A DNA stretch of 64,000 bases. Source: Pseudanabaena frigida (lineage in GTDB: Bacteria; Cyanobacteriota; Cyanobacteriia; Pseudanabaenales; Pseudanabaenaceae). Location: positions 1-64,000 of the forward strand of contig QBML01000007.1 of NCBI GenBank assembly GCA_003242085.1. The letters run 5' to 3'. Below the pieces are notes generated by a model. The model saw nothing but the letters and a program-made list of their open reading frames with translations. It was not told the origin of the DNA and did no database searches. Shown here one piece after another: positions 1 through 64,000 of this stretch. Position 1 is the stretch's first letter. Every line of letters starts with the position of its first letter. The position numbers and the translations under genes are program-made.

Positions 1-64
1 CCCTTTTATAGGGTTTATAACTTACTTGGCTATAGCTATAAATCGTTGAATTACAGTATAATTA

Positions 65-79
65 TGAAAACGATTATCA
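65..79. promoter_or_regulatory. Candidate Zur box
   Basis: The 15-base element TGAAAACGATTATCA is an imperfect 7-1-7 inverted repeat. It resembles the zinc-uptake regulator consensus TGATAATNATTATCA and lies about 20 bases before the start of the ABC ATPase at 100. The position suits repression of the downstream gene when zinc is replete. It was matched by eye, and a Fur or Mur site is not excluded. Confidence 0.5.
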
Positions 80-99
80 TTTTTTGAGCATCAGCATCT

Positions 100-849
100 A
101 TGCTTGAAGTGCAAAACCTGTCAGTTAGATATCGCGAAGTCTCTGCTTTGTCGGATATTTCCTTTAGCCTCAATTCTGGCTCATTAGTGGGCTTAATTGG
201 TCCAAATGGAGCAGGCAAAAGCACTTTACTAAAAGCAATGCTAGATCTGATCCCGACCCAAAGCGGGCAAGTTTTTTATCAAGAAAGACCTCTCAAGCAA
301 CAACGTCAAAAAGTTGCTTACCTACCACAGCGATCGCAGATTGATTGGGACTATCCTGTGACCGTCTGGAATGTAGTCATGATGTCGCGCACCTTGCACA
401 GTGGTTGGTTCGGCAAAACTAGCCGACAATCCAAGGAAATTGTACGGGAAGTATTGGAGCGAGTGGAACTGTACGAATTACGCGATCGCCCGATTAAAAA
501 TCTTTCGGGTGGACAACAACAGCGTGTATTTCTCGCAAGAGCTTTAGCACAACAGGCAGATATTTTGTTACTAGATGAGCCGATGACCGCAGTTGACAAA
601 AAGACTGAGGCGTTAATGTGGCAAATTTATAGTGAATTAAGGCAAGAAGGCAAAACCCTACTGATTAGCTGCCATGAGTGGGGCAATACCCTCGATCGCT
701 ACGACCAGCTATTACTGCTCAATCGTCATTTGGTCGCCAGTGGTACGCCTCGACAAGTTTTGACTACTGCCAATATTCAAAGGGCTTACGGCGGATCGCT
801 AGAAAGCAGGGATAATAGCGATCGCACTGAAGAATTATTATTTTGCTAA
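100..849 (+). CDS. znuC: Zinc/manganese ABC transporter ATP-binding protein (ZnuC/MntB type)
   Basis: This is a cytoplasmic ATPase subunit that powers metal-ion import with a membrane permease and a periplasmic binding protein. Walker A GPNGAGKS lies at residues 34-41, the signature LSGGQQQR in the middle, and Walker B LLLDEP after it. At 249 residues the length is usual for the ZnuC/MntB/SitB family. A Zur-like palindrome lies just upstream, which favours zinc over manganese; that is an inference. The gene downstream is arfB, so the permease is not next in line. Permease and binding-protein genes may lie left of the window, possibly divergent. The ATPase call is firm, the metal is not. Confidence 0.8.
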   Translation: MLEVQNLSVRYREVSALSDISFSLNSGSLVGLIGPNGAGKSTLLKAMLDLIPTQSGQVFYQERPLKQQRQKVAYLPQRSQIDWDYPVTVWNVVMMSRTLHSGWFGKTSRQSKEIVREVLERVELYELRDRPIKNLSGGQQQRVFLARALAQQADILLLDEPMTAVDKKTEALMWQIYSELRQEGKTLLISCHEWGNTLDRYDQLLLLNRHLVASGTPRQVLTTANIQRAYGGSLESRDNSDRTEELLFC

Positions 850-866
850 ATTCCCTCACAAATTAA

Positions 867-1286
867 ATGCTCCAAATCACAAAGTACTCGGCGATCGCCA
901 TTGAAGAAATTAGTATTACAGCTATCCGATCGCAGGGTGCTGGCGGTCAAAATGTAAATAAAGTCTCGACGGCAATTCATCTGCGTTTTGATATTAATGC
1001 CTCGTCTCTATCGCCTATTTATAAAGAGCGGTTGCTAAATTTAAGCGATCGGCGCATTACCAAAGATGGAATTATCGTCATTAAGGCACAACAACATCGA
1101 ACCCAAGAACAAAATAAAGAAGATGCACTCAAACGGCTCCAAGGTTTAATCCAAAGCGTGACAGTAGTTCAGCCAAAACGAAAGCTTACTAAACCCTCAC
1201 GCAGCTCGCAAAACAGGCGTATAGAGGACAAGACTAAACGCAGTGAAATCAAAGCTTTAAGAGGAAATATTAGCGATTTGGGCTAA
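867..1286 (+). CDS. arfB: Alternative ribosome-rescue factor / peptidyl-tRNA hydrolase ArfB
   Basis: The gene encodes a 139-residue release-factor-like protein that hydrolyses peptidyl-tRNA on stalled ribosomes. The catalytic GGQ sits at residues 26-28 within GAGGQNVNK, the hallmark of the RF1/RF2 domain 3 fold. The C-terminal 40 residues are rich in Lys and Arg, as in ArfB/YaeJ, where this basic tail enters the empty mRNA channel. The gene starts 17 bases after the ABC ATPase stop and may be cotranscribed with it. Length matches the family. Confidence 0.93.
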   Translation: MLQITKYSAIAIEEISITAIRSQGAGGQNVNKVSTAIHLRFDINASSLSPIYKERLLNLSDRRITKDGIIVIKAQQHRTQEQNKEDALKRLQGLIQSVTVVQPKRKLTKPSRSSQNRRIEDKTKRSEIKALRGNISDLG

Positions 1287-1314
1287 CTATAATTAGCTCC
1301 ATTTAGAGTTTTAC

Positions 1315-1719
1315 TTAATTCTTAATTAGTGTTTCACCAAAGCTCCGAATTATCGGTAAGGTGTCTGTAAACCAACCCAGCCCTAAACCTCCCCCCGCAA
1401 TTACGGCAAGCACAAAGAAATTCCAGCCGCGATTGTTCATAAAGGCACGAAGTTCATTTCTGGCAACATACATCAGCATTGCCCAAACAACACTAATTCC
1501 GAGAGACAAAATAAACTGCGATTTTTGAAAAAAGACAAATATCACAGCAGCGATCGCCCATGCTACAGAAAAAAGCCAATCCACACCAAAGGCGATCGCG
1601 CCAATGGGAATCCAGATACGCCAATCGGCTTTGTGGATAGAAAGCAGCCAACCGTAGGCAATATAACCAACTAATACAAGAGCTAGTGAAAATATCGGTA
1701 TTTTTCTTATAGTGCGCAT
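1315..1719 (-). CDS. Small multipass membrane protein, function unknown
   Basis: This 134-residue protein has about four hydrophobic segments, near residues 8-27, 35-62, 68-86 and 98-117. There is a short basic N-terminus, so it is probably an inner- or thylakoid-membrane protein. I do not recognise the family. It is convergent with arfB, with only about 28 bases between the stops, and it appears to be a single-gene unit. A very hydrophobic composition with few charged residues argues for a scaffold or small transporter-like protein rather than an enzyme, but no function can be assigned. Confidence 0.6.
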   Translation of the reverse strand: MRTIRKIPIFSLALVLVGYIAYGWLLSIHKADWRIWIPIGAIAFGVDWLFSVAWAIAAVIFVFFQKSQFILSLGISVVWAMLMYVARNELRAFMNNRGWNFFVLAVIAGGGLGLGWFTDTLPIIRSFGETLIKN

Positions 1720-1904
1720 ATCTCATATCTCCAGAGAAAGAGTATTAGTTAGAGGTTATAGCGCAAAGCGTTACCCCTAAACCAAAAAATTGATTAAAAA
1801 TCCTTACTTTATACGCGCTCCAATCAATTATTTAAATAATTCGATCTAAATCCAAAACTAGAAATAGGTTAGGCTATTTTTGCCGATACAAATAGTTTTG
1901 GATT

Positions 1905-3140
1905 TTATTCTTTTATCCCTTTAATCAAATACATATCAACTTGTCCCATATTTTTCGCTAAAATTTTGCCTCGATATGCCACTTCAAAAAAATCTTTAAC
2001 TAACTCAAAAGTAGCTCTAGAAATATTAATCTGACCAGCTACTCCCGATGATTCCATTCGTGATGCTAGATTAACCGTATCTCCCCAAACATCATAAACA
2101 AACTTGTTTTTGCCAATCACACCACTCAACAACGAGCCAGAATGAATTCCAATTCTTGTATTCCAGTATGGTATACATTGTTGCATTTTTTGTTGTCTTC
2201 GCAATTCCATAAATTGTTGAATTTGTAATGCCGCCATAACAACATCAAACGCATGAGTACTACTAGGTGTTGGAATACCACCACAGCACATGTAGCTATC
2301 TCCAATAGTTTTTAGCTTCTCTAAATGATATTTTTCAATGATTTGATCGAAACTAGAAAAGCAATAATCAAGCTCATCGACCAAATCTTCAGGAGTCATT
2401 GTCTTCGATATCATCGAAAAGTTCTCAAAGTCAGTGAACAAGATCGTAGCTGCTGGATGATAGACAGGCTTAACTCTACCATCACGTTTAATTTCTTCGG
2501 CTATTTGGGAAGGTAAGATATTTAATAATAATCTTTCCGATTTTTGTTTTTCTTTCTCAATTTCCGAATTCAGTAAATTTAGATCTTCAAAGGAATTGGC
2601 ATTCCTAATAGCGGAAGATAGTTGTAAAGCAAGTAAATAGCCAATCCTGAGGTCTTCTTGATTATATGCCTGTGGCTTGGATGAACCAAAAAAGATTACG
2701 CCAAGGATCTTTTGGAAACTCTCAAGCGGTAAAATAATTTGGGAAGCATATTGACTCAGGAAGTCTTTGGATTTGGCTTGCTTAACAAGCTGTGATTGAC
2801 CTTTTAAAGCCTTATGAAAACAATTATTCTCAGCAATAATCGATTCTTCAAACTCAACTTGATTGCCAGCTAGCTTAATAAATCTTCCAGAATCATTTTT
2901 AAGTAGATATACACTCAGGTGTTCAAAGTCTAATAACCACTTGGCTTGTTTCCCAACAACTCGCAATATTTCATCAAGATTAAGAGAACGGTTAATTGCT
3001 GTAGCAATTTCATTAACAGCGGAAATTCTCACAGATATGGCTTGAGTTTCTGCTAAAAGTCTTTGAGCCGTTACTAGCAGTTCGTCTCGATCTAGGTTGT
3101 CAAGTTCTTTTTTATTTGAGGGGTTGGGTGAATAATTCAT
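1905..3140 (-). CDS. GAF-domain adenylate cyclase (class III)
   Basis: The predicted enzyme converts ATP to cAMP. From the ATG at 3140 it has 411 residues: a GAF sensor domain at about 45-185, a helical linker at about 190-230, and a class III catalytic domain to the end. Metal aspartates are visible in LFTDFENFS (Asp237) and IGDSY (Asp281). Lys277 and Asp350 (YDVWGD) are the adenine-specifying pair, so cAMP is favoured over cGMP. An in-frame TTG at 3221 would give a longer protein, but AAGGAGA lies about 12 bases before the ATG at 3140 and an inverted repeat fills the interval. No transmembrane segment is seen. Confidence 0.88.
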   Translation of the reverse strand: MNYSPNPSNKKELDNLDRDELLVTAQRLLAETQAISVRISAVNEIATAINRSLNLDEILRVVGKQAKWLLDFEHLSVYLLKNDSGRFIKLAGNQVEFEESIIAENNCFHKALKGQSQLVKQAKSKDFLSQYASQIILPLESFQKILGVIFFGSSKPQAYNQEDLRIGYLLALQLSSAIRNANSFEDLNLLNSEIEKEKQKSERLLLNILPSQIAEEIKRDGRVKPVYHPAATILFTDFENFSMISKTMTPEDLVDELDYCFSSFDQIIEKYHLEKLKTIGDSYMCCGGIPTPSSTHAFDVVMAALQIQQFMELRRQQKMQQCIPYWNTRIGIHSGSLLSGVIGKNKFVYDVWGDTVNLASRMESSGVAGQINISRATFELVKDFFEVAYRGKILAKNMGQVDMYLIKGIKE

Positions 3141-3169
3141 TACCAAATATTTTCTCCTTAATAGAGATG

Positions 3170-3221
3170 TTGCAGTTTGCAAGGTTTTTACAATTCGTTT
3201 GCAATAATTTGCAAACTGCAA
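3170..3221. promoter_or_regulatory. 13-bp perfect inverted repeat upstream of the cyclase
   Basis: TTGCAGTTTGCAA (3170-3182) is repeated as its exact reverse complement at 3209-3221, with 26 bases between. A second, shorter dyad (TTTGCAATAATTTGCAAA) overlaps the right arm. It lies 30 bases before the cyclase start, so it could be a paired operator or an mRNA leader hairpin. No regulator is identified. Confidence 0.4.
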
Positions 3222-3403
3222 AATAGAAGCATCTTAAACTTTGGCGTAAACCTCTCATCAGCGTATATTTGAGAAGTTCTTATTCATATTTCAATTAAAG
3301 TCAATCCTTTTCGCCCCCTACCCCCCCGAATCATGAAAGAATTAAACCTTGTTCCTCTCAGAATTGAGGAGCTAGGCAGAAGCAAAATCTTGGTTAGTAG
3401 AAG

Positions 3404-3946
3404 TTATAAAGCATCAATTTCAAGGGCGATCGCATCAGTATAGCGATTCACACTAGAAAACAAATCTGCTGCCGCCACAATCTCAAAGATTTCCGCATCG
3501 TCTAATCCAAAAGATTGCAAATTTTGGTAATGAGATTCGTTGATTTCTAGGGGATTTGTCCCTGCGAGTAACCCAAATTTAATCACTGCCTTATCTCTTT
3601 CTGGCAATGGACAAGCATCAAAGTTAGAGACTAAAGTAGATAAAATTTCTTCACTCATGCCTAGAGCAGATAGTCCATGTAGATGCACGTTCAAGGCATA
3701 CACGCTATTATTTGCCTGAGAAATGGCAACTCCTACCATTTCCTTGAGAGTGCGGGGTACATCGCCTTGAAGGATCGTCGAGCGAAATTTCTTCCAATTC
3801 GCTTCTAGAATATTGGGATTGATTGCCATTGATTTGAAAATATTGGGGACAATTCCAAATCCTAACTCGGACAAAATTTGATCGTAAACCTCAATGACCT
3901 TTGGATCGGTCGCTTGGTCATATTCAACGATAGGAAAATGAGTCAT
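3404..3946 (-). CDS. AhpD-like (carboxymuconolactone decarboxylase fold) protein lacking the redox cysteines
   Basis: The 180-residue protein matches the peroxidase-related AhpD/CMD fold: MTHFPIVEYDQA at the start and a helix ending in the family's HxHG-type motif. In active members the motif is roughly SxxNxCxYCxxAH. Here the aligned stretch is ISQANNSVYALNVH, so Cys-x-x-Cys has become Ser and Ala while the His is kept. The thiol peroxidase chemistry of AhpD is therefore unlikely, and the function is unknown. The gene stands alone between a long non-coding gap and the cyclase. Confidence 0.7.
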   Translation of the reverse strand: MTHFPIVEYDQATDPKVIEVYDQILSELGFGIVPNIFKSMAINPNILEANWKKFRSTILQGDVPRTLKEMVGVAISQANNSVYALNVHLHGLSALGMSEEILSTLVSNFDACPLPERDKAVIKFGLLAGTNPLEINESHYQNLQSFGLDDAEIFEIVAAADLFSSVNRYTDAIALEIDAL

Positions 3947-4320
3947 ATTTTCAGTGGTATTTATAAAAACTATTTTTTAAGAGGAATATTATAAAAATTG
4001 GAGAATAAATTCCTAATGCTCCACATTTAGCTTGCCATGGAAGCCTAAAAATATTGGCAACGAGACAATCAGGGTTTTAGGGATTTTTAGAGAAATTAAT
4101 GATAATTCATTTTATTAGTGGGTTGTTATTGACAATGATAAAATAGTGATTTTTTATGGTTAACGCTCAAAACAATTGCTACATAGGCATTTCTCTTCTA
4201 AATACTTTTTTGATAAAATAATGGCAGGATATAAGTTATACGAACCTTTTATGAGCATAACAGAATTTTCGCTAAATTTAAGATAGACAAAATGCTTAAA
4301 AATAAGCGATCGCAGTTTTG

Positions 4321-4340
4321 CAATAAGCATATGCTTATTG
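4321..4340. promoter_or_regulatory. Perfect 20-bp palindrome
   Basis: CAATAAGCATATGCTTATTG is its own reverse complement, and the flanking T and A runs extend the near-symmetry to about 30 bases. It could act as an operator or as an extruding hairpin. It lies about 100 bases downstream of the YciO-type gene stop. Confidence 0.35.
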
Positions 4341-4360
4341 CGAAAAAAATCAACTTCAGT

Positions 4361-4420
4361 GCCAACCCCAATTAAGTAGAAGTACCGCCTCTATTTATTT
4401 GGGGTTTACGTCCTAAGCAA
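4361..4420. repeat. Degenerate copy of the AAAACCC hairpin repeat
   Basis: AACCCCAA (4364-4371) pairs with TTGGGGTT (4399-4406) and is followed by TACGTCCTAAGC. This resembles the right flank ATGCCCTAAGC of the copy near 48433. The GC-rich apex is missing, so this looks like a decayed member. Confidence 0.4.
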
Positions 4421-4436
4421 AACTTGCATTGATATA

Positions 4437-5105
4437 TTAAAATGGAACCTTGCCTAAACCTTGGCGTAAAACCTGAGGATTAAGATCATCTGTTAGATCG
4501 AGAATTGTGGAAACTTCAGAACTATGATCAGAACCATCATCAACGATAAAATCGACTAGTTTGGAAAAGTAATCAAATAGCTCTATCTTTGGTAAATCGC
4601 AGACATTACGTTGCTTACTATTAATTTGATTACTAAAATCCTCTTCATTAAGATCGTCTTCTTGCAAATTTGCAGAAGTGGAGATAATTGGATTTGCTAA
4701 GACCTCAATGATTGCCTGAGATACTGCATGGTTAGGAACACGAATCCCAGTAGTTTTGCGTTTGGGATTTAATACCAACTTGGGAACAAGTTTAGTGGCA
4801 GGCAGAATGAATGTGAAGGGACCTGGAACTAGGCTCTTCATCGTGCGATAGTTAGCATTAGAGACGATCGCATATTCAGCAATATTAGACAGCGACGAGC
4901 ATAAAAACGTCAGTGGTTTATCGTTCGACATTTGCTTGAGTTTGCGGACACGCTCTACGGCCGACTTTGACATTAAATCGCAGCCGATCGCGTAAACAGT
5001 ATCCGTTGGATAGAGCATAATCGCACCATCGCGCAAAGCCGATACAATTTGGGCGATCGTGCGGGCTTGAGGATTGTCGGGATGTAGTCGATAGGTCGTA
5101 GCCAT
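4437..5105 (-). CDS. yciO: Sua5/YciO/YrdC-family protein, YciO type
   Basis: This 222-residue protein has the YrdC-fold nucleotide-binding motif MLYPTDTVYAIGCD near residues 30-43. It also has KPLTFLC, PGPFTFILPAT, KRKTTGIRVP and IISTSAN. The family makes threonylcarbamoyl-AMP for the t6A37 modification of ANN-decoding tRNAs (TsaC/Sua5). The HPDNPQ start and the KRKT-GIRVP block are closer to YciO, whose own role is less certain. It lies 52 bases downstream of serS on the same strand, a plausible translation-related operon. Confidence 0.82.
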   Translation of the reverse strand: MATTYRLHPDNPQARTIAQIVSALRDGAIMLYPTDTVYAIGCDLMSKSAVERVRKLKQMSNDKPLTFLCSSLSNIAEYAIVSNANYRTMKSLVPGPFTFILPATKLVPKLVLNPKRKTTGIRVPNHAVSQAIIEVLANPIISTSANLQEDDLNEEDFSNQINSKQRNVCDLPKIELFDYFSKLVDFIVDDGSDHSSEVSTILDLTDDLNPQVLRQGLGKVPF

Positions 5106-5157
5106 AGTTGCGCCTCGCGCTAGTTTTGTTAGAGAAAGAACGCGAAGCGCTTTTATT

Positions 5158-6432
5158 TTAGAGATATTCTCTATTCATTAGAGGTTGTAGCACCTCAGGA
5201 ATTAAGATACGTCCGTCAGGTTGCTGATAATTTTCCAGAATGGCAGACATAGTGCGACCCACTGCTAATCCAGAACCATTGAGAGTATGCAAAAATTCAG
5301 TTCCCTTTTTACCCTTACTCTTAAAGCGAATATTGGCACGTCTTGCTTGGAAATCATGGAAATTGGAACAGCTTGAAATTTCGCGATAGGTATTTGCTGT
5401 AGGCAACCAAACTTCGAGGTCATAGCATTTGGCGGCACTAAAGCCGATATCACCCGTACAAAGTTCAACTACACGGTAGGGAAGTTTCAAAGCTTGCAAA
5501 ATTGATTCTGCATCACGCACTAGGTTTTCGTGCTCCTCTGCTGAATTTTCAGGAAGCACGAATTTAACTAGTTCCACTTTATTAAACTGATGCAAGCGAA
5601 TTAATCCTCTAGTATCTCGTCCATAGCTACCAGCTTCTCGACGAAAACATGGCGTATAGGCACAATGATGAACTGGTAATACTTCATCATCAAAGATTTC
5701 ATCGCGATACAAATTCGTAACAGGAACTTCGGCAGTGGGAATTAGCCATAGTTCATCTTCTGCACATTTAAATAAATCTTCGGCAAACTTCGGTAATTGT
5801 CCTGTACCTGTCATGCTAGCCTTATTCACCAAAAGTGGTGGTGCAACTTCGACATAGCCATTGCCAGTATGAGTATTCAGCATGAACTGAATTAGAGCGC
5901 GTTCGAGGGCTGCACCTGCACCAATGAGATTAACAAAGCGAGCTTGCGAAATCTTGACCGCCCGTTCAAAGTTGAGAATCCCTAATTTTTCGCCAATTTC
6001 CCAATGAGGCAGAATATCTGTGCGCGTAGTTTTATATTCATCGCCCCAACGCCGCACTTCAATATTTTCTGTCTCATTAGCGCCAATGGGAGTAGTTTCG
6101 CTGGGCAAGTTGGGCAACGTCATTAAAATGGCATTGCTTTCTTCTCGAAGTGCTTTCTCTTTTGGTTCCAGTTCCGCTAACAGTTGCTTAATTTCAGGCG
6201 ATCGCGCTTTGAGTGCTTGAATTTCCGCTTCGGGCGCACCTGATTTCATTTTGATGCCAACTTGCTTACCGATATCGTTGCTTTCGGCTTGCAGATGCGA
6301 TCGCTGAGTTTCCAATGCACGAACTTCCTGCTCTAGTTCGACTAATCTGCTTATGTCGTAACCTTTGCCTCGACTGTTGAGGCGAGCTTGCACCTGTTCG
6401 GGCTGCGATCGCACGAGCTTAATGTCTAACAC
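5158..6432 (-). CDS. serS: Seryl-tRNA synthetase
   Basis: The enzyme charges tRNA-Ser in the cytoplasm. The N-terminal coiled-coil arm spans roughly residues 25-105, and the class II catalytic core follows. Motif 2 is visible as [22 protein letters not shown] and motif 3 as [12 protein letters not shown]. The family usually begins [13 protein letters not shown], so the GTG at 6430-6432 is the likely start (424 residues); another in-frame GTG lies eight codons upstream. The neighbour downstream is the YciO-type gene. Confidence 0.95.
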
Positions 6433-6539
6433 GAACTTTTTTCTACCTAAACACACTCAAAGCATCATAACTTAATGCGAGTAGGTTACGATAGGCGGCG
6501 CTAAGTACCACCTATCCTATAGATTAGTAGGTCAACAAA

Positions 6540-6884
6540 TTGTCAAAAGATTATTTAGCTTTAATTCTCGATCTGCAAAAGCATTTAGAAACATTGCAAA
6601 CAGAGATCGCCTCACAGCCAGAACTTAAACCTGCGAGCGCTAAAGATTGGCTGCGATCGCTTAGCGAAATCCAAAGTTTTTTTCAGTCAAAAATCATAAA
6701 TACAAATTTGGAGATAACGCCCCAAAATCTATCTTTGCAAGTGGAAATCGACAAACAATTAAAGATGCTGAGCGTAGATTTGAGTATGTTGCAAACTTCA
6801 CGCAATCCCACCACATGGCAAAAACGCTATCAGCAAGCCTGCGATCGCTTTGTTTTATTAGCACGCTATTTCCAAATGCATTAA
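6540..6884 (+). CDS. patD: PatD-like small protein
   Basis: This is a 114-residue, mostly helical soluble protein with no cysteines in a motif and no membrane segment. Its middle, with QLKMLSVDLSMLQTSRNPTTWQKR, resembles the cyanobacterial PatD family. PatD in Anabaena limits heterocyst frequency, but homologues also occur in non-heterocystous species, where the role is unknown. Translation appears to start at a TTG with AGG eight bases before it. It is divergent from serS. The family call is from memory of the sequence pattern. Confidence 0.55.
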   Translation: MSKDYLALILDLQKHLETLQTEIASQPELKPASAKDWLRSLSEIQSFFQSKIINTNLEITPQNLSLQVEIDKQLKMLSVDLSMLQTSRNPTTWQKRYQQACDRFVLLARYFQMH

Positions 6885-7015
6885 ATTAAAAAGCTTAAGC
6901 CTTGTGCTTTTTTATGGCGATCGCTACGACTTAGAGGCGAAACATTTTCTTGTAACCGTATAAAATACTCGATACATATTAATATAAACATAGTAAAAAC
7001 TCTATAGTAAAATCA

Positions 7016-8887
7016 ATGATCCTAGAAACGGCTTGGTTACTTCCTTGCTATGGTTTGCTGGGCGCAGGGCTTACTCTACCTTGGTCATTAAGGTTAGTAC
7101 GTCGTACTGGTCCACGCCCAGCGGCTTACCTAAATATTTTGATGACTATACTTGCACTAGTACATAGTTGCTGGTTATTGGCATCAATTTGGGGCGAACC
7201 CGCTAGACAATTTGAGTTTATTTGGTTTCAAGCCTTCGATCTAAATATTGCTTGTTCTTTTGATATTTCCCAAATTAGTGCAGGCGCATCAGTAATGATC
7301 GCCACCATGAGCTTAATTTCGCAAGTCTACGGACTAGGATCGCTAGAAACAGATTGGGCGATCGCCAGATTTTGCGCTTTGATTGGCTTTTTTGAAGCCG
7401 CAATTACAGGCATCGCCTTTAGTGACTCACTATTTTTTAGCTATGCCTTACTAGAGATGCTCACAGTATCCACCTATCTATTGGTAGGATTTTGGTACGC
7501 TCAGCCTCTGGTGGTGACTGCAGCTAGAGATGCTTTTTGGACAAAGCGGGTTGGTGATTTGTTTTTGTTGATGGGTGTAGTAACACTCTCTAATCTTACT
7601 GATAGCCTGAATTTTTCCGATTTAAAAACATGGGCAGATGCGCCACAAACGATCGCCTATTTTGCCGAGCATCAACAATTTGGCACATTATTGGGACTAG
7701 CTCTAATTGCAGGTCCCCTTGGTAAATGCGCTCAGTTCCCTTTGCACCTATGGCTTGATGAAGCAATGGAGGGTCCAAACCCAGCCTCGATTTTGCGAAA
7801 TTCGGTGGTGGTTGGTGCAGGAGCCTATGTGCTGATTAAGTTTCAGCCAATTTTATCTCTGTTCCCAGTGGCATCTGAGGCTACGGTGATTCTCGGTGCA
7901 ATTACGGCGATCGGTGCGACTCTAGTGGCGATCGCCCAAATCGATATGAAGCGCGCCCTCTCTCACTCTACCAGTGGCTATCTTGGCTTAGTGTTTATCG
8001 CCGTGGGTATGCAACAGCCTGACCTAGCTTTGGGACTACTTTTTAGTCATGGGATTAGCAAATCTCTGTTGTTCCTCAGTTCTGGTGCAGTGATGATGAC
8101 TACGATGACGCAAGATCTTACGGAAATGGGTGGGCTAAAGACGAGAATGCCTGCAACTTTGGTTGGTTTTATCGTCGGCTCTTTCAGTCTAGTTGCCTTA
8201 CTTCCCTTTGGTGGATTTTGGACGCTTTTGCGGTGGGAAGAAACTTTCTGGAATAGCGATCCTTGGTTAATTGCGATCGCTCTAGCAGTCAACTGCATTA
8301 CTGCCTTTGGCTTAATGCGAATCTTCGCTCTGGTGTTCTTAGGACAAACACAACCAAAGACCCGTCGCGCTCCTGAAGTAGCGTGGCAAGTGGCAATTCC
8401 CTTAGTCAGCTTGACGATTATTACTTTACTCGTCCCAATCCTGCTGCCATCTTGGGAATTTGTAGATATTGACTTAGATACTGTCGATATTTGGGGCAGT
8501 ATAGTGTTGGCAGCTTCAGGCTTGTTAGGATTTGGTGTCGGTGCATATATCTACATCAAGCCTTACGAATCTGGCAGTTCTGTCCCGATGCCTCCAAGGC
8601 TTGTCCGTAGTTCTTGGAAAGCCTTGCAAGACTTACTAGCTTACGATCTATATGTACAGGCTATCTATAAGTACACGGTGGTTTTAGTTGTCGGTGGTGG
8701 CTCTAAAATTTTGGCTTGGGTCGATCGCTATTTAGTCGATGGTTCAGTCAACTTCTTAGGATTCGCTTCAATTTTTAGTGGTGAGAGCCTGAAATATACT
8801 GTCACAGGTAGATTGCAGCAGTACGTGTTGACAATCATGATTGGTTTAATTTTGATCGGTTTTGCTGCTTTTTATGGTTTGCATTAA
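7016..8887 (+). CDS. ndhF: NAD(P)H-quinone oxidoreductase subunit 5, CO2-uptake type (NdhF3/NdhF4)
   Basis: This is a thylakoid-membrane, proton-pumping antiporter-like subunit of NDH-1. It has 623 residues and about 15 membrane segments. Family blocks include FFSYALLEMLTVSTYLLVGFW, AARDAFWTKRVGDLFLLMGV, GPLGKCAQFPLHLWLDEAMEGP and KRALSHSTSGYLGL. The N-terminus TAWLLPCYGLLGAGL and TGPRPAAYLNILMT are typical of the NdhF3/F4 branch used in CO2-hydrating NDH-1MS complexes, not of respiratory NdhF1. NdhD follows after 80 bases. No cupA or cupB is adjacent, which is more like the constitutive F4/D4 arrangement, but the subtype is not settled. Confidence 0.88.
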   Translation: MILETAWLLPCYGLLGAGLTLPWSLRLVRRTGPRPAAYLNILMTILALVHSCWLLASIWGEPARQFEFIWFQAFDLNIACSFDISQISAGASVMIATMSLISQVYGLGSLETDWAIARFCALIGFFEAAITGIAFSDSLFFSYALLEMLTVSTYLLVGFWYAQPLVVTAARDAFWTKRVGDLFLLMGVVTLSNLTDSLNFSDLKTWADAPQTIAYFAEHQQFGTLLGLALIAGPLGKCAQFPLHLWLDEAMEGPNPASILRNSVVVGAGAYVLIKFQPILSLFPVASEATVILGAITAIGATLVAIAQIDMKRALSHSTSGYLGLVFIAVGMQQPDLALGLLFSHGISKSLLFLSSGAVMMTTMTQDLTEMGGLKTRMPATLVGFIVGSFSLVALLPFGGFWTLLRWEETFWNSDPWLIAIALAVNCITAFGLMRIFALVFLGQTQPKTRRAPEVAWQVAIPLVSLTIITLLVPILLPSWEFVDIDLDTVDIWGSIVLAASGLLGFGVGAYIYIKPYESGSSVPMPPRLVRSSWKALQDLLAYDLYVQAIYKYTVVLVVGGGSKILAWVDRYLVDGSVNFLGFASIFSGESLKYTVTGRLQQYVLTIMIGLILIGFAAFYGLH

Positions 8888-8934
8888 GAGCGATTGAATG
8901 TTCAGAGCGTTAGCTGCTAAACATTCAATTGCTC
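8888..8934 (+). promoter_or_regulatory. Intercistronic hairpin between ndhF and ndhD
   Basis: GAGCGATTGAATGTT (8888-8902) pairs with AACATTCAATTGCTC (8920-8934) with one mismatch in 15, leaving a 17-base loop. No U-run follows, so it is more likely an mRNA stability or processing element than a terminator. Confidence 0.5.
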
Positions 8935-8967
8935 CTAATAGTTTTAATTATTATTTTTTAATCAAAT

Positions 8968-10485
8968 ATGCTTAGTACATTAGTTTGGGCACCGATCGCT
9001 GGGGCACTTTTAGTGGTTTTATTGGGAGGAATATTCGACTCCCAACAGTTACGCCGAATATCTTTAGCGATCGCGATCGCTACCTTTGGTTGGTCATTAT
9101 TTTTACTAACTAAATTTGATGTTAGCTTGGCATCAATGCAGATGCAAGAATCCATAGCTTGGTTAGATCAGATTGGACTCAGCTATCGGTTAGGGATAGA
9201 TGGATTAGCATTCCCGTTAGTTCTGCTCAATGGCTTACTCTTAAGCATTGCCATTTATATCAGCAACGATATCAAACGACCAAGACTCTATTTCCCTCTG
9301 TTATTACTGATTGGCGGCGGTGTCAATGGTGCTTTTCTTGCCGAAAATTTACTACTGTTTTTCCTATTTTTTGAGATAGAACTCATTCCACTCTATCTAC
9401 TAATCGCGATCTGGGGCGGTGAAAGACGTGGCTATGCAGCGACCAAATTTTTGATTTATACCGCCATATCGGGAGTGCTAATTTTAGCCGCTTTCTTTGG
9501 AATGGCGGCTTTTGGTAGTGATGCTCTGACTGGCTTCACCTTTAACTATCAAGACTTAAATCTCGAAAGCGTAGCAAAATCCACTAAAGGAATTTTGCTG
9601 CTTCTCCTCTTACTGGGCTTCGGCATCAAAATTCCGATTGTGCCATTGCATACGTGGTTACCTGATGCTCACGTTGAAGCCTCGACCCCAGTTTCCACAT
9701 TACTCGCGGGAGTTCTTCTCAAACTCGGAACCTATGGATTACTTCGTTTCGGTTTAGGGTTACTACCCGACGCATGGCAAGCGATCGCTCCTTTTCTAGC
9801 TACTTGGGCTGTGGTCAGCGTCATTTATGGATGCCTAACTGCGATTACCCAAACCGATATGAAAAAGATGGTTGCCTACAGTTCCGTTGGTCACATGGGT
9901 TATATTTTGCTGGCTTTAGCAACGGCTACTCCGCTGTCTCTATTAGGCGCAACCTTTCAAATGGTCAGTCACGGATTAATTTCAGCGCTATTGTTTATTC
10001 TGGTGGGTATCGTTTATAAGAAGACTGGAACTCGCAATCTCAATTCGCTCAATGGCTTATTCAATCCTGAACGCGGCTTACCGATTACTGGTTCGCTGAT
10101 GATTTTGGCAGCAATGGCAAGCGCTGGTACACCAGGAATGGTGGGATTTATTGCTGAGTTTGTAATCTTCCGTAGTGGATTTGCTGTTTTCCCAGTACAA
10201 ACTCTGCTCTGTATGATCGGTACTGGTTTAACGGCAGTATATTTCTTGATCATGATCGATCGCGTATTTTTTGGTCGTCTTTCAGTTCGCAAAGATGGTA
10301 GTGAGAAATCCCTTGATTCGATTCCATTCGCTCAATGGCACGAAAAATTACCAGCGATCGCACTTTCGCTAATTATTGTTTTCTTGGGACTAATTCCTAA
10401 CTTTGCGACCAAAATAATCGAGAGTTCTGCTACGGCGATCGCCCCAAACCCAACTCAATCTCATCAAATTGCTTTGTTACAATAG
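8968..10485 (+). CDS. ndhD: NAD(P)H-quinone oxidoreductase subunit 4, CO2-uptake type (NdhD3/NdhD4)
   Basis: This 505-residue membrane subunit partners the preceding NdhF in an NDH-1 CO2-uptake complex. About 14 hydrophobic segments are visible. Diagnostic blocks are GIDGLAFPLVLLNGLL near residue 78, FFLFFEIELIPLYLLIAIWGG with the conserved membrane glutamate, PLHTWLPDAHVEASTPVS, and KKMVAYSSVGHMGYILL with the conserved lysines. Length fits the family. A strong hairpin repeat follows 25 bases after the stop and probably ends the ndhF-ndhD transcript. Confidence 0.9.
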   Translation: MLSTLVWAPIAGALLVVLLGGIFDSQQLRRISLAIAIATFGWSLFLLTKFDVSLASMQMQESIAWLDQIGLSYRLGIDGLAFPLVLLNGLLLSIAIYISNDIKRPRLYFPLLLLIGGGVNGAFLAENLLLFFLFFEIELIPLYLLIAIWGGERRGYAATKFLIYTAISGVLILAAFFGMAAFGSDALTGFTFNYQDLNLESVAKSTKGILLLLLLLGFGIKIPIVPLHTWLPDAHVEASTPVSTLLAGVLLKLGTYGLLRFGLGLLPDAWQAIAPFLATWAVVSVIYGCLTAITQTDMKKMVAYSSVGHMGYILLALATATPLSLLGATFQMVSHGLISALLFILVGIVYKKTGTRNLNSLNGLFNPERGLPITGSLMILAAMASAGTPGMVGFIAEFVIFRSGFAVFPVQTLLCMIGTGLTAVYFLIMIDRVFFGRLSVRKDGSEKSLDSIPFAQWHEKLPAIALSLIIVFLGLIPNFATKIIESSATAIAPNPTQSHQIALLQ

Positions 10486-10493
10486 CCAAATGA

Positions 10494-10567
10494 GTTAAGA
10501 CATAAAACAAAAAAGAGAGTTGCGGCGCAAAGCGCCGCAACTCTCTTTTTGATTTTGATTTGTCATA
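10494..10567. repeat. Hairpin repeat copy A (terminator-like), after ndhD
   Basis: A perfect 19-bp stem (10510-10528 with 10532-10550) closes on an AAA loop and is flanked by GTTAAGACATAAAAC and GATTTTGATTTGTCATAC. The apex is GCGGCGC-AAA-GCGCCGC. The right arm ends in TTTTT, so it can serve as an intrinsic terminator for ndhD. It belongs to the dispersed family with copies near 33395, 39903 and 48379. Confidence 0.75.
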
Positions 10568-10736
10568 CTACCTTACCCTCTAACCCAAATTCTCGATCCA
10601 CAGTTTCCTGAAGGTTTAGATTTATAGAATTAAAGCGCTTTCTTGTGGATACTATAAAATAAGAATAGAGGCGGATTAGTTGGAATCGCAATGCAACTAT
10701 CGATCAGGCGATCGCTTTAATCTTGGATGAGGCAAC

Positions 10737-13559
10737 ATGACAGCAGATCCGCAGAACGAGCAAACGGCTTTGGAAAATGTCACGGCTGGCGGTGATATCA
10801 ATGCGAATATCACGCAAGAGATTCATCATCAGCCGAATAAACTTGCGGAGAAAATTGGGATTACGGTATCTGGTGGTGTTGTAAATGTCGAAAATTTGAT
10901 TATTGCCGATCGCCCAAATGCTCCTCAATCAGAAAGGTTCAGCCATGACCAAGGCTTTTATAACAATCTTGGCGATCGCGAGTTTTATGGTGAGAGCATT
11001 TTTGTTGGGCGTGAGGCTGACTTAGATAAGTTGCATGAGTTGTTGCAAGCGCAATCTCAGCAAGTGAAAGATTTGCCGATGGTGTTAATTGCTGGCATGG
11101 CGGGGATGGGTAAAAGCGAACTGGCGTGGCAGTATGCCAAATTACATCTCAATGATTTTACTGGCGGGGTGGGCATTGTTGAGGCGGCGCAGTTTGGAGA
11201 AGAGATCAGGGACTTTATGCAGCCGAGGTTTTGTGAGGATCGGGATTTGCGGTATGAGCGAACTTTAAAGGCGCAAGTGGCGGAAGGTTGGCAAGCATGG
11301 CAAAAAATTTGTGGTGCAGAGCGATTCGCGCTGATCGTTATTGATGATGTGACGGATTATCAGACTCAGGTTGCGCCCTATTTGCCAAAGATTTCGGGCG
11401 ATCGCTGTCCGTTTCGGTTTGTGCTGACTTCAAGATCGCAGTTGCGCGGTACTTTGGCTGTGCATGAAATTAAGGAACTGACGACTGAGGCGGCTGTGCA
11501 GGTGTTGAGACAATGGGTAGCCCCAGATGAAGATGACGATGAAGACTTGCAACCAGTGATTGACGATCCTGTGCTTGCGGCAACTCTGTGCGATCGCTTG
11601 GGATGTTTGCCATTGGCACTGACTTTGGTGGGGAGTTGGTTGAGTATGCCCGATCGCAATTTACCGATGGCGATCGCGGCTTTGGAAAAGCATGGGTTAG
11701 CCAGTGATGCCCTGAAACCAGATCGCCTTGATACTCGACAGAAGGCAAAACAGGGTGTGCAGGCTGCCCTGTCGATGAGTTGGCAACTTTTGTCTCCCGA
11801 CGCACAGCAGCTTGGGCGAATTTTGAGTTTGTTTGAGCCGATAAATTTGCCTTGGGATTTGGTGGAGTCGGTAGTGGAAGCCTATCTGCAATGGTCAGCA
11901 ACGCCGCCTGTTCGCAAAAGTTGGTGGCAAAAGCCTGAGATCGCTTCGACCGTTGTCTTTGCTCCAATTCGTAATCTAGGAGATGGGAGGATTGCGCTGC
12001 GAGTGGCAAGTTTATTGCACATTGTCGAACGCGGGAGGGTCTATCGCTTGCATCGTTTGGTGCATGAGTTTTTGAGTGAGCAATGGCAGGATGGAGATCG
12101 CGAAGGTTGGCAGGATGCATGGTTGCGAGGGCTGAGCGATCGCGCTAAAGAGATTCCTGCGTTTGCAGCATGGGATCTGGTGACAGCATGGCAACCCTTC
12201 CGCCCACATTTTGCATCGGCTCAAAAATTTGTCGAAGATCGGCTCAAATCCGCTACGAATCCTGCTTTAGTCAGTGCCGATAAACTGCAAAAAAATAATC
12301 TCATTGGCGGTAGTTTTCGGTTAAACCAAGCACCAATTTTTGAGGCAACCTATCGCCAAGCGAAAAGTACCCACGATCGCGCTAAGGCGGCTTTGGCTAA
12401 GGGAGAATCTGCTGCGGCTCAAAATTATTTTGGTGAGGCGATTAAGGGTTATCAGAGGGCGATCGAGCAAGCACGGGTTGCTTTGCCTGAAAACAGTATG
12501 ATTTTGGTGGGGTATCTTCATCAGATTGCTGTTTTATTCTATGAGTTAGGCAACTATAGCGCTGGTATTCCTCCCGCCGAAGAAGCTGTTAAAATTGCCG
12601 ACATTAAAGCAAGTCCTCTCACATTGGCATTGTATTTGTCTTATTTGGGGCTGCTTTACAATTTACAAGGAAAGTATAGCGAAGCAGAATTGCTCTTTTT
12701 GCGATCGCTCTCAATCTGTGAACGTCAACTAGGAGCAGACCATCCCCATGTCGCCGCCTGTCTCAACAATCTCGCAGGACTTTACAAATCGCAAGGAAAG
12801 TACAGCGAAGCCAAACCTCTCTATGTCAGATCGCTCTCGATCTGTGAACGCCAACTAGAAGCAGACCATCCCAATGTTGCCGCCAGTCTCAACAATCTCG
12901 CAGGACTTTACGAATTGCAAGGGAAGTACAGCGAAGCCGAACCTCTCTATCTGCGATCGCTCTCGATCTGTGAACGCCAACTAGGAGCAGACCATCCCGA
13001 TGTCGCAACCAGTCTCAACAATCTCGCATTACTTTACAAATTGCAAGGGAAGTACAGCGAAGCTGAACCTCTCTATCTGCGATCGCTCTCAATCAGGGAA
13101 CAGAAATTAGGAGTAGACCATCCCGATGTAGCCTTTAGTCTCAACAATCTCGCATTACTTTACCGAGTGCAAGGGAAGTACAGCGAAGCCGAACCTCTCT
13201 ATCTGCGATCGCTCTCGATCAGAGAACGTCAATTAGGATCAGACCATCCCGATGTCGCCACCTGTCTCAACAATCTCGCAGTACTTTACAAAGCGCAAGG
13301 GAAGTACTGCGAAGCCGAACCTCTCTTTGTGCGATCACTCGAAATCTGGGAACGAAAACTAGGAGCAGACCATCCCGATGTCGCATCCAGTCTACTCAAC
13401 TTAGCCACCTTCTATCATAATACCCAACGTCATCCCGAAGCACTGCAATCCATGCAACGCGCCATCCAAATTTACGAACAAAAACTTGGCACTGAGCATC
13501 CCGACACTCAAAATGCTCTCAGTTGGCTTCAGGAGATCAAGGAAAAAGGAAAAGGGTAA
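10737..13559 (+). CDS. STAND/NB-ARC-type NTPase with C-terminal TPR repeats
   Basis: This is a 940-residue signal-transducing ATPase. Residues 1-65 form an unrecognised N-terminal region with Gly-rich beta-like sequence (AGGDINANI, SGGVVNVENLI). The P-loop GMAGMGKS is at 120-127, Walker B is LIVIDDV near residue 200, and the GLPL-type motif is CLPLALTLVG near residue 290. A winged-helix region follows. The C-terminal third carries about seven 42-residue kinesin-light-chain TPRs with LNNLAxLY and GKYSEAEPLYLRSL. Such proteins oligomerise on ligand sensing, and many act in defence or cell death, but no effector domain is recognisable here. The coding end merges with a purine-rich tract shared with the region after the CHAT gene. 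Confidence 0.82.
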   Translation: MTADPQNEQTALENVTAGGDINANITQEIHHQPNKLAEKIGITVSGGVVNVENLIIADRPNAPQSERFSHDQGFYNNLGDREFYGESIFVGREADLDKLHELLQAQSQQVKDLPMVLIAGMAGMGKSELAWQYAKLHLNDFTGGVGIVEAAQFGEEIRDFMQPRFCEDRDLRYERTLKAQVAEGWQAWQKICGAERFALIVIDDVTDYQTQVAPYLPKISGDRCPFRFVLTSRSQLRGTLAVHEIKELTTEAAVQVLRQWVAPDEDDDEDLQPVIDDPVLAATLCDRLGCLPLALTLVGSWLSMPDRNLPMAIAALEKHGLASDALKPDRLDTRQKAKQGVQAALSMSWQLLSPDAQQLGRILSLFEPINLPWDLVESVVEAYLQWSATPPVRKSWWQKPEIASTVVFAPIRNLGDGRIALRVASLLHIVERGRVYRLHRLVHEFLSEQWQDGDREGWQDAWLRGLSDRAKEIPAFAAWDLVTAWQPFRPHFASAQKFVEDRLKSATNPALVSADKLQKNNLIGGSFRLNQAPIFEATYRQAKSTHDRAKAALAKGESAAAQNYFGEAIKGYQRAIEQARVALPENSMILVGYLHQIAVLFYELGNYSAGIPPAEEAVKIADIKASPLTLALYLSYLGLLYNLQGKYSEAELLFLRSLSICERQLGADHPHVAACLNNLAGLYKSQGKYSEAKPLYVRSLSICERQLEADHPNVAASLNNLAGLYELQGKYSEAEPLYLRSLSICERQLGADHPDVATSLNNLALLYKLQGKYSEAEPLYLRSLSIREQKLGVDHPDVAFSLNNLALLYRVQGKYSEAEPLYLRSLSIRERQLGSDHPDVATCLNNLAVLYKAQGKYCEAEPLFVRSLEIWERKLGADHPDVASSLLNLATFYHNTQRHPEALQSMQRAIQIYEQKLGTEHPDTQNALSWLQEIKEKGKG
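12640..13480 (+). repeat. Tandem 126-bp TPR-coding repeats
   Basis: Units of 126 bases recur in phase inside the STAND gene; for example CTCAACAATCTCGCA recurs every 126 bases from about 12762. Central units are nearly identical at DNA level, which indicates recent expansion or gene conversion. The last unit is divergent. Confidence 0.85.
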
Positions 13560-13632
13560 AAGGAAAAAATGTGGATTTTTTGAGTTTTGTTGGTTGATGT
13601 TATCTTAGGACATAGGATTAGGCTAAAAATAT

Positions 13633-13884
13633 ATGTATCAAGTCACACTAAATTACGCCAAGGCAAACCTTGATGAACTATGCGATCGGGCAGGTCAAGA
13701 ACCAGAAGGAGTAGCGATCGTTCGCGAAAATCGCAGTTATATTCTGATTACTCAAGAAGAATGGGAATCTCTAATTGAAACTGCGGAATTAATGCAAGTA
13801 CCAAACCTGCTCAACCAAGTTGCATCTGCTCGCCAAGAATATCAAGCAGGAGAAGCACTCTCTATGGAGCAAGTCTTTGGATGA
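13633..13884 (+). CDS. Phd/YefM-family antitoxin
   Basis: The 83-residue protein has the N-terminal DNA-binding fold of Phd/YefM antitoxins: YAKANLDELCDRAGQEP, then VAIVRENRSYILITQEEWESLIET. The C-terminal 25 residues would wrap the toxin. The stop overlaps the start of the next gene by ATGA, so translation is coupled. The expected role is to neutralise the downstream RelE-type toxin and autorepress the operon. Confidence 0.88.
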   Translation: MYQVTLNYAKANLDELCDRAGQEPEGVAIVRENRSYILITQEEWESLIETAELMQVPNLLNQVASARQEYQAGEALSMEQVFG

Positions 13885-14138
13885 AAATCTACAGAGTCCT
13901 CTTTTCTAAACAAGCACAAAAAGATATCAGCGAACTCACATCTAAACAAAAAGCGAAACTTCAAGAAATTTTGCTTAACATAATCGCCCCCAATCCTTAC
14001 CTCGGAAAAGCGCTAAAAGGTGACCTGAACGGTTTGCGTTCCTATCGTCTTAACCTCAAAGATCGCATTGTTTATGAGATTTATGAAGAAGACCAATCAA
14101 TATTGATCATTAGAGCAAAAACTCACTATGGAGAATAA
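13881..14138 (+). CDS. RelE/ParE-superfamily toxin (YoeB/Txe-like)
   Basis: An 85-residue RelE-fold toxin follows its antitoxin with a 4-base overlap. Visible features are the N-terminal helix FSKQAQKDISELTSKQKAKL, LKGDLNGLRSYRLNLKDRIVYEI, and the C-terminal IIRAKTHYGE with the His-Tyr end typical of YoeB-type ribosome-dependent mRNA interferases. Length is normal and the gene looks intact. Its 3' end lies antisense to a truncated ParE gene coming from the other side. Confidence 0.88.
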   Translation: MKIYRVLFSKQAQKDISELTSKQKAKLQEILLNIIAPNPYLGKALKGDLNGLRSYRLNLKDRIVYEIYEEDQSILIIRAKTHYGE

Positions 14139-14273
14139 GAACAGTAATAAAGCATACTCAGCAAATTCTAGAAATCTTTCAGCCACATCTCGATTTCCCA
14201 TCGCTAAAATATAATTTGCCTGTCGCCTGATATCTTGGGTAGCGCGATCGCGAACAATTATCTGAAAAGCCAT
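14097..14273 (-). pseudogene. Truncated ParE-type toxin
   Basis: From the ATG at 14273 a 58-codon frame begins MAFQIIVRDRATQDIRRQAN and continues through GNRDVAERFLEFAE, a good match to the N-terminal half of ParE toxins. After about residue 41 the frame runs into the antisense of the neighbouring RelE-type gene (ALLLFLFSIV) and stops at 14097. The catalytic beta-sheet half is missing. It starts 27 bases after the ParD stop, as in normal parDE order, so this is a decapitated parDE system. Confidence 0.7.
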
Positions 14274-14299
14274 AATTGCTAATGCTCAGTACCCAGTAC

Positions 14300-14521
14300 C
14301 TACAACCGAAGATCTTGCCAATAAGTTGAAGTTACCAGTTCAGCCTCTGAGTTTTCCCCTTCTTGTAACAAACTTACTAGTTTTACTTGAGCCTCCCTCC
14401 TCTGACGATCTTGATTCAGCAACGCCAGAAAATAATCCTCCACAGTATTATAAGTTCCCGAATGAATCTGTTCTTGAACATAGGACTCAAGTTCTTTTGG
14501 TATTGGAAAACTTACATTCAT
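14300..14521 (-). CDS. ParD-like antitoxin, partner truncated
   Basis: A 73-residue protein (start ATG at 14521; an in-frame TTG lies four codons upstream) with a ribbon-helix-helix start VSFPIPKELESYVQEQI, followed by SGTYNTVEDYFLALL. This is characteristic of ParD/CopG-type antitoxins. The C-terminal part is polar and would bind the toxin. The ParE partner directly downstream is truncated, so the gene now behaves as an orphan antitoxin and repressor. Confidence 0.8.
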   Translation of the reverse strand: MNVSFPIPKELESYVQEQIHSGTYNTVEDYFLALLNQDRQRREAQVKLVSLLQEGENSEAELVTSTYWQDLRL

Positions 14522-14570
14522 AAGCTTTTTCAAGATGAATAAAGTACTTACGGTAATTTTAGCATTATTC

Positions 14571-14627
14571 GCGAACTAGGAGTAGACCATTCCGAAACCC
14601 TGCAATCCATCCAACGCATCATCTAAA
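14571..14627 (+). pseudogene. Stray fragment of the TPR gene
   Basis: About 57 bases closely match the end of the STAND gene. The first part copies the GAACTAGGAGTAGACCAT region near 13352-13380 and the second copies CTGCAATCCATGCAACGC near 13443-13460. The two are joined at a shared CATCCCGA-like word, so about 60 bases between are deleted. In the same frame it reads DHSETLQSIQRII and stops. Confidence 0.65.
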
Positions 14628-14630
14628 TTA

Positions 14631-14762
14631 TTGTTGCTTAAATCTCGCTATGCAGAAGAGGAAATTACCCCAGAAGAAAAAGAAAATATTCTCTATTCCC
14701 AAACAGCCTATCTCTCAGGTGATTACCTAATCCTCGACCAGTACGAGGCAACCCAAGCATGA
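14631..14762 (+). CDS. Very small hypothetical frame, possibly a gene remnant
   Basis: A 43-codon frame reads LKSRYAEEEITPEEKENIL and YLSGDYLILDQYEATQA, starting at one of two adjacent TTG codons. The composition is acidic and protein-like, but no ATG start or ribosome-binding site is clear. Its TGA overlaps the ATG of the next small frame (ATGA), which hints at a former or current coupled pair. I do not recognise it. Confidence 0.3.
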   Translation: MLLKSRYAEEEITPEEKENILYSQTAYLSGDYLILDQYEATQA

Positions 14763-14938
14763 GCGATCGCATCATTATCCCTAAACCAGCCCAAAAGCAG
14801 CTAGATAACATCACAAAAATTGTCATCCGTCCCATATTCTTTTGGTATATTTTTTGGGTGTTTATTCTTTCAATACTTATCCAATCAGATATTCAAAAAG
14901 CATTTAGTTATACTCTCCAGGAATATCAGTTTTTCTAA
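14759..14938 (+). CDS. Small hypothetical protein with one membrane segment
   Basis: A 59-residue frame begins MSDRIIIPKPAQKQLDNITK and contains a hydrophobic stretch at about residues 24-42 rich in Phe, Trp and Ile. Its start overlaps the stop of the preceding frame by ATGA. It ends inside the 3' end of the convergent Nif11-like gene. It could be a single-pass membrane peptide. No family is recognised. Confidence 0.4.
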   Translation: MSDRIIIPKPAQKQLDNITKIVIRPIFFWYIFWVFILSILIQSDIQKAFSYTLQEYQFF

Positions 14939-15119
14939 CAGTAATCCTGCCAACTTTCTTACCTGACATTCTCAATAATTCGTCACCTGAAAATTCAAAA
15001 CCAAGCTTTAGTGCGATTCGCGCAACATCATCTGCGGTTGATGCTGCGAGTACCTCTTTTTTAAGTTCAGGTTCAGACTGCATTTTCTTTAAAAATGCTT
15101 CGATTTGCTCAAAATCCAT
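14904..15119 (-). CDS. Nif11-like leader-peptide protein, no maturation genes nearby
   Basis: A 71-residue protein begins MDFEQIEAFLKKMQSEPELK and continues VLAASTADDVARIALKLGFEFSGDELL, matching the Nif11/N11P domain found in nitrogen-fixation loci and as leader of some RiPP precursors. The C-terminal 22 residues are basic and lack Cys and a Gly-Gly processing site, so a lanthipeptide-type core is not evident. No modification or export genes are close. A 16-bp inverted repeat lies just upstream of the start. Confidence 0.75.
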   Translation of the reverse strand: MDFEQIEAFLKKMQSEPELKKEVLAASTADDVARIALKLGFEFSGDELLRMSGKKVGRITVRKTDIPGEYN

Positions 15120-15468
15120 ATTTATAATTCCTATTCTCGCTAGCTGCTAGTCTTAAAGAAAAACAGCAGTATACTTTAAGACTAGCAGCACAAGGGTATC
15201 AAGATTTGGGGGAAAGATGATTATCGCAACGCACTGCTCTTCATTCAGAATAGGGATAGCCACAGGATACGTATAAAAACCAGCAAGATTTCGATGGTTG
15301 GACTGCCGCTACAGCTATGTCCATAAACGTTAAGAGGCAAGAGATAATTTACTCAAGATACCAACTTTTGACTTTACGCCGTCTGGGCGAAGCCGAGATT
15401 ACAGAAGTGTCGAAGCCTCTCTCATCTCATTTAGGCTTGCTATGTGCGATCGCCAAGACAGAAAATTA
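15120..15468. other. Intergenic region, 349 bases
   Basis: No gene was found on either strand. It contains the 16-bp inverted repeat at 15143-15189 near the Nif11-like gene start. The right half, downstream of the FHA-reductase stop, shows nothing else I can name. Confidence 0.55.
15143..15189. promoter_or_regulatory. 16-bp perfect inverted repeat before the Nif11-like gene
   Basis: GCTGCTAGTCTTAAAG (15143-15158) and its exact reverse complement (15174-15189) flank a 15-base loop, 24 bases upstream of the start at 15119. It could be a leader hairpin or operator of the Nif11-like gene. Confidence 0.45.
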
Positions 15469-17157
15469 TTAAACCTCGATCGCCACTTTACCTCTAGGAA
15501 AAGCGACGCAACAGAGGATATAACCCGCAGCTACTTCCGAAGGTTCGAGGGCTTCTTCATCGTAGCCTTCCATTTTCACCTCACCCTCTAGCTTTACCTT
15601 CTTGCAACTACCACAACTACCGACACGGCAACTATTGCGAATTTTGACACCTGCTTGCTCAGCGATTTCTAAAATCGACTCTTCACCATCACAGGGAATT
15701 TCTTTACCTGATTTGGTAAATACTACTGTGGCAGCAGTGGCTTTACTTACTTTAGGCGTATTTGGCGATCGGCTAGCAACGGGCATAGATTCTTGAGGTA
15801 ATTGTAATTTACCAAGCCATGCCTTGATGCCAAAAGCGGGAGATGGCGCACTTGCCAAAGGTTCATCTTTAGCTGGTTTTGACGATTTCTTCGCCCCGCC
15901 AAAGCTCTCCTCATGATATTGCTGCATCGGAAAGCCGATTCCTTCTAACAGAGATTTAGTACTTTGCATAAAGCTTTCAGGACCACAAACAAATACCATG
16001 CGATCGCGCCAATCAGGAGCAATCATTTCTAACATTGCTGGTGTCAGTCTGCCACGTATGCCCATCCATGATTGTTGAGGTGTAGGGCGAGTAACCGTTA
16101 CCGCTAGATGAAACTTTGGCGATCGCGCTGCCATCATTTCTAATTCTTGGCGATAGATGATATCTTCTGGGCTTTTTGCACAGTGAAAAAATACTACATC
16201 ACAGTCTGAGTGCGTGTCGTAAATCCAGCGTGACATCGACATCATCGGCGTAATGCCACTCCCAGCCGAGAGAAACAATAGCTTTTGCGAAGGATACTCA
16301 AAACAAGAGAACTTACCGAAGGCTCCACTTGCTTGAATCTGACTCCCCACTTTGAGATGGTCATGCAGCCAATTAGAAACCAAACCCGCAGGAATACTCG
16401 GATCTTCAGGATTGCTAGAAGGAACGCGCTTAACGGTAATTTCAAGGGAATGGGGACGAGAAGGAGAAGATGAAATAGAATAGGAACGCAATACCTCTGC
16501 ACCATTAATATCTAATTCTAGAGTTAAGAACTGCCCTGCTTTGTAAGTAAATAAATTAGGTGGATTGGTAACAAAGCAAAAGGTTTTGACATCGGCAGTT
16601 TCTTCAATGATTTTGATACAGTTCAAGGCGAGATTTCCCTTTGTCCAGCGTTCGATTTGTTTGGGATCGAGACAGGCAAGGGGCATGTATTGACTGGGAT
16701 CTGCTGCTCGATCTTTAGCAACCTCTGCGGGGCGATCGCTTGATGATTTCTCTGCGCTAGCTGAGCTAATTGGATGGATAAGTGATGGCTCAGTCGGATC
16801 TTCTTCATCTTCTGAAGATTTTCCCGACGAAGAAAGATGTGAAATATCTTCGATTAGAACCGCAAAATCACCTAGTTGAATAATATCCGCTGCTGATAGT
16901 TGAACTACATGTAATGGTTCAAGCTGGATGTCGTTAACTAGCGAACCATTGGTACTATCTAAGTCAATAAAGTGATATTGATTGGCTTCAAAAGAAATCT
17001 TGCCATGCTCTCGACTGACAGTAGAGCTATCGAGTAGAACATCGCAGTGCGGTGCTCGACCAATCAGAAAATCTTTCTTGGGGCTAGTTTCAGTTGACAG
17101 ACAAACAGATTCTAGTTCTTTGGGAATTTGCGTATTAAAAATTCTAAGCTTTAGCAT
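15469..17157 (-). CDS. FHA domain / flavin-NAD(P)H reductase / [2Fe-2S] ferredoxin fusion
   Basis: A 562-residue three-module protein. The FHA phosphothreonine-binding domain spans about 25-105 (LIGRAPHCDV, TVSREHGKI, DSTNGS). A charged linker spans 106-165. A ferredoxin-reductase module at about 170-415 has RSYS (224-227, FAD), SAGSGITPM (297-305, NAD(P)H) and CGP (391-393). The C-terminal plant-type [2Fe-2S] domain at about 475-562 has Cys510, Cys515, Cys518 and Cys549/550. The reductase-ferredoxin order resembles Hcr/Vanillate-reductase types; the N-terminal FHA suggests Ser/Thr-kinase-dependent docking. It lies 28 bases after the membrane Fe-S gene, an operon. The electron acceptor is unknown; the membrane partner is an inference. 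Confidence 0.88.
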   Translation of the reverse strand: MLKLRIFNTQIPKELESVCLSTETSPKKDFLIGRAPHCDVLLDSSTVSREHGKISFEANQYHFIDLDSTNGSLVNDIQLEPLHVVQLSAADIIQLGDFAVLIEDISHLSSSGKSSEDEEDPTEPSLIHPISSASAEKSSSDRPAEVAKDRAADPSQYMPLACLDPKQIERWTKGNLALNCIKIIEETADVKTFCFVTNPPNLFTYKAGQFLTLELDINGAEVLRSYSISSSPSRPHSLEITVKRVPSSNPEDPSIPAGLVSNWLHDHLKVGSQIQASGAFGKFSCFEYPSQKLLFLSAGSGITPMMSMSRWIYDTHSDCDVVFFHCAKSPEDIIYRQELEMMAARSPKFHLAVTVTRPTPQQSWMGIRGRLTPAMLEMIAPDWRDRMVFVCGPESFMQSTKSLLEGIGFPMQQYHEESFGGAKKSSKPAKDEPLASAPSPAFGIKAWLGKLQLPQESMPVASRSPNTPKVSKATAATVVFTKSGKEIPCDGEESILEIAEQAGVKIRNSCRVGSCGSCKKVKLEGEVKMEGYDEEALEPSEVAAGYILCCVAFPRGKVAIEV

Positions 17158-17185
17158 GAAGATTCCTTAAACAATAAAATAAGCG

Positions 17186-20125
17186 CTATCTTGACTGTTT
17201 TAGCTGTGATTGCGAAGAGAGTATACTTTGTAGAGAAGTACTCACAGAAATGAGTAAATGCTCTGTGTATTTAGGATCGTCGTGTAGTGCTTGCATAAAC
17301 TCTTTGCTATCGATCGCTAATATCAATGTTTGGGGTGATGTAGCGATCGCCGAATTTGTAAAGGGAGTTTGGGTTAATGCTTCCAATTGTCCAATTGTTT
17401 GATTGGGCGCGATTTTTTTCAAGCGCTGTCGGCGATCGCTACCACTAGCACGAAGCTCTACTGAACCACTAACTAGAGCGAAGATTGTCCGAGGCAAATC
17501 ACCTGCTTGGTATATCACTTCGTTAGAATCGTAAACCCTAATCTCTGCATTTCTCGCTAACTCCGCAAGAGCATCGGTCTGGAGTGGTCGAAATAAATTA
17601 TTGCGGAACAGTAGTAACAACTTTTCAAAGGTATCGAGAGCTTGATTATTCCCAGCATTTATTGCACTTGTAAGAGTTGTCACCAAATTATCATTAGCTA
17701 AATCAGCAGACTCAGATTTTATTGTCTTTACTACAGTTTTAGCGGCTCCAGATAGCAACACACTAGAATGGCGATCGCTCAAAATATGTTGAGCTTCAGC
17801 AGTGGCTTTTGGTAAATCAATTTGTTTTAAGGCATAAAGACTAGCCGTTGTTACTAATACATCTGGATCTTCCATCAACTGGATTAATACTGTAAAGATA
17901 GATTCTCTACTAGTAGGAGGTAAGCGGAACTCTGTAACTTCCTTAATGGAGTTAAAAATTTCGATCGCTCTAGGTGGCAGTCGATCTTGCCAAGGAGAAA
18001 TCTCAGTTACGTCATGGAGTAAATCTAGTAATATCTTTGCCGAGAGACCTCTATGGGTAAGCTCTTCTAGATCGGCAGCAATTTTATATGCCTCAGGTGC
18101 GTCGCCAAAAATTTCGAGAATCCTTAGCAATTTAGTTACTAGCGATCGCTGTTGCTGCTGTAGTTTAAAAACTAACAAACTCACTACATCTACTGGTAAA
18201 ATCGCAGCTCTTTGGAGAATGTGCGTATAGTTAGCAAGCTTCTGGAGTTGTTGATAAGAAGACTTAGCTGTTGTATCTAAGAGACTGCCCTCTTCGCCAA
18301 TTCGCGCCAAAATTTCTGCTTCCTCTTGAGCTGCAACATTATATTCCTGTCTAAAAGATACAATTTGCTCTTCTTTGAGTCGCATGGATTTGTTTAAAGG
18401 CAAATCACTCTCAACTAATTCCCGCAGCATCATTTCTAAAGCTCGGCGATACTTGCTTAGGCGCGATTCATTTTCGAGGCTGAGTTGTCGGGAATGATTG
18501 AGCATCTGAACATCATTAATTCCCAATTCGACAAGAATTTGATTGTGATCGACCTCATCAATTTCTAACTGTTGGCGCATCAAATCGAATACTTCCAGAC
18601 TACTAGAAGAGTTAATATTTCCTGCGGCAAGAGCTTCTTTGAGAACATCCTTATACATTTGCACCCGCTTTTCATGGGTGAGTTCTGGTAGAGTCTTTGC
18701 CAGTACATAGACTTCATCTGCTTTGAGATCGGCTATCGATCTACCTTCCAATACTTTAGAAAAATCAAAAGCTAACTTGCTAAGTTGACGGCGCAAACTT
18801 GACGCTAAACTCTCGCGAGCATATATCTGAGAAGTCCGTCCAAAAGTTCGATAAAACCACATGGTTGAGGCAATTACAGCAACCCAGCCAATGAACTGCT
18901 GCTCAAAAGGATAAAGCCATCCTAATGTAGGATTTACACCCATCCAAAATAGCAAGTTAAAGGAGATAAAAGCGCATAGGGTGAAAGCACGATGATGGAT
19001 TTGAGATGCGTTTAAAACGAGGTTGTGGCGCTTGGCATGACGTTTGGAATAACTCTTGTAAAGGCGTTCTAAACGTCTGCCAATTATATAAGTAATTAGA
19101 GTTGAAGAAGTTAGAGTTAAAGGAACTGCAAAAAGTTTAGGAATGGGAATTGCTTGCCCTGAGATATAAAATCCCGGCTGCCAGAGCATAGATAATTGAT
19201 CGGTCTCTCGCCATACACCTCCAGCTAAGAAATTGGAATTGCCAGAGTACAAAGTGAAGTAAGCATAAAACCCAATTACTAAACCGAGATAGCCGTAATA
19301 AAGCAACTTGCGATCGCCACGATTGATCCCATCCCAATAGGAGCGTTCAGCGTCAATATCAAAGCATGGAGACTGGCAGCTTACACAGGCACTTTTCTCT
19401 TTGCCAGCGCGATCAACCGTGCGACACATTGATTGCGTAATTCCTGACTCTTGGTTTTGGTGAGCCTCACTTGCTAGTAGACCACGCGGGCCAGTATAAA
19501 CTACTTGTACGGGAGCCATCGGACAGAAATATTGACACCAAGATTTCCCCGCATAGAGAAATCCTACGGTTATCGCTGCGACGATCGTCAAACACAAAAA
19601 AACACCTAGAGCAAAGCGATCGGAATTAACGAATAGCAAACGCACATTTAAGCCCAGAAATAACAGCCCAAATTGCATATATAAGAAATTACGCCCCAGC
19701 CATGAATTTTTTGCGATGACGACTGGTTCGGAGCGCACGGTATTTGTAAGTGGATCGACGACACGGATACGACGTTGCCATCCTAATGCTCTAGGAATTT
19801 GCGACAAAAACATCAACGGACAGATACGCCTCCAAGCTTCATGTCCAAATACTAAAAGCATAAAAATGCCAAGTGGGACGATCATGCCCCAAAAAATTCG
19901 CGGTCCCATTGCGTAGGGGGCAAGATCGTTGCAAGTACCTTGAAATTGAACACATCCCAACTCTTTTTTTATCCGAAACGGGCTGAGCATCATCTGCGGA
20001 TCGTTGGGATCGGTCAGATGATGCGAGATGGGATCGTAAAACATCGAAAATATTAGAATTAGCCAACCGATCGCCAATAGCCATCGAACATAATGCATCT
20101 GCCTTTCTGACACTTTTTGAAGCAT
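17186..20125 (-). CDS. Membrane 4Fe-4S (NapH/CcoG-like) protein with HEAT-like helical region and cyclic-nucleotide-binding-like domain
   Basis: About 979 residues from the ATG at 20125 (an in-frame TTG lies six codons upstream). The N-terminal half has about eight membrane segments and ferredoxin-like motifs: WCQYFCPM (Cys197, Cys201) and Cys234 with CVSCQSPC (Cys247, 250, 254), as in NapH/NosR/CcoG proteins. A long helical, HEAT-like region follows. The last ~120 residues resemble a cNMP-binding domain, but the phosphate-cassette consensus GE-x-A-L...RxA reads IGQLEALTQTPFTNSA, so the key Glu and Arg are lost. It is the first gene of the operon with the FHA-reductase, suggesting membrane electron transfer. 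Confidence 0.82.
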   Translation of the reverse strand: MLQKVSERQMHYVRWLLAIGWLILIFSMFYDPISHHLTDPNDPQMMLSPFRIKKELGCVQFQGTCNDLAPYAMGPRIFWGMIVPLGIFMLLVFGHEAWRRICPLMFLSQIPRALGWQRRIRVVDPLTNTVRSEPVVIAKNSWLGRNFLYMQFGLLFLGLNVRLLFVNSDRFALGVFLCLTIVAAITVGFLYAGKSWCQYFCPMAPVQVVYTGPRGLLASEAHQNQESGITQSMCRTVDRAGKEKSACVSCQSPCFDIDAERSYWDGINRGDRKLLYYGYLGLVIGFYAYFTLYSGNSNFLAGGVWRETDQLSMLWQPGFYISGQAIPIPKLFAVPLTLTSSTLITYIIGRRLERLYKSYSKRHAKRHNLVLNASQIHHRAFTLCAFISFNLLFWMGVNPTLGWLYPFEQQFIGWVAVIASTMWFYRTFGRTSQIYARESLASSLRRQLSKLAFDFSKVLEGRSIADLKADEVYVLAKTLPELTHEKRVQMYKDVLKEALAAGNINSSSSLEVFDLMRQQLEIDEVDHNQILVELGINDVQMLNHSRQLSLENESRLSKYRRALEMMLRELVESDLPLNKSMRLKEEQIVSFRQEYNVAAQEEAEILARIGEEGSLLDTTAKSSYQQLQKLANYTHILQRAAILPVDVVSLLVFKLQQQQRSLVTKLLRILEIFGDAPEAYKIAADLEELTHRGLSAKILLDLLHDVTEISPWQDRLPPRAIEIFNSIKEVTEFRLPPTSRESIFTVLIQLMEDPDVLVTTASLYALKQIDLPKATAEAQHILSDRHSSVLLSGAAKTVVKTIKSESADLANDNLVTTLTSAINAGNNQALDTFEKLLLLFRNNLFRPLQTDALAELARNAEIRVYDSNEVIYQAGDLPRTIFALVSGSVELRASGSDRRQRLKKIAPNQTIGQLEALTQTPFTNSAIATSPQTLILAIDSKEFMQALHDDPKYTEHLLISVSTSLQSILSSQSQLKQSR

Positions 20126-20143
20126 AAAGTGATTTTCCGTCAA

Positions 20144-20563
20144 TATTTATTCCATTCTCATAGCAACATAAATGTACTTATCGTTATTGCGATTTTCAAA
20201 TGAGTAAATACTTATTTGAAAATTCAAAATCAGACTGAGTAAAGTTTTTGAGTTTTCATTTTATTGTCACAAAATGAAAGTCGATGTTACGTGCCCTTAG
20301 CCCTGATACTGCCCAAGAATATAACTAAAAATAACTTTTTAGTTTAGAACATGTCATATAGCACTTTGTTCCTTATAAAAATATCAAAACTACCAAATTC
20401 TTACTGTGTATAATTTATAACTGTCCTTAAGTGTCTCAGCAGTTAAACCCTAAAAGAGTGTTGTGGATCGGATCGCAGCAACTATCTTTAGGGTTTTGAT
20501 TTTGTCCTACGAATAACTAAAGTCTGCCGTAAACTGAAGAAGCATTATCGAAAAAGTTGTTTT
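20144..20563. other. Intergenic region between divergent operons, ~420 bases
   Basis: No gene was found. It should hold the promoters of the leftward redox operon and the rightward APC permease. A degenerate copy of the AAAACCC hairpin repeat sits at about 20442-20510. I see no confident named operator. Confidence 0.55.
20442..20510. repeat. Degenerate hairpin repeat copy
   Basis: AAACCCTAAAAGA near 20445 pairs imperfectly with TCTTTAGGGTTT near 20484-20496, followed by TGATTTTGTCCTA. The right flank matches the GCTTTTGTCCTAA flank of the copy at 33447. The central stem is decayed. Confidence 0.5.
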
Positions 20564-22525
20564 ATGGCTTTACCTGTCCCTTCTTCTAAAGAATCTGCGT
20601 TTCTTCTAAGCGTGAAGCATTGGCTGTTGGCTGGTAGTCATCATCCTAAAGATCGTCCTGATAGTAATGAGCCATCACATCAACATAGCGAGAAGCATAA
20701 ATGGTGGCAGGTAATGTGTTTGACAGGCGTGGATTATTTTTCTACTCTTGGTTACCAACCGGGGATTGCAGCTCTTGCTGCGGGTGCATTGTCTCCTATA
20801 GCAACATTGATTTTGCTACTATTAACTATCTTCGGGGCATTGCCAATTTATCGCAAAGTAGCGGCAATTAGTCCTCATGGAGAAGGCTCACTTGCTATGT
20901 TAGAGCATTTGCTGACATGGTGGCAGGGCAAGCTTTTGGTTCTTTGCCTTCTGGGCTTTGTGGCAACGGATTTTATTATCACTATTACTCTGTCAGCAGC
21001 AGATGCCACTGCCCACATCGTTGAAAATCCTTTGGTGCCTGAGTTTGTTCATGGGCAAGCTGTACCGATTACCTTAGTACTAGTGGCTTTACTAGGAGCA
21101 GTATTTCTCAAGGGCTTTCGCGAAGCGATCGGGATTGCAGTCATTCTAGTAGCTGTATACTTGCTTTTGAACTTGGTTGTCGTGTTTTTTGGCTTGCAGC
21201 AGGTTTTTACACATCCCGAAACGATCGCCAATTGGCAAAAGTCGCTCTTTGTCAATAATCAAAATCCATTGATGCTCTTAGGAATTTCAGTGTTAGTATT
21301 TCCCAAGCTTGCCCTAGGTCTATCAGGATTTGAGACAGGCGTAGCCGTAATGCCATTGGTCAAGGGATACGGAGATGATACGGAAGCTCTACCAAAAGGA
21401 AGAATCAAAAACACTCATAAAATGCTGACAAGCGCGGCTTGGATTATGAGTTTTTTCCTACTCACTAGTAGCGTTATAACCACCTTTTTGATCCCTGCCA
21501 CAGAGTTTGAAACAAATGGCAAGGCAAATGGTCGCGCTCTTGCATTTCTAGCGCATCAGTTCTTTGGAGATATATTTGGCACTGTTTACGATCTCAGCAC
21601 GATCTCGATTTTGTGGTTTGCGGGCGCATCGGCGATGGCTGGTCTGCTAAACATTGTGCCGCGTTATTTACCGCGCTATGGGATGGCTCCTAACTGGACA
21701 TTGGCAGTGCGTCCCTTAGTTTTGGTCTATACAGCGATCGCTTTTATTGTCACTTTAATCTTTCAGGCAAATGTGGAAGCTCAAGGTGGAGCCTATGCAA
21801 CAGGCGTACTAGTGCTAATGAGCTCGGCAGCGTTTGCGGTAACCTTGGCATCTCATAAGCAAAGCAAGCGCGGAGAAGTTACACTTTTTGGCGCTATCAC
21901 GTTAGTCTTCATTTACACCACAATCGCCAATATTGTTGAAAGACCAGATGGGATAAAGATTGCCGCAATTTTCATCGCAATCATTGTCATCACTTCTTTG
22001 GTGTCAAGAGTTTGGCGATCGACAGAATTACGGGCAGACAATATAGAAATGGATGAACTTGCCCAGAGTTTTATTGAAACTACGGGTAACCATACAGTGA
22101 GGATTATTGCTCACCGTCCAAATAGAGGTGACGAATTTGAATATCGCCAAAAAGAACAAGATACCCGTCAAGAGCACCACTTACCTGTTGACGACCCACT
22201 GATTTTCTTAGAGATTAAAGTATCCGATCCCTCGGAATTTGCAGGAACAATTCACATCGAAGGGTATCAAGTTGGAGAGCATCGGATTTTGCGATCGCGT
22301 GGTGCAGCAGTTCCCAATACAATCGCTGCAATTCTATTTGAAATTCGAGAACGGACTCACAAATTACCCCATGCTTATTTTGGTTGGGCAGAGGGCAATC
22401 CATTGCAATATCTCATGCGATTTATTTTGTTTGGTGAGGGCGATATTGCGATCGTCACACGCGAGGTTTTACGCACCGCCGAGAAAGACCCTAAACGCCG
22501 TCCAGGAATTCATGTGGGTGGTTAA
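20564..22525 (+). CDS. APC-superfamily permease
   Basis: A 653-residue membrane transporter with a ~45-residue hydrophilic His-rich N-terminus, about 12 membrane segments from residue 55 to 490, and a ~160-residue soluble C-terminal domain. [20 protein letters not shown] near residue 56 and [14 protein letters not shown] are typical of amino-acid permease-like APC proteins; KUP-type potassium transporters share this general layout. The substrate cannot be told from sequence. An intrinsic terminator follows directly. Confidence 0.75.
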
Positions 22526-22529
22526 AATC

Positions 22530-22570
22530 CAGAAAGCAAAGACGATACTTCACACCGTCTTTGCTTTCTG
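22530..22570 (+). terminator. Intrinsic terminator-like hairpin after the APC permease
   Basis: CAGAAAGCAAAGACG (22530-22544) pairs perfectly with CGTCTTTGCTTTCTG (22556-22570), 15 bp with an 11-base loop, starting 5 bases after the stop. The following T-run is weak (AGTTTTG). Confidence 0.6.
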
Positions 22571-22628
22571 AGTTTTGCGATACAATTGGAAGCTGGACGT
22601 AAATTCAAGATTGTAATAAGGATTGTAA

Positions 22629-24124
<1,496 letters not shown>

Positions 24125-24127
24125 ATT

Positions 24128-24169
24128 GTATTTAACAATACATTTGCTGGGTTCTGATTTTGTTAACTT
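24128..24169 (+). promoter_or_regulatory. NtcA-activated promoter of the porin gene
   Basis: GTATTTAACAATAC (24128-24141) is an exact GTA-N8-TAC NtcA site. TAACTT (24164-24169), a TAN3T -10 element, begins exactly 22 bases after it, the canonical class II spacing. Transcription should start near 24176, giving a leader of about 100 bases before the porin at 24277. The sequence around TACATTTG and TTAACTTC is also present at the bmp promoter near 26069-26100. Confidence 0.75.
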
Positions 24170-24276
24170 CCAATATATGCATTTTAGCTGATGTGACCGA
24201 ATAACATAGTAATCAGAAGGTTTCATGTTGTTTTTAGAGTCACCAGTTAAACATATTTCTTTAATGGTGTGAAGGA

Positions 24277-25971
24277 ATGAAAAAAGTCAGTAATTTATCA
24301 GTTCTATTAGGCTTGAGCGTTTTGGCAACGGCTACAGGTGCTGCAAATGCAGATACCCTAAAGCAATCTCAGAATTCGACTGCTCCAGTTGTACAGTCAT
24401 CATTGCCCGCAACGGAAGTAAGATCGAATGAATCGGAAACTATTCGGGCAATCAATACAGAATTAAATCGTCCTAAAGAAGTTGCTCAAAACGTTACTTC
24501 AGTATCTCAGCTCAGCGATGTCAAGCCTACTGATTGGGCTTTCACCGCATTGCAATCCTTGGTAGAGCGCTACGGTTGTATCGCTGGTTACCCCGATCGC
24601 ACTTTCCGTGGCAAACAAGCAACCAGCCGCTACGAGTTTGCTGCAGGTTTGAATGCTTGTTTAGACAAAATCAACGAAATCATTTCCGCAGGTTTGGCTG
24701 ACAAGGTTAGCAAAGAAGACCTCGCTACTTTACAAAAACTTCAAGAAGAATTTGCAGCTGAACTAGCAACTCTTCGTGGTCGTGTCGATGCTCTTGATGC
24801 TAAAGTTGAAAAGCTAGAAGCTCAACAGTTCTCAACTACTACCAAATTAAGCGGCTTGGCATTTTTTAATGTTACAGGTGCTTCCTCAGCGAATGTAGCT
24901 GGAGCTTCTTCAGCTAGAAAGCCTAACATCACCATGAGTGGTTTAGTTTGGTTGACTCTCAACACCTCATTCACAGGTAAGGATCGTTTAACAACTCAAC
25001 TCGCCGCTGGTAATGGTAGTTCTCCATATAATACCTATGCGGGTAGTAGCTTCTTCAACACAACAGGTGTTCCATTTACAGATCAAACTGCTGGAGCCAC
25101 CGCAAACACTTTTGTTCTGCGTGAATTGTCTTACCAGTTCCCTGTATTTGAAAACGCGAAACTCATTATTGGACCTCGTGTCAACTTCTACAAGTATTTC
25201 GATGCCATTCGTTTCATCTATCCTTGGAACACCACTTTTGCTTCTATCAACAACTCATTGTTGAGTGATGCTAAGCGGGGCGCTGGTGCTATCTTCATGA
25301 CTCCTTTGGGCGATGTATTTGACTTCAAGGTTGGCTACTTGGCTGAAAGCAATGAATTTTTTGGTGCTAATTCATCAGCTGCCAACCCAACCCAAGGTCT
25401 AACTGGTGGAACCAATAATTTAACGGCTGAACTTGGTTTCAAACCAAGCGATAACTTTAAACTCCGACTCATTTACAGTCATTCAAATATTACTGGAAAT
25501 GCAGGTGTTGTCGGTGGATCTCCATCTCTTCAAGCCACTACACTTCCTATCTTTAACAATGGACAGTCGGATATTTTTGCAGCTAACTTTGATTGGTTAG
25601 TAACCAAAGGATTTGGTCTGTTTGGTCGTTATGGATATGGAACTACTAACCTTAATAGAACTGCTGGTGGCTCTACTAATGTAAATCAGTACACTTTCCA
25701 GATTGGTGCGGCTTTCCCTGATTTGTTCAAAGAAGGCGCTCAAGCAATGATCTCCTTTGCTCTGCCATATAAGTTCGGAGATAGTAGCAACGTACTCGCT
25801 TCTGGCAGGGGAAATGATGGTACACAGTACGATCTTGAGCTGTCTTACATTTATCCCGTTACCAAGAATATTTCTTTGGTGCCTTCTGCTTATTTCATCT
25901 TCAATCCTAATAATTTCTCTACCAATCCAACTGTATTTATTGGTAACTTACAGGCAGTGTTTAGCTTCTAA
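24277..25971 (+). CDS. SLH-domain outer-membrane porin (iron-uptake-porin/OprB family)
   Basis: A 564-residue precursor. A signal peptide covers about residues 1-25 (cleavage after AANA). An SLH domain spans about 75-135 (LSDVKPTDWAFTALQSLVER, YPDRTFRGKQATSRYEFAAG) and binds peptidoglycan or its polymers. A coiled coil spans about 140-182, then an OprB-like beta-barrel runs to the terminal aromatic VFSF. Such SomA/SomB-type porins are the main channels of the cyanobacterial outer membrane. The start ATG has GGTGTGAAGG one base before it. The promoter carries an NtcA box, so expression is probably raised under nitrogen limitation. A strong terminator follows. Confidence 0.9.
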   Translation: MKKVSNLSVLLGLSVLATATGAANADTLKQSQNSTAPVVQSSLPATEVRSNESETIRAINTELNRPKEVAQNVTSVSQLSDVKPTDWAFTALQSLVERYGCIAGYPDRTFRGKQATSRYEFAAGLNACLDKINEIISAGLADKVSKEDLATLQKLQEEFAAELATLRGRVDALDAKVEKLEAQQFSTTTKLSGLAFFNVTGASSANVAGASSARKPNITMSGLVWLTLNTSFTGKDRLTTQLAAGNGSSPYNTYAGSSFFNTTGVPFTDQTAGATANTFVLRELSYQFPVFENAKLIIGPRVNFYKYFDAIRFIYPWNTTFASINNSLLSDAKRGAGAIFMTPLGDVFDFKVGYLAESNEFFGANSSAANPTQGLTGGTNNLTAELGFKPSDNFKLRLIYSHSNITGNAGVVGGSPSLQATTLPIFNNGQSDIFAANFDWLVTKGFGLFGRYGYGTTNLNRTAGGSTNVNQYTFQIGAAFPDLFKEGAQAMISFALPYKFGDSSNVLASGRGNDGTQYDLELSYIYPVTKNISLVPSAYFIFNPNNFSTNPTVFIGNLQAVFSF

Positions 25972-25991
25972 TTACGAGGTATAAACTTCTA

Positions 25992-26030
25992 AAATACAAA
26001 AGGGTGTGCGAAGCACGCCCTTTTGTATTT
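25992..26030. terminator. Terminator of the porin gene
   Basis: AAATACAAAAGGGTGTGC (25992-26009) pairs with 26013-26030 over 18 positions, with one G-T wobble and a GAA loop. The right arm ends CCCTTTTGTATTT. It starts 20 bases after the stop and should isolate the porin mRNA from the NtcA promoter at 26058. Confidence 0.75.
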
Positions 26031-26057
26031 GGAAGGAGAGATTGCGAAGTAACTCAA

Positions 26058-26099
26058 GTAGTTAGTGATACATTTGTTGCAAATCATGTTTGCTAACTT
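26058..26099 (+). promoter_or_regulatory. NtcA-activated promoter of the BMP importer genes
   Basis: GTAGTTAGTGATAC (26058-26071) fits GTA-N8-TAC exactly, and TAACTT (26094-26099) follows after exactly 22 bases. Transcription should start near 26106, about 66 bases before the bmp start at 26172. The -10 hexamer and the bases after TAC (ATTTG) match those of the porin promoter at 24128. Confidence 0.78.
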
Positions 26100-26171
26100 C
26101 TAACTAGTGTAGATTTCTATTATCAGTATTTCTCAAATTCCGTTACATTAAAATTTTTAAGGTGTGAAGGC

Positions 26172-27368
26172 ATGAGTCCAATCTATATCCCTCGTCGCAA
26201 GTTCATTCGAGGTGCGATCGCCACAGCAGCGTTTGGAGCAACTTCTCAATTGTGGGCAGGTTGTACAGAGCAAGCTCCAACGAATACAGCTACTACAGGT
26301 TCACCCAATGCATCAGGATCTCCAACTACCGCATTGTTAAACATCGGTTTTATTTATGTTGGGCCTAAAGATGATTTTGGCTATAGTCAAGCTCACTTTG
26401 AAGGTGAAACTGCGATCGCTAAGCTACCTGGTGTTAAAACCTTCAGTGAAGCTAGTGTGGCGGAAACAGCGACAGTTCAAGAAACCATGCTCAGCATGAT
26501 TAACCAAAACGGAGTTACAGCTCTGTTTCCAACATCCTTTGGTTACTTCGATCCTCACATTCTTAAAGTTGCCGCAGACAATCCTAAGGTGCAATTCTTC
26601 CATTGCGGCGGTATGTATACAGAAGGTAAGCACCCTAAGAATATTGGTAGCTACTACGGCTACATTGATGAAGCAGAATACGTTGCAGGTGTGGTTGCTG
26701 GTCTAACTACAAAATCTGGCAAGCTAGGCTTTGTTGCGGCAAAACCAATTCCTCAGGTGGTTCGCAATATCAACAGCTACACCCTTGGTGCTCGCAGTGT
26801 CAATCCTAAAGCAACAGTCCAAGTTCTATTTACTGGTGATTGGTCAATTCCTGTTAAAGAAGCAGAAGCCGCTAACAGTATGGTCGATCAGGGTGTAGAT
26901 GTATTGACTTGTCACGTTGACAGTCCTAAGGTTGTGATGGAAACTGCAGAGAAACGCAAAATTTTCTGTACTGGATATCATACTAATCAATCCAAGCTCG
27001 CACCCAACGGATATCTTACAGGTGCTGAGTGGGATTGGACGAGTGTTTACACTAAGTATGTCGAACTGTTTAAGGCTGGTAAGTCGGTTACTGATGGAGG
27101 CATTCCCCACATCTTGCGTGGTGGTATCAAAGAAGGATTTTGTAAAGTATCACCCTTTGGTAGTGCCGTCAGTGCTGCGACGAAGAAAGAAGCTGAGACT
27201 GCAATGGCTAAGCTCAAGGATGGCAGCATGATGATTTATGCTGGTGAGATGAAGGATAATACTGGCAAAGTCGTGATTGCGAAAGGCAAAGAATACAAAT
27301 CAACAGATCTCGATCTAGAAAAGATGGATTGGTTTGTTGAAGGTGTAATCGGTAGTGTGAAGAGCTAG
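26172..27368 (+). CDS. BMP-family ABC transporter substrate-binding lipoprotein
   Basis: A 398-residue periplasmic binding protein of the BmpA/Med family, which in other bacteria binds nucleosides and related solutes. The N-terminus has a twin-arginine motif (PRRKFIRG) and a lipobox ending LWAGC (Cys31), so a Tat-exported lipoprotein is predicted. A Thr/Ser/Pro-rich linker follows, then LNIGFIYVGPKDDFGYSQAHF, the typical first strand of the family. Two permease genes follow. An exact NtcA promoter precedes it. The leader GGTGTGAAGG ends one base before the ATG, the same as at the porin gene. A nitrogen-containing ligand is inferred, not shown. Confidence 0.88.
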   Translation: MSPIYIPRRKFIRGAIATAAFGATSQLWAGCTEQAPTNTATTGSPNASGSPTTALLNIGFIYVGPKDDFGYSQAHFEGETAIAKLPGVKTFSEASVAETATVQETMLSMINQNGVTALFPTSFGYFDPHILKVAADNPKVQFFHCGGMYTEGKHPKNIGSYYGYIDEAEYVAGVVAGLTTKSGKLGFVAAKPIPQVVRNINSYTLGARSVNPKATVQVLFTGDWSIPVKEAEAANSMVDQGVDVLTCHVDSPKVVMETAEKRKIFCTGYHTNQSKLAPNGYLTGAEWDWTSVYTKYVELFKAGKSVTDGGIPHILRGGIKEGFCKVSPFGSAVSAATKKEAETAMAKLKDGSMMIYAGEMKDNTGKVVIAKGKEYKSTDLDLEKMDWFVEGVIGSVKS

Positions 27369-27377
27369 TTTAATTCG

Positions 27378-27410
27378 ATAGGTGCAGCGCTGGGTAGTTG
27401 CTGCACCTAT
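27378..27410 (+). promoter_or_regulatory. Intercistronic hairpin after the binding-protein gene
   Basis: ATAGGTGCAGC (27378-27388) pairs with GCTGCACCTAT (27400-27410) with an 11-base loop. It lies between bmp and the first permease and lacks a T-run. This position often stabilises the upstream message, so that the binding protein is made in excess over the permease. Confidence 0.55.
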
Positions 27411-27428
27411 GATCCACAAATTTGGTAT

Positions 27429-28523
27429 ATGAATATGAGCTTACGCGATCGCTGGCGTTCGACTTCTGAGAATATTGTAATTCCGATTGGGGCATTATTA
27501 GTCTCACTAATTGTGTTTGGAGTTTTCTGTGCCATCCAAGGGAAAAACCCACTCGCAATCTATGGAACCATTTATCAATCTGCGTTTGGTAATAGCTTCT
27601 CTTGGCAAGGAACTTTAATTCGTTCTGCTCCGTTAATGCTGACTTCGCTATGCACGGCGTTACCCGCAATGCTAGGGCTAACGATCATTGGAAATGAAGG
27701 CGCTTTGATCGTAGGTGGTTTGGGTGCGATCGCCGTTGGTTTATCGATATCTTCATTACCCTCTTTGATTGTTCAAATTGGCATGGCGATGGGCGGTATT
27801 CTCGCAGGTGGCTTATGGATCATGTTTTCTGGTGCGATTAAGTACTATCGCGGTGTTAATGAAACTATTAGTAGTTTGTTAATGAATTACATTGCGCTAG
27901 CAATACTTAATACCCTTGTTGAAGGGCCAATGCGCGATCCTGCCAGTTTAAATAAACCTTCAACATATCCGCTAGCGGCTGTGAATATGCTGCAAAGTAT
28001 TCCCAATACGCGCATCCATTATGGATTGATCTATGGATTGGTTGCCTGCGCGATCGCCTATTTTCTAATTCATCGGACAACTTTTGGTTTTGCCGTTCGG
28101 ACTGTCGGTGGTAATATCCGTGCTGCAAAAATTGCAGGGTTACCGGTTGGGAAACTGACTCTAATTGTCAGCTTCTTGGGTGGTTCCTGTGCGGGCTTAG
28201 CGGGTATGGTTGAGATTGCCGCAGTTCATGGTAGCGCTAATGCTTCTCTTAATGCTGATTATGGATATAGCGGTATTTTGGTTGCTTTTATCGCCAGACA
28301 AAATCCGCTAGTTGCCGTTATGGTTGCTGTATTAATGGGCGGTATTCTCTCCAGTGGCAGTGCCCTCCAGCGCTCTTTTAACTTGCCAGATGCTACAGTA
28401 CTGCTTTTCCAAGGCATCGTATTTTTAGCAATTCTCTTTAGTGAATCTCTTTATGGTCGTTTAGACTTCTTTAAGGATAGAGAACCTGAAGTGAAAATTG
28501 ATGCTTCTGCAAGCGTAGTTTAA
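27429..28523 (+). CDS. ABC transporter permease (BPD_transp_2, nucleoside/BMP type)
   Basis: A 364-residue inner-membrane permease with about nine hydrophobic segments. Blocks such as SAPLMLTSLCTALPAMLGL, NEGALIVGG, NETISSLLMNYIALAIL and GFAVRTVGGNIRAAKIAGLP are typical of the permease that pairs with BMP-type binding proteins (YufP/NupB-like). It lies 60 bases after bmp, with a hairpin between. The ATPase gene normally found in such operons is absent. Confidence 0.86.
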   Translation: MNMSLRDRWRSTSENIVIPIGALLVSLIVFGVFCAIQGKNPLAIYGTIYQSAFGNSFSWQGTLIRSAPLMLTSLCTALPAMLGLTIIGNEGALIVGGLGAIAVGLSISSLPSLIVQIGMAMGGILAGGLWIMFSGAIKYYRGVNETISSLLMNYIALAILNTLVEGPMRDPASLNKPSTYPLAAVNMLQSIPNTRIHYGLIYGLVACAIAYFLIHRTTFGFAVRTVGGNIRAAKIAGLPVGKLTLIVSFLGGSCAGLAGMVEIAAVHGSANASLNADYGYSGILVAFIARQNPLVAVMVAVLMGGILSSGSALQRSFNLPDATVLLFQGIVFLAILFSESLYGRLDFFKDREPEVKIDASASVV

Positions 28524-28636
28524 CAAGCTAGTAGCTATTGGCTATTGGCTTGTGAAGAGACACAAGAACTGACATCTCAAAATTAACCTCATAAATAAAT
28601 GCTAAATACTAATAGCTTTTAGCTAAATTAAAAACT

Positions 28637-29563
28637 ATGGCACAAGATGCATTGGGTTGGATGAGCGTACCTCTAGCGATACTAGCAGGGACACTTCGAG
28701 GAAGCGCTCCTTTTCTATTTGTGAGCTTAGGTGAATGTCTAACTGAAAAGGCTGGCAAGATTAATTTGGGACTCGAGGGTACTTTGCTCACTGGAGCAAT
28801 GACTGCTTATGCTGTCTCTTATTTAACTAAATCTCCTTGGCTGGGTGTTTTTGCTGCTGGGATGTCGGGTGTGGTATTGGGATTAATCCATGCTTGGTTA
28901 TCACAACGTCCCAAGGTGAGTGATGTCGCTGTTGGTATCGCAATGATTATTTTTGGAAGCGGCATTGCCTTTTTCTTTGGTAAAGCTTTTATTCAACCAA
29001 AAGCAGAGCAACTACCGTTATTTGATTTAGGAAGCTGGAGCAGCTATCCACAGGTGCAAGAGGCGCTTAGAGTCAGTCCTTTGTTACTAATTGGTATTGC
29101 GATCGCGCCTTTGATGCAATGGTTCTTTAGTTCGACTCGCTGGGGACTATATGTCCGAGCTGTGGGTGATAGTCCTAGTGCAGCTAGAGCGATGGGAATT
29201 TCGGTCGTTGGTGTACGGACTTTGGCGATCGTGTGTGGTAGCTTCTTAGCAGGTCTGGGTGGGGCGAGTTTGTCACTTTACTATCCAGGACTATGGTCAG
29301 AACGGATTTCCAGTGGTCAGGGCTTGATGGCTGTAGCTTTAGTTATTTTTGCTAGGTGGCAACCAGTTCAATGTTTATGGGCTGCGTTGTTCTTTGGAGG
29401 AGCACAGGCGTTAGGTCCTTCTTTGCAGGCAGTTGGTATCGGTTCTTATCGTTACTTATTTAATGCATTTCCATATATTCTGACTCTAGTTATCATTATC
29501 ATTACTTGTTCGCCTCGAAAGACACTAAGTGGCTCGCCTGGTGCATTGGGTACTAATGAGTAA
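28637..29563 (+). CDS. ABC transporter permease, second subunit (BPD_transp_2)
   Basis: A 308-residue permease with about eight membrane segments, and SAPFLFVSLGECLTEKAGKI, NLGLEGTLLTGAM and RAVGDSPSAARAMGISVVGV typical of the YufQ/NupC-like subunit. It should form a heterodimer with the preceding permease. The stop codon lies in the left foot of a 29-bp terminator hairpin. No ATPase gene follows; the next gene is a DNA methyltransferase. Confidence 0.86.
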   Translation: MAQDALGWMSVPLAILAGTLRGSAPFLFVSLGECLTEKAGKINLGLEGTLLTGAMTAYAVSYLTKSPWLGVFAAGMSGVVLGLIHAWLSQRPKVSDVAVGIAMIIFGSGIAFFFGKAFIQPKAEQLPLFDLGSWSSYPQVQEALRVSPLLLIGIAIAPLMQWFFSSTRWGLYVRAVGDSPSAARAMGISVVGVRTLAIVCGSFLAGLGGASLSLYYPGLWSERISSGQGLMAVALVIFARWQPVQCLWAALFFGGAQALGPSLQAVGIGSYRYLFNAFPYILTLVIIIITCSPRKTLSGSPGALGTNE

Positions 29564-29623
29564 AACGCAAACAAAATTTTAAAAGCCTTGCTAAGCAAGG
29601 CTTTTAAAATTTTGTTTGCGTTT
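29563..29623. terminator. Terminator of the BMP permease operon
   Basis: A perfect 29-bp stem (29563-29591 with 29595-29623) closes on a TAA loop and overlaps the permease stop codon. The right arm contains CTTTTAAAATTTTG. It is very strong and symmetric. Confidence 0.8.
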
Positions 29624-29671
29624 AGTTATAGGATAGAGTGTCTGTGTTGATATCTGGATGCTTTGTAGATT

Positions 29672-30940
29672 ATGGGAAATCAACGACCGATCGCTGTAGA
29701 TTTGTTTGCAGGCGCGGGCGGGATGACATTAGGTTTTGAACAAGCAGGATTTGATGTGCTCGCATCAGTGGAAATCGATCCGATCCATTGTGCTACCCAT
29801 GAATACAATTTCCCAATGTGGCAAGTTATCTGTTCTAGCGTGACTGATATATCAGGGGAAGATATTCGTAAAAGATCTCAAATTGGCGATCGCGATGTCG
29901 ATGTGGTGTTCGGGGGGCCACCCTGTCAAGGTTTTTCGCTAATGGGAAAACGCGCCTTTGACGATCCGCGTAATGAACTAGTTTCTCATTTCATGCGCTT
30001 AGTAATAGAACTAAACGCCAAGTATTTTGTAATGGAAAACGTCAAAGGTTTAACCATTGGTAATCACCGTAAGTTTGTAGATGATGTGATCCAGAGCTTT
30101 GAGCAAAATGGCTACAAAATTCTGAAGGATTACAAAGTTCTCAATGCTTCTCATTTTGGTGTACCCCAAAACCGAGAACGGCTCTTCTTAATTGGTTGCC
30201 GTCAAGATTTACCTTTACCAAATTATCCGTCACCAATTACCAAACCTGCTAATGCGAAAAAAGTACCTAAAGAGTTTGTTGATTTGCCAAATAGTCCAAC
30301 GGTCAGAGATGCGATCGCCGATTTACCAGATATTTCGCAGTATCCCGAACTAATGAAACGTGACTGGTGTGTCGCCGATCTGCAATATCCCAAAAGTGAT
30401 TACAGTGAGTATTTGCGCGGATTGCGATCGGATAATCTAGACTTATCTTATCCGCGTCTATTCAATAGCAATTTATTAACTTCTAGTATTGGTACTGTTC
30501 ACAGCGAAAACTCGATTGCTCGGTTTCAATCGACAGCCAATGGCGAAGTTGAGAAAGTCAGCCGCTTTTTAAAACTTCATCCTGATGGAATTTGCAATAC
30601 TCTGCGAGCAGGAACTCCCAGTGAACGGGGTGCATTTACGGCTCCACGTCCAATTCATCCCCATGTGCCACGTTGTATTACAGTACGTGAAGCAGCAAGA
30701 TTACATTCTTATCCAGACTGGTTTAGATTTCACAGTACTAAGTGGCATGGTTTTAGACAAATTGGAAATTCTGTCCCTCCGTTGTTAGCGAGATCGGTCG
30801 CTTTAAAAATCGTGCAAATCCTAGACCAAGAGATCTCAAAGCCAGAACAAGCATTTCGGCTTACAAAAGATGAAGGATTACGCCTCAAAATGATGGAAGC
30901 TGCAAAAAGATATGGAGTAAGCTCTCGCGTCAAAAGATAA
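29672..30940 (+). CDS. Solitary DNA (cytosine-5) methyltransferase
   Basis: A 422-residue m5C methyltransferase. Motif I is DLFAGAGGMTLGFEQAG (residues ~9-25), motif IV GGPPCQGFS carries the catalytic Cys, motif VI is MENVKG, motif VIII is QNRERLF, and motif X is QIGNSVPPLLA. No restriction endonuclease lies beside it. The close fit of its N-terminus to cyanobacterial orphan enzymes such as M.Ssp6803I/DmtC suggests CGATCG, the core of HIP1, as target. That is an inference from recalled similarity. Confidence 0.9.
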   Translation: MGNQRPIAVDLFAGAGGMTLGFEQAGFDVLASVEIDPIHCATHEYNFPMWQVICSSVTDISGEDIRKRSQIGDRDVDVVFGGPPCQGFSLMGKRAFDDPRNELVSHFMRLVIELNAKYFVMENVKGLTIGNHRKFVDDVIQSFEQNGYKILKDYKVLNASHFGVPQNRERLFLIGCRQDLPLPNYPSPITKPANAKKVPKEFVDLPNSPTVRDAIADLPDISQYPELMKRDWCVADLQYPKSDYSEYLRGLRSDNLDLSYPRLFNSNLLTSSIGTVHSENSIARFQSTANGEVEKVSRFLKLHPDGICNTLRAGTPSERGAFTAPRPIHPHVPRCITVREAARLHSYPDWFRFHSTKWHGFRQIGNSVPPLLARSVALKIVQILDQEISKPEQAFRLTKDEGLRLKMMEAAKRYGVSSRVKR

Positions 30941-30966
30941 TAAAATTACTAGTGAAATTATTATAG

Positions 30967-31365
30967 TTAATCCCACCACAATGGCACAATCTTATTCAGA
31001 GCTAGCGATCGCTTAAGAAGCTCAAAGCCATAGTTCTCATCCGTTAAATCGACACCTTTAATCAGTTCTCGAACATCAGCAAAAATATCTTGCTCAGCCC
31101 CTTCCATCATCTCGATCGCTTCCGCCATGCAACCAAAATGTTGATCGATAATATCTGGGCAAAACTCATAAATATCAAGAGCAAGTTCGGTCAAATCTTC
31201 AGGTAAATCTATAAAAGTTATATTTACTGCGTCAAACGAAACATCACTAAGCTCAATCCCATACTTCGCATCCCAAAGTATCAGATGTTCGATAATATCT
31301 TCTGTTTCGAGATCGTAGTTCGCACCGTTTGTTCCTACATCTTTCAAGCTTTGATATTTGTCCAT
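30967..31365 (-). CDS. DUF4253-like protein
   Basis: A 132-residue acidic soluble protein. The pattern GTNGANYDLETEDIIEHL, then YEFCPDIIDQHFGCMAEAIE, and the C-terminal LLKRSLALNKIVPLWWD fits the C-terminal domain of DUF4253 proteins. There is no known function and no catalytic motif that I can defend. It is convergent with the methyltransferase (26 bases between stops) and lies downstream of cysS. Confidence 0.6.
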   Translation of the reverse strand: MDKYQSLKDVGTNGANYDLETEDIIEHLILWDAKYGIELSDVSFDAVNITFIDLPEDLTELALDIYEFCPDIIDQHFGCMAEAIEMMEGAEQDIFADVRELIKGVDLTDENYGFELLKRSLALNKIVPLWWD

Positions 31366-31401
31366 ATGGTTACTTGTGTTTGATTATTTAGAAAATCTTG
31401 C

Positions 31402-32844
31402 CTATACTCTAATCCAGAGTGTAGTTCCATCTTTCTGATCGACTAAGTTAATACCCAAGGATTTGAGTTCATCACGAATGCGATCGCCTTCTTGATAATT
31501 TTTAGCTTTCTTTGCCTCAATCCGCTGTTGGATTAAATCTTCAATCTGAGCATCGGCAATGCCATCTTTGACCTCAGCGCGATCGCTAATATTAGCCACA
31601 AAGCCCAAGGTGTTAGCCATATAGCTAAGTGCTTGCCATTCTTTAAATAAAGTTTCGGAACTTTGTTCAGTCTTACCTGAATGTAATAAAGAATTTCTTT
31701 CTGATCGCAATTTTTTCGCTAGTTCAAATACATGAGATAGAGCGACAGAAGTATTAAAGTCATCATCCATTGCTTCCTCAAAACTAGCGATCGCCTGAGC
31801 AATTACGCTACGAGATGGAAGTTCAATATCTTGCCAGCCTAACTTTTCTGCAAAATCTGCCGCAAATAGCATACCATCGCGAATTGTTTCCCAGCCTTTA
31901 GTTGCTGCCTTAATCGCTTCTTCGGTAAAGTCAATTGGTTGGCGATATTGAGCCTGCAAAATAAATAGACGGATTGCCATTGGATCGAAATGGACAAACA
32001 AATCACGAATAGTTGTGAAATTATTCAGCGATTTGGACATCTTCTCGCCATCAATATTCACAAACCCGTTATGCATCCAATATTGGGCAAGGGGTTTAGC
32101 ATAGGCAGCTTCCGATTGAGCGATTTCATTCTCATGGTGGGGAAATTGCAAATCTGTACCACCCGCATGAATATCAATCGTTTCACCAAGCCGCGATCGC
32201 ACCATTGCTGAGCATTCAATATGCCATCCTGGACGACCATTTCCCCAAGGTGATTCCCAAAAAGGTTCAGTAGGCTTAGCAGATTTCCATAGAGCAAAGT
32301 CAAAGGGATATCGCTTTTCATCGCCATGTTCATCTACCCTTCCACTTGCCCCCGCCTGCATATCTTCGAGCTTGCGACCAGATAGCTTGCCATAGCTAGG
32401 AAATTTCTGCACAGCGTAATAGACATCGCCGCCCGATGCATAGGCGTAATCGCGATCGATCAATTGCTGAATTAGCGCAATAATTTCAGGAATTGTTTCC
32501 GTTGCACGAGGATAATCATCCGCCTTGGCAATATTCAGCTTTGCCATGTCTTCATCATAGGCAGCGATATAGCGATCGGCGATCGCTTGCATGGTTGTAT
32601 TACGTTCTTGCGCCCGTTTGAGAATTTTGTCGTCAATGTCCGTAATATTTTGGACAAACTGCACTTGATATTTTGTCGCCAAATAGCGGCGAATCATGTC
32701 CCAAACAACGTAGGCTCTGGCATGACCCAAATGGCAATAGTCATAAACAGTCACACCACAAACATACATTTTGACGATTCCCGATTCGAGGGGAACAAAT
32801 TCTTCTTTGTGTCTGGTGAGAGTGTTGTATATGCGAAGGGTCAT
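31402..32844 (-). CDS. cysS: Cysteinyl-tRNA synthetase
   Basis: A 480-residue class I synthetase from the ATG at 32844 (MTLRIYNTLTR); an in-frame upstream codon would add 14 residues with no family support. The HIGH-type motif is CHLGHAR near residue 34, zinc ligands include the Cys in CGVTVYDYC, GRPGWHIECSAM and HHENEIAQSEA, and KMSKS occurs in GEKMSKSLNNF. It charges tRNA-Cys. It looks monocistronic, with the DUF4253-like gene downstream. Confidence 0.95.
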   Translation of the reverse strand: MTLRIYNTLTRHKEEFVPLESGIVKMYVCGVTVYDYCHLGHARAYVVWDMIRRYLATKYQVQFVQNITDIDDKILKRAQERNTTMQAIADRYIAAYDEDMAKLNIAKADDYPRATETIPEIIALIQQLIDRDYAYASGGDVYYAVQKFPSYGKLSGRKLEDMQAGASGRVDEHGDEKRYPFDFALWKSAKPTEPFWESPWGNGRPGWHIECSAMVRSRLGETIDIHAGGTDLQFPHHENEIAQSEAAYAKPLAQYWMHNGFVNIDGEKMSKSLNNFTTIRDLFVHFDPMAIRLFILQAQYRQPIDFTEEAIKAATKGWETIRDGMLFAADFAEKLGWQDIELPSRSVIAQAIASFEEAMDDDFNTSVALSHVFELAKKLRSERNSLLHSGKTEQSSETLFKEWQALSYMANTLGFVANISDRAEVKDGIADAQIEDLIQQRIEAKKAKNYQEGDRIRDELKSLGINLVDQKDGTTLWIRV

Positions 32845-32914
32845 GGAGCTTAATAGAATTAATTTATAAATTAAGGCGCCGCACAATTATATAGCGCTTT
32901 ATGTTTGCATAAAC

Positions 32915-32957
32915 AAAAAAGTAAAGAGGGATACAAAGCGTCCCTCTTTACTTTTTT
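32915..32957. terminator. Terminator downstream of bolA
   Basis: AAAAAAGTAAAGAGGGA (32915-32931) pairs perfectly with 32941-32957 over 17 bp with a 9-base loop. T-runs occur on both strands' exits, so it may be bidirectional. It ends the leftward bolA transcript before cysS. Confidence 0.7.
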
Positions 32958-33012
32958 AATAAATAATTCGCTAAATCAAGGCTCAATCTCAGCTTACTCC
33001 CTTCCCTATGAA

Positions 33013-33049
33013 AATTAGTAGTGCGCGGCTTTGTCGCACACTACTAATT
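33013..33049. terminator. Second hairpin downstream of bolA
   Basis: AATTAGTAGTG (33013-33023) pairs with CACTACTAATT (33039-33049), 11 bp around a 15-base GC-rich loop. It lies immediately after the bolA stop and may assist termination. Confidence 0.45.
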
Positions 33050-33066
33050 GGAGCAATTAGTTTGTA

Positions 33067-33330
33067 TTAAAGAACTTGAACCTGCATACTTTGCCATTGT
33101 GACAAACTATATGTCTTTAGCTGTAATGCATGAATTTCACCACTATCAAGATGGTTTTGGATTGCACCATACACTAATTTGTGTTGTTTAATCATCGATA
33201 AACCTTCAAATTGCTCAGCTACAACGATCGCTGAAAAATGTTGACCATCATGATTTGGATCTTCTACCTGAACCTTGGCGTTAGGCAAAGCGGCGCTAAT
33301 TAATTCGGCAATGTTGTTATGGGAAATCAT
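33067..33330 (-). CDS. bolA: BolA-family protein
   Basis: An 87-residue BolA/IbaG-type protein. HDGQHFSAIVVAEQFEGLS and KQHKLVYGAI correspond to the conserved class II KH-like core, with the His pair used in [2Fe-2S] complexes with monothiol glutaredoxins. It probably acts in Fe-S trafficking or redox regulation. The glutaredoxin gene often found beside it is not here. Confidence 0.88.
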   Translation of the reverse strand: MISHNNIAELISAALPNAKVQVEDPNHDGQHFSAIVVAEQFEGLSMIKQHKLVYGAIQNHLDSGEIHALQLKTYSLSQWQSMQVQVL

Positions 33331-33386
33331 GCTGGGAAACTCAAAATGTATTAGATGTAAATAGATATAGCTATAGTCAAGTAAGT

Positions 33387-33462
33387 TAAGACATAAAACC
33401 CAGAAGAGAGTTGCGGCGCTTCGCGCCGCAACTCTCTTCTGGGTTTTGCTTTTGTCCTAACA
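33387..33462. repeat. Hairpin repeat copy B
   Basis: A perfect 25-bp stem (33395-33419 with 33423-33447) closes on TTC. The apex is GCGGCGC-TTC-GCGCCGC, the base AAAACCC/GGGTTTT. Flanks are GTTAAGACAT and GCTTTTGTCCTAAC, shared with copies A and, in reverse orientation, D. Confidence 0.8.
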
Positions 33463-33480
33463 TAACTGGCTACTACTATA

Positions 33481-33517
33481 TTTACATTGTGCCATATTGC
33501 TTATGGCACAATGTAAA
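33481..33517. repeat. 15-bp perfect inverted repeat upstream of eno
   Basis: TTTACATTGTGCCAT (33481-33495) pairs with ATGGCACAATGTAAA (33503-33517), with a 7-base loop. Directly adjacent, CCCAAAAGC (33518-33526) pairs with GCTTTTGGG (33554-33562). The roles are unknown. Confidence 0.5.
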
Positions 33518-33736
33518 CCCAAAAGCAATCTGCCGATCTGCACCTCACCTATCGCTTTTGGGCTGCTTTTAAATGATTATTAAACATTTTGAGCCAACCT
33601 AAAATATTAAAATATTGCCTTACTCTTAAAAGTAGCGCTTGTCAATTTTTTTAATGAAAACCTAACATTTGAGAAACGGGGCAGCGTAAAACTGTAAGAT
33701 TGTAGCGAAAGCTTCACTTAATCATCAAAGGAATAG

Positions 33737-35026
<1,290 letters not shown>

Positions 35027-35051
35027 ATAGTTTTCGTCAATAGCAAAAATA

Positions 35052-35082
35052 GAAAGGGAAGTAGATATACTACTTCCCTTTC
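35052..35082 (+). terminator. Terminator of eno
   Basis: GAAAGGGAAGTAG (35052-35064) pairs perfectly with CTACTTCCCTTTC (35070-35082), with a 5-base loop, 26 bases after the eno stop. Confidence 0.65.
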
Positions 35083-35094
35083 ATACTTATACAG

Positions 35095-35415
35095 ATGTTG
35101 CCAATTATGCAAAAGCCTCTTAATGAAGTAAAAAAGCTTGAAGATCTCCCAAATATTGGTAAGGCAATTAGTGCTGATTTACGAAGTATTGGCATCGATT
35201 CTCCCAATCAACTCAAACTGCGTGAGCCATTAGATATCTTTAATGAACTTGCCAGTGTAATGTGGCATCGCCACGATCCATGCTTGCTTGACTCATTAAT
35301 TTCTGCTAAAAGATTTCTCAATGGAGAAGCTGCTCAGCCTTGGTGGCATTACACTGACGAGCGTAGAATTCTTCTTAAAAGTTACGCTAAGGAAAAAAGG
35401 AATATTGAAATTTAA
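35095..35415 (+). CDS. Helix-hairpin-helix (Cdd1/TfoX-C-like) protein
   Basis: A 106-residue protein. EVKKLEDLPNIGKAISADLRSIGI is a helix-hairpin-helix, and FNELASVMWHRHDPCLLDSLISA with GEAAQPWWHYTDER matches the 'pathogenicity locus'/Cdd1 family, whose function is unknown. The HhH suggests nucleic-acid contact. A second ATG five codons in (35107) is an equally possible start. It lies downstream of the eno terminator. Confidence 0.72.
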   Translation: MLPIMQKPLNEVKKLEDLPNIGKAISADLRSIGIDSPNQLKLREPLDIFNELASVMWHRHDPCLLDSLISAKRFLNGEAAQPWWHYTDERRILLKSYAKEKRNIEI

Positions 35416-35456
35416 GACAAAGACACTCAATCGGCTTGTCTCAATCAGATTCATAA

Positions 35457-36665
35457 TTAACCTTTAAGTTCAAAAATTCTATTAATGACATCTTCGACAA
35501 CGCGATCGGGAGTTGATGCTCCTGAAGTTACGCCAACCTTGATTTTGCCTGAGGGGAGCCAATTTAAAGCGGTCTCAATCGCTTTACCTAGTGGCTTATG
35601 TTCGATCTCCTCTGCCGAAAGAATCCGATGTACGTCGTCAATGTGATAGGAAGGAAGATTACGATCGATCGCAATTTCTTGTAAATGCGTAGTATTTGAA
35701 GAGTTGTAACCACCGATAACAATCATTAAATCGAGATCCTCTTCGACAATCTCGAACATCGCATCTTGACGCTCTTGAGTGGCATCGCAAATCGTGTTAA
35801 ATGCAAGAAAATGTTCATCAAGATGTTCCACGCCATACTTTTGCATCATCGTCTTTTCAAACAACTTTCCGATCGCTTCAGTTTCACCCTTCAGCATTGT
35901 AGTTTGGTTCGCAACACCGACTCTTTCGAGATCGCGATCTGGATCGAACCCTTCTGACATCGCTTTGCTAAACTTAATTAGAAATTCTTGTCGGTTGCCA
36001 CCATTGAGCATGTAATTTGCCACATACTCGGCTTCCTTCATATTTAGCACTACCAGATATCGCTTGGCATAGGAACTCGTGGCGATCGTCTCTTCGTGGT
36101 TGTATTTGCCATGAACGATGGAAGTAAAATCTGCTTTTTTATGCTTTTCGACGCGATTCCATACCTTTGAGACCCAAGGACAAGTTGTATCAACAATCTT
36201 GCTACCAAGACGGTCAAATAGCTGAGTTTCCTGTACGCTCGCACCAAAAGCTGGCAAAATTACCACATCACCTTGACCGATCCCTGAAAAATCCTTAGTG
36301 CCATCTTCTGCAACAGGTACAAACTGAACTTCCATTTCCTTTAGTTTGGCATTAACAGAAGGATTATGAATGATTTCATTAGTAATCCAAATTTTCTCAT
36401 TGGGAAACTGAGTGCGCGTTTCATACGCCATTGCTACCGCTCTTTCTACACCCCAGCAAAATCCAAAGGATTTTGCCAAATAAATTGTCACATCACCCTG
36501 TGTATAAATATAGTTGCGATCGCGAATGGTTTGAATCAAGTCGCTATGATATTGCGATCGCATAGTTGTTTCGGCTTCTTCTCCATGTCCAAAACTTTGC
36601 CGAAAATAATTTGGAGACTTATGCAAAGCTCTCCGCATAGCTTGAGTATCGAGCGTGTTATCCAT
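35457..36665 (-). CDS. ispH: 4-hydroxy-3-methylbut-2-enyl diphosphate reductase
   Basis: The last enzyme of the MEP isoprenoid pathway, an Fe-S reductase producing IPP and DMAPP. The three cluster cysteines are visible in [12 protein letters not shown] (Cys70), DTTCPWVSK and [20 protein letters not shown] and [16 protein letters not shown] are family blocks. The ~400-residue length with a 60-residue N-terminal extension is normal for cyanobacteria and plants. It would receive electrons from ferredoxin. Confidence 0.95.
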
Positions 36666-36718
36666 GCGCTTAGATGATTCTAGGTAATTGTGCTGAAAGT
36701 ATTATAACGGCATAGCTG

Positions 36719-36769
36719 TCTCCTAAAGGTTAAAGGCATTGCTTTGTGTCTCCTTTAACCTTTAGGAGA
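36719..36769. repeat. 18-bp perfect inverted repeat between ispH and the nitroreductase gene
   Basis: TCTCCTAAAGGTTAAAGG (36719-36736) pairs exactly with 36752-36769 around a 15-base loop. It lies in the divergent promoter region of ispH and the nitroreductase gene, about 55 bases before the ispH start. Confidence 0.5.
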
Positions 36770-36950
36770 TGACCTATAGAGTCATGGTATATCCGATTTA
36801 TGTTTTTCATCAAACTCTGTGCTTAGCAATCAATTTGCGCTAGACGAGCACTAATACTAAGATTTCGGATTGCTATGATGCTATACCGACAAGTCAGCGA
36901 TTTTGAGCTTTAATGATATTGCTTTACCAACTTACACAAAACGCACATCA

Positions 36951-37556
36951 ATGGAAAACCCTGCAATTACCAATCACGAAATTCATCCCTTAATTGCTCA
37001 ACGCTGGAGTCCTCGTGCTTTTGATAGCAAACTTGTAGAACCTGAAAAACTTGCCCAGTTATTTGAATCAGCAAGATGGGCTTCTTCTTGCTTTAACGAT
37101 CAGCCTTGGGTCTTTATCGTGGCAACCAAAGACGATACGGTGAACTATCAAAAACTGCTGGATTGCCTTGTGCCTTTTAATGCGTCGTGGGCGCAAGCAG
37201 CTCCAGTATTAGGATTAGTGATTGCTCAAAAGAACTTTAAGCACAATGACAAGCCCAATGCTTGGGGTGAATATGATGCAGGTCAAGCAGCAGCAACCTT
37301 AGTTTTACAAGCTACGGCTTTAGATCTAGTCGCGCACCAAATGGGTGGTTTTGAGGCTGATAAGGCGATCGCTACTTTTAATATTCCTGAGACGGCAAAA
37401 CCTATTGCTGCGGTCGCGATCGGTTATGCGGGAGAAACCAGCAACTTACCACCAGAATTACAAGAGCGTGAAACTGCTCCTCGTGCACGTCATCCCTTAT
37501 CCAGTTTTGTCTTTACAGGTGAATGGGGAAATTCGGCACCGTTTGTTTGGATTTAG
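36951..37556 (+). CDS. Nitroreductase-family flavoprotein
   Basis: A 201-residue protein from the ATG at 36951; an in-frame TTG 16 codons upstream is less likely. The FMN-binding pattern is visible as QRWSPRAFDSK, ARWASSCFNDQPWVFIVA, EYDAGQAAATLVLQATALDL and IAAVAIGYAGE. It would reduce nitro or quinone-type compounds with NAD(P)H. It is divergent from ispH. A terminator shared with psaK follows. Confidence 0.88.
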   Translation: MENPAITNHEIHPLIAQRWSPRAFDSKLVEPEKLAQLFESARWASSCFNDQPWVFIVATKDDTVNYQKLLDCLVPFNASWAQAAPVLGLVIAQKNFKHNDKPNAWGEYDAGQAAATLVLQATALDLVAHQMGGFEADKAIATFNIPETAKPIAAVAIGYAGETSNLPPELQERETAPRARHPLSSFVFTGEWGNSAPFVWI

Positions 37557-37582
37557 CTTCAGCTTTACTCTTCTAAACAAAA

Positions 37583-37613
37583 AATAGAGAAGGCACTTCG
37601 CACCTTCTCTATT
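37583..37613. terminator. Bidirectional terminator between the nitroreductase gene and psaK
   Basis: AATAGAGAAGG (37583-37593) pairs with CCTTCTCTATT (37603-37613), with A- and T-rich flanks on both sides, between convergent genes. Confidence 0.7.
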
Positions 37614-37622
37614 CTTGTTTAT

Positions 37623-37895
37623 TTATAGCAAGCCAGCTTGAGCTAAGCCCAAAATCAGGCCTGCGCCAAGAACATGTCCAAAGCTAGTAACGCCGAGCAA
37701 TTCAGGCAAACCAAAACCTGAAAACACACCAGGTAACTCAACTGGTAAGCTGGGACCAACACCTTTGACTTTAATGCCGTAACGACCGACAACTAATGCA
37801 AATAGATTAGCTGTTATCATTACTAGACCTACGCCTACAGACCAAGTTGGTGTAGCAGGAACTGCGGCAAGCAAGTTAAGAGTTAGATGTGTCAT
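37623..37895 (-). CDS. psaK: Photosystem I subunit PsaK
   Basis: A 90-residue thylakoid protein of the photosystem I periphery. Two membrane segments lie near residues 17-37 and 63-88, joined by a loop with [31 protein letters not shown]. It binds chlorophylls and helps associate antenna. Length and spacing are normal. It appears monocistronic. Confidence 0.93.
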
Positions 37896-38076
37896 AAATT
37901 TAGTTTCCTAAGTCTAATTACCTATAAAAAATTTTCAACTTTCATAATCCTAGGATGTAGATAGACATCGGAAAATTCTTCTTAAGCTAAATTTATTAAA
38001 CTTAGTAATCGTTTACAGTTGATAAAAAGAAGCATAAAATTGTGATTCTTTTTATCAATGACTCACGTTCAAAAAT

Positions 38077-39693
38077 TTAAATCTCTTCTAGAACTTTAAA
38101 TCGAACATGATTAAGAGCTAGTTCTCCAATGGAATAAGGCTGAGGCTGAATCGTCTCAAAAAAGATACCTTTGCCGATTTCCACATGATACCAAGGAAGT
38201 CCCATAAACCAGCGAGTTGGGTAGGGACGATATCCAGTGTCATCAGGATTAGATTCCATCGGTAACCAACCAATACTAGGAATATAAAATTCAATCCAAA
38301 CATGATTGTAGTATTGATGAAGTGGAACATTGAAGATCAATTCTCCTTCATGAGGACATTTATAACGCCCAACAGTACGGCAGGCAATTCCATTCAGCCT
38401 TGTTAAAGCTAATAGTAAACCCACATATTCACCACAAGATCCTGTACCTCTGACTAGAACCTCCTCAGGTGCAGCAATGTATGGTGTGACACGATAGGAA
38501 AGCTTGTCATAAACGTAGTCACGAATCAAAAGCATCTTGCGTAAGATATTAGTTTCATCCCCAACTGCTTCTTTGGCAGCAGCTTGAATAATTGGATTAT
38601 CCATGCTTAAGCCGTCATCATCAACTAAATAGAGCTTCTGCATTTCGGGCGATAGGTCAGGTACAAACTCTACTTCACTATCTTTGAGTTCATATTTAAT
38701 CCCATGTAGTTCTAATGTCGCTTTCCATCCAAACATTCGTGATTCTTCAGGTTTCAGGTTCCCCAGCTTAAAGGCAGCGACACGCTGACCATCGACAATT
38801 TCTTCTTCAAAGGGCATTCCAATTGGCTCGATCGCTAATAACTTTTGGCGATAGTTATCAGTGGGATAAGCAACTCGCCATGTGAGGTTATAGACTGAAG
38901 TTGGTTCTTCTGATGATAATTCTTCCAGATAAATCATCTCCACTTTATAGCCTGTAGTAAGCGTATAGTTTAATTTTTCATCTTGATATTGATTGAACTT
39001 GAGTCGATGGATAAAAGTTTTTTCGCGAGCGGCGACCGAAAATGGCTCATCTAAATCGTTAGGATTATCACGAATATAGTTTTCATCGCCTGAATAAACC
39101 ACATACAAGTCATTGCCTAAAGAAGCTAATCCTAATGCGTTTGGAAATGGAGTCAATCCACGATGTATAACTTCGCCTGTTTTGGCATTGAGGCGATAAA
39201 CTGTCTCTTCAGTGCGATCGCAAACCCACAATTCTTCGCCCACTAATGTCAATGATTCAAAGCCCGCACCTGGGGCATCCATGATTCGCAACAAAGTGCG
39301 TGTGGCACGTCCAAATACAAAAATCTTGCCAACTTCGCTAGAACTTACATACACACCACCCTCGGATACTGCAATACCATCAACCTTATTAGGTAGCTCC
39401 ATAAATGGTTGCAAGTCAAAATCAACCATGTTGCAGTAGTAAATTCCACTATTCTTGGTAATCCAAAGTACCTCACCTGCGATCGCTAGACCTGTTGCAT
39501 CTCGGAACTGAGATGCTGTGTAATTATTCAGTACCGTTGCGCCTTCAGAGAATGGATCTATTTTGAGTAAATGTCCCTGATAGGCATCAACACAAAGCGC
39601 ATAGGGATTGCCATTATTTGCATCGGTTTGCCACACTAAACCGTGAAGGTTATAAGCGCCAATGGGATAAATCGTGCTTGGTAAGCTAGGCAT
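38077..39693 (-). CDS. Beta-propeller / transglutaminase-like cysteine peptidase fusion
   Basis: A 538-residue protein, apparently cytosolic (no signal peptide). The first ~210 residues read as repeated beta-propeller blades (DATGLAIAGEVLWITKNSG, GIAVSEGGVYVSSSE, LTLVGEELWVCDRTEETVYR). The C-terminal part is a transglutaminase core: GTGSCGEYVGLLLALTRL carries the catalytic Cys, YYNHVWIEFYIP the His, and ESNPDD the Asp. The middle is an Ig-like domain. The substrate is unknown. The call rests on the intact Cys-His-Asp triad. Confidence 0.78.
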   Translation of the reverse strand: MPSLPSTIYPIGAYNLHGLVWQTDANNGNPYALCVDAYQGHLLKIDPFSEGATVLNNYTASQFRDATGLAIAGEVLWITKNSGIYYCNMVDFDLQPFMELPNKVDGIAVSEGGVYVSSSEVGKIFVFGRATRTLLRIMDAPGAGFESLTLVGEELWVCDRTEETVYRLNAKTGEVIHRGLTPFPNALGLASLGNDLYVVYSGDENYIRDNPNDLDEPFSVAAREKTFIHRLKFNQYQDEKLNYTLTTGYKVEMIYLEELSSEEPTSVYNLTWRVAYPTDNYRQKLLAIEPIGMPFEEEIVDGQRVAAFKLGNLKPEESRMFGWKATLELHGIKYELKDSEVEFVPDLSPEMQKLYLVDDDGLSMDNPIIQAAAKEAVGDETNILRKMLLIRDYVYDKLSYRVTPYIAAPEEVLVRGTGSCGEYVGLLLALTRLNGIACRTVGRYKCPHEGELIFNVPLHQYYNHVWIEFYIPSIGWLPMESNPDDTGYRPYPTRWFMGLPWYHVEIGKGIFFETIQPQPYSIGELALNHVRFKVLEEI

Positions 39694-39896
39694 AGGGTTT
39701 TAGGCAGGTGATTTAGACGGGTGATTTAGAAAGATATGCAGCTTTCTGCAACTTTTGATCTGACTTTAAAAGTAACTTTACTTCCGTAGCGAAGGCAACA
39801 GTTACGATAATTGGATTAGTATAGCAATCACCATGAAACTTAGGAATCAAAAGTCAATGAGGGCAATTTTTGCCTTCATTTATGGCGATCGACAAG

Positions 39897-39976
39897 TGTA
39901 TCAAGACTTAAAACCCAAAGAAGGATTGCGGCGCTTCGCGCCGCAATCCTTCTTTGGGTTTTAAGTCTTCTTGTGC
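39897..39976. repeat. Hairpin repeat copy C
   Basis: A perfect 32-bp stem (39903-39934 with 39938-39969) closes on TTC, the longest copy of the family. The apex is GCGGCGC-TTC-GCGCCGC, the base AAGACTTAAAACCC. It lies between the leftward desaturase and transglutaminase genes and may terminate the desaturase transcript, whose stop is at 39976. Confidence 0.8.
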
Positions 39977-41067
39977 TACTTATTATTTAATTCGGGACAA
40001 GGGACAAATTTTGTACCAGACCAATCAGTCAATGTATTTTCATCAAAGTAATGCCGTGGAGTTTTCATCATTAAATTCCATACCTTGTCAGCATCCATCA
40101 GATTAAATTTTTCTGGGTAGTGAGTTAACAACAACTCTTGCACCATAGGATAATAATCTGGATTCATACCTGGAAAGATATGATGTTCAGTATGATAAGA
40201 GAAGTTGATATGGAGAAGATCGAATATTTTTGGTACGCGAATGGAAAGACTATTAACTAAAACATCATTTACATCTGTCATTGGGCAAAGCAAATGGTTA
40301 GTATAAATATAAAAGATTAAACCTGCATAACCAATCCAAATTGGAATAAAGTAGCTAAGTAAAATCTTTACAGGGGAGAACTCTAAGCTAGTGAGAATAA
40401 CTAGATGCAAACCAATAATTGATAGTAACTCTAACGCGATCGCTTGCCTTTCTTTTTCACTAATACTGAATGCTACTACTGGATACTTAGCTGATTGATT
40501 ATTAAAAAATAAGACTGAGGTAAGATTTCGGAATGTATGCATTCCCCAAGCATGTCCCAATCCAATTACTAATGTAATCGGATTTACTTCTGATGACGGG
40601 ACAAAAGCATTTTGAATCCATTTTCCCCAATTTTTGGGCTGTGAAGATAAATAGTTGCGATCGGGATCTTGTTCGGAATTAGTTTTATTATGATGCTCGC
40701 GATTGTGAACTGCTTTCCATAAAGTTGGCGGCATCCATAACATTGCAAATCCGAATAGGCTAACTACTCGACGGAGCAAAGGATTACTAATTGCTGAACT
40801 ATGTAATAGATCGTGTGTGCTAAATAAAAGAACAATAATGCTGTTTGCCATAACGATCGCTATTGGCAGATATAGCCAGAGGTAATACCAACTCCATCGA
40901 TCTAAGTAAGATGCGATCGCCCACCCCACGATCAAAATCATCAAGTTAATCAATAGAATCCAGACTTTGTTTGGATCGGGTAAGAATGCCTCTGATGGAA
41001 GTAACGGACGCAATTTTTTTGCATAGTCTGCTTGTGTCATCAAAACTTTTTGATCGACGATATTCAT
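39976..41067 (-). CDS. Membrane fatty-acid desaturase-family protein
   Basis: A 363-residue membrane di-iron enzyme. Three histidine boxes are visible: STHDLLHSS, HNREHHNKT and YHTEHHIFPGM. About four membrane segments surround them, as in acyl-lipid desaturases and carotenoid hydroxylases. The third box HTEHHIFP is of desaturase/ketolase type. The substrate (acyl lipid or carotenoid) is not decided by sequence alone. It is probably transcribed alone. Confidence 0.82.
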   Translation of the reverse strand: MNIVDQKVLMTQADYAKKLRPLLPSEAFLPDPNKVWILLINLMILIVGWAIASYLDRWSWYYLWLYLPIAIVMANSIIVLLFSTHDLLHSSAISNPLLRRVVSLFGFAMLWMPPTLWKAVHNREHHNKTNSEQDPDRNYLSSQPKNWGKWIQNAFVPSSEVNPITLVIGLGHAWGMHTFRNLTSVLFFNNQSAKYPVVAFSISEKERQAIALELLSIIGLHLVILTSLEFSPVKILLSYFIPIWIGYAGLIFYIYTNHLLCPMTDVNDVLVNSLSIRVPKIFDLLHINFSYHTEHHIFPGMNPDYYPMVQELLLTHYPEKFNLMDADKVWNLMMKTPRHYFDENTLTDWSGTKFVPCPELNNK

Positions 41068-41203
41068 ATTTAACTGTCTAAAGGGCTTAGGGTTTGGAAA
41101 TTCCCCATTAATAGACTTACCACATTACTCCCTATGATGTCTGTAGTCCTAAAGAGCTCACAATTTAGTTGGGATTGCTATGGCGCTTTTCAAGCAAACA
41201 AGC

Positions 41204-41254
41204 GAAGTACAGGGCTATTTCCCCGCCTTCGGCGGGGAAATAGCCCTGTACTTC
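41204..41254. terminator. Strong hairpin downstream of the MerA-like gene
   Basis: A perfect 24-bp stem (41204-41227 with 41231-41254) closes on TTC. It sits 25 bases beyond the stop of the leftward flavoprotein gene and is symmetric. No long T-run is present. It shares the TTC-loop, GC-apex design of the repeat family but not its sequence. Confidence 0.6.
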
Positions 41255-41278
41255 ATTAGACTGGGAAACGCGAGATCT

Positions 41279-42841
41279 TTAGCTAAACTTGGTTAAAATT
41301 TTTAAAAATGACTGGGTACGTGGGGTAAGTAAAGTTTTACGATAAGCATCAGCCGCTTTCTTAATTGCATCAGCTTGGGTGGGATAGGAATGGATTACAC
41401 TAGATAGAGTATTTAAACCTTGTTTAGAGGCGATCGCTAAAGTGATTTCGCTAATCATTTCGCCAGCATGACGAGCCACTATTGTCGCGCCTAAAATGCG
41501 ATCTGAGCCACGCTGATGAAGGATTTTGACAAAACCTTCTGTTTCTCCATCATAAATAGCGCGATCGACGATCGAAAAGGGAATCTTAACTTCGTCGATC
41601 TCTATACCTTGAGCTTGGGCTTCTTTAGCATATATTCCAACATGGGCAATCTCAGGATCGGTATAAGTTACCCAAGGCATTACCAAATCGCTCAGCTTGC
41701 TTTTCCCTAAACCAAAGGGAGAGAATAACGTATTCTTAATCACAATTCTAGCGGCAGCATCGGCGGCATGGGTAAACTTCCAATTCATGCAGATATCACC
41801 TGCCGCATAAATACGAGGATTCGTGGTTTGAAGGTAATCATTTACTACTATGCCCCGATGCTTATCGTAATCTACACCTAAAGATTCAAGATTCAAACCT
41901 TCAACGTTCGGCGATCGCCCAGCCCCAACTAGAATTTCATCGACTTCAATCTGATTAGAAATTCCATTTTGTTGATAATGGATTAGTTTGCCTGTATCAG
42001 TTTTTTCGACTCTAGCGATCGCACTGCCAAGAATTAAATTAACACCTTCACGAACAAATCCCCGCTGCACAATTTCTGCAGCATCGGCATCTTCGCGATC
42101 GAGTAAATGATTATTTTTATGCAGTAATGTTACTTCACAACCTAAACGGTGAAATGCCTGAGCTAATTCGCAACCAATTGGCCCCCCGCCAATTACTGCC
42201 AATCGTTTTGGGCGATCGGTTAGCGAAAATACAGTTTCATTAGTTAAGTACCCCGCTTCAGCAAGTCCCTCAATTCGCGGATCGGCAGCCCTTGCTCCCG
42301 TAGCGACTACGGCTTTTTTAAAGCGTAATTGATTATTATTAACAGCGATCGAATTCCCATCAATAAATTTTGCTGAACCAAGAAAAACATCTACACCCAG
42401 ATTGCGAAACCTTTCTGCGGAATCATGGTGACTAATCCCAGCACGAAGCTTTCGCATTCGTTCCATTACTGCACCAAAATCAATGTCAATATTGCTAGGA
42501 GGATTGATTCCAAAGTTCATGGCATCTCGGATATCGGCAACTACTCGCGCCGAACGAATTACGCATTTGGAAGGAACGCAACCGACATTAAGACAATCTC
42601 CTCCCATCAAGTTTTTCTCAATCAAGGCGACTTTTAATCCCAGTCCTAGACCTGCCGCTCCAGCCGCAACGACTAATCCCGCAGTACCCGCACCAATTAC
42701 CACTAGATCGTAAAGATCCGCAGGTTGAGGATTTACCCAATCAAGTGGATGCACATTTGCAATCAAATCACGATTATATTCATCTACGGGTTGAATGAAG
42801 TCTTCGTAGCGATCGCTTGCATGTTTTGGGAATTGAGTCAT
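41279..42841 (-). CDS. Mercuric-reductase-like pyridine nucleotide-disulfide oxidoreductase
   Basis: A 520-residue FAD/NAD(P)H enzyme. GAGTAGLVVAAGAAGLG is the FAD fold, GGDCLNVGCVPSK the redox-active disulfide, and IGGGPIGCELAQAF the NAD(P) site. NPRIYAAGDICMNWKFTHAA contains the second FAD contact. The C-terminal dimerisation domain ends with HSYPTQADAIKKAAD. A MerA N-terminal HMA domain and a C-terminal Cys pair are absent, so mercury reduction is unproven. It is like cyanobacterial Slr1849-type proteins. Confidence 0.85.
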   Translation of the reverse strand: MTQFPKHASDRYEDFIQPVDEYNRDLIANVHPLDWVNPQPADLYDLVVIGAGTAGLVVAAGAAGLGLGLKVALIEKNLMGGDCLNVGCVPSKCVIRSARVVADIRDAMNFGINPPSNIDIDFGAVMERMRKLRAGISHHDSAERFRNLGVDVFLGSAKFIDGNSIAVNNNQLRFKKAVVATGARAADPRIEGLAEAGYLTNETVFSLTDRPKRLAVIGGGPIGCELAQAFHRLGCEVTLLHKNNHLLDREDADAAEIVQRGFVREGVNLILGSAIARVEKTDTGKLIHYQQNGISNQIEVDEILVGAGRSPNVEGLNLESLGVDYDKHRGIVVNDYLQTTNPRIYAAGDICMNWKFTHAADAAARIVIKNTLFSPFGLGKSKLSDLVMPWVTYTDPEIAHVGIYAKEAQAQGIEIDEVKIPFSIVDRAIYDGETEGFVKILHQRGSDRILGATIVARHAGEMISEITLAIASKQGLNTLSSVIHSYPTQADAIKKAADAYRKTLLTPRTQSFLKILTKFS

Positions 42842-42894
42842 GATTTGATATTGGTGAGAAAGTGCGCCTAATCTAAATATAGCCTTACGAGATG

Positions 42895-42983
42895 GGCTTC
42901 GAAACTTCGCTCAGCCAGCATAGATCAGTTAGCTGAGCGAAGTCGAAGCTAGCTGATCTATGCTGGCTGAGCGAAGTCGAAGC
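42895..42983. repeat. Long composite hairpin with TCGAAGC/GCTTCGA units
   Basis: GGCTTCGAAACTTCGCTCAG and the following bases to 42928 pair with 42952-42983 over about 32 bp, with a two-base bulge. The word GCTGAGCGAAGTCGAAGC occurs twice as a direct repeat (42931 and 42966) and once inverted. A related GGCTTCGGCTTCGCTCAGCC-like piece is at about 54643-54662. Confidence 0.6.
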
Positions 42984-43015
42984 CTCTAATTATAAATTCT
43001 GTAGTTGTCTCAATC

Positions 43016-43384
43016 CTAACGGGTATACCACCATGCCCATGCAATCAGTACAGCTTGAAGCGGCAAGCGCCACCAACGCAATAAATCTGAATCAGGAATT
43101 CCATCAAGTTGGATGCGATTAACTGCCATATTGATATTGGCAGGAAATACGGCAATGAATAGTGCTATCAATCCCCAAGCTGCGGCTTGGCTAACAGGTG
43201 GAACAAGTAAGCCAACGCCACCTAAAATCTCAAATACACCACTAATGTAGACTAGTGCCAGAGGATAGGGTAAAAAAGCAGGAACTATTTTTACGAAGGG
43301 CGCAGGTGTTACCCAATGCAAAGTGCCTGCGACAATCATAAATATCGAAAGGAAGATGCGAAAAACCAATTTGATTGAGAGCAT
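43016..43384 (-). CDS. DoxX-family membrane protein
   Basis: A 122-residue protein with four membrane segments (about 5-20, 44-62, 70-88 and 103-119), including FVKIVPAFLPYPLALVYISGVFEILGGVGLL, typical of DoxX/DoxD-like proteins. Its function in cyanobacteria is unknown. It lies 14 bases downstream of the DUF72 gene and is probably cotranscribed with it. Confidence 0.8.
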   Translation of the reverse strand: MLSIKLVFRIFLSIFMIVAGTLHWVTPAPFVKIVPAFLPYPLALVYISGVFEILGGVGLLVPPVSQAAAWGLIALFIAVFPANINMAVNRIQLDGIPDSDLLRWWRLPLQAVLIAWAWWYTR

Positions 43385-43398
43385 TTACTAAGTACTTT

Positions 43399-44283
43399 TT
43401 AGAAGAGAGTTAACTGCTGTGGTGGTGGAGTCAGAAGATTCCAAGGCAAACTTGGCACGGGAACATTCGCTTTTTCTAACATTTCCTGAAAATATCGAGC
43501 GTTATGGGGCGATCGCTCCTCGATCGGACAATGCATAAAAAAATAAATTTTAGTTCCATTCGCTAACCAGTCTTGCAAATGAGTCATCCATTCTTGCCAA
43601 AAGCGGATATTTAAATCTTGTTCGGGATGACTGATAAAGCGCACAATGCTGAAGGGAGCAGTTACTATTGGTTGTAAAGGCAAATTTGGCTTGCGGCGCT
43701 CTTGCTGCACTGGTAATGACAAAGCAGGATCTATTTCATCACCAAAGGGCAAATCGTAAATGGGGCGTGAATCTAGTAATACTCGACCGACACCTAAATT
43801 TTGTAGTAGTTTGTTTAAGCGATCGCTATTGGGCGCTTTAAACCAATCAGCATGACGCACTTCTAAAGCGATTTGATAATCCTTAGTTGGTAAAGCTTTG
43901 AGGAAATTTGCTAAATCAGTAAAGCTAGCGGGACTATAGCTCGGCGGTAGCTGCACAAACACCACGCCTAAGCGATCGCCAAAACTCGACATTAAATCTA
44001 AGAACTGTAAAGCTTGCTCGATGTAAGGCTGTAGTAAGCCGTTATGAGTTAACTGTTTGGGAAATTTTGGACAAAACTGAAATCCTGTAGATGATTCCTG
44101 AGCCCAACGTTGGATCGTTTGGCGATCGGGGATCGAATAAAAGGTCGAATTTACCTCTACGGTCGCAAAGCGATCGCTATAGAGCTGTAAATATTCAGTT
44201 GAGTGACTACCTTTAGGATAAAAATCACCAATCCAGCCTTTAAAAGCCCAAACTGCACAACCTAAATAAAATATGTTAGACAT
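43399..44283 (-). CDS. DUF72-domain protein
   Basis: A 294-residue TIM-barrel protein of the YecE/DUF72 family. Hallmarks are YLGCAVWAFKGWIGDFYP, LYSDRFATVEVNSTFYSIPDRQT, WAQESSTGFQFCPKFPKQLTH and LAL-type EVRHADWF. No biochemical role is established. DoxX follows in the same orientation. Confidence 0.88.
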   Translation of the reverse strand: MSNIFYLGCAVWAFKGWIGDFYPKGSHSTEYLQLYSDRFATVEVNSTFYSIPDRQTIQRWAQESSTGFQFCPKFPKQLTHNGLLQPYIEQALQFLDLMSSFGDRLGVVFVQLPPSYSPASFTDLANFLKALPTKDYQIALEVRHADWFKAPNSDRLNKLLQNLGVGRVLLDSRPIYDLPFGDEIDPALSLPVQQERRKPNLPLQPIVTAPFSIVRFISHPEQDLNIRFWQEWMTHLQDWLANGTKIYFFMHCPIEERSPHNARYFQEMLEKANVPVPSLPWNLLTPPPQQLTLF

Positions 44284-44369
44284 TGTAAAAACTAATAAGA
44301 TTTTGATTGTGCTATAAATACAGCCTATGTTAATTTGAGTCCATGTTTCTTAGTGAATGAAATCTAGAC

Positions 44370-44888
44370 ATGCATGAGTCAAATCAATTAATTAATGCTC
44401 CTGTTAATGAGCAAATCACTCCAGATGGTGACAAAACTACTCTACGTTGTCGAATTGTTCACACATTAGAACTAGTACAGGATGCGATCGCTATCTCGCT
44501 TTGTATTGGGCTGTTTTGCGTCATGGTGTTACAACTTAAAGAAATTTTTCTATCGTTAATAACCACCTTGCACTTTCACGACATAACAGCAGATATTTTA
44601 TTTATCCTTATTTTAGTTGAGTTATTTCGGCTATTGATTATTTATCTTCAAGAACAGCGAGTTTCGATAGGGGTTTCCGTAGAAGTTACCATCGTTTCTG
44701 TATTGAGAGAAGTGATTGTTAAAGGATTGCTTGAAGTCGAATGGAAGCAAGTCATGGCTACTTGTGCTTTTTTAATTGCTCTAGCTCTGCTATTGGTAGT
44801 TCGAGTTTGGCTACCACCAACCTTTGAGGGTGTTGATCCCCAACAAAAAGCCTCCGAACGTCGCAAGGAAATGAAAACTACAGAATAA
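44370..44888 (+). CDS. PsiE-like membrane protein
   Basis: A 172-residue protein with four hydrophobic segments (about 35-53, 68-90, 104-125 and 127-148) and a polar C-terminal tail. The pattern LFRLLIIYLQEQRVSIGVSVEVTIVSVLREVIVKGL matches the phosphate-starvation-inducible PsiE family. No Pho box was recognised upstream. It ends at a bidirectional terminator shared with the convergent receiver gene. Confidence 0.7.
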   Translation: MHESNQLINAPVNEQITPDGDKTTLRCRIVHTLELVQDAIAISLCIGLFCVMVLQLKEIFLSLITTLHFHDITADILFILILVELFRLLIIYLQEQRVSIGVSVEVTIVSVLREVIVKGLLEVEWKQVMATCAFLIALALLLVVRVWLPPTFEGVDPQQKASERRKEMKTTE

Positions 44889-44902
44889 TAGTTACTAAAT
44901 AA

Positions 44903-44931
44903 TAAAGAGGGGCGCATTGCACCCCTCTTTA
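44903..44931. terminator. Bidirectional terminator between the PsiE-like and receiver genes
   Basis: TAAAGAGGGG (44903-44912) pairs with CCCCTCTTTA (44922-44931) around CGCATTGCA. It is AT-rich on both exits and lies 14 bases from one stop and 2 bases from the other. Confidence 0.7.
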
Positions 44932-44933
44932 AT

Positions 44934-45305
44934 TTACTTAACTTGGCTAAGTAACTGCTTAATTGTTTTGATTAACTCAGGTGGGTGATAGGGTTTAGTC
45001 AGATAAGCGTCTGCCCCCTGTTTCATACCCCAGTACTTATCAAATTCCTCACTTTTAGTTGTACACATAATTACGGGTACATCCTTCGTAGAGGCATTAT
45101 TTTTGATCCAACGACACAACTCATAGCCATTCATCCGAGGCATGACAACATCGGTGACAACGAGATCGGGAGTAAAACCTTTCAGTTTTTCAACCGCATC
45201 AGCACCGTCATGGGCTTCTATAACATCCAGACCATGCTGTTTTAAATGTGCCGAGACCATCTCCAACACCATCGAACTATCGTCCACTACGAGGACTCTT
45301 ACCAT
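44934..45305 (-). CDS. Single-domain response regulator (CheY/PilH-like)
   Basis: A 123-residue receiver domain with acidic pair Asp8-Asp9, phosphoacceptor Asp52 (VTDVVMPRM), Thr82/83 and Lys104 (LTKPY). NASTKDVPVIMCTTKSEEFDKYWGMKQGADAYLTKPYHPPEL resembles receivers of PilG/PilH or PatA-associated chemotaxis-like systems in cyanobacteria. No kinase lies adjacent. It has no output domain. Confidence 0.85.
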   Translation of the reverse strand: MVRVLVVDDSSMVLEMVSAHLKQHGLDVIEAHDGADAVEKLKGFTPDLVVTDVVMPRMNGYELCRWIKNNASTKDVPVIMCTTKSEEFDKYWGMKQGADAYLTKPYHPPELIKTIKQLLSQVK

Positions 45306-45591
45306 AACTGCCTTCCTGCTTTTCCAGTTGTGCGTTAGCTTAGATTGCCGTGAATATCCAACACCTAAAGGAGTCGAACTAACTTAGAGCGCTCAATTGC
45401 TAATGCAATCATAAAATTTCTAAAACCTTAAAAATAAGATAAGGTTAAGAATACTAGCTAATCAACATTACCTGTTTTTGGATTGTGTCTGTACAGAATT
45501 GTTGATTCAGCTCTAGCTCATCAATGAAAGTCATCAATGAAAACATCGATATTGTTGACAGTATATCAGAATGCATCTTGGTTAGAGCGCT

Positions 45592-46584
45592 ATGGTGATG
45601 GTTACGGTTGAAGGTTTGAGCAAAATCTATAATATTGCGGTTAAAGATTCGGGACTAGTTGGTACGCTCAAGCACTTCTGGCAACGTCAATATCGGGCGA
45701 TCGCAGCTGTTAAAGATATCTCCTTTGAGATTGCTTCAGGCGAGATGGTCGGCTTTTTAGGTCCAAATGGCGCAGGTAAAACTACCACTTTAAAAATGCT
45801 GACTGGCTTAATTCATCCGTCTTCGGGTAATGTCCGAGTAGCAGGACATATTCCCTTTCGACGCGATACGGATTTTTTGCAAAAGATCACATTGGTGATG
45901 GGACAGAAACAGCAATTAATTTGGGATTTGCCTGCCCTTGATTCGTTGCGGATGAATGCGGCAGTGTATGGCATCTCTGACAAAATTTTTAAATATCGCC
46001 TCGGTGAACTGACCGAAATGCTATCGCTTGAAGATAAGCTCACGCAGCCAATGCGAAAACTGTCGCTCGGTGAGCGGATGAAAGCGGAATTATTAGCAGC
46101 ATTGTTGCACCAGCCCCAAGTTTTATTTTTAGATGAGCCAACTCTGGGGCTTGATGTCAATGCTCAAGCAAGTGTGCGGGAATTTTTGCGGGAATATAAT
46201 CAGCGCTACCAAGCTACGATTTTGCTGACCAGTCACTATATGGCTGACATTACGGCTTTATGTAAGCGTGTGTTATTAATCCATCAAGGTGGGCTGATCT
46301 ATGATGGCAGTCTTGAGGGGCTACATAATAATTTTGCGCCCTATCGAGAAGTACGGGTGGAGCTAGCTCAGCAGATTGGTAATCACGAAAGTTTACAGAA
46401 ATACGGCAAAATTCTCAATATTGATGGACAGTCAGTATGTTTTTTAGTACCGCGAGAAGATTTGACCAAGGTTGTTTCCCAAATTCTTTCTGAATTAGAA
46501 ATTCTGGACTTATCGGTAAATGAACCTGCGATCGAAGAAGTAATCGGTCAAGTTTTCCGCGCTGGCAGTGTTGATCATCAGTAG
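45592..46584 (+). CDS. ABC-2-type exporter ATP-binding protein (DrrA-like)
   Basis: A 330-residue ATPase. Walker A is GPNGAGKTT at about residues 64-72, the signature LSLGERMKAELLAALLHQP, and Walker B VLFLDEPTLGLD. The C-terminal ~90 residues form the extra domain of DrrA/CcmA-type exporters. The ABC-2 permeases that normally follow are missing; a convergent gene lies next. Its end is embedded in a 40-base near-palindrome. The substrate is unknown. Confidence 0.85.
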   Translation: MVMVTVEGLSKIYNIAVKDSGLVGTLKHFWQRQYRAIAAVKDISFEIASGEMVGFLGPNGAGKTTTLKMLTGLIHPSSGNVRVAGHIPFRRDTDFLQKITLVMGQKQQLIWDLPALDSLRMNAAVYGISDKIFKYRLGELTEMLSLEDKLTQPMRKLSLGERMKAELLAALLHQPQVLFLDEPTLGLDVNAQASVREFLREYNQRYQATILLTSHYMADITALCKRVLLIHQGGLIYDGSLEGLHNNFAPYREVRVELAQQIGNHESLQKYGKILNIDGQSVCFLVPREDLTKVVSQILSELEILDLSVNEPAIEEVIGQVFRAGSVDHQ

Positions 46585-46614
46585 AGGCAATTCATGAATT
46601 GTCTCTACTGATGA
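46575..46614. repeat. 40-base near-perfect palindrome overlapping the ATPase stop
   Basis: TCATCAGTAGAGGCAATTCA (46575-46594) is followed directly by its reverse complement with one mismatch (46595-46614). It includes the last codons and the stop of the ABC ATPase gene. It may act as a terminator or mRNA end hairpin. Confidence 0.55.
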
Positions 46615-46645
46615 AATCTAGTTTGCTAGGGACGTGCAGTAAAAC

Positions 46646-46702
46646 CAAGAACCAGATTTTTTATGGCACAGCTTCGCCGCGCCATAAAAAATCTGGTTCT
46701 TG
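46646..46702. terminator. Bidirectional terminator between convergent genes
   Basis: A perfect 22-bp stem (46646-46667 with 46681-46702) with a 13-base loop (ACAGCTTCGCCGC). Both exits include A/T runs. It lies between the rightward ABC ATPase and the leftward gene ending at 46720. Confidence 0.7.
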
Positions 46703-46719
46703 ATTAAATCGCAGAACCC

Positions 46720-48117
46720 TTAGTTTACTAATTTGGCGATTTCGGTAACTGTAATCGGTTCTTTGGATGCGCTAGGGACATCGACAACGATGAGATATCC
46801 CTCAACTTTGCCATTGCCAACGGTATTTAAAGCATCAAGAATCTTTGGCATATCTGCTTTGAGCAAACTGCCCCGATTATCATAGGTCTCGATCGCGGAA
46901 AGACAACCCAATGTGGCAGTCCATTCAAAATTTTTGGCATTGACTACTTTATCTTTGTTACGGAAAAAGTCGATCGCGGCACCACTGCCATGAATCCGAA
47001 ATAGCGATCGCCCAGCATTCCCAGCCCAATAGCTTTGCTGGATCGGCTGATAGGATCGCCATGTTGGTGGTAAGAGAGCTTGATAGGCTTGCAGACTGCC
47101 AGTAAATTTACCTTTTTGATTTGGCAAAAAGGCATTAACGCCATCTTCAAAAGGTACAAATAGATTTACCAGCGAAAACTGTCCATAGGCATGAAACGCT
47201 TCATCATCAGGCTGTAGAGAAACTCCTTCCATTCGATAAATGCCTTGGGGAGTGCGCCCGTTTGTAAAATACCAATCGAGATTGCGCAGGGACTGGAGCA
47301 GCAATGGGGTAGACCACAATTGCTTACCCTGCTTCACAAATTTCCCATTGCGATCTTTTAGCACGGCAAGACACAAGACATCGCGATTTGGGCGACAGAG
47401 GACATACATATGCGCTTGTTGCGGGGAGACTTGCCATTTTAGTAAGTCTGCGAGTTTTGGGATTGCTGTTAATTTGTCAGACTTTTGCGGGCTTTGTAGC
47501 CGATCGCTTTGAATCGTTTGAATTGTTGTTTGCAGGTGCAGATCTTGTGACCATTTCGGAAAGCGCTGTTGAACTTTGAGGGTTAGTTTTTCGATTTGAG
47601 CGCGGTTGAGACTGTAAGCAGGATCGGTGGATTTGGCTAGGGCTGATAGCGCGATCGCCACCCATTGCGGGTCACTACTGTAATCAACGGTGCGTAAAAA
47701 ATTTTGTTTGAGCTTGCCATAAACTTCTGGTTTGAGTGTGTATAGCTCCATGCCAACCTGCATTGCTGTGTCGATAATTCCCAGTTGGGAATTAGTTAAG
47801 TTGGTGGCTGTTGTCATCTGCACAACATTTACTAGGGCTTGCACGGCATAGTCTTTTTCGGGGGCTAAAACGCCGATCGCCCATAGTGAGTCTTGCCAAT
47901 GCGTGGCATTGCTATCTGTTACAGGATATTTCTTGAGATCGAATCTACTCGGATCTGCTTTCTGGATTTGTTCTTGAATCTGGGCGCTTCTAGCGGTTTC
48001 AGTAGCTTTGGGCTGGTAAGACCTAATGGGTGGAGTCTGAGCTTTAGCTGGTTGGGGCGAAGTGGAGGCGACAAAAAAGGCGATCGCAGCTAAAGCACTA
48101 GACATTAATTGATACAT
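46720..48117 (-). CDS. Secreted protein with L,D-transpeptidase-like C-terminal motif
   Basis: A 465-residue protein with a signal peptide (about 1-26, cleavage after AKA). The central region is unrecognised and helical. In the C-terminal part, LFRIHGSGAAIDF and TLGCLSAIE stand at the spacing of the YkuD catalytic signature HG...(S/T)xGC, so a cysteine L,D-transpeptidase acting on peptidoglycan is possible. The motif is degenerate (LGCLSA instead of SHGCIR) and the family is not confirmed. The gene is alone, between the tRNA and a terminator. Confidence 0.55.
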   Translation of the reverse strand: MYQLMSSALAAIAFFVASTSPQPAKAQTPPIRSYQPKATETARSAQIQEQIQKADPSRFDLKKYPVTDSNATHWQDSLWAIGVLAPEKDYAVQALVNVVQMTTATNLTNSQLGIIDTAMQVGMELYTLKPEVYGKLKQNFLRTVDYSSDPQWVAIALSALAKSTDPAYSLNRAQIEKLTLKVQQRFPKWSQDLHLQTTIQTIQSDRLQSPQKSDKLTAIPKLADLLKWQVSPQQAHMYVLCRPNRDVLCLAVLKDRNGKFVKQGKQLWSTPLLLQSLRNLDWYFTNGRTPQGIYRMEGVSLQPDDEAFHAYGQFSLVNLFVPFEDGVNAFLPNQKGKFTGSLQAYQALLPPTWRSYQPIQQSYWAGNAGRSLFRIHGSGAAIDFFRNKDKVVNAKNFEWTATLGCLSAIETYDNRGSLLKADMPKILDALNTVGNGKVEGYLIVVDVPSASKEPITVTEIAKLVN

Positions 48118-48133
48118 GGGTTCTCGTTACAAG

Positions 48134-48168
48134 AAAATAGGGAGAGCACGTAATGCTCTCCCTATTTT
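48134..48168 (-). terminator. Terminator downstream of tRNA-Ala
   Basis: AAAATAGGGAGAGCA (48134-48148) pairs perfectly with TGCTCTCCCTATTTT (48154-48168), 15 bp with a 5-base loop. On the minus strand the hairpin ends in UUUU, directly after the tRNA. Confidence 0.75.
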
Positions 48169-48172
48169 AGTA

Positions 48173-48245
48173 TGGAGCTAAGCGGATTCGAACCGCTGGC
48201 CCTCTCAATGCCATTGAGATGCGCTACCAACTGCGCTATAGCCCC
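48173..48245 (-). tRNA. tRNA-Ala (anticodon GGC)
   Basis: The 73-base minus-strand sequence folds as a cloverleaf. Acceptor GGGGCTA pairs with TAGCTCC, and the discriminator is A. The D-loop has AGTTGGTAG, the anticodon loop ATGGCAT gives GGC, and the T-arm has GGTTCGAATCC. CCA is not encoded. A terminator hairpin follows at once. Confidence 0.95.
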
Positions 48246-48365
48246 AGAACAACAGTCTAAGTGTTGGCTAATTTATTAGCTTGACTATATTCCCTCAATT
48301 TGGGATTTATGTCAAATGCGATCGCCAAAAATTGCTGTTTTTGTTATATAGCAACGCAAAAGATA

Positions 48366-48445
48366 GCTAGGACAAATCAAAACCCAAAAGGTTAGTGGCG
48401 GCGCTTTGCGCCGCCACTAACCTTTTGGGTTTTATGCCCTAAGCA
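48366..48445. repeat. Hairpin repeat copy D
   Basis: A perfect 26-bp stem (48379-48404 with 48408-48433) closes on TTT. The apex is GCGGCGC-TTT-GCGCCGC, the base AAAACCC/GGGTTTT, with flanks TAGGACAAATC and ATGCCCTAAGC. These flanks show it is inverted relative to copies A and B. It lies downstream of the TamB-like gene. Confidence 0.8.
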
Positions 48446-48478
48446 AAGCAAGCTTTTTAAAACCATCTGTTGTTAGGT

Positions 48479-51400
48479 CTAAAATCGATTTTCATATTCG
48501 ATCGAAACACCTGTTTTACCATCAGAGCCATAGTTACCACGTAAAAGAATATTCGGATCGAGGCGATAGCGAATGGAGAAGTTAGTTGGTTGAGTGGAGT
48601 CGTTAATAATCCGTTGGAGAGAGATCGAGAAACTATTACTGATATCGATCGCTGCCTCAGCCGATAAACCTAGCGTTCCATTTCGGCTACTGCCATTGGT
48701 ATTAGTCGTAACTGGACTGAGATTAAACTCCGCTAAATTTAGAGCATCGCCAATCGCATCTTGTAGGAAATTAAGAACGGTACTACCAGCAAAACTAGCA
48801 AGGGCGGCGGCGGGGTCAGAACCACTTTGTTGCTGCAAAATGCCACCACCAATCAACGCAATAATCTCGGCTTGGCTGCGGGGTGGGCTACTAGTGAGGC
48901 GAATATCTGGCGCGAGGGCAGTACCCGTCACACTGGCTTGGACTTTCAGGGTACGCTGCGATCCCAGATTGCTTGCGGGGACTTCGTTGGGGCTAAATAG
49001 ATCGTTGGGACGATTGGAGTTAATTGGTACGCGCGTAATTTCAGCAACCGTACCTGCAACTCTGACATTAAGCGAAGGATTGATACCTTGGGTCGGTTTA
49101 AATTCGACAAAGTTTTCGTAAGCGCGATCGAGTCGGAATCTGGTGGAAATCGCATTAAACTGACCGCGAGTAATATTGACCCTACCTTCTGGTTCTGGCT
49201 TTTGCAATGTTCCGTTAACGATAAGCGCGCCTTCTCCTAAGAAGTTAAATAGAGGGGAGCGTGTCACCTGCATATTTTGGAGCTTGACCGCTAAGCGATC
49301 GAATATAACATCAGGAAGATCGTTGTTAGCATTGGCTGAAGCACTGTTAGGATCGGCATCATTCCCAATTACCACTCTGCCATCGCCCAGAGCTACTTCG
49401 CCTGTAAGCCGTGGCAATAATAGGGAGCCTCTGACGATCACGCGGCTATTAAAATTATCAGAACTAATATCGCGTACATTGAGTTTGAGCCGATCGGCAT
49501 TGATTGCTAAAGCTTGTTGATATTCTGGACTATCTTCCCTTAGTAATCCAGCATTACTAATTGGCAGAATTCCTTTTAGCGCTAACTTACCTTCGCTGAA
49601 GTTACTCGTGATATTACTAATGAGGCGATCGCTTGTAAAATCGATGCTGCCTTGAACCCCAGTAAAATCTCCTGGTAAGCCAGCAATTCTAACCTTGGCA
49701 TTATCAACTAGAATCTTTCCAGCAATCTTGGGATCTCTCACAGTTCCACTAGCTGTGATGTTGATATCACCTATACCATCTACCCAACGTACGGGCTGAT
49801 TGAAAATATTAATAAAGGCAATTCCTTCATTTTTAACATCTAACTTCACATTAAAGAAGCCAAAGACGCTCACAAGCCCAGAGGCAACAACCGCATCTTT
49901 GCCTGCGACCTTCATATTGGCATTGAAGTTGATATTCAAGTTTTTATATTCAAACTTTAAGGCAATAAAATCGATCGCCTGACGATTGACTGAGCCATCA
50001 GCTAAGCTCAATTGACCTTTAACACCTAGATCCAGTAGATTCGTTCCTGAAATCGAAAGATTGCCATTGACTTTACCAGTCAAATCGAAGGGAATAGCGC
50101 TAAAAAATGGCAGTGGGCGCAAGGACTCGATTGGAAAGTCTTTTAGTTCGATTTCGCCACTTTGTTCGCGGAATCTAAACAATGGATTTGAAGATGGGGT
50201 AAGTCTAATCCTTGCCTTAGTAAGTCTTCCATAGCTCTTGTTTGACTGAAAATTCGCTTTGGCAATGTTGAAAACTCCATTTGCGTAACGACCTTCTACT
50301 TGAACGTCATCAACGGCAAATTTACCATACTCAAATTTTTTGCCGACAAGATTAAATCCTACCCGAACTCCTCGACGTTTATTTAGGCCAAATGTGACTG
50401 TCCCTTTGATGTCGCCACGAAAATCAGTAAGCGGTGGCAAATTAAAATTACGAGCTGAATTTACGGTTTCCTGCTGCTCCTGACGTAGCTCAATCTGGGT
50501 CAGGTATTGTAATTGCTTGTAGAGCGGCTCTCCTAATAATTTAATCGATTCCAACGGTTGTAAATCTCTCGATCCAGTTTTAGCTAAACTGAATACTTGG
50601 CTGGCATCAACAATGTTTGCCCATTGCAGAGTTGCAAATAAATCCTGCATTCTTCCTTGAGCAATTTCAACAGCACCTACGATCGGGTCTTCGATATTTG
50701 GGTTATAGGTCAATTGAAACTTGTATTCGTTGTTGGATTCTCCTTGACGAACGATCAAGCTACCATCTTTAACATCGAGAATTCCATTAGCATAGGATAA
50801 CTTTGCAATGGCTCGTTCGGCAACCACGCGCCCAAAACGCGGACGTTCAACTGTAACCTCTCCTTTTGCCGTGGGACTACTGCTAAAATCGACAACTAGA
50901 TTACTAGAGAGTTTCCCACTGACATCATTTTGTCCAGTAAACGAAGCAATAAGAGGTAAGGGAAGATTGGCGATCGCTACTTGTAAGCGATTGGGATTAT
51001 TCTCCAAGCGTCTGCCATTCGCGGTCGCTTCACCCAAATTCACATTAAAGTCAATCGGACGGAAAGCACGATCTAACCTTGCAGTAATGCGATCGCGCCT
51101 ACCTCGTAAATCTACATTTAGACCTTGATTACCATCAAAATTGAGCTTCCCTTCTAAACGCGGATCGAAAGCTAATTTATCGACTCTGAGTCCTGCCAGT
51201 AATAAGTCTCCTGTTGCTTGAGGAATATTCCCAATTCCATCTAAAACACCGTTGAAGGTGAGGTTGTCGAGTTCAACTTGATTTACTTTCAAGCCAGCTA
51301 CACGAACATTGCCCACTAGTCTCGGATCGGACAAAGCGCCATTGACCGTACCATTAAAGTCGAGCGAGCCGCGTGATGGAACAATTAGCCCTTTCTTCGC

Positions 51401-53617
51401 TAAGCTCGATCCTAGCGAGGCAAGATCGACATTGTCTAGCTGTAATGCACCTGCGATTTTGAGACTATCAAGCGCTCCTGAGAGATTGCCGCGAAAGTTT
51501 AAGATGCCCGAAGCCTGTGGCGAAATCGCGCTAGATAACGAAGCTAAACGATTAATATTGACATTGCGCGAAATCAGATCGAGGTTGATTCCTGCAATTC
51601 CTGTAGGTAGCTGATCTAACGAATTATTGGGAAATGCGAGATCGACTTTGCCATTGGCGGTGAGATAGCTGCCAACCTGCAACGATGGAACGAGCAAATT
51701 TTTGCCATCCCAGATCAGATTAGCGGCGATCGCGTCAGGAACTTCCGTAAGTCCTTGCGGTAAGCGCACAGTGCCATCGCCCGTAATATCTGCTAGTGTA
51801 AATCCACCGCGATCGCTCCGAAGATTGATAAATCCTTCGATGATTCCTTTTTGATTGAGGAGAAAAGCCGATAATGGGATTCCGTTACTATTTAGCTGTG
51901 ATTTCCATGCGCCACTGACGATGTTATACGTTCCTGCTAGGCCGATCTCACCAATGGGAAAGCGCACTTTCGTATTACGGATCGTCGCTAATCCATCAGC
52001 TAAGAAAACTTCGCCTCTTGAGGGATAGGTGGCATTAGGGGCTTCTATTTGCGCCAACATTTGTGGATTGGCTAGGTTACCAGTAATTTGCAGTGAACTG
52101 GTCACCTGACCAACGGCGATCGGTAGTTTCGTGTTATAGAGCTTGGCAAAATCTTCGGCAACACCGACGAGGCTAGAGGTAAATAAAATTTCTGCGGGAG
52201 CATTTTTTTGAGGCAGTTTGATTTGCCCTTCACCTGAGAGGGTTGCGCCAGTAGAAGATGCCTGAACTTTCTTGATTAGGAGCGTATTTAGGTCTTTGAG
52301 TTCGATCGTGGCGAGGAAGCGATCGACCACAACTCTATCGAAGCTAACTGTCTTCGGTGTGGTTATATTGAGGACTAGGGATGGCTTTTGGACTGTACCT
52401 GTGAGTTTACCGCTTAGCTTCACTTCACCTGCGATCGCCACAGGTGTTTTGATGTCAAAGCTCTCAATACCTTTACCTAAATCTAGCGCTGCACTAGCAA
52501 AGTTGAGATTAAAGCCTTTTTGTTGATTAAACGTGCCATCGACAGTGCCTTTAAATAAGCCATACTGAGCCGAAAACTCGCTTAAAGTTGCATTTGTGCC
52601 GTCAAATGTGAGTTGCCCTGCAATTTCAGTAATTAGTTTCTTTAATTGTGGAGATTTAACAGCACCATCAGTAAGTTTGGCAGTTATCGAAATTTTACTC
52701 GCCGCCAGCATCGAATCGCTAGGAGCCGCTTTTTCGGCATTTACGGTGATTTTTGCCTCAGCATCAAGCTTACCTTGTTGAACTTCGAAGGGTAAGCTAA
52801 CCGCAAATCCTTGAATTGCTACAACTTGCAAGTCTTGGGACTGAATATTAACTGAGCCTTGTCCTCTGGTCAGATCCCAGTCAATGCCAAAAGTTACATT
52901 ACCTTTATTGCCATCTTTGTCCGCACTCGCTGCCTCGATCGCTTTTTTTAGTTGTTCGGGATTTGGTGGCGCAGCGATCGCGGCAAGATTGGGCAAAGTC
53001 AACCGACCTGTACCATTCATTTTTAAACTTTGATTGTTGAGATCGGCAATTTTCCAATTGCTATCGATCTGCATTTGACTGATAGAAACCAATTCACCCT
53101 TGGCAACTGTCTGGATCGTCACCTGTGCATCTTTAAAGGTGACTGTCCGTAAGTCAATAAAACCGTCTTTGGTTTGGGTTTCTGGAGGCTTAATTTCAGG
53201 GAGTTGCAGTAAGCCTGAAGCATCCTGCTTCAGAAATACTTGAGGCTGCTCGACGATCGCATCTAACCCAATTTGGCGGCGGGTGAGATAGTTCCAGAGA
53301 TCGACTTTTACTTCGATTGCTTCAACTGCCAAGAAATTTGATTCTTTGCTGGTTGGCGGGATAACCGACCTACTAAACCGAATACTTGAAAAGCCGACTC
53401 GTTCGACTTTACCTAGCTGCAAAGGGCGCTTGAGTGACTTGGTTAGCTCTACTTGTAACAGCGGCGACAATTGCTCATTGAGAAAGTAGCGTCCATACCA
53501 GAATGCACCTAGGCTAGTTGCTGTTAAAGCGATCGCCAGTCCAACACCTACGCGCCCAAGGTTTTTGGCGAATGTAGAGTTAGCTGGTTCCTGCGGTGGT
53601 AGTTGAGCCTGTCCCAC
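48479..53617 (-). CDS. tamB: TamB/DUF490-domain outer-membrane biogenesis protein
   Basis: A 1712-residue protein with one N-terminal membrane anchor (about 22-45) and a very long region of short beta-strands. These are repeats such as LDGIGNIPQATGDLLLAGL and VNGALSDPRLVGNVRVAG, the bridge-like fold of TamB/AsmA-type lipid-transfer proteins. The C-terminal ~350 residues carry the TamB domain (EIIALIGGGIL, SLQRIINDSTQPTNFSIRYRLD, ending in YENRF). It should span the periplasm and help deliver lipids or insert outer-membrane proteins. The start is GTG at 53617 with GGAG nine bases before it. It is alone in its unit. Confidence 0.9.
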   Translation of the reverse strand: MGQAQLPPQEPANSTFAKNLGRVGVGLAIALTATSLGAFWYGRYFLNEQLSPLLQVELTKSLKRPLQLGKVERVGFSSIRFSRSVIPPTSKESNFLAVEAIEVKVDLWNYLTRRQIGLDAIVEQPQVFLKQDASGLLQLPEIKPPETQTKDGFIDLRTVTFKDAQVTIQTVAKGELVSISQMQIDSNWKIADLNNQSLKMNGTGRLTLPNLAAIAAPPNPEQLKKAIEAASADKDGNKGNVTFGIDWDLTRGQGSVNIQSQDLQVVAIQGFAVSLPFEVQQGKLDAEAKITVNAEKAAPSDSMLAASKISITAKLTDGAVKSPQLKKLITEIAGQLTFDGTNATLSEFSAQYGLFKGTVDGTFNQQKGFNLNFASAALDLGKGIESFDIKTPVAIAGEVKLSGKLTGTVQKPSLVLNITTPKTVSFDRVVVDRFLATIELKDLNTLLIKKVQASSTGATLSGEGQIKLPQKNAPAEILFTSSLVGVAEDFAKLYNTKLPIAVGQVTSSLQITGNLANPQMLAQIEAPNATYPSRGEVFLADGLATIRNTKVRFPIGEIGLAGTYNIVSGAWKSQLNSNGIPLSAFLLNQKGIIEGFINLRSDRGGFTLADITGDGTVRLPQGLTEVPDAIAANLIWDGKNLLVPSLQVGSYLTANGKVDLAFPNNSLDQLPTGIAGINLDLISRNVNINRLASLSSAISPQASGILNFRGNLSGALDSLKIAGALQLDNVDLASLGSSLAKKGLIVPSRGSLDFNGTVNGALSDPRLVGNVRVAGLKVNQVELDNLTFNGVLDGIGNIPQATGDLLLAGLRVDKLAFDPRLEGKLNFDGNQGLNVDLRGRRDRITARLDRAFRPIDFNVNLGEATANGRRLENNPNRLQVAIANLPLPLIASFTGQNDVSGKLSSNLVVDFSSSPTAKGEVTVERPRFGRVVAERAIAKLSYANGILDVKDGSLIVRQGESNNEYKFQLTYNPNIEDPIVGAVEIAQGRMQDLFATLQWANIVDASQVFSLAKTGSRDLQPLESIKLLGEPLYKQLQYLTQIELRQEQQETVNSARNFNLPPLTDFRGDIKGTVTFGLNKRRGVRVGFNLVGKKFEYGKFAVDDVQVEGRYANGVFNIAKANFQSNKSYGRLTKARIRLTPSSNPLFRFREQSGEIELKDFPIESLRPLPFFSAIPFDLTGKVNGNLSISGTNLLDLGVKGQLSLADGSVNRQAIDFIALKFEYKNLNINFNANMKVAGKDAVVASGLVSVFGFFNVKLDVKNEGIAFINIFNQPVRWVDGIGDINITASGTVRDPKIAGKILVDNAKVRIAGLPGDFTGVQGSIDFTSDRLISNITSNFSEGKLALKGILPISNAGLLREDSPEYQQALAINADRLKLNVRDISSDNFNSRVIVRGSLLLPRLTGEVALGDGRVVIGNDADPNSASANANNDLPDVIFDRLAVKLQNMQVTRSPLFNFLGEGALIVNGTLQKPEPEGRVNITRGQFNAISTRFRLDRAYENFVEFKPTQGINPSLNVRVAGTVAEITRVPINSNRPNDLFSPNEVPASNLGSQRTLKVQASVTGTALAPDIRLTSSPPRSQAEIIALIGGGILQQQSGSDPAAALASFAGSTVLNFLQDAIGDALNLAEFNLSPVTTNTNGSSRNGTLGLSAEAAIDISNSFSISLQRIINDSTQPTNFSIRYRLDPNILLRGNYGSDGKTGVSIEYENRF

Positions 53618-53892
53618 AATTTTTCACTCCGTTGATGCCCACACGACACCATTTTACATATGTTCGCCTTGTAACTGTTTTCAATTTTTCCAGCCTTGTG
53701 GTGCAAAGCTTTTAAAAAATATTTAGGTTTACCGAACACGCAAAACACGCTAATAGTTTAGCTCAGTGATTCTCATTATGAAACCGATTTTGATGTTTTT
53801 AGTACCTTAGTTGCTGAAAACTTCAAAACTGGTTTTACTGAAAGTCTACCTTAGACAGACTTTCAGCGATAATGAGAACTGCTAAGTTTAGC

Positions 53893-54576
53893 TTAACCAA
53901 AGCGATAACCTTTACCGTATACAGTATTTATTAGAGAAATCTGGCGATCGCGATCGATCTTGCGGCGTAGTAATTTAATCTGCGCGGCAAGGGCATTACT
54001 AGTTGGGACATCTTCACCTTCCTTCCAAATATGTTGTGAAATTTGCTCATGACTGAGTAATTGATTGGGATGGAACATAAAATACTCCAGCAATTGATAT
54101 TCTCTTTCGGTTAGGGCGATCGCAATTTGCTCTCGATATACGACTTGATTATCGCGATCGAGTTCCAAATCACCATAATTTAATCGCGAAGGTTCGCTAG
54201 TTGAGGCGATCGGTGTTGGGGCGCGACGCAGTAAAGCTCTTACTCTGGCTAGTAATTCACGTAATTCAAAGGGTTTTACAAGATAGTCATCGGCTCCACT
54301 ATCTAAGCCTGCCACGCGATCGTCGAGGGTATCTTTAGCCGTGAGTATCAGAACTGGGGTGCTGTCTCCCTTTTGCCGCAACTCACTACAAATCTCGACC
54401 CCTGACTTCTCTGGCATCATCCAATCTAAAATCAATAAGTCATATTCACCTGTCTGAGCCAGATCCCAACCGCGATCGCCACTATTTGCGCTATCTACCA
54501 TGTAGCCTTGGTTGCTCAAAATCCGTTGCAACGGTTCTGCTAGTTCTTCTTCATCATCTACTAATAAGATTCGCAT
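53893..54576 (-). CDS. rppA: OmpR-family response regulator, RppA/NrsR-like
   Basis: A 227-residue regulator from the ATG at 54576. The receiver domain has phosphoacceptor Asp51 (LLILDWMMP), AKDTLDDRVAGLDSGADDYLVKPFELRELLARVRALLRR, and a C-terminal winged helix (ALTEREYQLLEYFMFHPNQ, RRKIDRDRQISLINTVYGKGYRF). The DTLDDR-DSGADDYLVKPFE block closely resembles cyanobacterial RppA/NrsR, linked to redox and nickel responses. The cognate kinase is not adjacent. A TTG three codons upstream is a less likely start. Confidence 0.85.
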   Translation of the reverse strand: MRILLVDDEEELAEPLQRILSNQGYMVDSANSGDRGWDLAQTGEYDLLILDWMMPEKSGVEICSELRQKGDSTPVLILTAKDTLDDRVAGLDSGADDYLVKPFELRELLARVRALLRRAPTPIASTSEPSRLNYGDLELDRDNQVVYREQIAIALTEREYQLLEYFMFHPNQLLSHEQISQHIWKEGEDVPTSNALAAQIKLLRRKIDRDRQISLINTVYGKGYRFG

Positions 54577-54702
54577 AAGTTCCAATTAATGTCGCGCAGT
54601 TATTCTGTGGGGCTATGTTAACTATTTTATATACAGATGGGGCTTCGGCTTCGCTCAGCCAACTCTTTTAGGATTGCTATAGAGGACTCAAGCGAAGATC
54701 TG

Positions 54703-54800
54703 CCCTCATCCCCCAGACCCTTCTCCCGCAGGAGAAGGGGAGTAAAACCCAAGATGTTTTCTTGTTCCCCTCTCCTGCGGGAGAGGGGCTAGGGGTGAGG
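54703..54800. repeat. Composite inverted repeat with GGAGAAGGGG/CCCCTCTCC hairpins
   Basis: Two small hairpins, CTTCTCCCGCAGGAGAAGGG (from about 54719) and CCCCTCTCCTGCGGGAGAGG (from about 54767), are themselves inverted relative to each other. The outer arms CCCTCATCCCCCAG and CTAGGGGTGAGG pair. This type of element is common in cyanobacterial genomes and may be a small non-autonomous mobile element. It lies directly before the CHAT gene. Confidence 0.7.
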
Positions 54801-54875
54801 ACTTTAGTTAACTTCTGCATAACATCAGTAAGTAAGATATGATTTTTAGATGTAACTGATGATCATCGAGGGGTT

Positions 54876-57800
54876 ATGCCTGTAATTACGATTCGTGAAG
54901 AGCAACAGGTGAATGATGGCTTTCTTGCCAATGTGCGGATTGATGGGCGTGATTATCCAAATATCAAGATTAGCGATCCTTTTTTGAAGTCGGAGGAGGA
55001 TTCGCTGGAGTGGTACTTTGAGCAGTGGTTGCAGTACCCGATGCTATATACGACTAGGGCTGCTGATGTGGTGGTTAGTATCAGAGAATATGGCGAAAGG
55101 TTGTTTGACCAGATTTTTGCGGACAGAAATGCTTATACGGACTATGTGGGGTTGCGTAATAATCTGGGAACATTGCGCTTTGAGATTGAGGGGATTAATC
55201 CAGAGTTTCAGGCTTTGCATTGGGAGGCGTTGCGCGATCCTAAATTACCACGACCGCTAGCAGTGGATTGTGTGATGGTGCGCAAAAGCACCAAACCATC
55301 GTCAGTGATGGCAGATGTAAATCCTTCGCCCACACTAAATGTGTTGATGGTGACGGCAGGCAAGACCTTACAAAAATGATGCCGCTTATCGGTTGATTTC
55401 GCGTCCTTTGATAGAGGCTTTGGGCAAGAGTCAGTTGTCAGTGAAGATCGATCTTTTGCGTCCTGCGAACTTTGAGAGCTTGTCCAATCGCTTAGAAGAT
55501 ATGGGGGCTGGGCATTATCATATGATTCATTTTGATTGTCATGGGGCTTTGCTGACCTATGAGCAATGCAATGGGGCAAGTAGAGTGGCGGTCGATGCGC
55601 TGACATTAAAGCAACGGTATGGCAGGACGCAGATTGCGCCCTACAGCGGCGTGAAGGCATTTTTAGTATTGGAGGGAAATGAGGATGGCGAAGATGACTT
55701 AGTGGAGGCGACGGAGTTGGCGGATTTGCTGACGGGGAAGAGGATTCCTGTCTGTATGCTGAATGCTTGCCAGTCGGGGAAACAGTTGGGAACGGAGACG
55801 GGGTTGGTGGAGGACTATCGCGAGACGAGTCTGGGTAGTCAGTTGATGGCGGCGGGTATGCAAATGGTGGTAGCGATGGGCTATAGCGTCACGGTGACGG
55901 CGGCGAAGGTGGTGATGGCGGCGGTGTATGAGCAGATTTTCAATAAGAAGCTGTTGGAAGATGCGGTGCGGTTGGGGCGGCGGGAGTTGTTTAACCAGAA
56001 GGAACGGAGGGCTTATTTTAATTATGAGATTCCGTTGGAGGATTGGTTGTTGCCTGTGGTGTATGGCTCTCAACAGGTGAATTTGAATTTGCGGGAGTTT
56101 ACACCAAATGAGAAAGAAACATACGGACTTGAAAAGTACAAAAAATATAAATTCCAACAGTCAGAATATGGCTTTGTTGGACGCGATCTTGATATTCTGA
56201 AAATCGAGAAAGCTTTATTACGGCATAATTTTCTGCTTTTGCAGGGGATGGGTGGAACGGGGAAAACTACTTTGCTGAAATATTTGCATGAGTGGTGGCA
56301 AACAACTAATTTTACCAAGTTGGTTTTCTATTTTGGCTATGACAAAAAAGCTTGGACAGTAGAGCAACTTGTGCAAGAAATTGGAGCGCAACTTTTTGTT
56401 GATCGTCTTGAGCCTTTTCATCGTTTTCTGCCAGAAGCTAAGGAGCAAGAAGTAATTGATAAGCTGCGTACTGAGTCTCATATCTTGATTTTGGATAATT
56501 TGGAGTCAGTTACTGGGCAAAGATTGGCTATCAAAAATACGCTGTCAAAGCAAAAACAGACAAAGTTGCGAGATTTTCTGGCGCGATTGACGAATGGCAA
56601 GACGCGGGTGATTTTTGGGTCGCGCAGTGGCGAGGATTGGTTAAAGGCGGCGACTTTTCAGCAAAATGTCTATGGGTTGCGGGGGCTAGACCAAGAGGCA
56701 AGGACGCTGTTGGCGCAAAGGATTTTGGTGCGTCATGTGCCGCAGAGGGTAAAGGCGATCGATTCCGATCCAGAGTTTACAAGATTAATGAAGGTGTTGG
56801 CGGGGTATCCGTTGGCGCTGGAGGTAGTATTGCCAAATCTAAAAAGTCAATCGCCATCGCAGATTTTGGAAGCTTTGCAGGCGGCGGATTTTGATTTGGA
56901 TAGTGGCAGTGAGGATAAAACCAAGAGTATTTTGAAGTGTGTGGAATATTCCCACAGTAATTTGTCGCCCGATGCTCAAAGGTTATTGATTTGTCTGGCT
57001 CCGTTTACGGGGTTTATTTGGCGTGATGGTATTCCCAGTTATGCACAAGAATTACAAAAGCTAGAACCGTTTCAAGATTACGATTTTACGAATTTTGATG
57101 GGGCGATTCAGGAGGCAATTAATTGGGGTTTGTTGGAAGGAATGGATGAGGCAAATCGACTGTTGACGATTCAACCAATTTTTCCCTATTTCCTAAAAAC
57201 TAAGTTAGCGAGTTTGGATGAGGCAACCCGCAAGGCACTACAAGAAGGTTTTAAGAATTACTATCAAGGTTTGGCAGGTTCCTACAATCAGTTAATGGAA
57301 TCGAAAGATCCACAAGAACGTCAGCTAGGAATCTTCTTCTGTCGATTGGAATATGAAAATCTCTACAATGCGCTGCAAACTTGTTTGGCGAATCGAGAAA
57401 CTATTGAAATCTTCTTTTGTTTGGATAAATACTTTGAAGTTACTAATGATATTCAAAGCAAGCTCAAATTATCAAAATTTGTGGTTCAAGAACAAAAAGC
57501 TTATCCACTGGAAATTTGCGAGGGTAAAATAGGTCTAGAAATCGCTTTTGCAATTGATAGATTAGCTAGCTGCTACTTGGAGACCAAGAATCACCAAAAA
57601 GCAAGAGAGTTTTGTCAAGAACTTGTGCTACTTTGTCAAAACTTGAAAGGGGTAACAGAAACTCAGGTGAAATCTGAAGTGGCTGTCGCTTATTTTAATT
57701 TAGGAAGAGTTGCCCAAGAATTGCGAGAATATGGAGAAGCGCGGCAAAACTATCAACAGGCTCTGGCGATCTGTATTGAATTTGGCGATCGCTACAAACA

Positions 57801-58416
57801 AGCCAGCGCATACCACCAGTTGGGAAAAGTCGCCCAAGAATTGCGAGAATATGGAGAAGCACGGCAAAACTATCAACAGGCGATCACGATCAAAATCGAG
57901 TTTGGCGATCGCTACAAACAAGCCAGCACATACCACCAGTTGGGAAGCGTAGCCCAAGAATTGCGAGAATATGGAGAAGCGCGGCAAAACTATCAACAGG
58001 CTCTCACGATCTTTATCGAATTTGGTGATCGCTACTACCAAGCTGTCACATACCACCAGTTGGGAAGCGTAGCCCAAGAATTGCGAGAATATGGAGAAGC
58101 GCGGCAAAACTATCAACAGGCGATCGCGGTCTATATCGAATTTGGCGATCGCTACTCCCAAGCTGGTACATACGGACAATTAGGAATATTAGCAGCAGCA
58201 GAAAACAACCTCACTGAAGCAGGTCAAAATCTATTACAAGCCTTAGAAATCTATGCTCAATTCCAAGATCAGCATAGTGTGGGAATAACTGTAAATAATC
58301 TCTCTCACATCTATCAAGCTACCCAAGACCAAAGCCTGTTAGAAGCAATGGCAAAGATTTTAGGCGTAACTGTTGAAGAACTTGAACAATCGCTAGAATC
58401 GCTAGAATCAACTTGA
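54876..58416 (+). pseudogene. CHAT-STAND-TPR protein gene split by a +1 frameshift
   Basis: Two frames, 54876-55379 and the rest of the gene to 58416, form one ~1180-codon gene. Near 55361-55365 the sequence GGCAAGACCTTAC has one extra A; removing it gives A-G-R-P-Y-K-N-D-A-A-Y-R-L-I-S-R-P, the usual CHAT junction. Downstream are the caspase-like His (FDCHGAL) and Cys (MLNACQSG), a STAND NTPase (GFVGRD, GMGGTGKT, LILDNLESV, GYPLALEVV) and C-terminal TPRs. An intact version would be a ligand-sensing protease of the type seen in bacterial cell-death systems. Whether this is decay, programmed frameshifting or a sequencing error cannot be told. Confidence 0.8.
57706..58186 (+). repeat. Four near-identical 120-bp TPR-coding repeats
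   Basis: TTGCGAGAATATGGAGAAGC recurs exactly every 120 bases at 57721, 57841, 57961 and 58081. Each unit encodes AQELREYGEARQNYQQA followed by IEFGDRY. Near identity at DNA level points to recent duplication. Confidence 0.9.
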
Positions 58417-58433
58417 AATTTGATGAATTACTA

Positions 58434-58510
58434 GAATATGGAGAAGCGCGGCAAAACTATCAACAGGCGATCTTATCAAGACAAAAGGAAAAAGGAAAAA
58501 GGAAAAAATG
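58434..58510 (+). pseudogene. Orphan TPR repeat fragment and purine-rich tract after the CHAT gene
   Basis: Thirty-nine bases (58434-58472) copy the core of the 120-bp repeat (GAATATGGAGAAGCGCGG onward) beyond the stop of the gene. They are followed by ATCAAGACAAAAGG and GGAAAAAGGAAAAAATG. Almost the same purine tract lies at the end of the other STAND gene (13537-13570). Confidence 0.65.
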
Positions 58511-58623
58511 GATGATGATATTTATCGCGATTTAGCTGAAGTATAATAAATTCAAGTGTTTAGCTGCCCAAAGACATGACACCAAAAACCTTTCCAGAAT
58601 CTAAAATTAACCTCGTCAAGTGA

Positions 58624-58929
<306 letters not shown>

Positions 58930-58933
58930 AGAT

Positions 58934-59269
58934 GTGAAAATTCCTGATGATGCAGTTATCCCTGATGGCAAAATTACTCATTACCTGCTGGTACTAAAAG
59001 CAAAAGATGACAAATCACAATACTTAGCTCAAGCAGGATTTACTCAAGACAATCCAGACTTACTCAAGGTAGCAATTAGAGAACTAGCGAATAATGTTGA
59101 AGCAATCCCAGATATACAGAATGAATATGGGCTATTTTTTCTAGTTATTGGCGAAATCACTGGACTGGACAATCGCCAACTATCTGTAACTACAGTTTGG
59201 CTGCAAAGAGCGATCGATCAAAAGTTTCAATTTATTACCCTGAAACCATACAAGGAGAGAAAATCATGA
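58934..59269 (+). CDS. DUF6883-like protein (putative TA module member)
   Basis: A 111-residue protein starting at GTG. KIPDDAVIPDGKITHYLLV, SQYLAQAGFTQDNPDLLKVAIREL and VTTVWLQRAIDQKFQFITLKP fit DUF6883. Its stop overlaps the next start (ATGA), the compact arrangement of toxin-antitoxin pairs. The biochemical role is unknown. Confidence 0.65.
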   Translation: MKIPDDAVIPDGKITHYLLVLKAKDDKSQYLAQAGFTQDNPDLLKVAIRELANNVEAIPDIQNEYGLFFLVIGEITGLDNRQLSVTTVWLQRAIDQKFQFITLKPYKERKS

Positions 59270-59514
59270 ATCTCGAACTATATCAACAAGTTTATCTGAA
59301 CCACGATCTGCCAGAATACCAACTAAAAAAAGGCGATATCGCCACATTAATCGACTTTGTACCACATCCTCAAAATCAAGAAGAAGGCTGTATTTTGGAA
59401 GTATTTAATGCATTAGGTGAGTCCATTCATGTTGTTGCCATTCCTAAGTCTTGGGTTATTCCATTACAATCCAACCAAATCTTTAGCGTTCGTACTCTCG
59501 CCCTAGCAAGTTAG
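59266..59514 (+). CDS. DUF4926-like protein (putative TA module member)
   Basis: An 82-residue protein. LNHDLPEYQLKKGDIATLIDFVPHP and GCILEVFNALGESIHVVAIPKSWV match DUF4926, often found next to DUF6883. ATG at 59266, overlapping the preceding stop and preceded by GGAGA, is chosen as start; an in-frame upstream codon lies inside the previous gene. It is possibly the antidote or toxin of the pair. Confidence 0.68.
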   Translation: MNLELYQQVYLNHDLPEYQLKKGDIATLIDFVPHPQNQEEGCILEVFNALGESIHVVAIPKSWVIPLQSNQIFSVRTLALAS

Positions 59515-59541
59515 TTAATTTGAAAAAAGTGCATAAATAAT

Positions 59542-60285
59542 ATGACCTTCACCTTAGACCCATCTACCAATCCTGTCATCCTGCCAGACCATACACAACT
59601 TCCTGACTCCGACGGTACATTTGTGAAAAACTTTCAAGAACATCCACAAAGTATTTTGCTGACCGACTCCATTGAGCCACATTTACAAAAATAGCATCCT
59701 GACGGACAATATGCGATCGGACAAGATTCGGGAATCTATTGGCGCATGACCGAACCACCCGAAAAAGGTGCAGAAGCTCCCGACTGGTTTTATGTGCCAA
59801 ATGTACCTCCCAATTTCGATGGAAACCCCCGCCGTTCCTATGTGCTTTGGCAAGAATTTATTGCGCCCCTGATCGTTCTAGAATTTGTATCAGGTAGCGG
59901 TAAAGAAGAACGCGATCGCACACCTTGGGTCGGTAAATTCTTCATCTATGAGCAAGTGATTCGTCCCGCTTTCTACGGTATTTACGAAGTAGAAAAATCG
60001 AGCATTGAGTTATATCGCCATGTAGCCAATAAATTTGAATTAGTCGCTGCCAATGAGCGCGGACATTATCCCATTGATGGACTGGGCGTAGAACTTGGCA
60101 TTTGGCAAGGAATCTATCAAAACCTAGATTTGCCTTGGCTGCGTTGGTGGGACTCATCTGGTAATCTATTGCTGACAGGCTGGGAAAGCTCCGAGCAAGA
60201 ACGACTGCTTGCCCAGCAGGAACGCCAGAAAGTTGAAACCTTGATGACACAACTTCGCGCTGCGGGAATAGAGCCACAGTTATAG
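59542..60285 (+). pseudogene. Uma2-family endonuclease gene with an internal TAG
   Basis: From the ATG at 59542 the frame is open to codon 50, meets TAG at 59692-59694, and continues in the same frame to 60285. Across the stop the reading LQK-stop-HPDGQYAIGQDSGIYWR fits Uma2. The PD-(D/E)xK-like residues APDWFYVPNVPP, LIVLEFVSGSGKEERD and VGKFFIYEQV lie downstream. A shorter protein could start at ATG 59746. The first 50 residues would be lost without readthrough, so I call it broken or recently mutated. Confidence 0.75.
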
Positions 60286-60336
60286 CAGTGATTCAATGGT
60301 GAGCGATCGCGCTTTAGCTTACACATTCTGAAAATT

Positions 60337-60759
60337 ATGACTACTCAACTAACTGCAACCGAAATCCAAAACATTAGCCAACTTTTGCAAGACTATGCCC
60401 CTGCGCAAAAGACCTTAAACCTGCTCAACGAAACCAATGGCGATCTCGAAAAGAGCTTTGAGGAGCTATGGACGGAACTACATGGGAAACAAGACTTCAG
60501 CCAAACCAAACTTTGGCAATCCACAGTTAACGTCTTCCGTCAAGAACTCTGTGGCAAAGAAGGCTTTCAAAATCAGGTCAAAGAATACAACAAAAATCCC
60601 ACCAGCGCCCCATTGCTCACAGGTTTGGTTGTTTCCGTCGTTCACTCAGTCGGCGTTCCAATCGATCCTGCGATCGCTACCGTCGTCGTTCTCTATATTC
60701 TCAAAGTAGGTATCAACATCTTTTGCGATTACATCAATCCAGAAGTAACCAAAAAGTAA
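60337..60759 (+). CDS. Hypothetical protein with helical N-terminus and C-terminal membrane hairpin
   Basis: A 140-residue protein. Residues 1-85 are predicted helical and charged (LNLLNETNGDLEKSFEELW). Residues 92-132 contain two hydrophobic stretches, APLLTGLVVSVVHSVGV and AIATVVVLYILKVGINIF. I do not recognise it. A soluble helical domain followed by a membrane pair is seen in pore-forming effectors near STAND systems, but that is speculation here. It starts 51 bases after the Uma2 gene. Confidence 0.5.
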   Translation: MTTQLTATEIQNISQLLQDYAPAQKTLNLLNETNGDLEKSFEELWTELHGKQDFSQTKLWQSTVNVFRQELCGKEGFQNQVKEYNKNPTSAPLLTGLVVSVVHSVGVPIDPAIATVVVLYILKVGINIFCDYINPEVTKK

Positions 60760-60813
60760 AGTTTCTAGAAAGAATCTGCTTTGCGATCGCCTCAACCATT
60801 GAAGCTATAAAAC

Positions 60814-61200
60814 TTACCAATCAAGCATTTTCGTAATCTGATCGGGCAAATCGAGCGAATTAAACGGTTTCGTGATCACTCCACTCACACCGAGATCGTT
60901 AAACTGTCGCCGCTCTGAAGTTTGCGCCTTAGCAGTCAAAAAAATCACAGGAATTAACGCAGTTTCAGGATCTGATTGCAGTGCCTTAAATGTCGCAATA
61001 CCATCCATATCTGGCATCATTACATCTAATAAAATCGCATCTGGTTTTTCCTCACAAGCTGTTTTAATTCCTTGCGGTCCCGAACTTGCAATTAACACAA
61101 CCCAATCTACAACCATCTGGATGCCAAACTGCACCACAGTTTGAATGCTTTCTTCATCATCAACAATCAAAATTCTCTTAGCTGGCATATTCTCTGACAT
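60814..61200 (-). CDS. Single-domain response regulator
   Basis: A 128-residue receiver with Asp14-Asp15, phosphoacceptor Asp59 (ILLDVMMPDMDG), Thr89 and Lys111 (ITKPF). It begins 13 bases after the histidine kinase stop in the same orientation and is the obvious phosphotransfer partner. It has no output domain, so further relay or protein contact is expected. Confidence 0.9.
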   Translation of the reverse strand: MSENMPAKRILIVDDEESIQTVVQFGIQMVVDWVVLIASSGPQGIKTACEEKPDAILLDVMMPDMDGIATFKALQSDPETALIPVIFLTAKAQTSERRQFNDLGVSGVITKPFNSLDLPDQITKMLDW

Positions 61201-61213
61201 AGTTATAGGTTGT

Positions 61214-63016
61214 TCATAGATTTAATAAGGGAAGCGTAAAAGCAAAGGTACTACCTTTACCGAGAGTACTTTCTGCCCAAATTTTACCCTCATGTTGTTC
61301 GATGATTTTGCGACAGATTGTTAACCCTAACCCCGTACCACCTTTACGACGGGAATCTGATGAATCCACCTGCTGGAATCGTTCAAAAATACTTTCAAGC
61401 TTATCCGATGGAATTCCCTGCCCTTCATCACGCACGGAAAATAACACTTCTGCATTGGGTAGATTCTCTGCGCTTAACCAAACTGTACCGTCAGGTGAAG
61501 AGAACTTGATCGCATTACTGAGAAGATTTGTGAGCGCTTGGACGATGTAGTCAGAATCAACTAAAATCTCAATATCCATTGGCTTAACCGCCAATACTAC
61601 TCCATGCTGCTGAGCCATTGGTTGCATCGCTTCAGTAGCCTGTATCATTAACGTCTCAGCCTTAATGATTTGTTTTTCCATTTTGACTTCACCCGACTCA
61701 ATCCGCTGCAAGTCGAGGACATTATTAACTAGACGGACTAATCGCTCAGTATTATCATCAGCAATTTCCAGCATTTGCTGTCCATCGTTCGATAGATTTC
61801 CCAAACGTCCTGTTGCTAGAATTTTTAAAGCACTATGCAGAGAGGTTAAAGGAGTTCGCAATTCGTGACTGACAACGGCGATAAACTCATCCTTCATTCG
61901 TTCGATCGCTTTGCGATCGCTAATATCGCTAGTTAGAGCAAAGAAGCCTTTAACATTTTTTTGTTCGTCAAGGTGGGGAATATAGGTCACATTCACCGAG
62001 CAAGGAATTCCATCTTTTAAAAGGATTTCATTCTCATAGGTCACAGCTTGACCTAATAGCGCCAACTTCACATAGACCTGCATCCTTTCGTAGCAATTAT
62101 TTCCCCAAACAGTTTTGAGATCGCTGCCATAGATATCACCCGTTGACTGCCCTAACCAATCCTCATAGGCTTTGTTGTTAAATCTATAGCATTGCCGATC
62201 ATCTACATAGGCTATCAGCACTGGCAATGCATTTGTAATGAGCCGTAACTGCTCTTCACTCCTTCTCAGTGCTGCTTCAGCTTGCATTCGATCGTTAATT
62301 TCTTGCTGAAGACTGCGATTGACTTCCTGCAATTCGGCAGTACGAACTTCCACGATTTCTTCTAAATGCTCTAATAATTGCGCTTGAGCTAAAGCAATGC
62401 TGATTTGATCGGCGAGTTGTTGCATCAGTTCTAGCTCAAAATCTACCCAATGATGAGGGCGATCGCAATGGTGGGCAATCAGCAATCCCCATAACTGATT
62501 GGGAGAACTCGTTTCAGTCTGTTGATGAGAATTGAGATTTTGGAGAATCGGTACGATCAGCTTCGCTTTGATATTGAACTGATTAATAAATTCAATTAGA
62601 CATTCTGATAAACCTGCACTTTTATCATGAACATCAGCGATCGCGCGTACCCGACCGATTGCGTAAAGTTTCTGATATTCAGTAGGAAATACTTCCTCAG
62701 GAAATTCTAAATCTAGAATTGCAGGATAATCGGGTAGAACCGCTTCACTAATAGCGCGCCCTGTACCATCGGGCAAAACTTGGTAAATCAGTACCCGATC
62801 TGCCTGCAAAATTCGCTGCACTTCGGTCACGGTTGCCCGCAAGATTTCTCTAAATTGCAACGATTGGCGAATCTTAAGCGTCACTTCGGCAAACAACTTT
62901 ACCCACTGCCGCTGTCGCCATAGCTCATCTCGATCGCGCTCGGGTACTGGTGGATTAGCTTTGACAATGTGTGGTTGTATTGTTTGGCGAGATTTAGAAC
63001 GCTTGCGTTTAGACAT
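61214..63016 (-). CDS. GAF-PAS sensor histidine kinase with CBCR-like GAF
   Basis: A 600-residue soluble kinase: GAF at about 45-215, a coiled coil at 215-255, PAS at 255-372, HisKA with phospho-His384 (SHELRTPL), then HATPase (LLSNAIKF, DEGQGIP, GGTGLGLTICRKI). The GAF has the phytochrome/cyanobacteriochrome pattern ADVHDKSAGLSECLIEF and LWGLLIAHHC. The usual bilin-attachment Cys-His reads Cys139-Leu140, so bilin binding is possible but uncertain. A receiver gene follows, and a methyltransferase gene precedes 10 bases upstream. A three-gene operon is likely. Confidence 0.88.
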   Translation of the reverse strand: MSKRKRSKSRQTIQPHIVKANPPVPERDRDELWRQRQWVKLFAEVTLKIRQSLQFREILRATVTEVQRILQADRVLIYQVLPDGTGRAISEAVLPDYPAILDLEFPEEVFPTEYQKLYAIGRVRAIADVHDKSAGLSECLIEFINQFNIKAKLIVPILQNLNSHQQTETSSPNQLWGLLIAHHCDRPHHWVDFELELMQQLADQISIALAQAQLLEHLEEIVEVRTAELQEVNRSLQQEINDRMQAEAALRRSEEQLRLITNALPVLIAYVDDRQCYRFNNKAYEDWLGQSTGDIYGSDLKTVWGNNCYERMQVYVKLALLGQAVTYENEILLKDGIPCSVNVTYIPHLDEQKNVKGFFALTSDISDRKAIERMKDEFIAVVSHELRTPLTSLHSALKILATGRLGNLSNDGQQMLEIADDNTERLVRLVNNVLDLQRIESGEVKMEKQIIKAETLMIQATEAMQPMAQQHGVVLAVKPMDIEILVDSDYIVQALTNLLSNAIKFSSPDGTVWLSAENLPNAEVLFSVRDEGQGIPSDKLESIFERFQQVDSSDSRRKGGTGLGLTICRKIIEQHEGKIWAESTLGKGSTFAFTLPLLNL

Positions 63017-63026
63017 TTGTTAGGTG

Positions 63027-64000
63027 TTAATTGGGGGCTAGCAAAATGACTTGTTGCTTTTGAAGCGATCGCACATCTTCTAAACTGACATCAGTTGTCT
63101 GTAAAATCTGAGCAACCGTTTGCTTTTTGTCTTGATTATCACTACAGGCTAACAAAAACTTCCATCCCGAGTCACTGATTTTGGCAATTTGATAGTTGTA
63201 GTCAAAAAACTGTGGACTCTCTTGCCAACCATAAATGCAGGGGCTTGGCTCAGGCACTGCGGCTAGCAGTACTCGATCTTCTTGCCAATCTTGTTTGACG
63301 ATTGGTTTCTTTCCTAGAAAGAATTCATAATGCGTAATTGCTTGGGGATCGAGTAGTTCCACTAGGCGATAGCGTTGTAATTCAGTGAGATTTTGCGATC
63401 GCTCAATTAGTTCTGGTGCTTTGCCAATCAGACGATTTAAATCCCAAACTTGAGGATTGGAAAATCCGAGAAATTCTAGACCTGATGCATTGATTAATTC
63501 AAATAAAGAATTGACGTTGTAATCAATTTCGTGTGGATGCACGTACATATCCGCGAAACAAGCATCCTGTTGGTTCTCCCACGACCAACGATCCTGTTCT
63601 CTTCTCCGCAAGCAATTAGTTTCTGGCAAGTTGGCAAATAACTGTCGTCCAACTGCTACACCGTCGGTATAGTCGCCGTGCCGATCTCCTTGCAATAAAG
63701 CGATCGCCTCTTGCATCAAGCTAATTTCCCAACGTCCTAATTCCCCATACACAAAAATATGCAGCAATCCCCCAGGCGCAAGCTTATTTGCTAATGCCTG
63801 AATCCCACGAATTGGATCGGCAGTATGGTGCAGAACTCCCACCGAATTAATTAAATCGAATTCTCCTTCGAGTTGGTCAGCATCGAACAAACTTAGGTGC
63901 CGAAATTCTACGCGATTTGCTCCCGATCTACGACATCGCTCAGTCGCAACTGCCAAAGTCCCAGCACTCAGATCGATGCCAACTACAGATGCTTCAGGAT
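63027..64000 (-). CDS. Class I SAM-dependent methyltransferase, 5' end outside the window
   Basis: The frame stays open to the right edge, so the gene is truncated here. Near the edge VVGIDLSAG is the SAM-binding loop, followed by FDLINSVGVLHHTADPIRGI and ALANKLAPGGLLHIFVYGE. The C-terminal ~200 residues after the Rossmann core are not recognised. The substrate is unknown. It may be part of the operon with the histidine kinase (10-base gap). Confidence 0.8.
   Translation of the reverse strand, partial: PEASVVGIDLSAGTLAVATERCRRSGANRVEFRHLSLFDADQLEGEFDLINSVGVLHHTADPIRGIQALANKLAPGGLLHIFVYGELGRWEISLMQEAIALLQGDRHGDYTDGVAVGRQLFANLPETNCLRRREQDRWSWENQQDACFADMYVHPHEIDYNVNSLFELINASGLEFLGFSNPQVWDLNRLIGKAPELIERSQNLTELQRYRLVELLDPQAITHYEFFLGKKPIVKQDWQEDRVLLAAVPEPSPCIYGWQESPQFFDYNYQIAKISDSGWKFLLACSDNQDKKQTVAQILQTTDVSLEDVRSLQKQQVILLAPN

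Follow-up and report, generated by a model that had tools for sequence, protein, structure and literature searches.

An FHA-reductase-ferredoxin fusion protein (F1) and a membrane Fe-S protein (F0), encoded by neighboring genes in Pseudanabaena frigida, form a conserved unit that recurs across cyanobacterial genera. Judged from its sequences, the unit looks like a possible route for feeding NAD(P)H electrons into the membrane under the control of protein phosphorylation, kept in many genera. The two proteins may act as a dedicated, FHA-controlled electron-transfer pair from which electrons most likely leave to an acceptor on the outer side of the membrane, a reading that we hold at about even chances. 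The window analyzed here is a stretch of 64,000 nucleotides, in which F0 lies upstream of F1 on the same strand, with 28 nt between the F0 stop and the F1 start and a plausible ribosome-binding site recognized by eye (Table 1). The F0 start at ATG 20125 gives 979 aa, and an alternative TTG at 20143 would give 985 aa. The nearest named relatives of the window's cyanobacterium, according to the F0 scan and tree, are Pseudanabaena sp. lw0831 and ULC068bin1. Elsewhere in the window, two large ORFs (10737-13559 and 55393-58416) carry repeated near-identical TPR-like stretches and read by eye as NTPase-TPR signaling proteins.

Table 1. Positions of F1, F0 and their domains and motifs in the window, with one second FHA domain from a related locus
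Feature	Position	Strand	Basis
F1, FHA-FAD/NAD(P)H reductase-plant-type [2Fe-2S] fusion, 562 aa	15469..17157	-	ORF + Pfam
F1 FHA domain, residues 31-96; G33, R34, S48, H51, N70 present	16870..17067	-	Pfam + residues
F1 FAD-binding domain, residues 184-283, R224-x-Y226-S	16309..16608	-	Pfam + motif
F1 NAD-binding domain, residues 295-401, GSGITP + CGP motifs	15955..16275	-	Pfam + motifs
F1 [2Fe-2S] domain, residues 483-554, C510-x4-C515-x2-C518 ... C550	15496..15711	-	Pfam + motif
F0, membrane Fe-S protein + helical region + cNMP-like domain, 979 aa	17186..20125	-	ORF, Pfam, model
F0 membrane core with eight predicted membrane helices, residues 1-450; remotely similar to NapH/CcoG (Fer4_5)	18776..20125	-	profiles + model
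F0 C58...C65 pair between helices 1 and 2, predicted outside	19931..19954	-	alignment
F0 C197-x3-C201-P motif, predicted cytoplasmic (C102 at 19820-19822)	19523..19537	-	alignment
F0 C234 ... C247-x2-C250-x3-C254-x-D-I-D motif, predicted cytoplasmic	19364..19426	-	alignment
F0 helical (HEAT-like) region, residues about 455-840	17606..18763	-	model; HEAT_2 below cut-off
F0 cNMP-like domain, residues about 841-979, with Q913 and N924 in place of the binding residues	17189..17605	-	Pfam, fold, residues
Second FHA example, residues 873-937	L084:10001-13336		one of 30 long F0s

The initial annotation had read F1 as an FHA domain joined to a flavin reductase and a plant-type [2Fe-2S] domain, and this holds: the open reading frame is present and all four Pfam domains pass their cut-offs (FHA, 60.6 bits with a cut-off of 20.7; FAD_binding_6, 51.2 bits; NAD_binding_1, 69.1 bits; Fer2, 49.4 bits). 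With its FAD, NAD and Fer2 domains and their motifs, F1 belongs to the ferredoxin-reductase superfamily with a plant-type [2Fe-2S] domain. Across 43 distinct F1s, the motif residues counted for the FAD, NAD and [2Fe-2S] domains are retained in 40 to 43 (40 to 41 for the separate [2Fe-2S] domain), with the exception of the proline of CGP, which is present in 32 and has serine in its place in nine. The five residues that we take to be the phosphopeptide-binding set of FHA domains (G, R, S, H and N) are all present in the window F1. Among the 43 sequences, two of which have gaps here, G is found in 41, R in 39, S in 39 and H in 41; the asparagine (N70 in the window) is retained in only six and is mostly lost in the Nostocales that have a linked kinase, and two unlinked F1s have lost both the arginine and the serine. 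The predicted F1 structure is of modest confidence (pLDDT 66.6), with disordered linkers at residues 109-163 and 420-473.

In a broad sample of 292 evenly drawn cyanobacterial genomes (F0 called at E 1e-10, F1 at E 1e-40), F0 was found in 36 and F1 in nine, and all nine F1 genomes were among the 36, one of them with a truncated F0 (nominal hypergeometric P of 2.5e-9, kinship among genomes ignored). The two genes are adjacent in G000, G193, G062, G123 and G091, as well as in G278 with its truncated F0, but they lie apart in G280, G143 and G105, which counts against a unit. A scan of genome contigs with an F0 alignment gave 455 relatives; the top 80 were retained, all with cyanobacterial titles. 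Among the 114 F0 loci used for linkage counts, after removal of four duplicates, F1 is on the locus in 27 and lies directly downstream on the same strand in 25 of these, with a spacing of 10-614 nt by coordinate difference. A second sample of 145 genomes of the Nostocaceae-type family contained F1 in 38, F0 in 45 and both in 36, and F0 is near and on the same strand at 36 of 41 F1 places. The five exceptions are G357, G278, G306 and G355, without an F0 match within 15 kb on the contig, and G301, with F0 on the opposite strand; a search for F0 found none in G306 and located it apart from F1 in G355. The pair had been proposed as a two-gene unit, and its recurrence across genera (25/27 F1-linked loci, 36/41 F1 places and 9/9 F1 genomes of the broad sample) bears this out. 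Among the titles and abstract openings listed in searches of open-access papers, none describes the F1-F0 pair, in agreement with the earlier remark that no described system has this combination. The truncated locus (L068, G278:C159:52957-54781) encodes only the first ~130 residues of F0, and F1, starting at about residue 64, comes immediately after; a deletion inside the pair seems to have removed the stretch between.

In the F0 tree, a strongly supported clade of 73 rows (clade B) contains none of the 27 F1-linked loci; of the other 14 rows outside clade B, four have less than 1.8 kb of downstream sequence. F0 and F1 distances are correlated, with an r of 0.93 over 25 loci and of 0.81 for 180 divergent pairs. 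In both trees, Chamaesiphon groups with Pseudanabaena, and Kastovskya with some Nostoc; the two cross taxonomy in the same main way, as expected if the F0-F1 pair moves together. G280, in which the genes are apart, and G123 are placed differently in the two trees, both on long branches.

F0 had been described as a NapH/CcoG-like membrane core followed by helical repeats and a cNMP-like domain. The three-part layout stands in the Pfam results and in the predicted structure (mean pLDDT 81, pTM 0.58), in which eight long N-terminal helices lead into an extended helical region and then a C-terminal domain rich in beta strands, whereas membership in the NapH or CcoG families does not. Only cNMP_binding passes its Pfam cut-off in the window F0 (49.8 bits, cut-off 27.5), with HEAT_2 and Fer4_5 below theirs. 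Fer4_5 matches all 22 aligned F0 cores (best 4e-7), while the CcoG model matches 14 of the 22 and the NapH model 12 (best E 2.9e-4), all weakly and far from the cut-offs, which are 213 bits for NapH/MauN (TIGR02163) and 316.7 bits for CcoG/FixG (TIGR02745; 11.8 and 9.1 bits for the window F0). When the window's genome was searched at 1e-3, the NapH profile gave two matches, F0 not among them, and the CcoG profile gave none. The NapH/CcoG-like label is therefore, on profile scores, one of remote likeness and not of membership. Elsewhere in that genome, a 737-aa frame distinct from F0 (G000:C22:197489-198025; L160) scores 49.6 bits with the NapH model, below its cut-off. The F0 core profile had no match at E 1 among PDB sequences, and fold searches with the F0 model gave matches confined to the cNMP domain. 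Simple hydropathy flagged seven of the eight model helices, missed residues 406-428, and also flagged residues 635-653 outside the membrane part.

Seven F0 cysteines (C102, C197, C201, C234, C247, C250 and C254 in the window) are invariant in all 125 distinct F0s, and C58 and C65 are present in 118 and 117 of them, respectively. Loops on one side of the membrane carry 8, 8, 5 and 5 lysines and arginines versus 3, 0, 2 and 0 on the other, and because of these positive-inside counts, the seven invariant cysteines are predicted to be cytoplasmic and C58 and C65 to be outside. Seven is one short of two all-Cys [4Fe-4S] clusters, which counts against our main reading, and the stand-alone [2Fe-2S] ferredoxins encoded near some F0s count in favor of electron transfer. 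At one locus (L097:8191-9682), F0 is closely preceded by two such genes of interest, one for a plant-type ferredoxin and one that weakly matches a calcium-binding-protein model.

The C-terminal domain of F0 has a cNMP-binding fold (model residues 834-977, Z of 18.4, rmsd of 2.1 over 143). Gln and Asn stand at the positions that we take to be the ribose-binding Glu and phosphate-binding Arg of the cNMP cassette, and because of these replacements the domain is not supported as a nucleotide sensor in the window's genome; we rejected cNMP sensing by the window F0. Relatives at L081, L088, L097, L124, L132 and L138 retain GE...RSA in this domain. Short F0 forms of 541-568 aa, which end after the membrane core, occur at eight loci in seven genomes (L192-L199) and adjoin a complete FHA-reductase-ferredoxin F1 (one checked by Pfam). 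Since these forms do so without the HEAT/cNMP tail, the tail is, as far as gene content indicates, not essential to the F0-F1 module.

A second FHA domain lies between the helical region and the cNMP-like domain in 30 of the 125 F0s, all outside clade B, with 24 of these at F1 loci and six at loci without F1 in view. Thirteen F0s at F1 loci are without it, including those of the window, its Pseudanabaena kin and the short forms. In a Pfam scan of nine proteins, seven long F0s (L084, L092, L081, L088, L076, L089 and L138) had FHA at 40.7-58.6 bits (cut-off 20.7), and no FHA was found in the clade-B F0 of L105. The F0 FHA has all five canonical residues in most of the long Nostocales F0s shown, where the F1 FHA is without the Asn. 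L089 encodes an F0 with FHA and without the cNMP domain. F1 also varies: the L200 variant is without the [2Fe-2S] domain and has its F0 elsewhere (L204), and L201:6661-9384 encodes an FHA-reductase fused to an MFS transporter (907 aa), in a genome that gave no F0 match.

Thirteen named loci, 12 from Nostocales and one from Plectonema, have a gene downstream of F0-F1, on the same strand and 54-3905 nt past F1, that combines CHASE2 with a Ser/Thr kinase carrying HRDxKPSN and DFG motifs. CHASE2-kinase matches at 1e-180 are present in 104 of the 145 Nostocaceae-type genomes. Above 850 bits, a line drawn after inspection of the list (the top match in an F1-less genome, G399, is 799 bits), the kinase is found in 24 of the 145, all 24 with F1, and it lies within 4 kb of F1 in 20 and on other contigs in four. 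Other kinases adjoin the pair in two F1 genomes without such a match, directly upstream of F0 at L202 and against F1 on the opposite strand at L203. Within 6 kb, a kinase is found at 16 of 43 F1 loci versus 0 of 88 F1-less F0 loci, CHASE2 at 18 versus 2, and DUF928 at 19 versus 1, rates that lean toward F1 loci because the neighbor profiles were trained on F1-neighbor genes; seven of the 88 control loci have less than 4 kb of flank, and many F1 loci are from Nostocales. Within named Nostocales only, the kinase is present at 12 of 17 F1 loci versus 0 of 9 F1-less loci. Against our main reading stand the window itself, which has no kinase within 6 kb of F1-F0 and whose genome matches the CHASE2-kinase query 37 times (either part counted), and the chance that DUF928, CHAT and secretion genes move together with the F1 neighborhood as a single island. 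The suggestion that FHA links the pair to Ser/Thr kinase signaling gains contextual support from these kinase neighbors and from the second FHA in F0. The available part of a survey of cyanobacterial Ser/Thr kinases includes CHASE2 and FHA kinases (PMC2176072), and the neighboring CHASE2-kinase is of the same kind; here, however, FHA sits on a redox enzyme in the kinase's locus, a partner not mentioned in that part of the survey.

Clade-B F0s have no F1 on their loci, and for 14 of the 73, spread across different parts of the clade, nitrate-transporter genes are no more than six genes away. At nine loci (L098, L107, L131, L136, L149, L040, L044, L047 and L055), F0 comes directly after an nrtD-like gene. 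For the one operon checked (L098), scores above the NCBIfam cut-offs of the NtrB and NtrC/D models confirm the identity of the transporter. Because clade-B F0 genes directly follow nitrate ABC transporter operons in several lineages, there are hints that this membrane Fe-S family has a role in nitrate use. NtcA boxes (GTA-N8-TAC) were considered and rejected; the window has nine versus 6.4 expected, with none just upstream of F0. A box within 350 nt was found at 4/27 F1-linked, 1/14 nrt-linked, 3/62 other and 1/11 short loci, which is not informative.

A Cu/Zn SOD with a lipoprotein-like start recognized by eye lies within 6 kb at 11 of 43 F1 loci versus 0 of 88 F1-less loci, and haloperoxidase-like genes do so at four (three above cut-off) versus 0, with rates that lean in the same way as those of the kinases. 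Genes flanking short-form F0-F1 at L192:2028-3956 and L193:8165-10039 match DUF6851 and VCPO_2nd above cut-off, the one at L195 matches VCPO_2nd, and the one at L197 falls below the Pfam cut-off. VCPO_2nd occurs at 26 places in the 145 genomes, and five of these are close to an F0-F1 pair, two of the five in a contaminated assembly (G358). A neighboring protein at L194, recognized by eye, is presumably lytic-polysaccharide-monooxygenase-like. The SOD and haloperoxidase-like neighbors hint that, in some lineages, electrons leave on the outer side.

In NCBIfam, F1 matches GbcB best (382 bits), followed by the NADH oxidoreductase PRK10684 (191 bits), which we take to be Hcr. Its reductase and [2Fe-2S] domains come in the same order and with the same motifs as in both of these, but F1, unlike them, has an N-terminal FHA; it misses the GbcB equivalog cut-off of 500 bits, and its partner is the membrane protein F0, where theirs is a Rieske or hybrid-cluster protein. 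F0 has membrane helices and a CxxxCP motif on the predicted cytoplasmic side in common with NapH/MauN and CcoG/FixG, which accompany the weak profile matches; it differs from them in its second cysteine motif, its eight predicted helices, its own reductase gene and its tail (HEAT-like, cNMP-like and, in relatives, FHA), as well as in the missed curated cut-offs.

In the mechanism that we propose, the F1 FAD would take a hydride from NAD(P)H and pass single electrons to F1's own tethered [2Fe-2S] domain, which would dock on the cytoplasmic face of F0, where the seven invariant cysteines may hold one or two [4Fe-4S]-type clusters. Electrons would then exit through the membrane part of F0. Rather than a soluble enzyme, their most likely acceptor would be one on the outer face, whether the conserved Cys pair, a metal or oxygen. 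Binding between FHA, which is always on F1 and also on F0 in the long forms, and a phosphorylated Thr on the partner or a kinase would recruit or release the reductase, and in Nostocales the kinase for this switch would often be encoded beside the pair. NAD(P)H-to-membrane electron flow is plausible from the cofactor motifs; we infer the flow from NAD(P)H through FAD to [2Fe-2S] within F1 from family knowledge, and the transfer to F0, kinase control and outward exit from context. Among the exits, we would place an outer acceptor first, then quinone and then copper.

NapH-type relatives are thought to oxidize quinol, and this, together with the many membrane helices of F0 and the conserved prolines near helix 6, would suit transfer from F0 to plastoquinone; the pair would then serve as a small respiratory or cyclic route from NAD(P)H to quinone and would not be an exporter. 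We find this rather unlikely, as the neighbors of known role in some lineages (SOD and haloperoxidase-like) act outside the membrane. The pair might also be a redox sensor whose FHA domains signal the state of NAD(P)H or the redox state of the membrane to Ser/Thr kinases, with little bulk flow; the kinase and CHASE2 neighbors, the FHA on one or both proteins and the cNMP-like domain would fit such a role, but it appears unlikely given that the electron-transfer motifs, including those of the separate [2Fe-2S] domain (40 to 41 of 43 F1s), are retained almost without exception.

We give only a slim chance to F0 being a cupric reductase like CcoG that would provide the neighboring SOD or other outer copper enzymes with Cu(I): the window F0 misses the CcoG cut-off by far (9.1-11.8 versus 316.7 bits), no copper site was identified in F0, and haloperoxidases of the VCPO-like kind found nearby use vanadate. 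What makes it worth weighing is that CcoG, in the available part of its description, reduces Cu(II), contains two Fe-S clusters and receives its electrons from an unknown donor (PMC7558416). The CcoG model also matches 14 of 22 F0 cores, if weakly, and the SOD neighbor is of the Cu/Zn type. It seems very improbable that F1 is the reductase of a soluble oxygenase, in the way that GbcB is for GbcA, and that its link to F0 is incidental. GbcB and PRK10684 are its best matches and a Rieske gene lies beside F1 in Kastovskya, but when loci were read by eye this was the one locus at which a Rieske gene was noticed, on the opposite strand, and the recurrent partner of F1 is F0; we rejected the Rieske protein as an F1 partner.

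If the exit is outward, as in the electron-transfer pair that we prefer, F1-F0 would have in common with NADPH oxidases (NOX) a path from NAD(P)H through FAD and the membrane to an outer acceptor. NOX carries heme, whereas F1-F0 is predicted to have Fe-S clusters, a separate reductase subunit and probably FHA control. A bolder form of this reading, which we think decidedly unlikely, would make F1-F0 an Fe-S analogue of eukaryotic NADPH oxidase, in which an FHA/kinase-switched reductase feeds a membrane Fe-S protein that delivers electrons to oxygen or another outer acceptor, with the superoxide converted to peroxide by the neighboring lipoprotein SOD and the peroxide, in some lineages, spent by a vanadium-haloperoxidase-like enzyme.

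The study of F1-F0 defines a membrane Fe-S family with 455 loci in one collection scan, the best 80 of which were examined, and with another clade that is partly beside nitrate transporters. Ser/Thr phospho-signaling in cyanobacteria is, in our judgment, abundant and little understood; F1-F0 ties it to a concrete redox enzyme and a candidate kinase in the same locus, so that the FHA-kinase question becomes testable with three genes. The available part of a review reports extracellular superoxide for at least four cyanobacterial species (PMC6247811). If the exit is outward, F1-F0 would offer a gene for this superoxide, and if the NADPH-oxidase-like reading is true, the pair would be a candidate for an enzyme with which cyanobacteria make extracellular superoxide.
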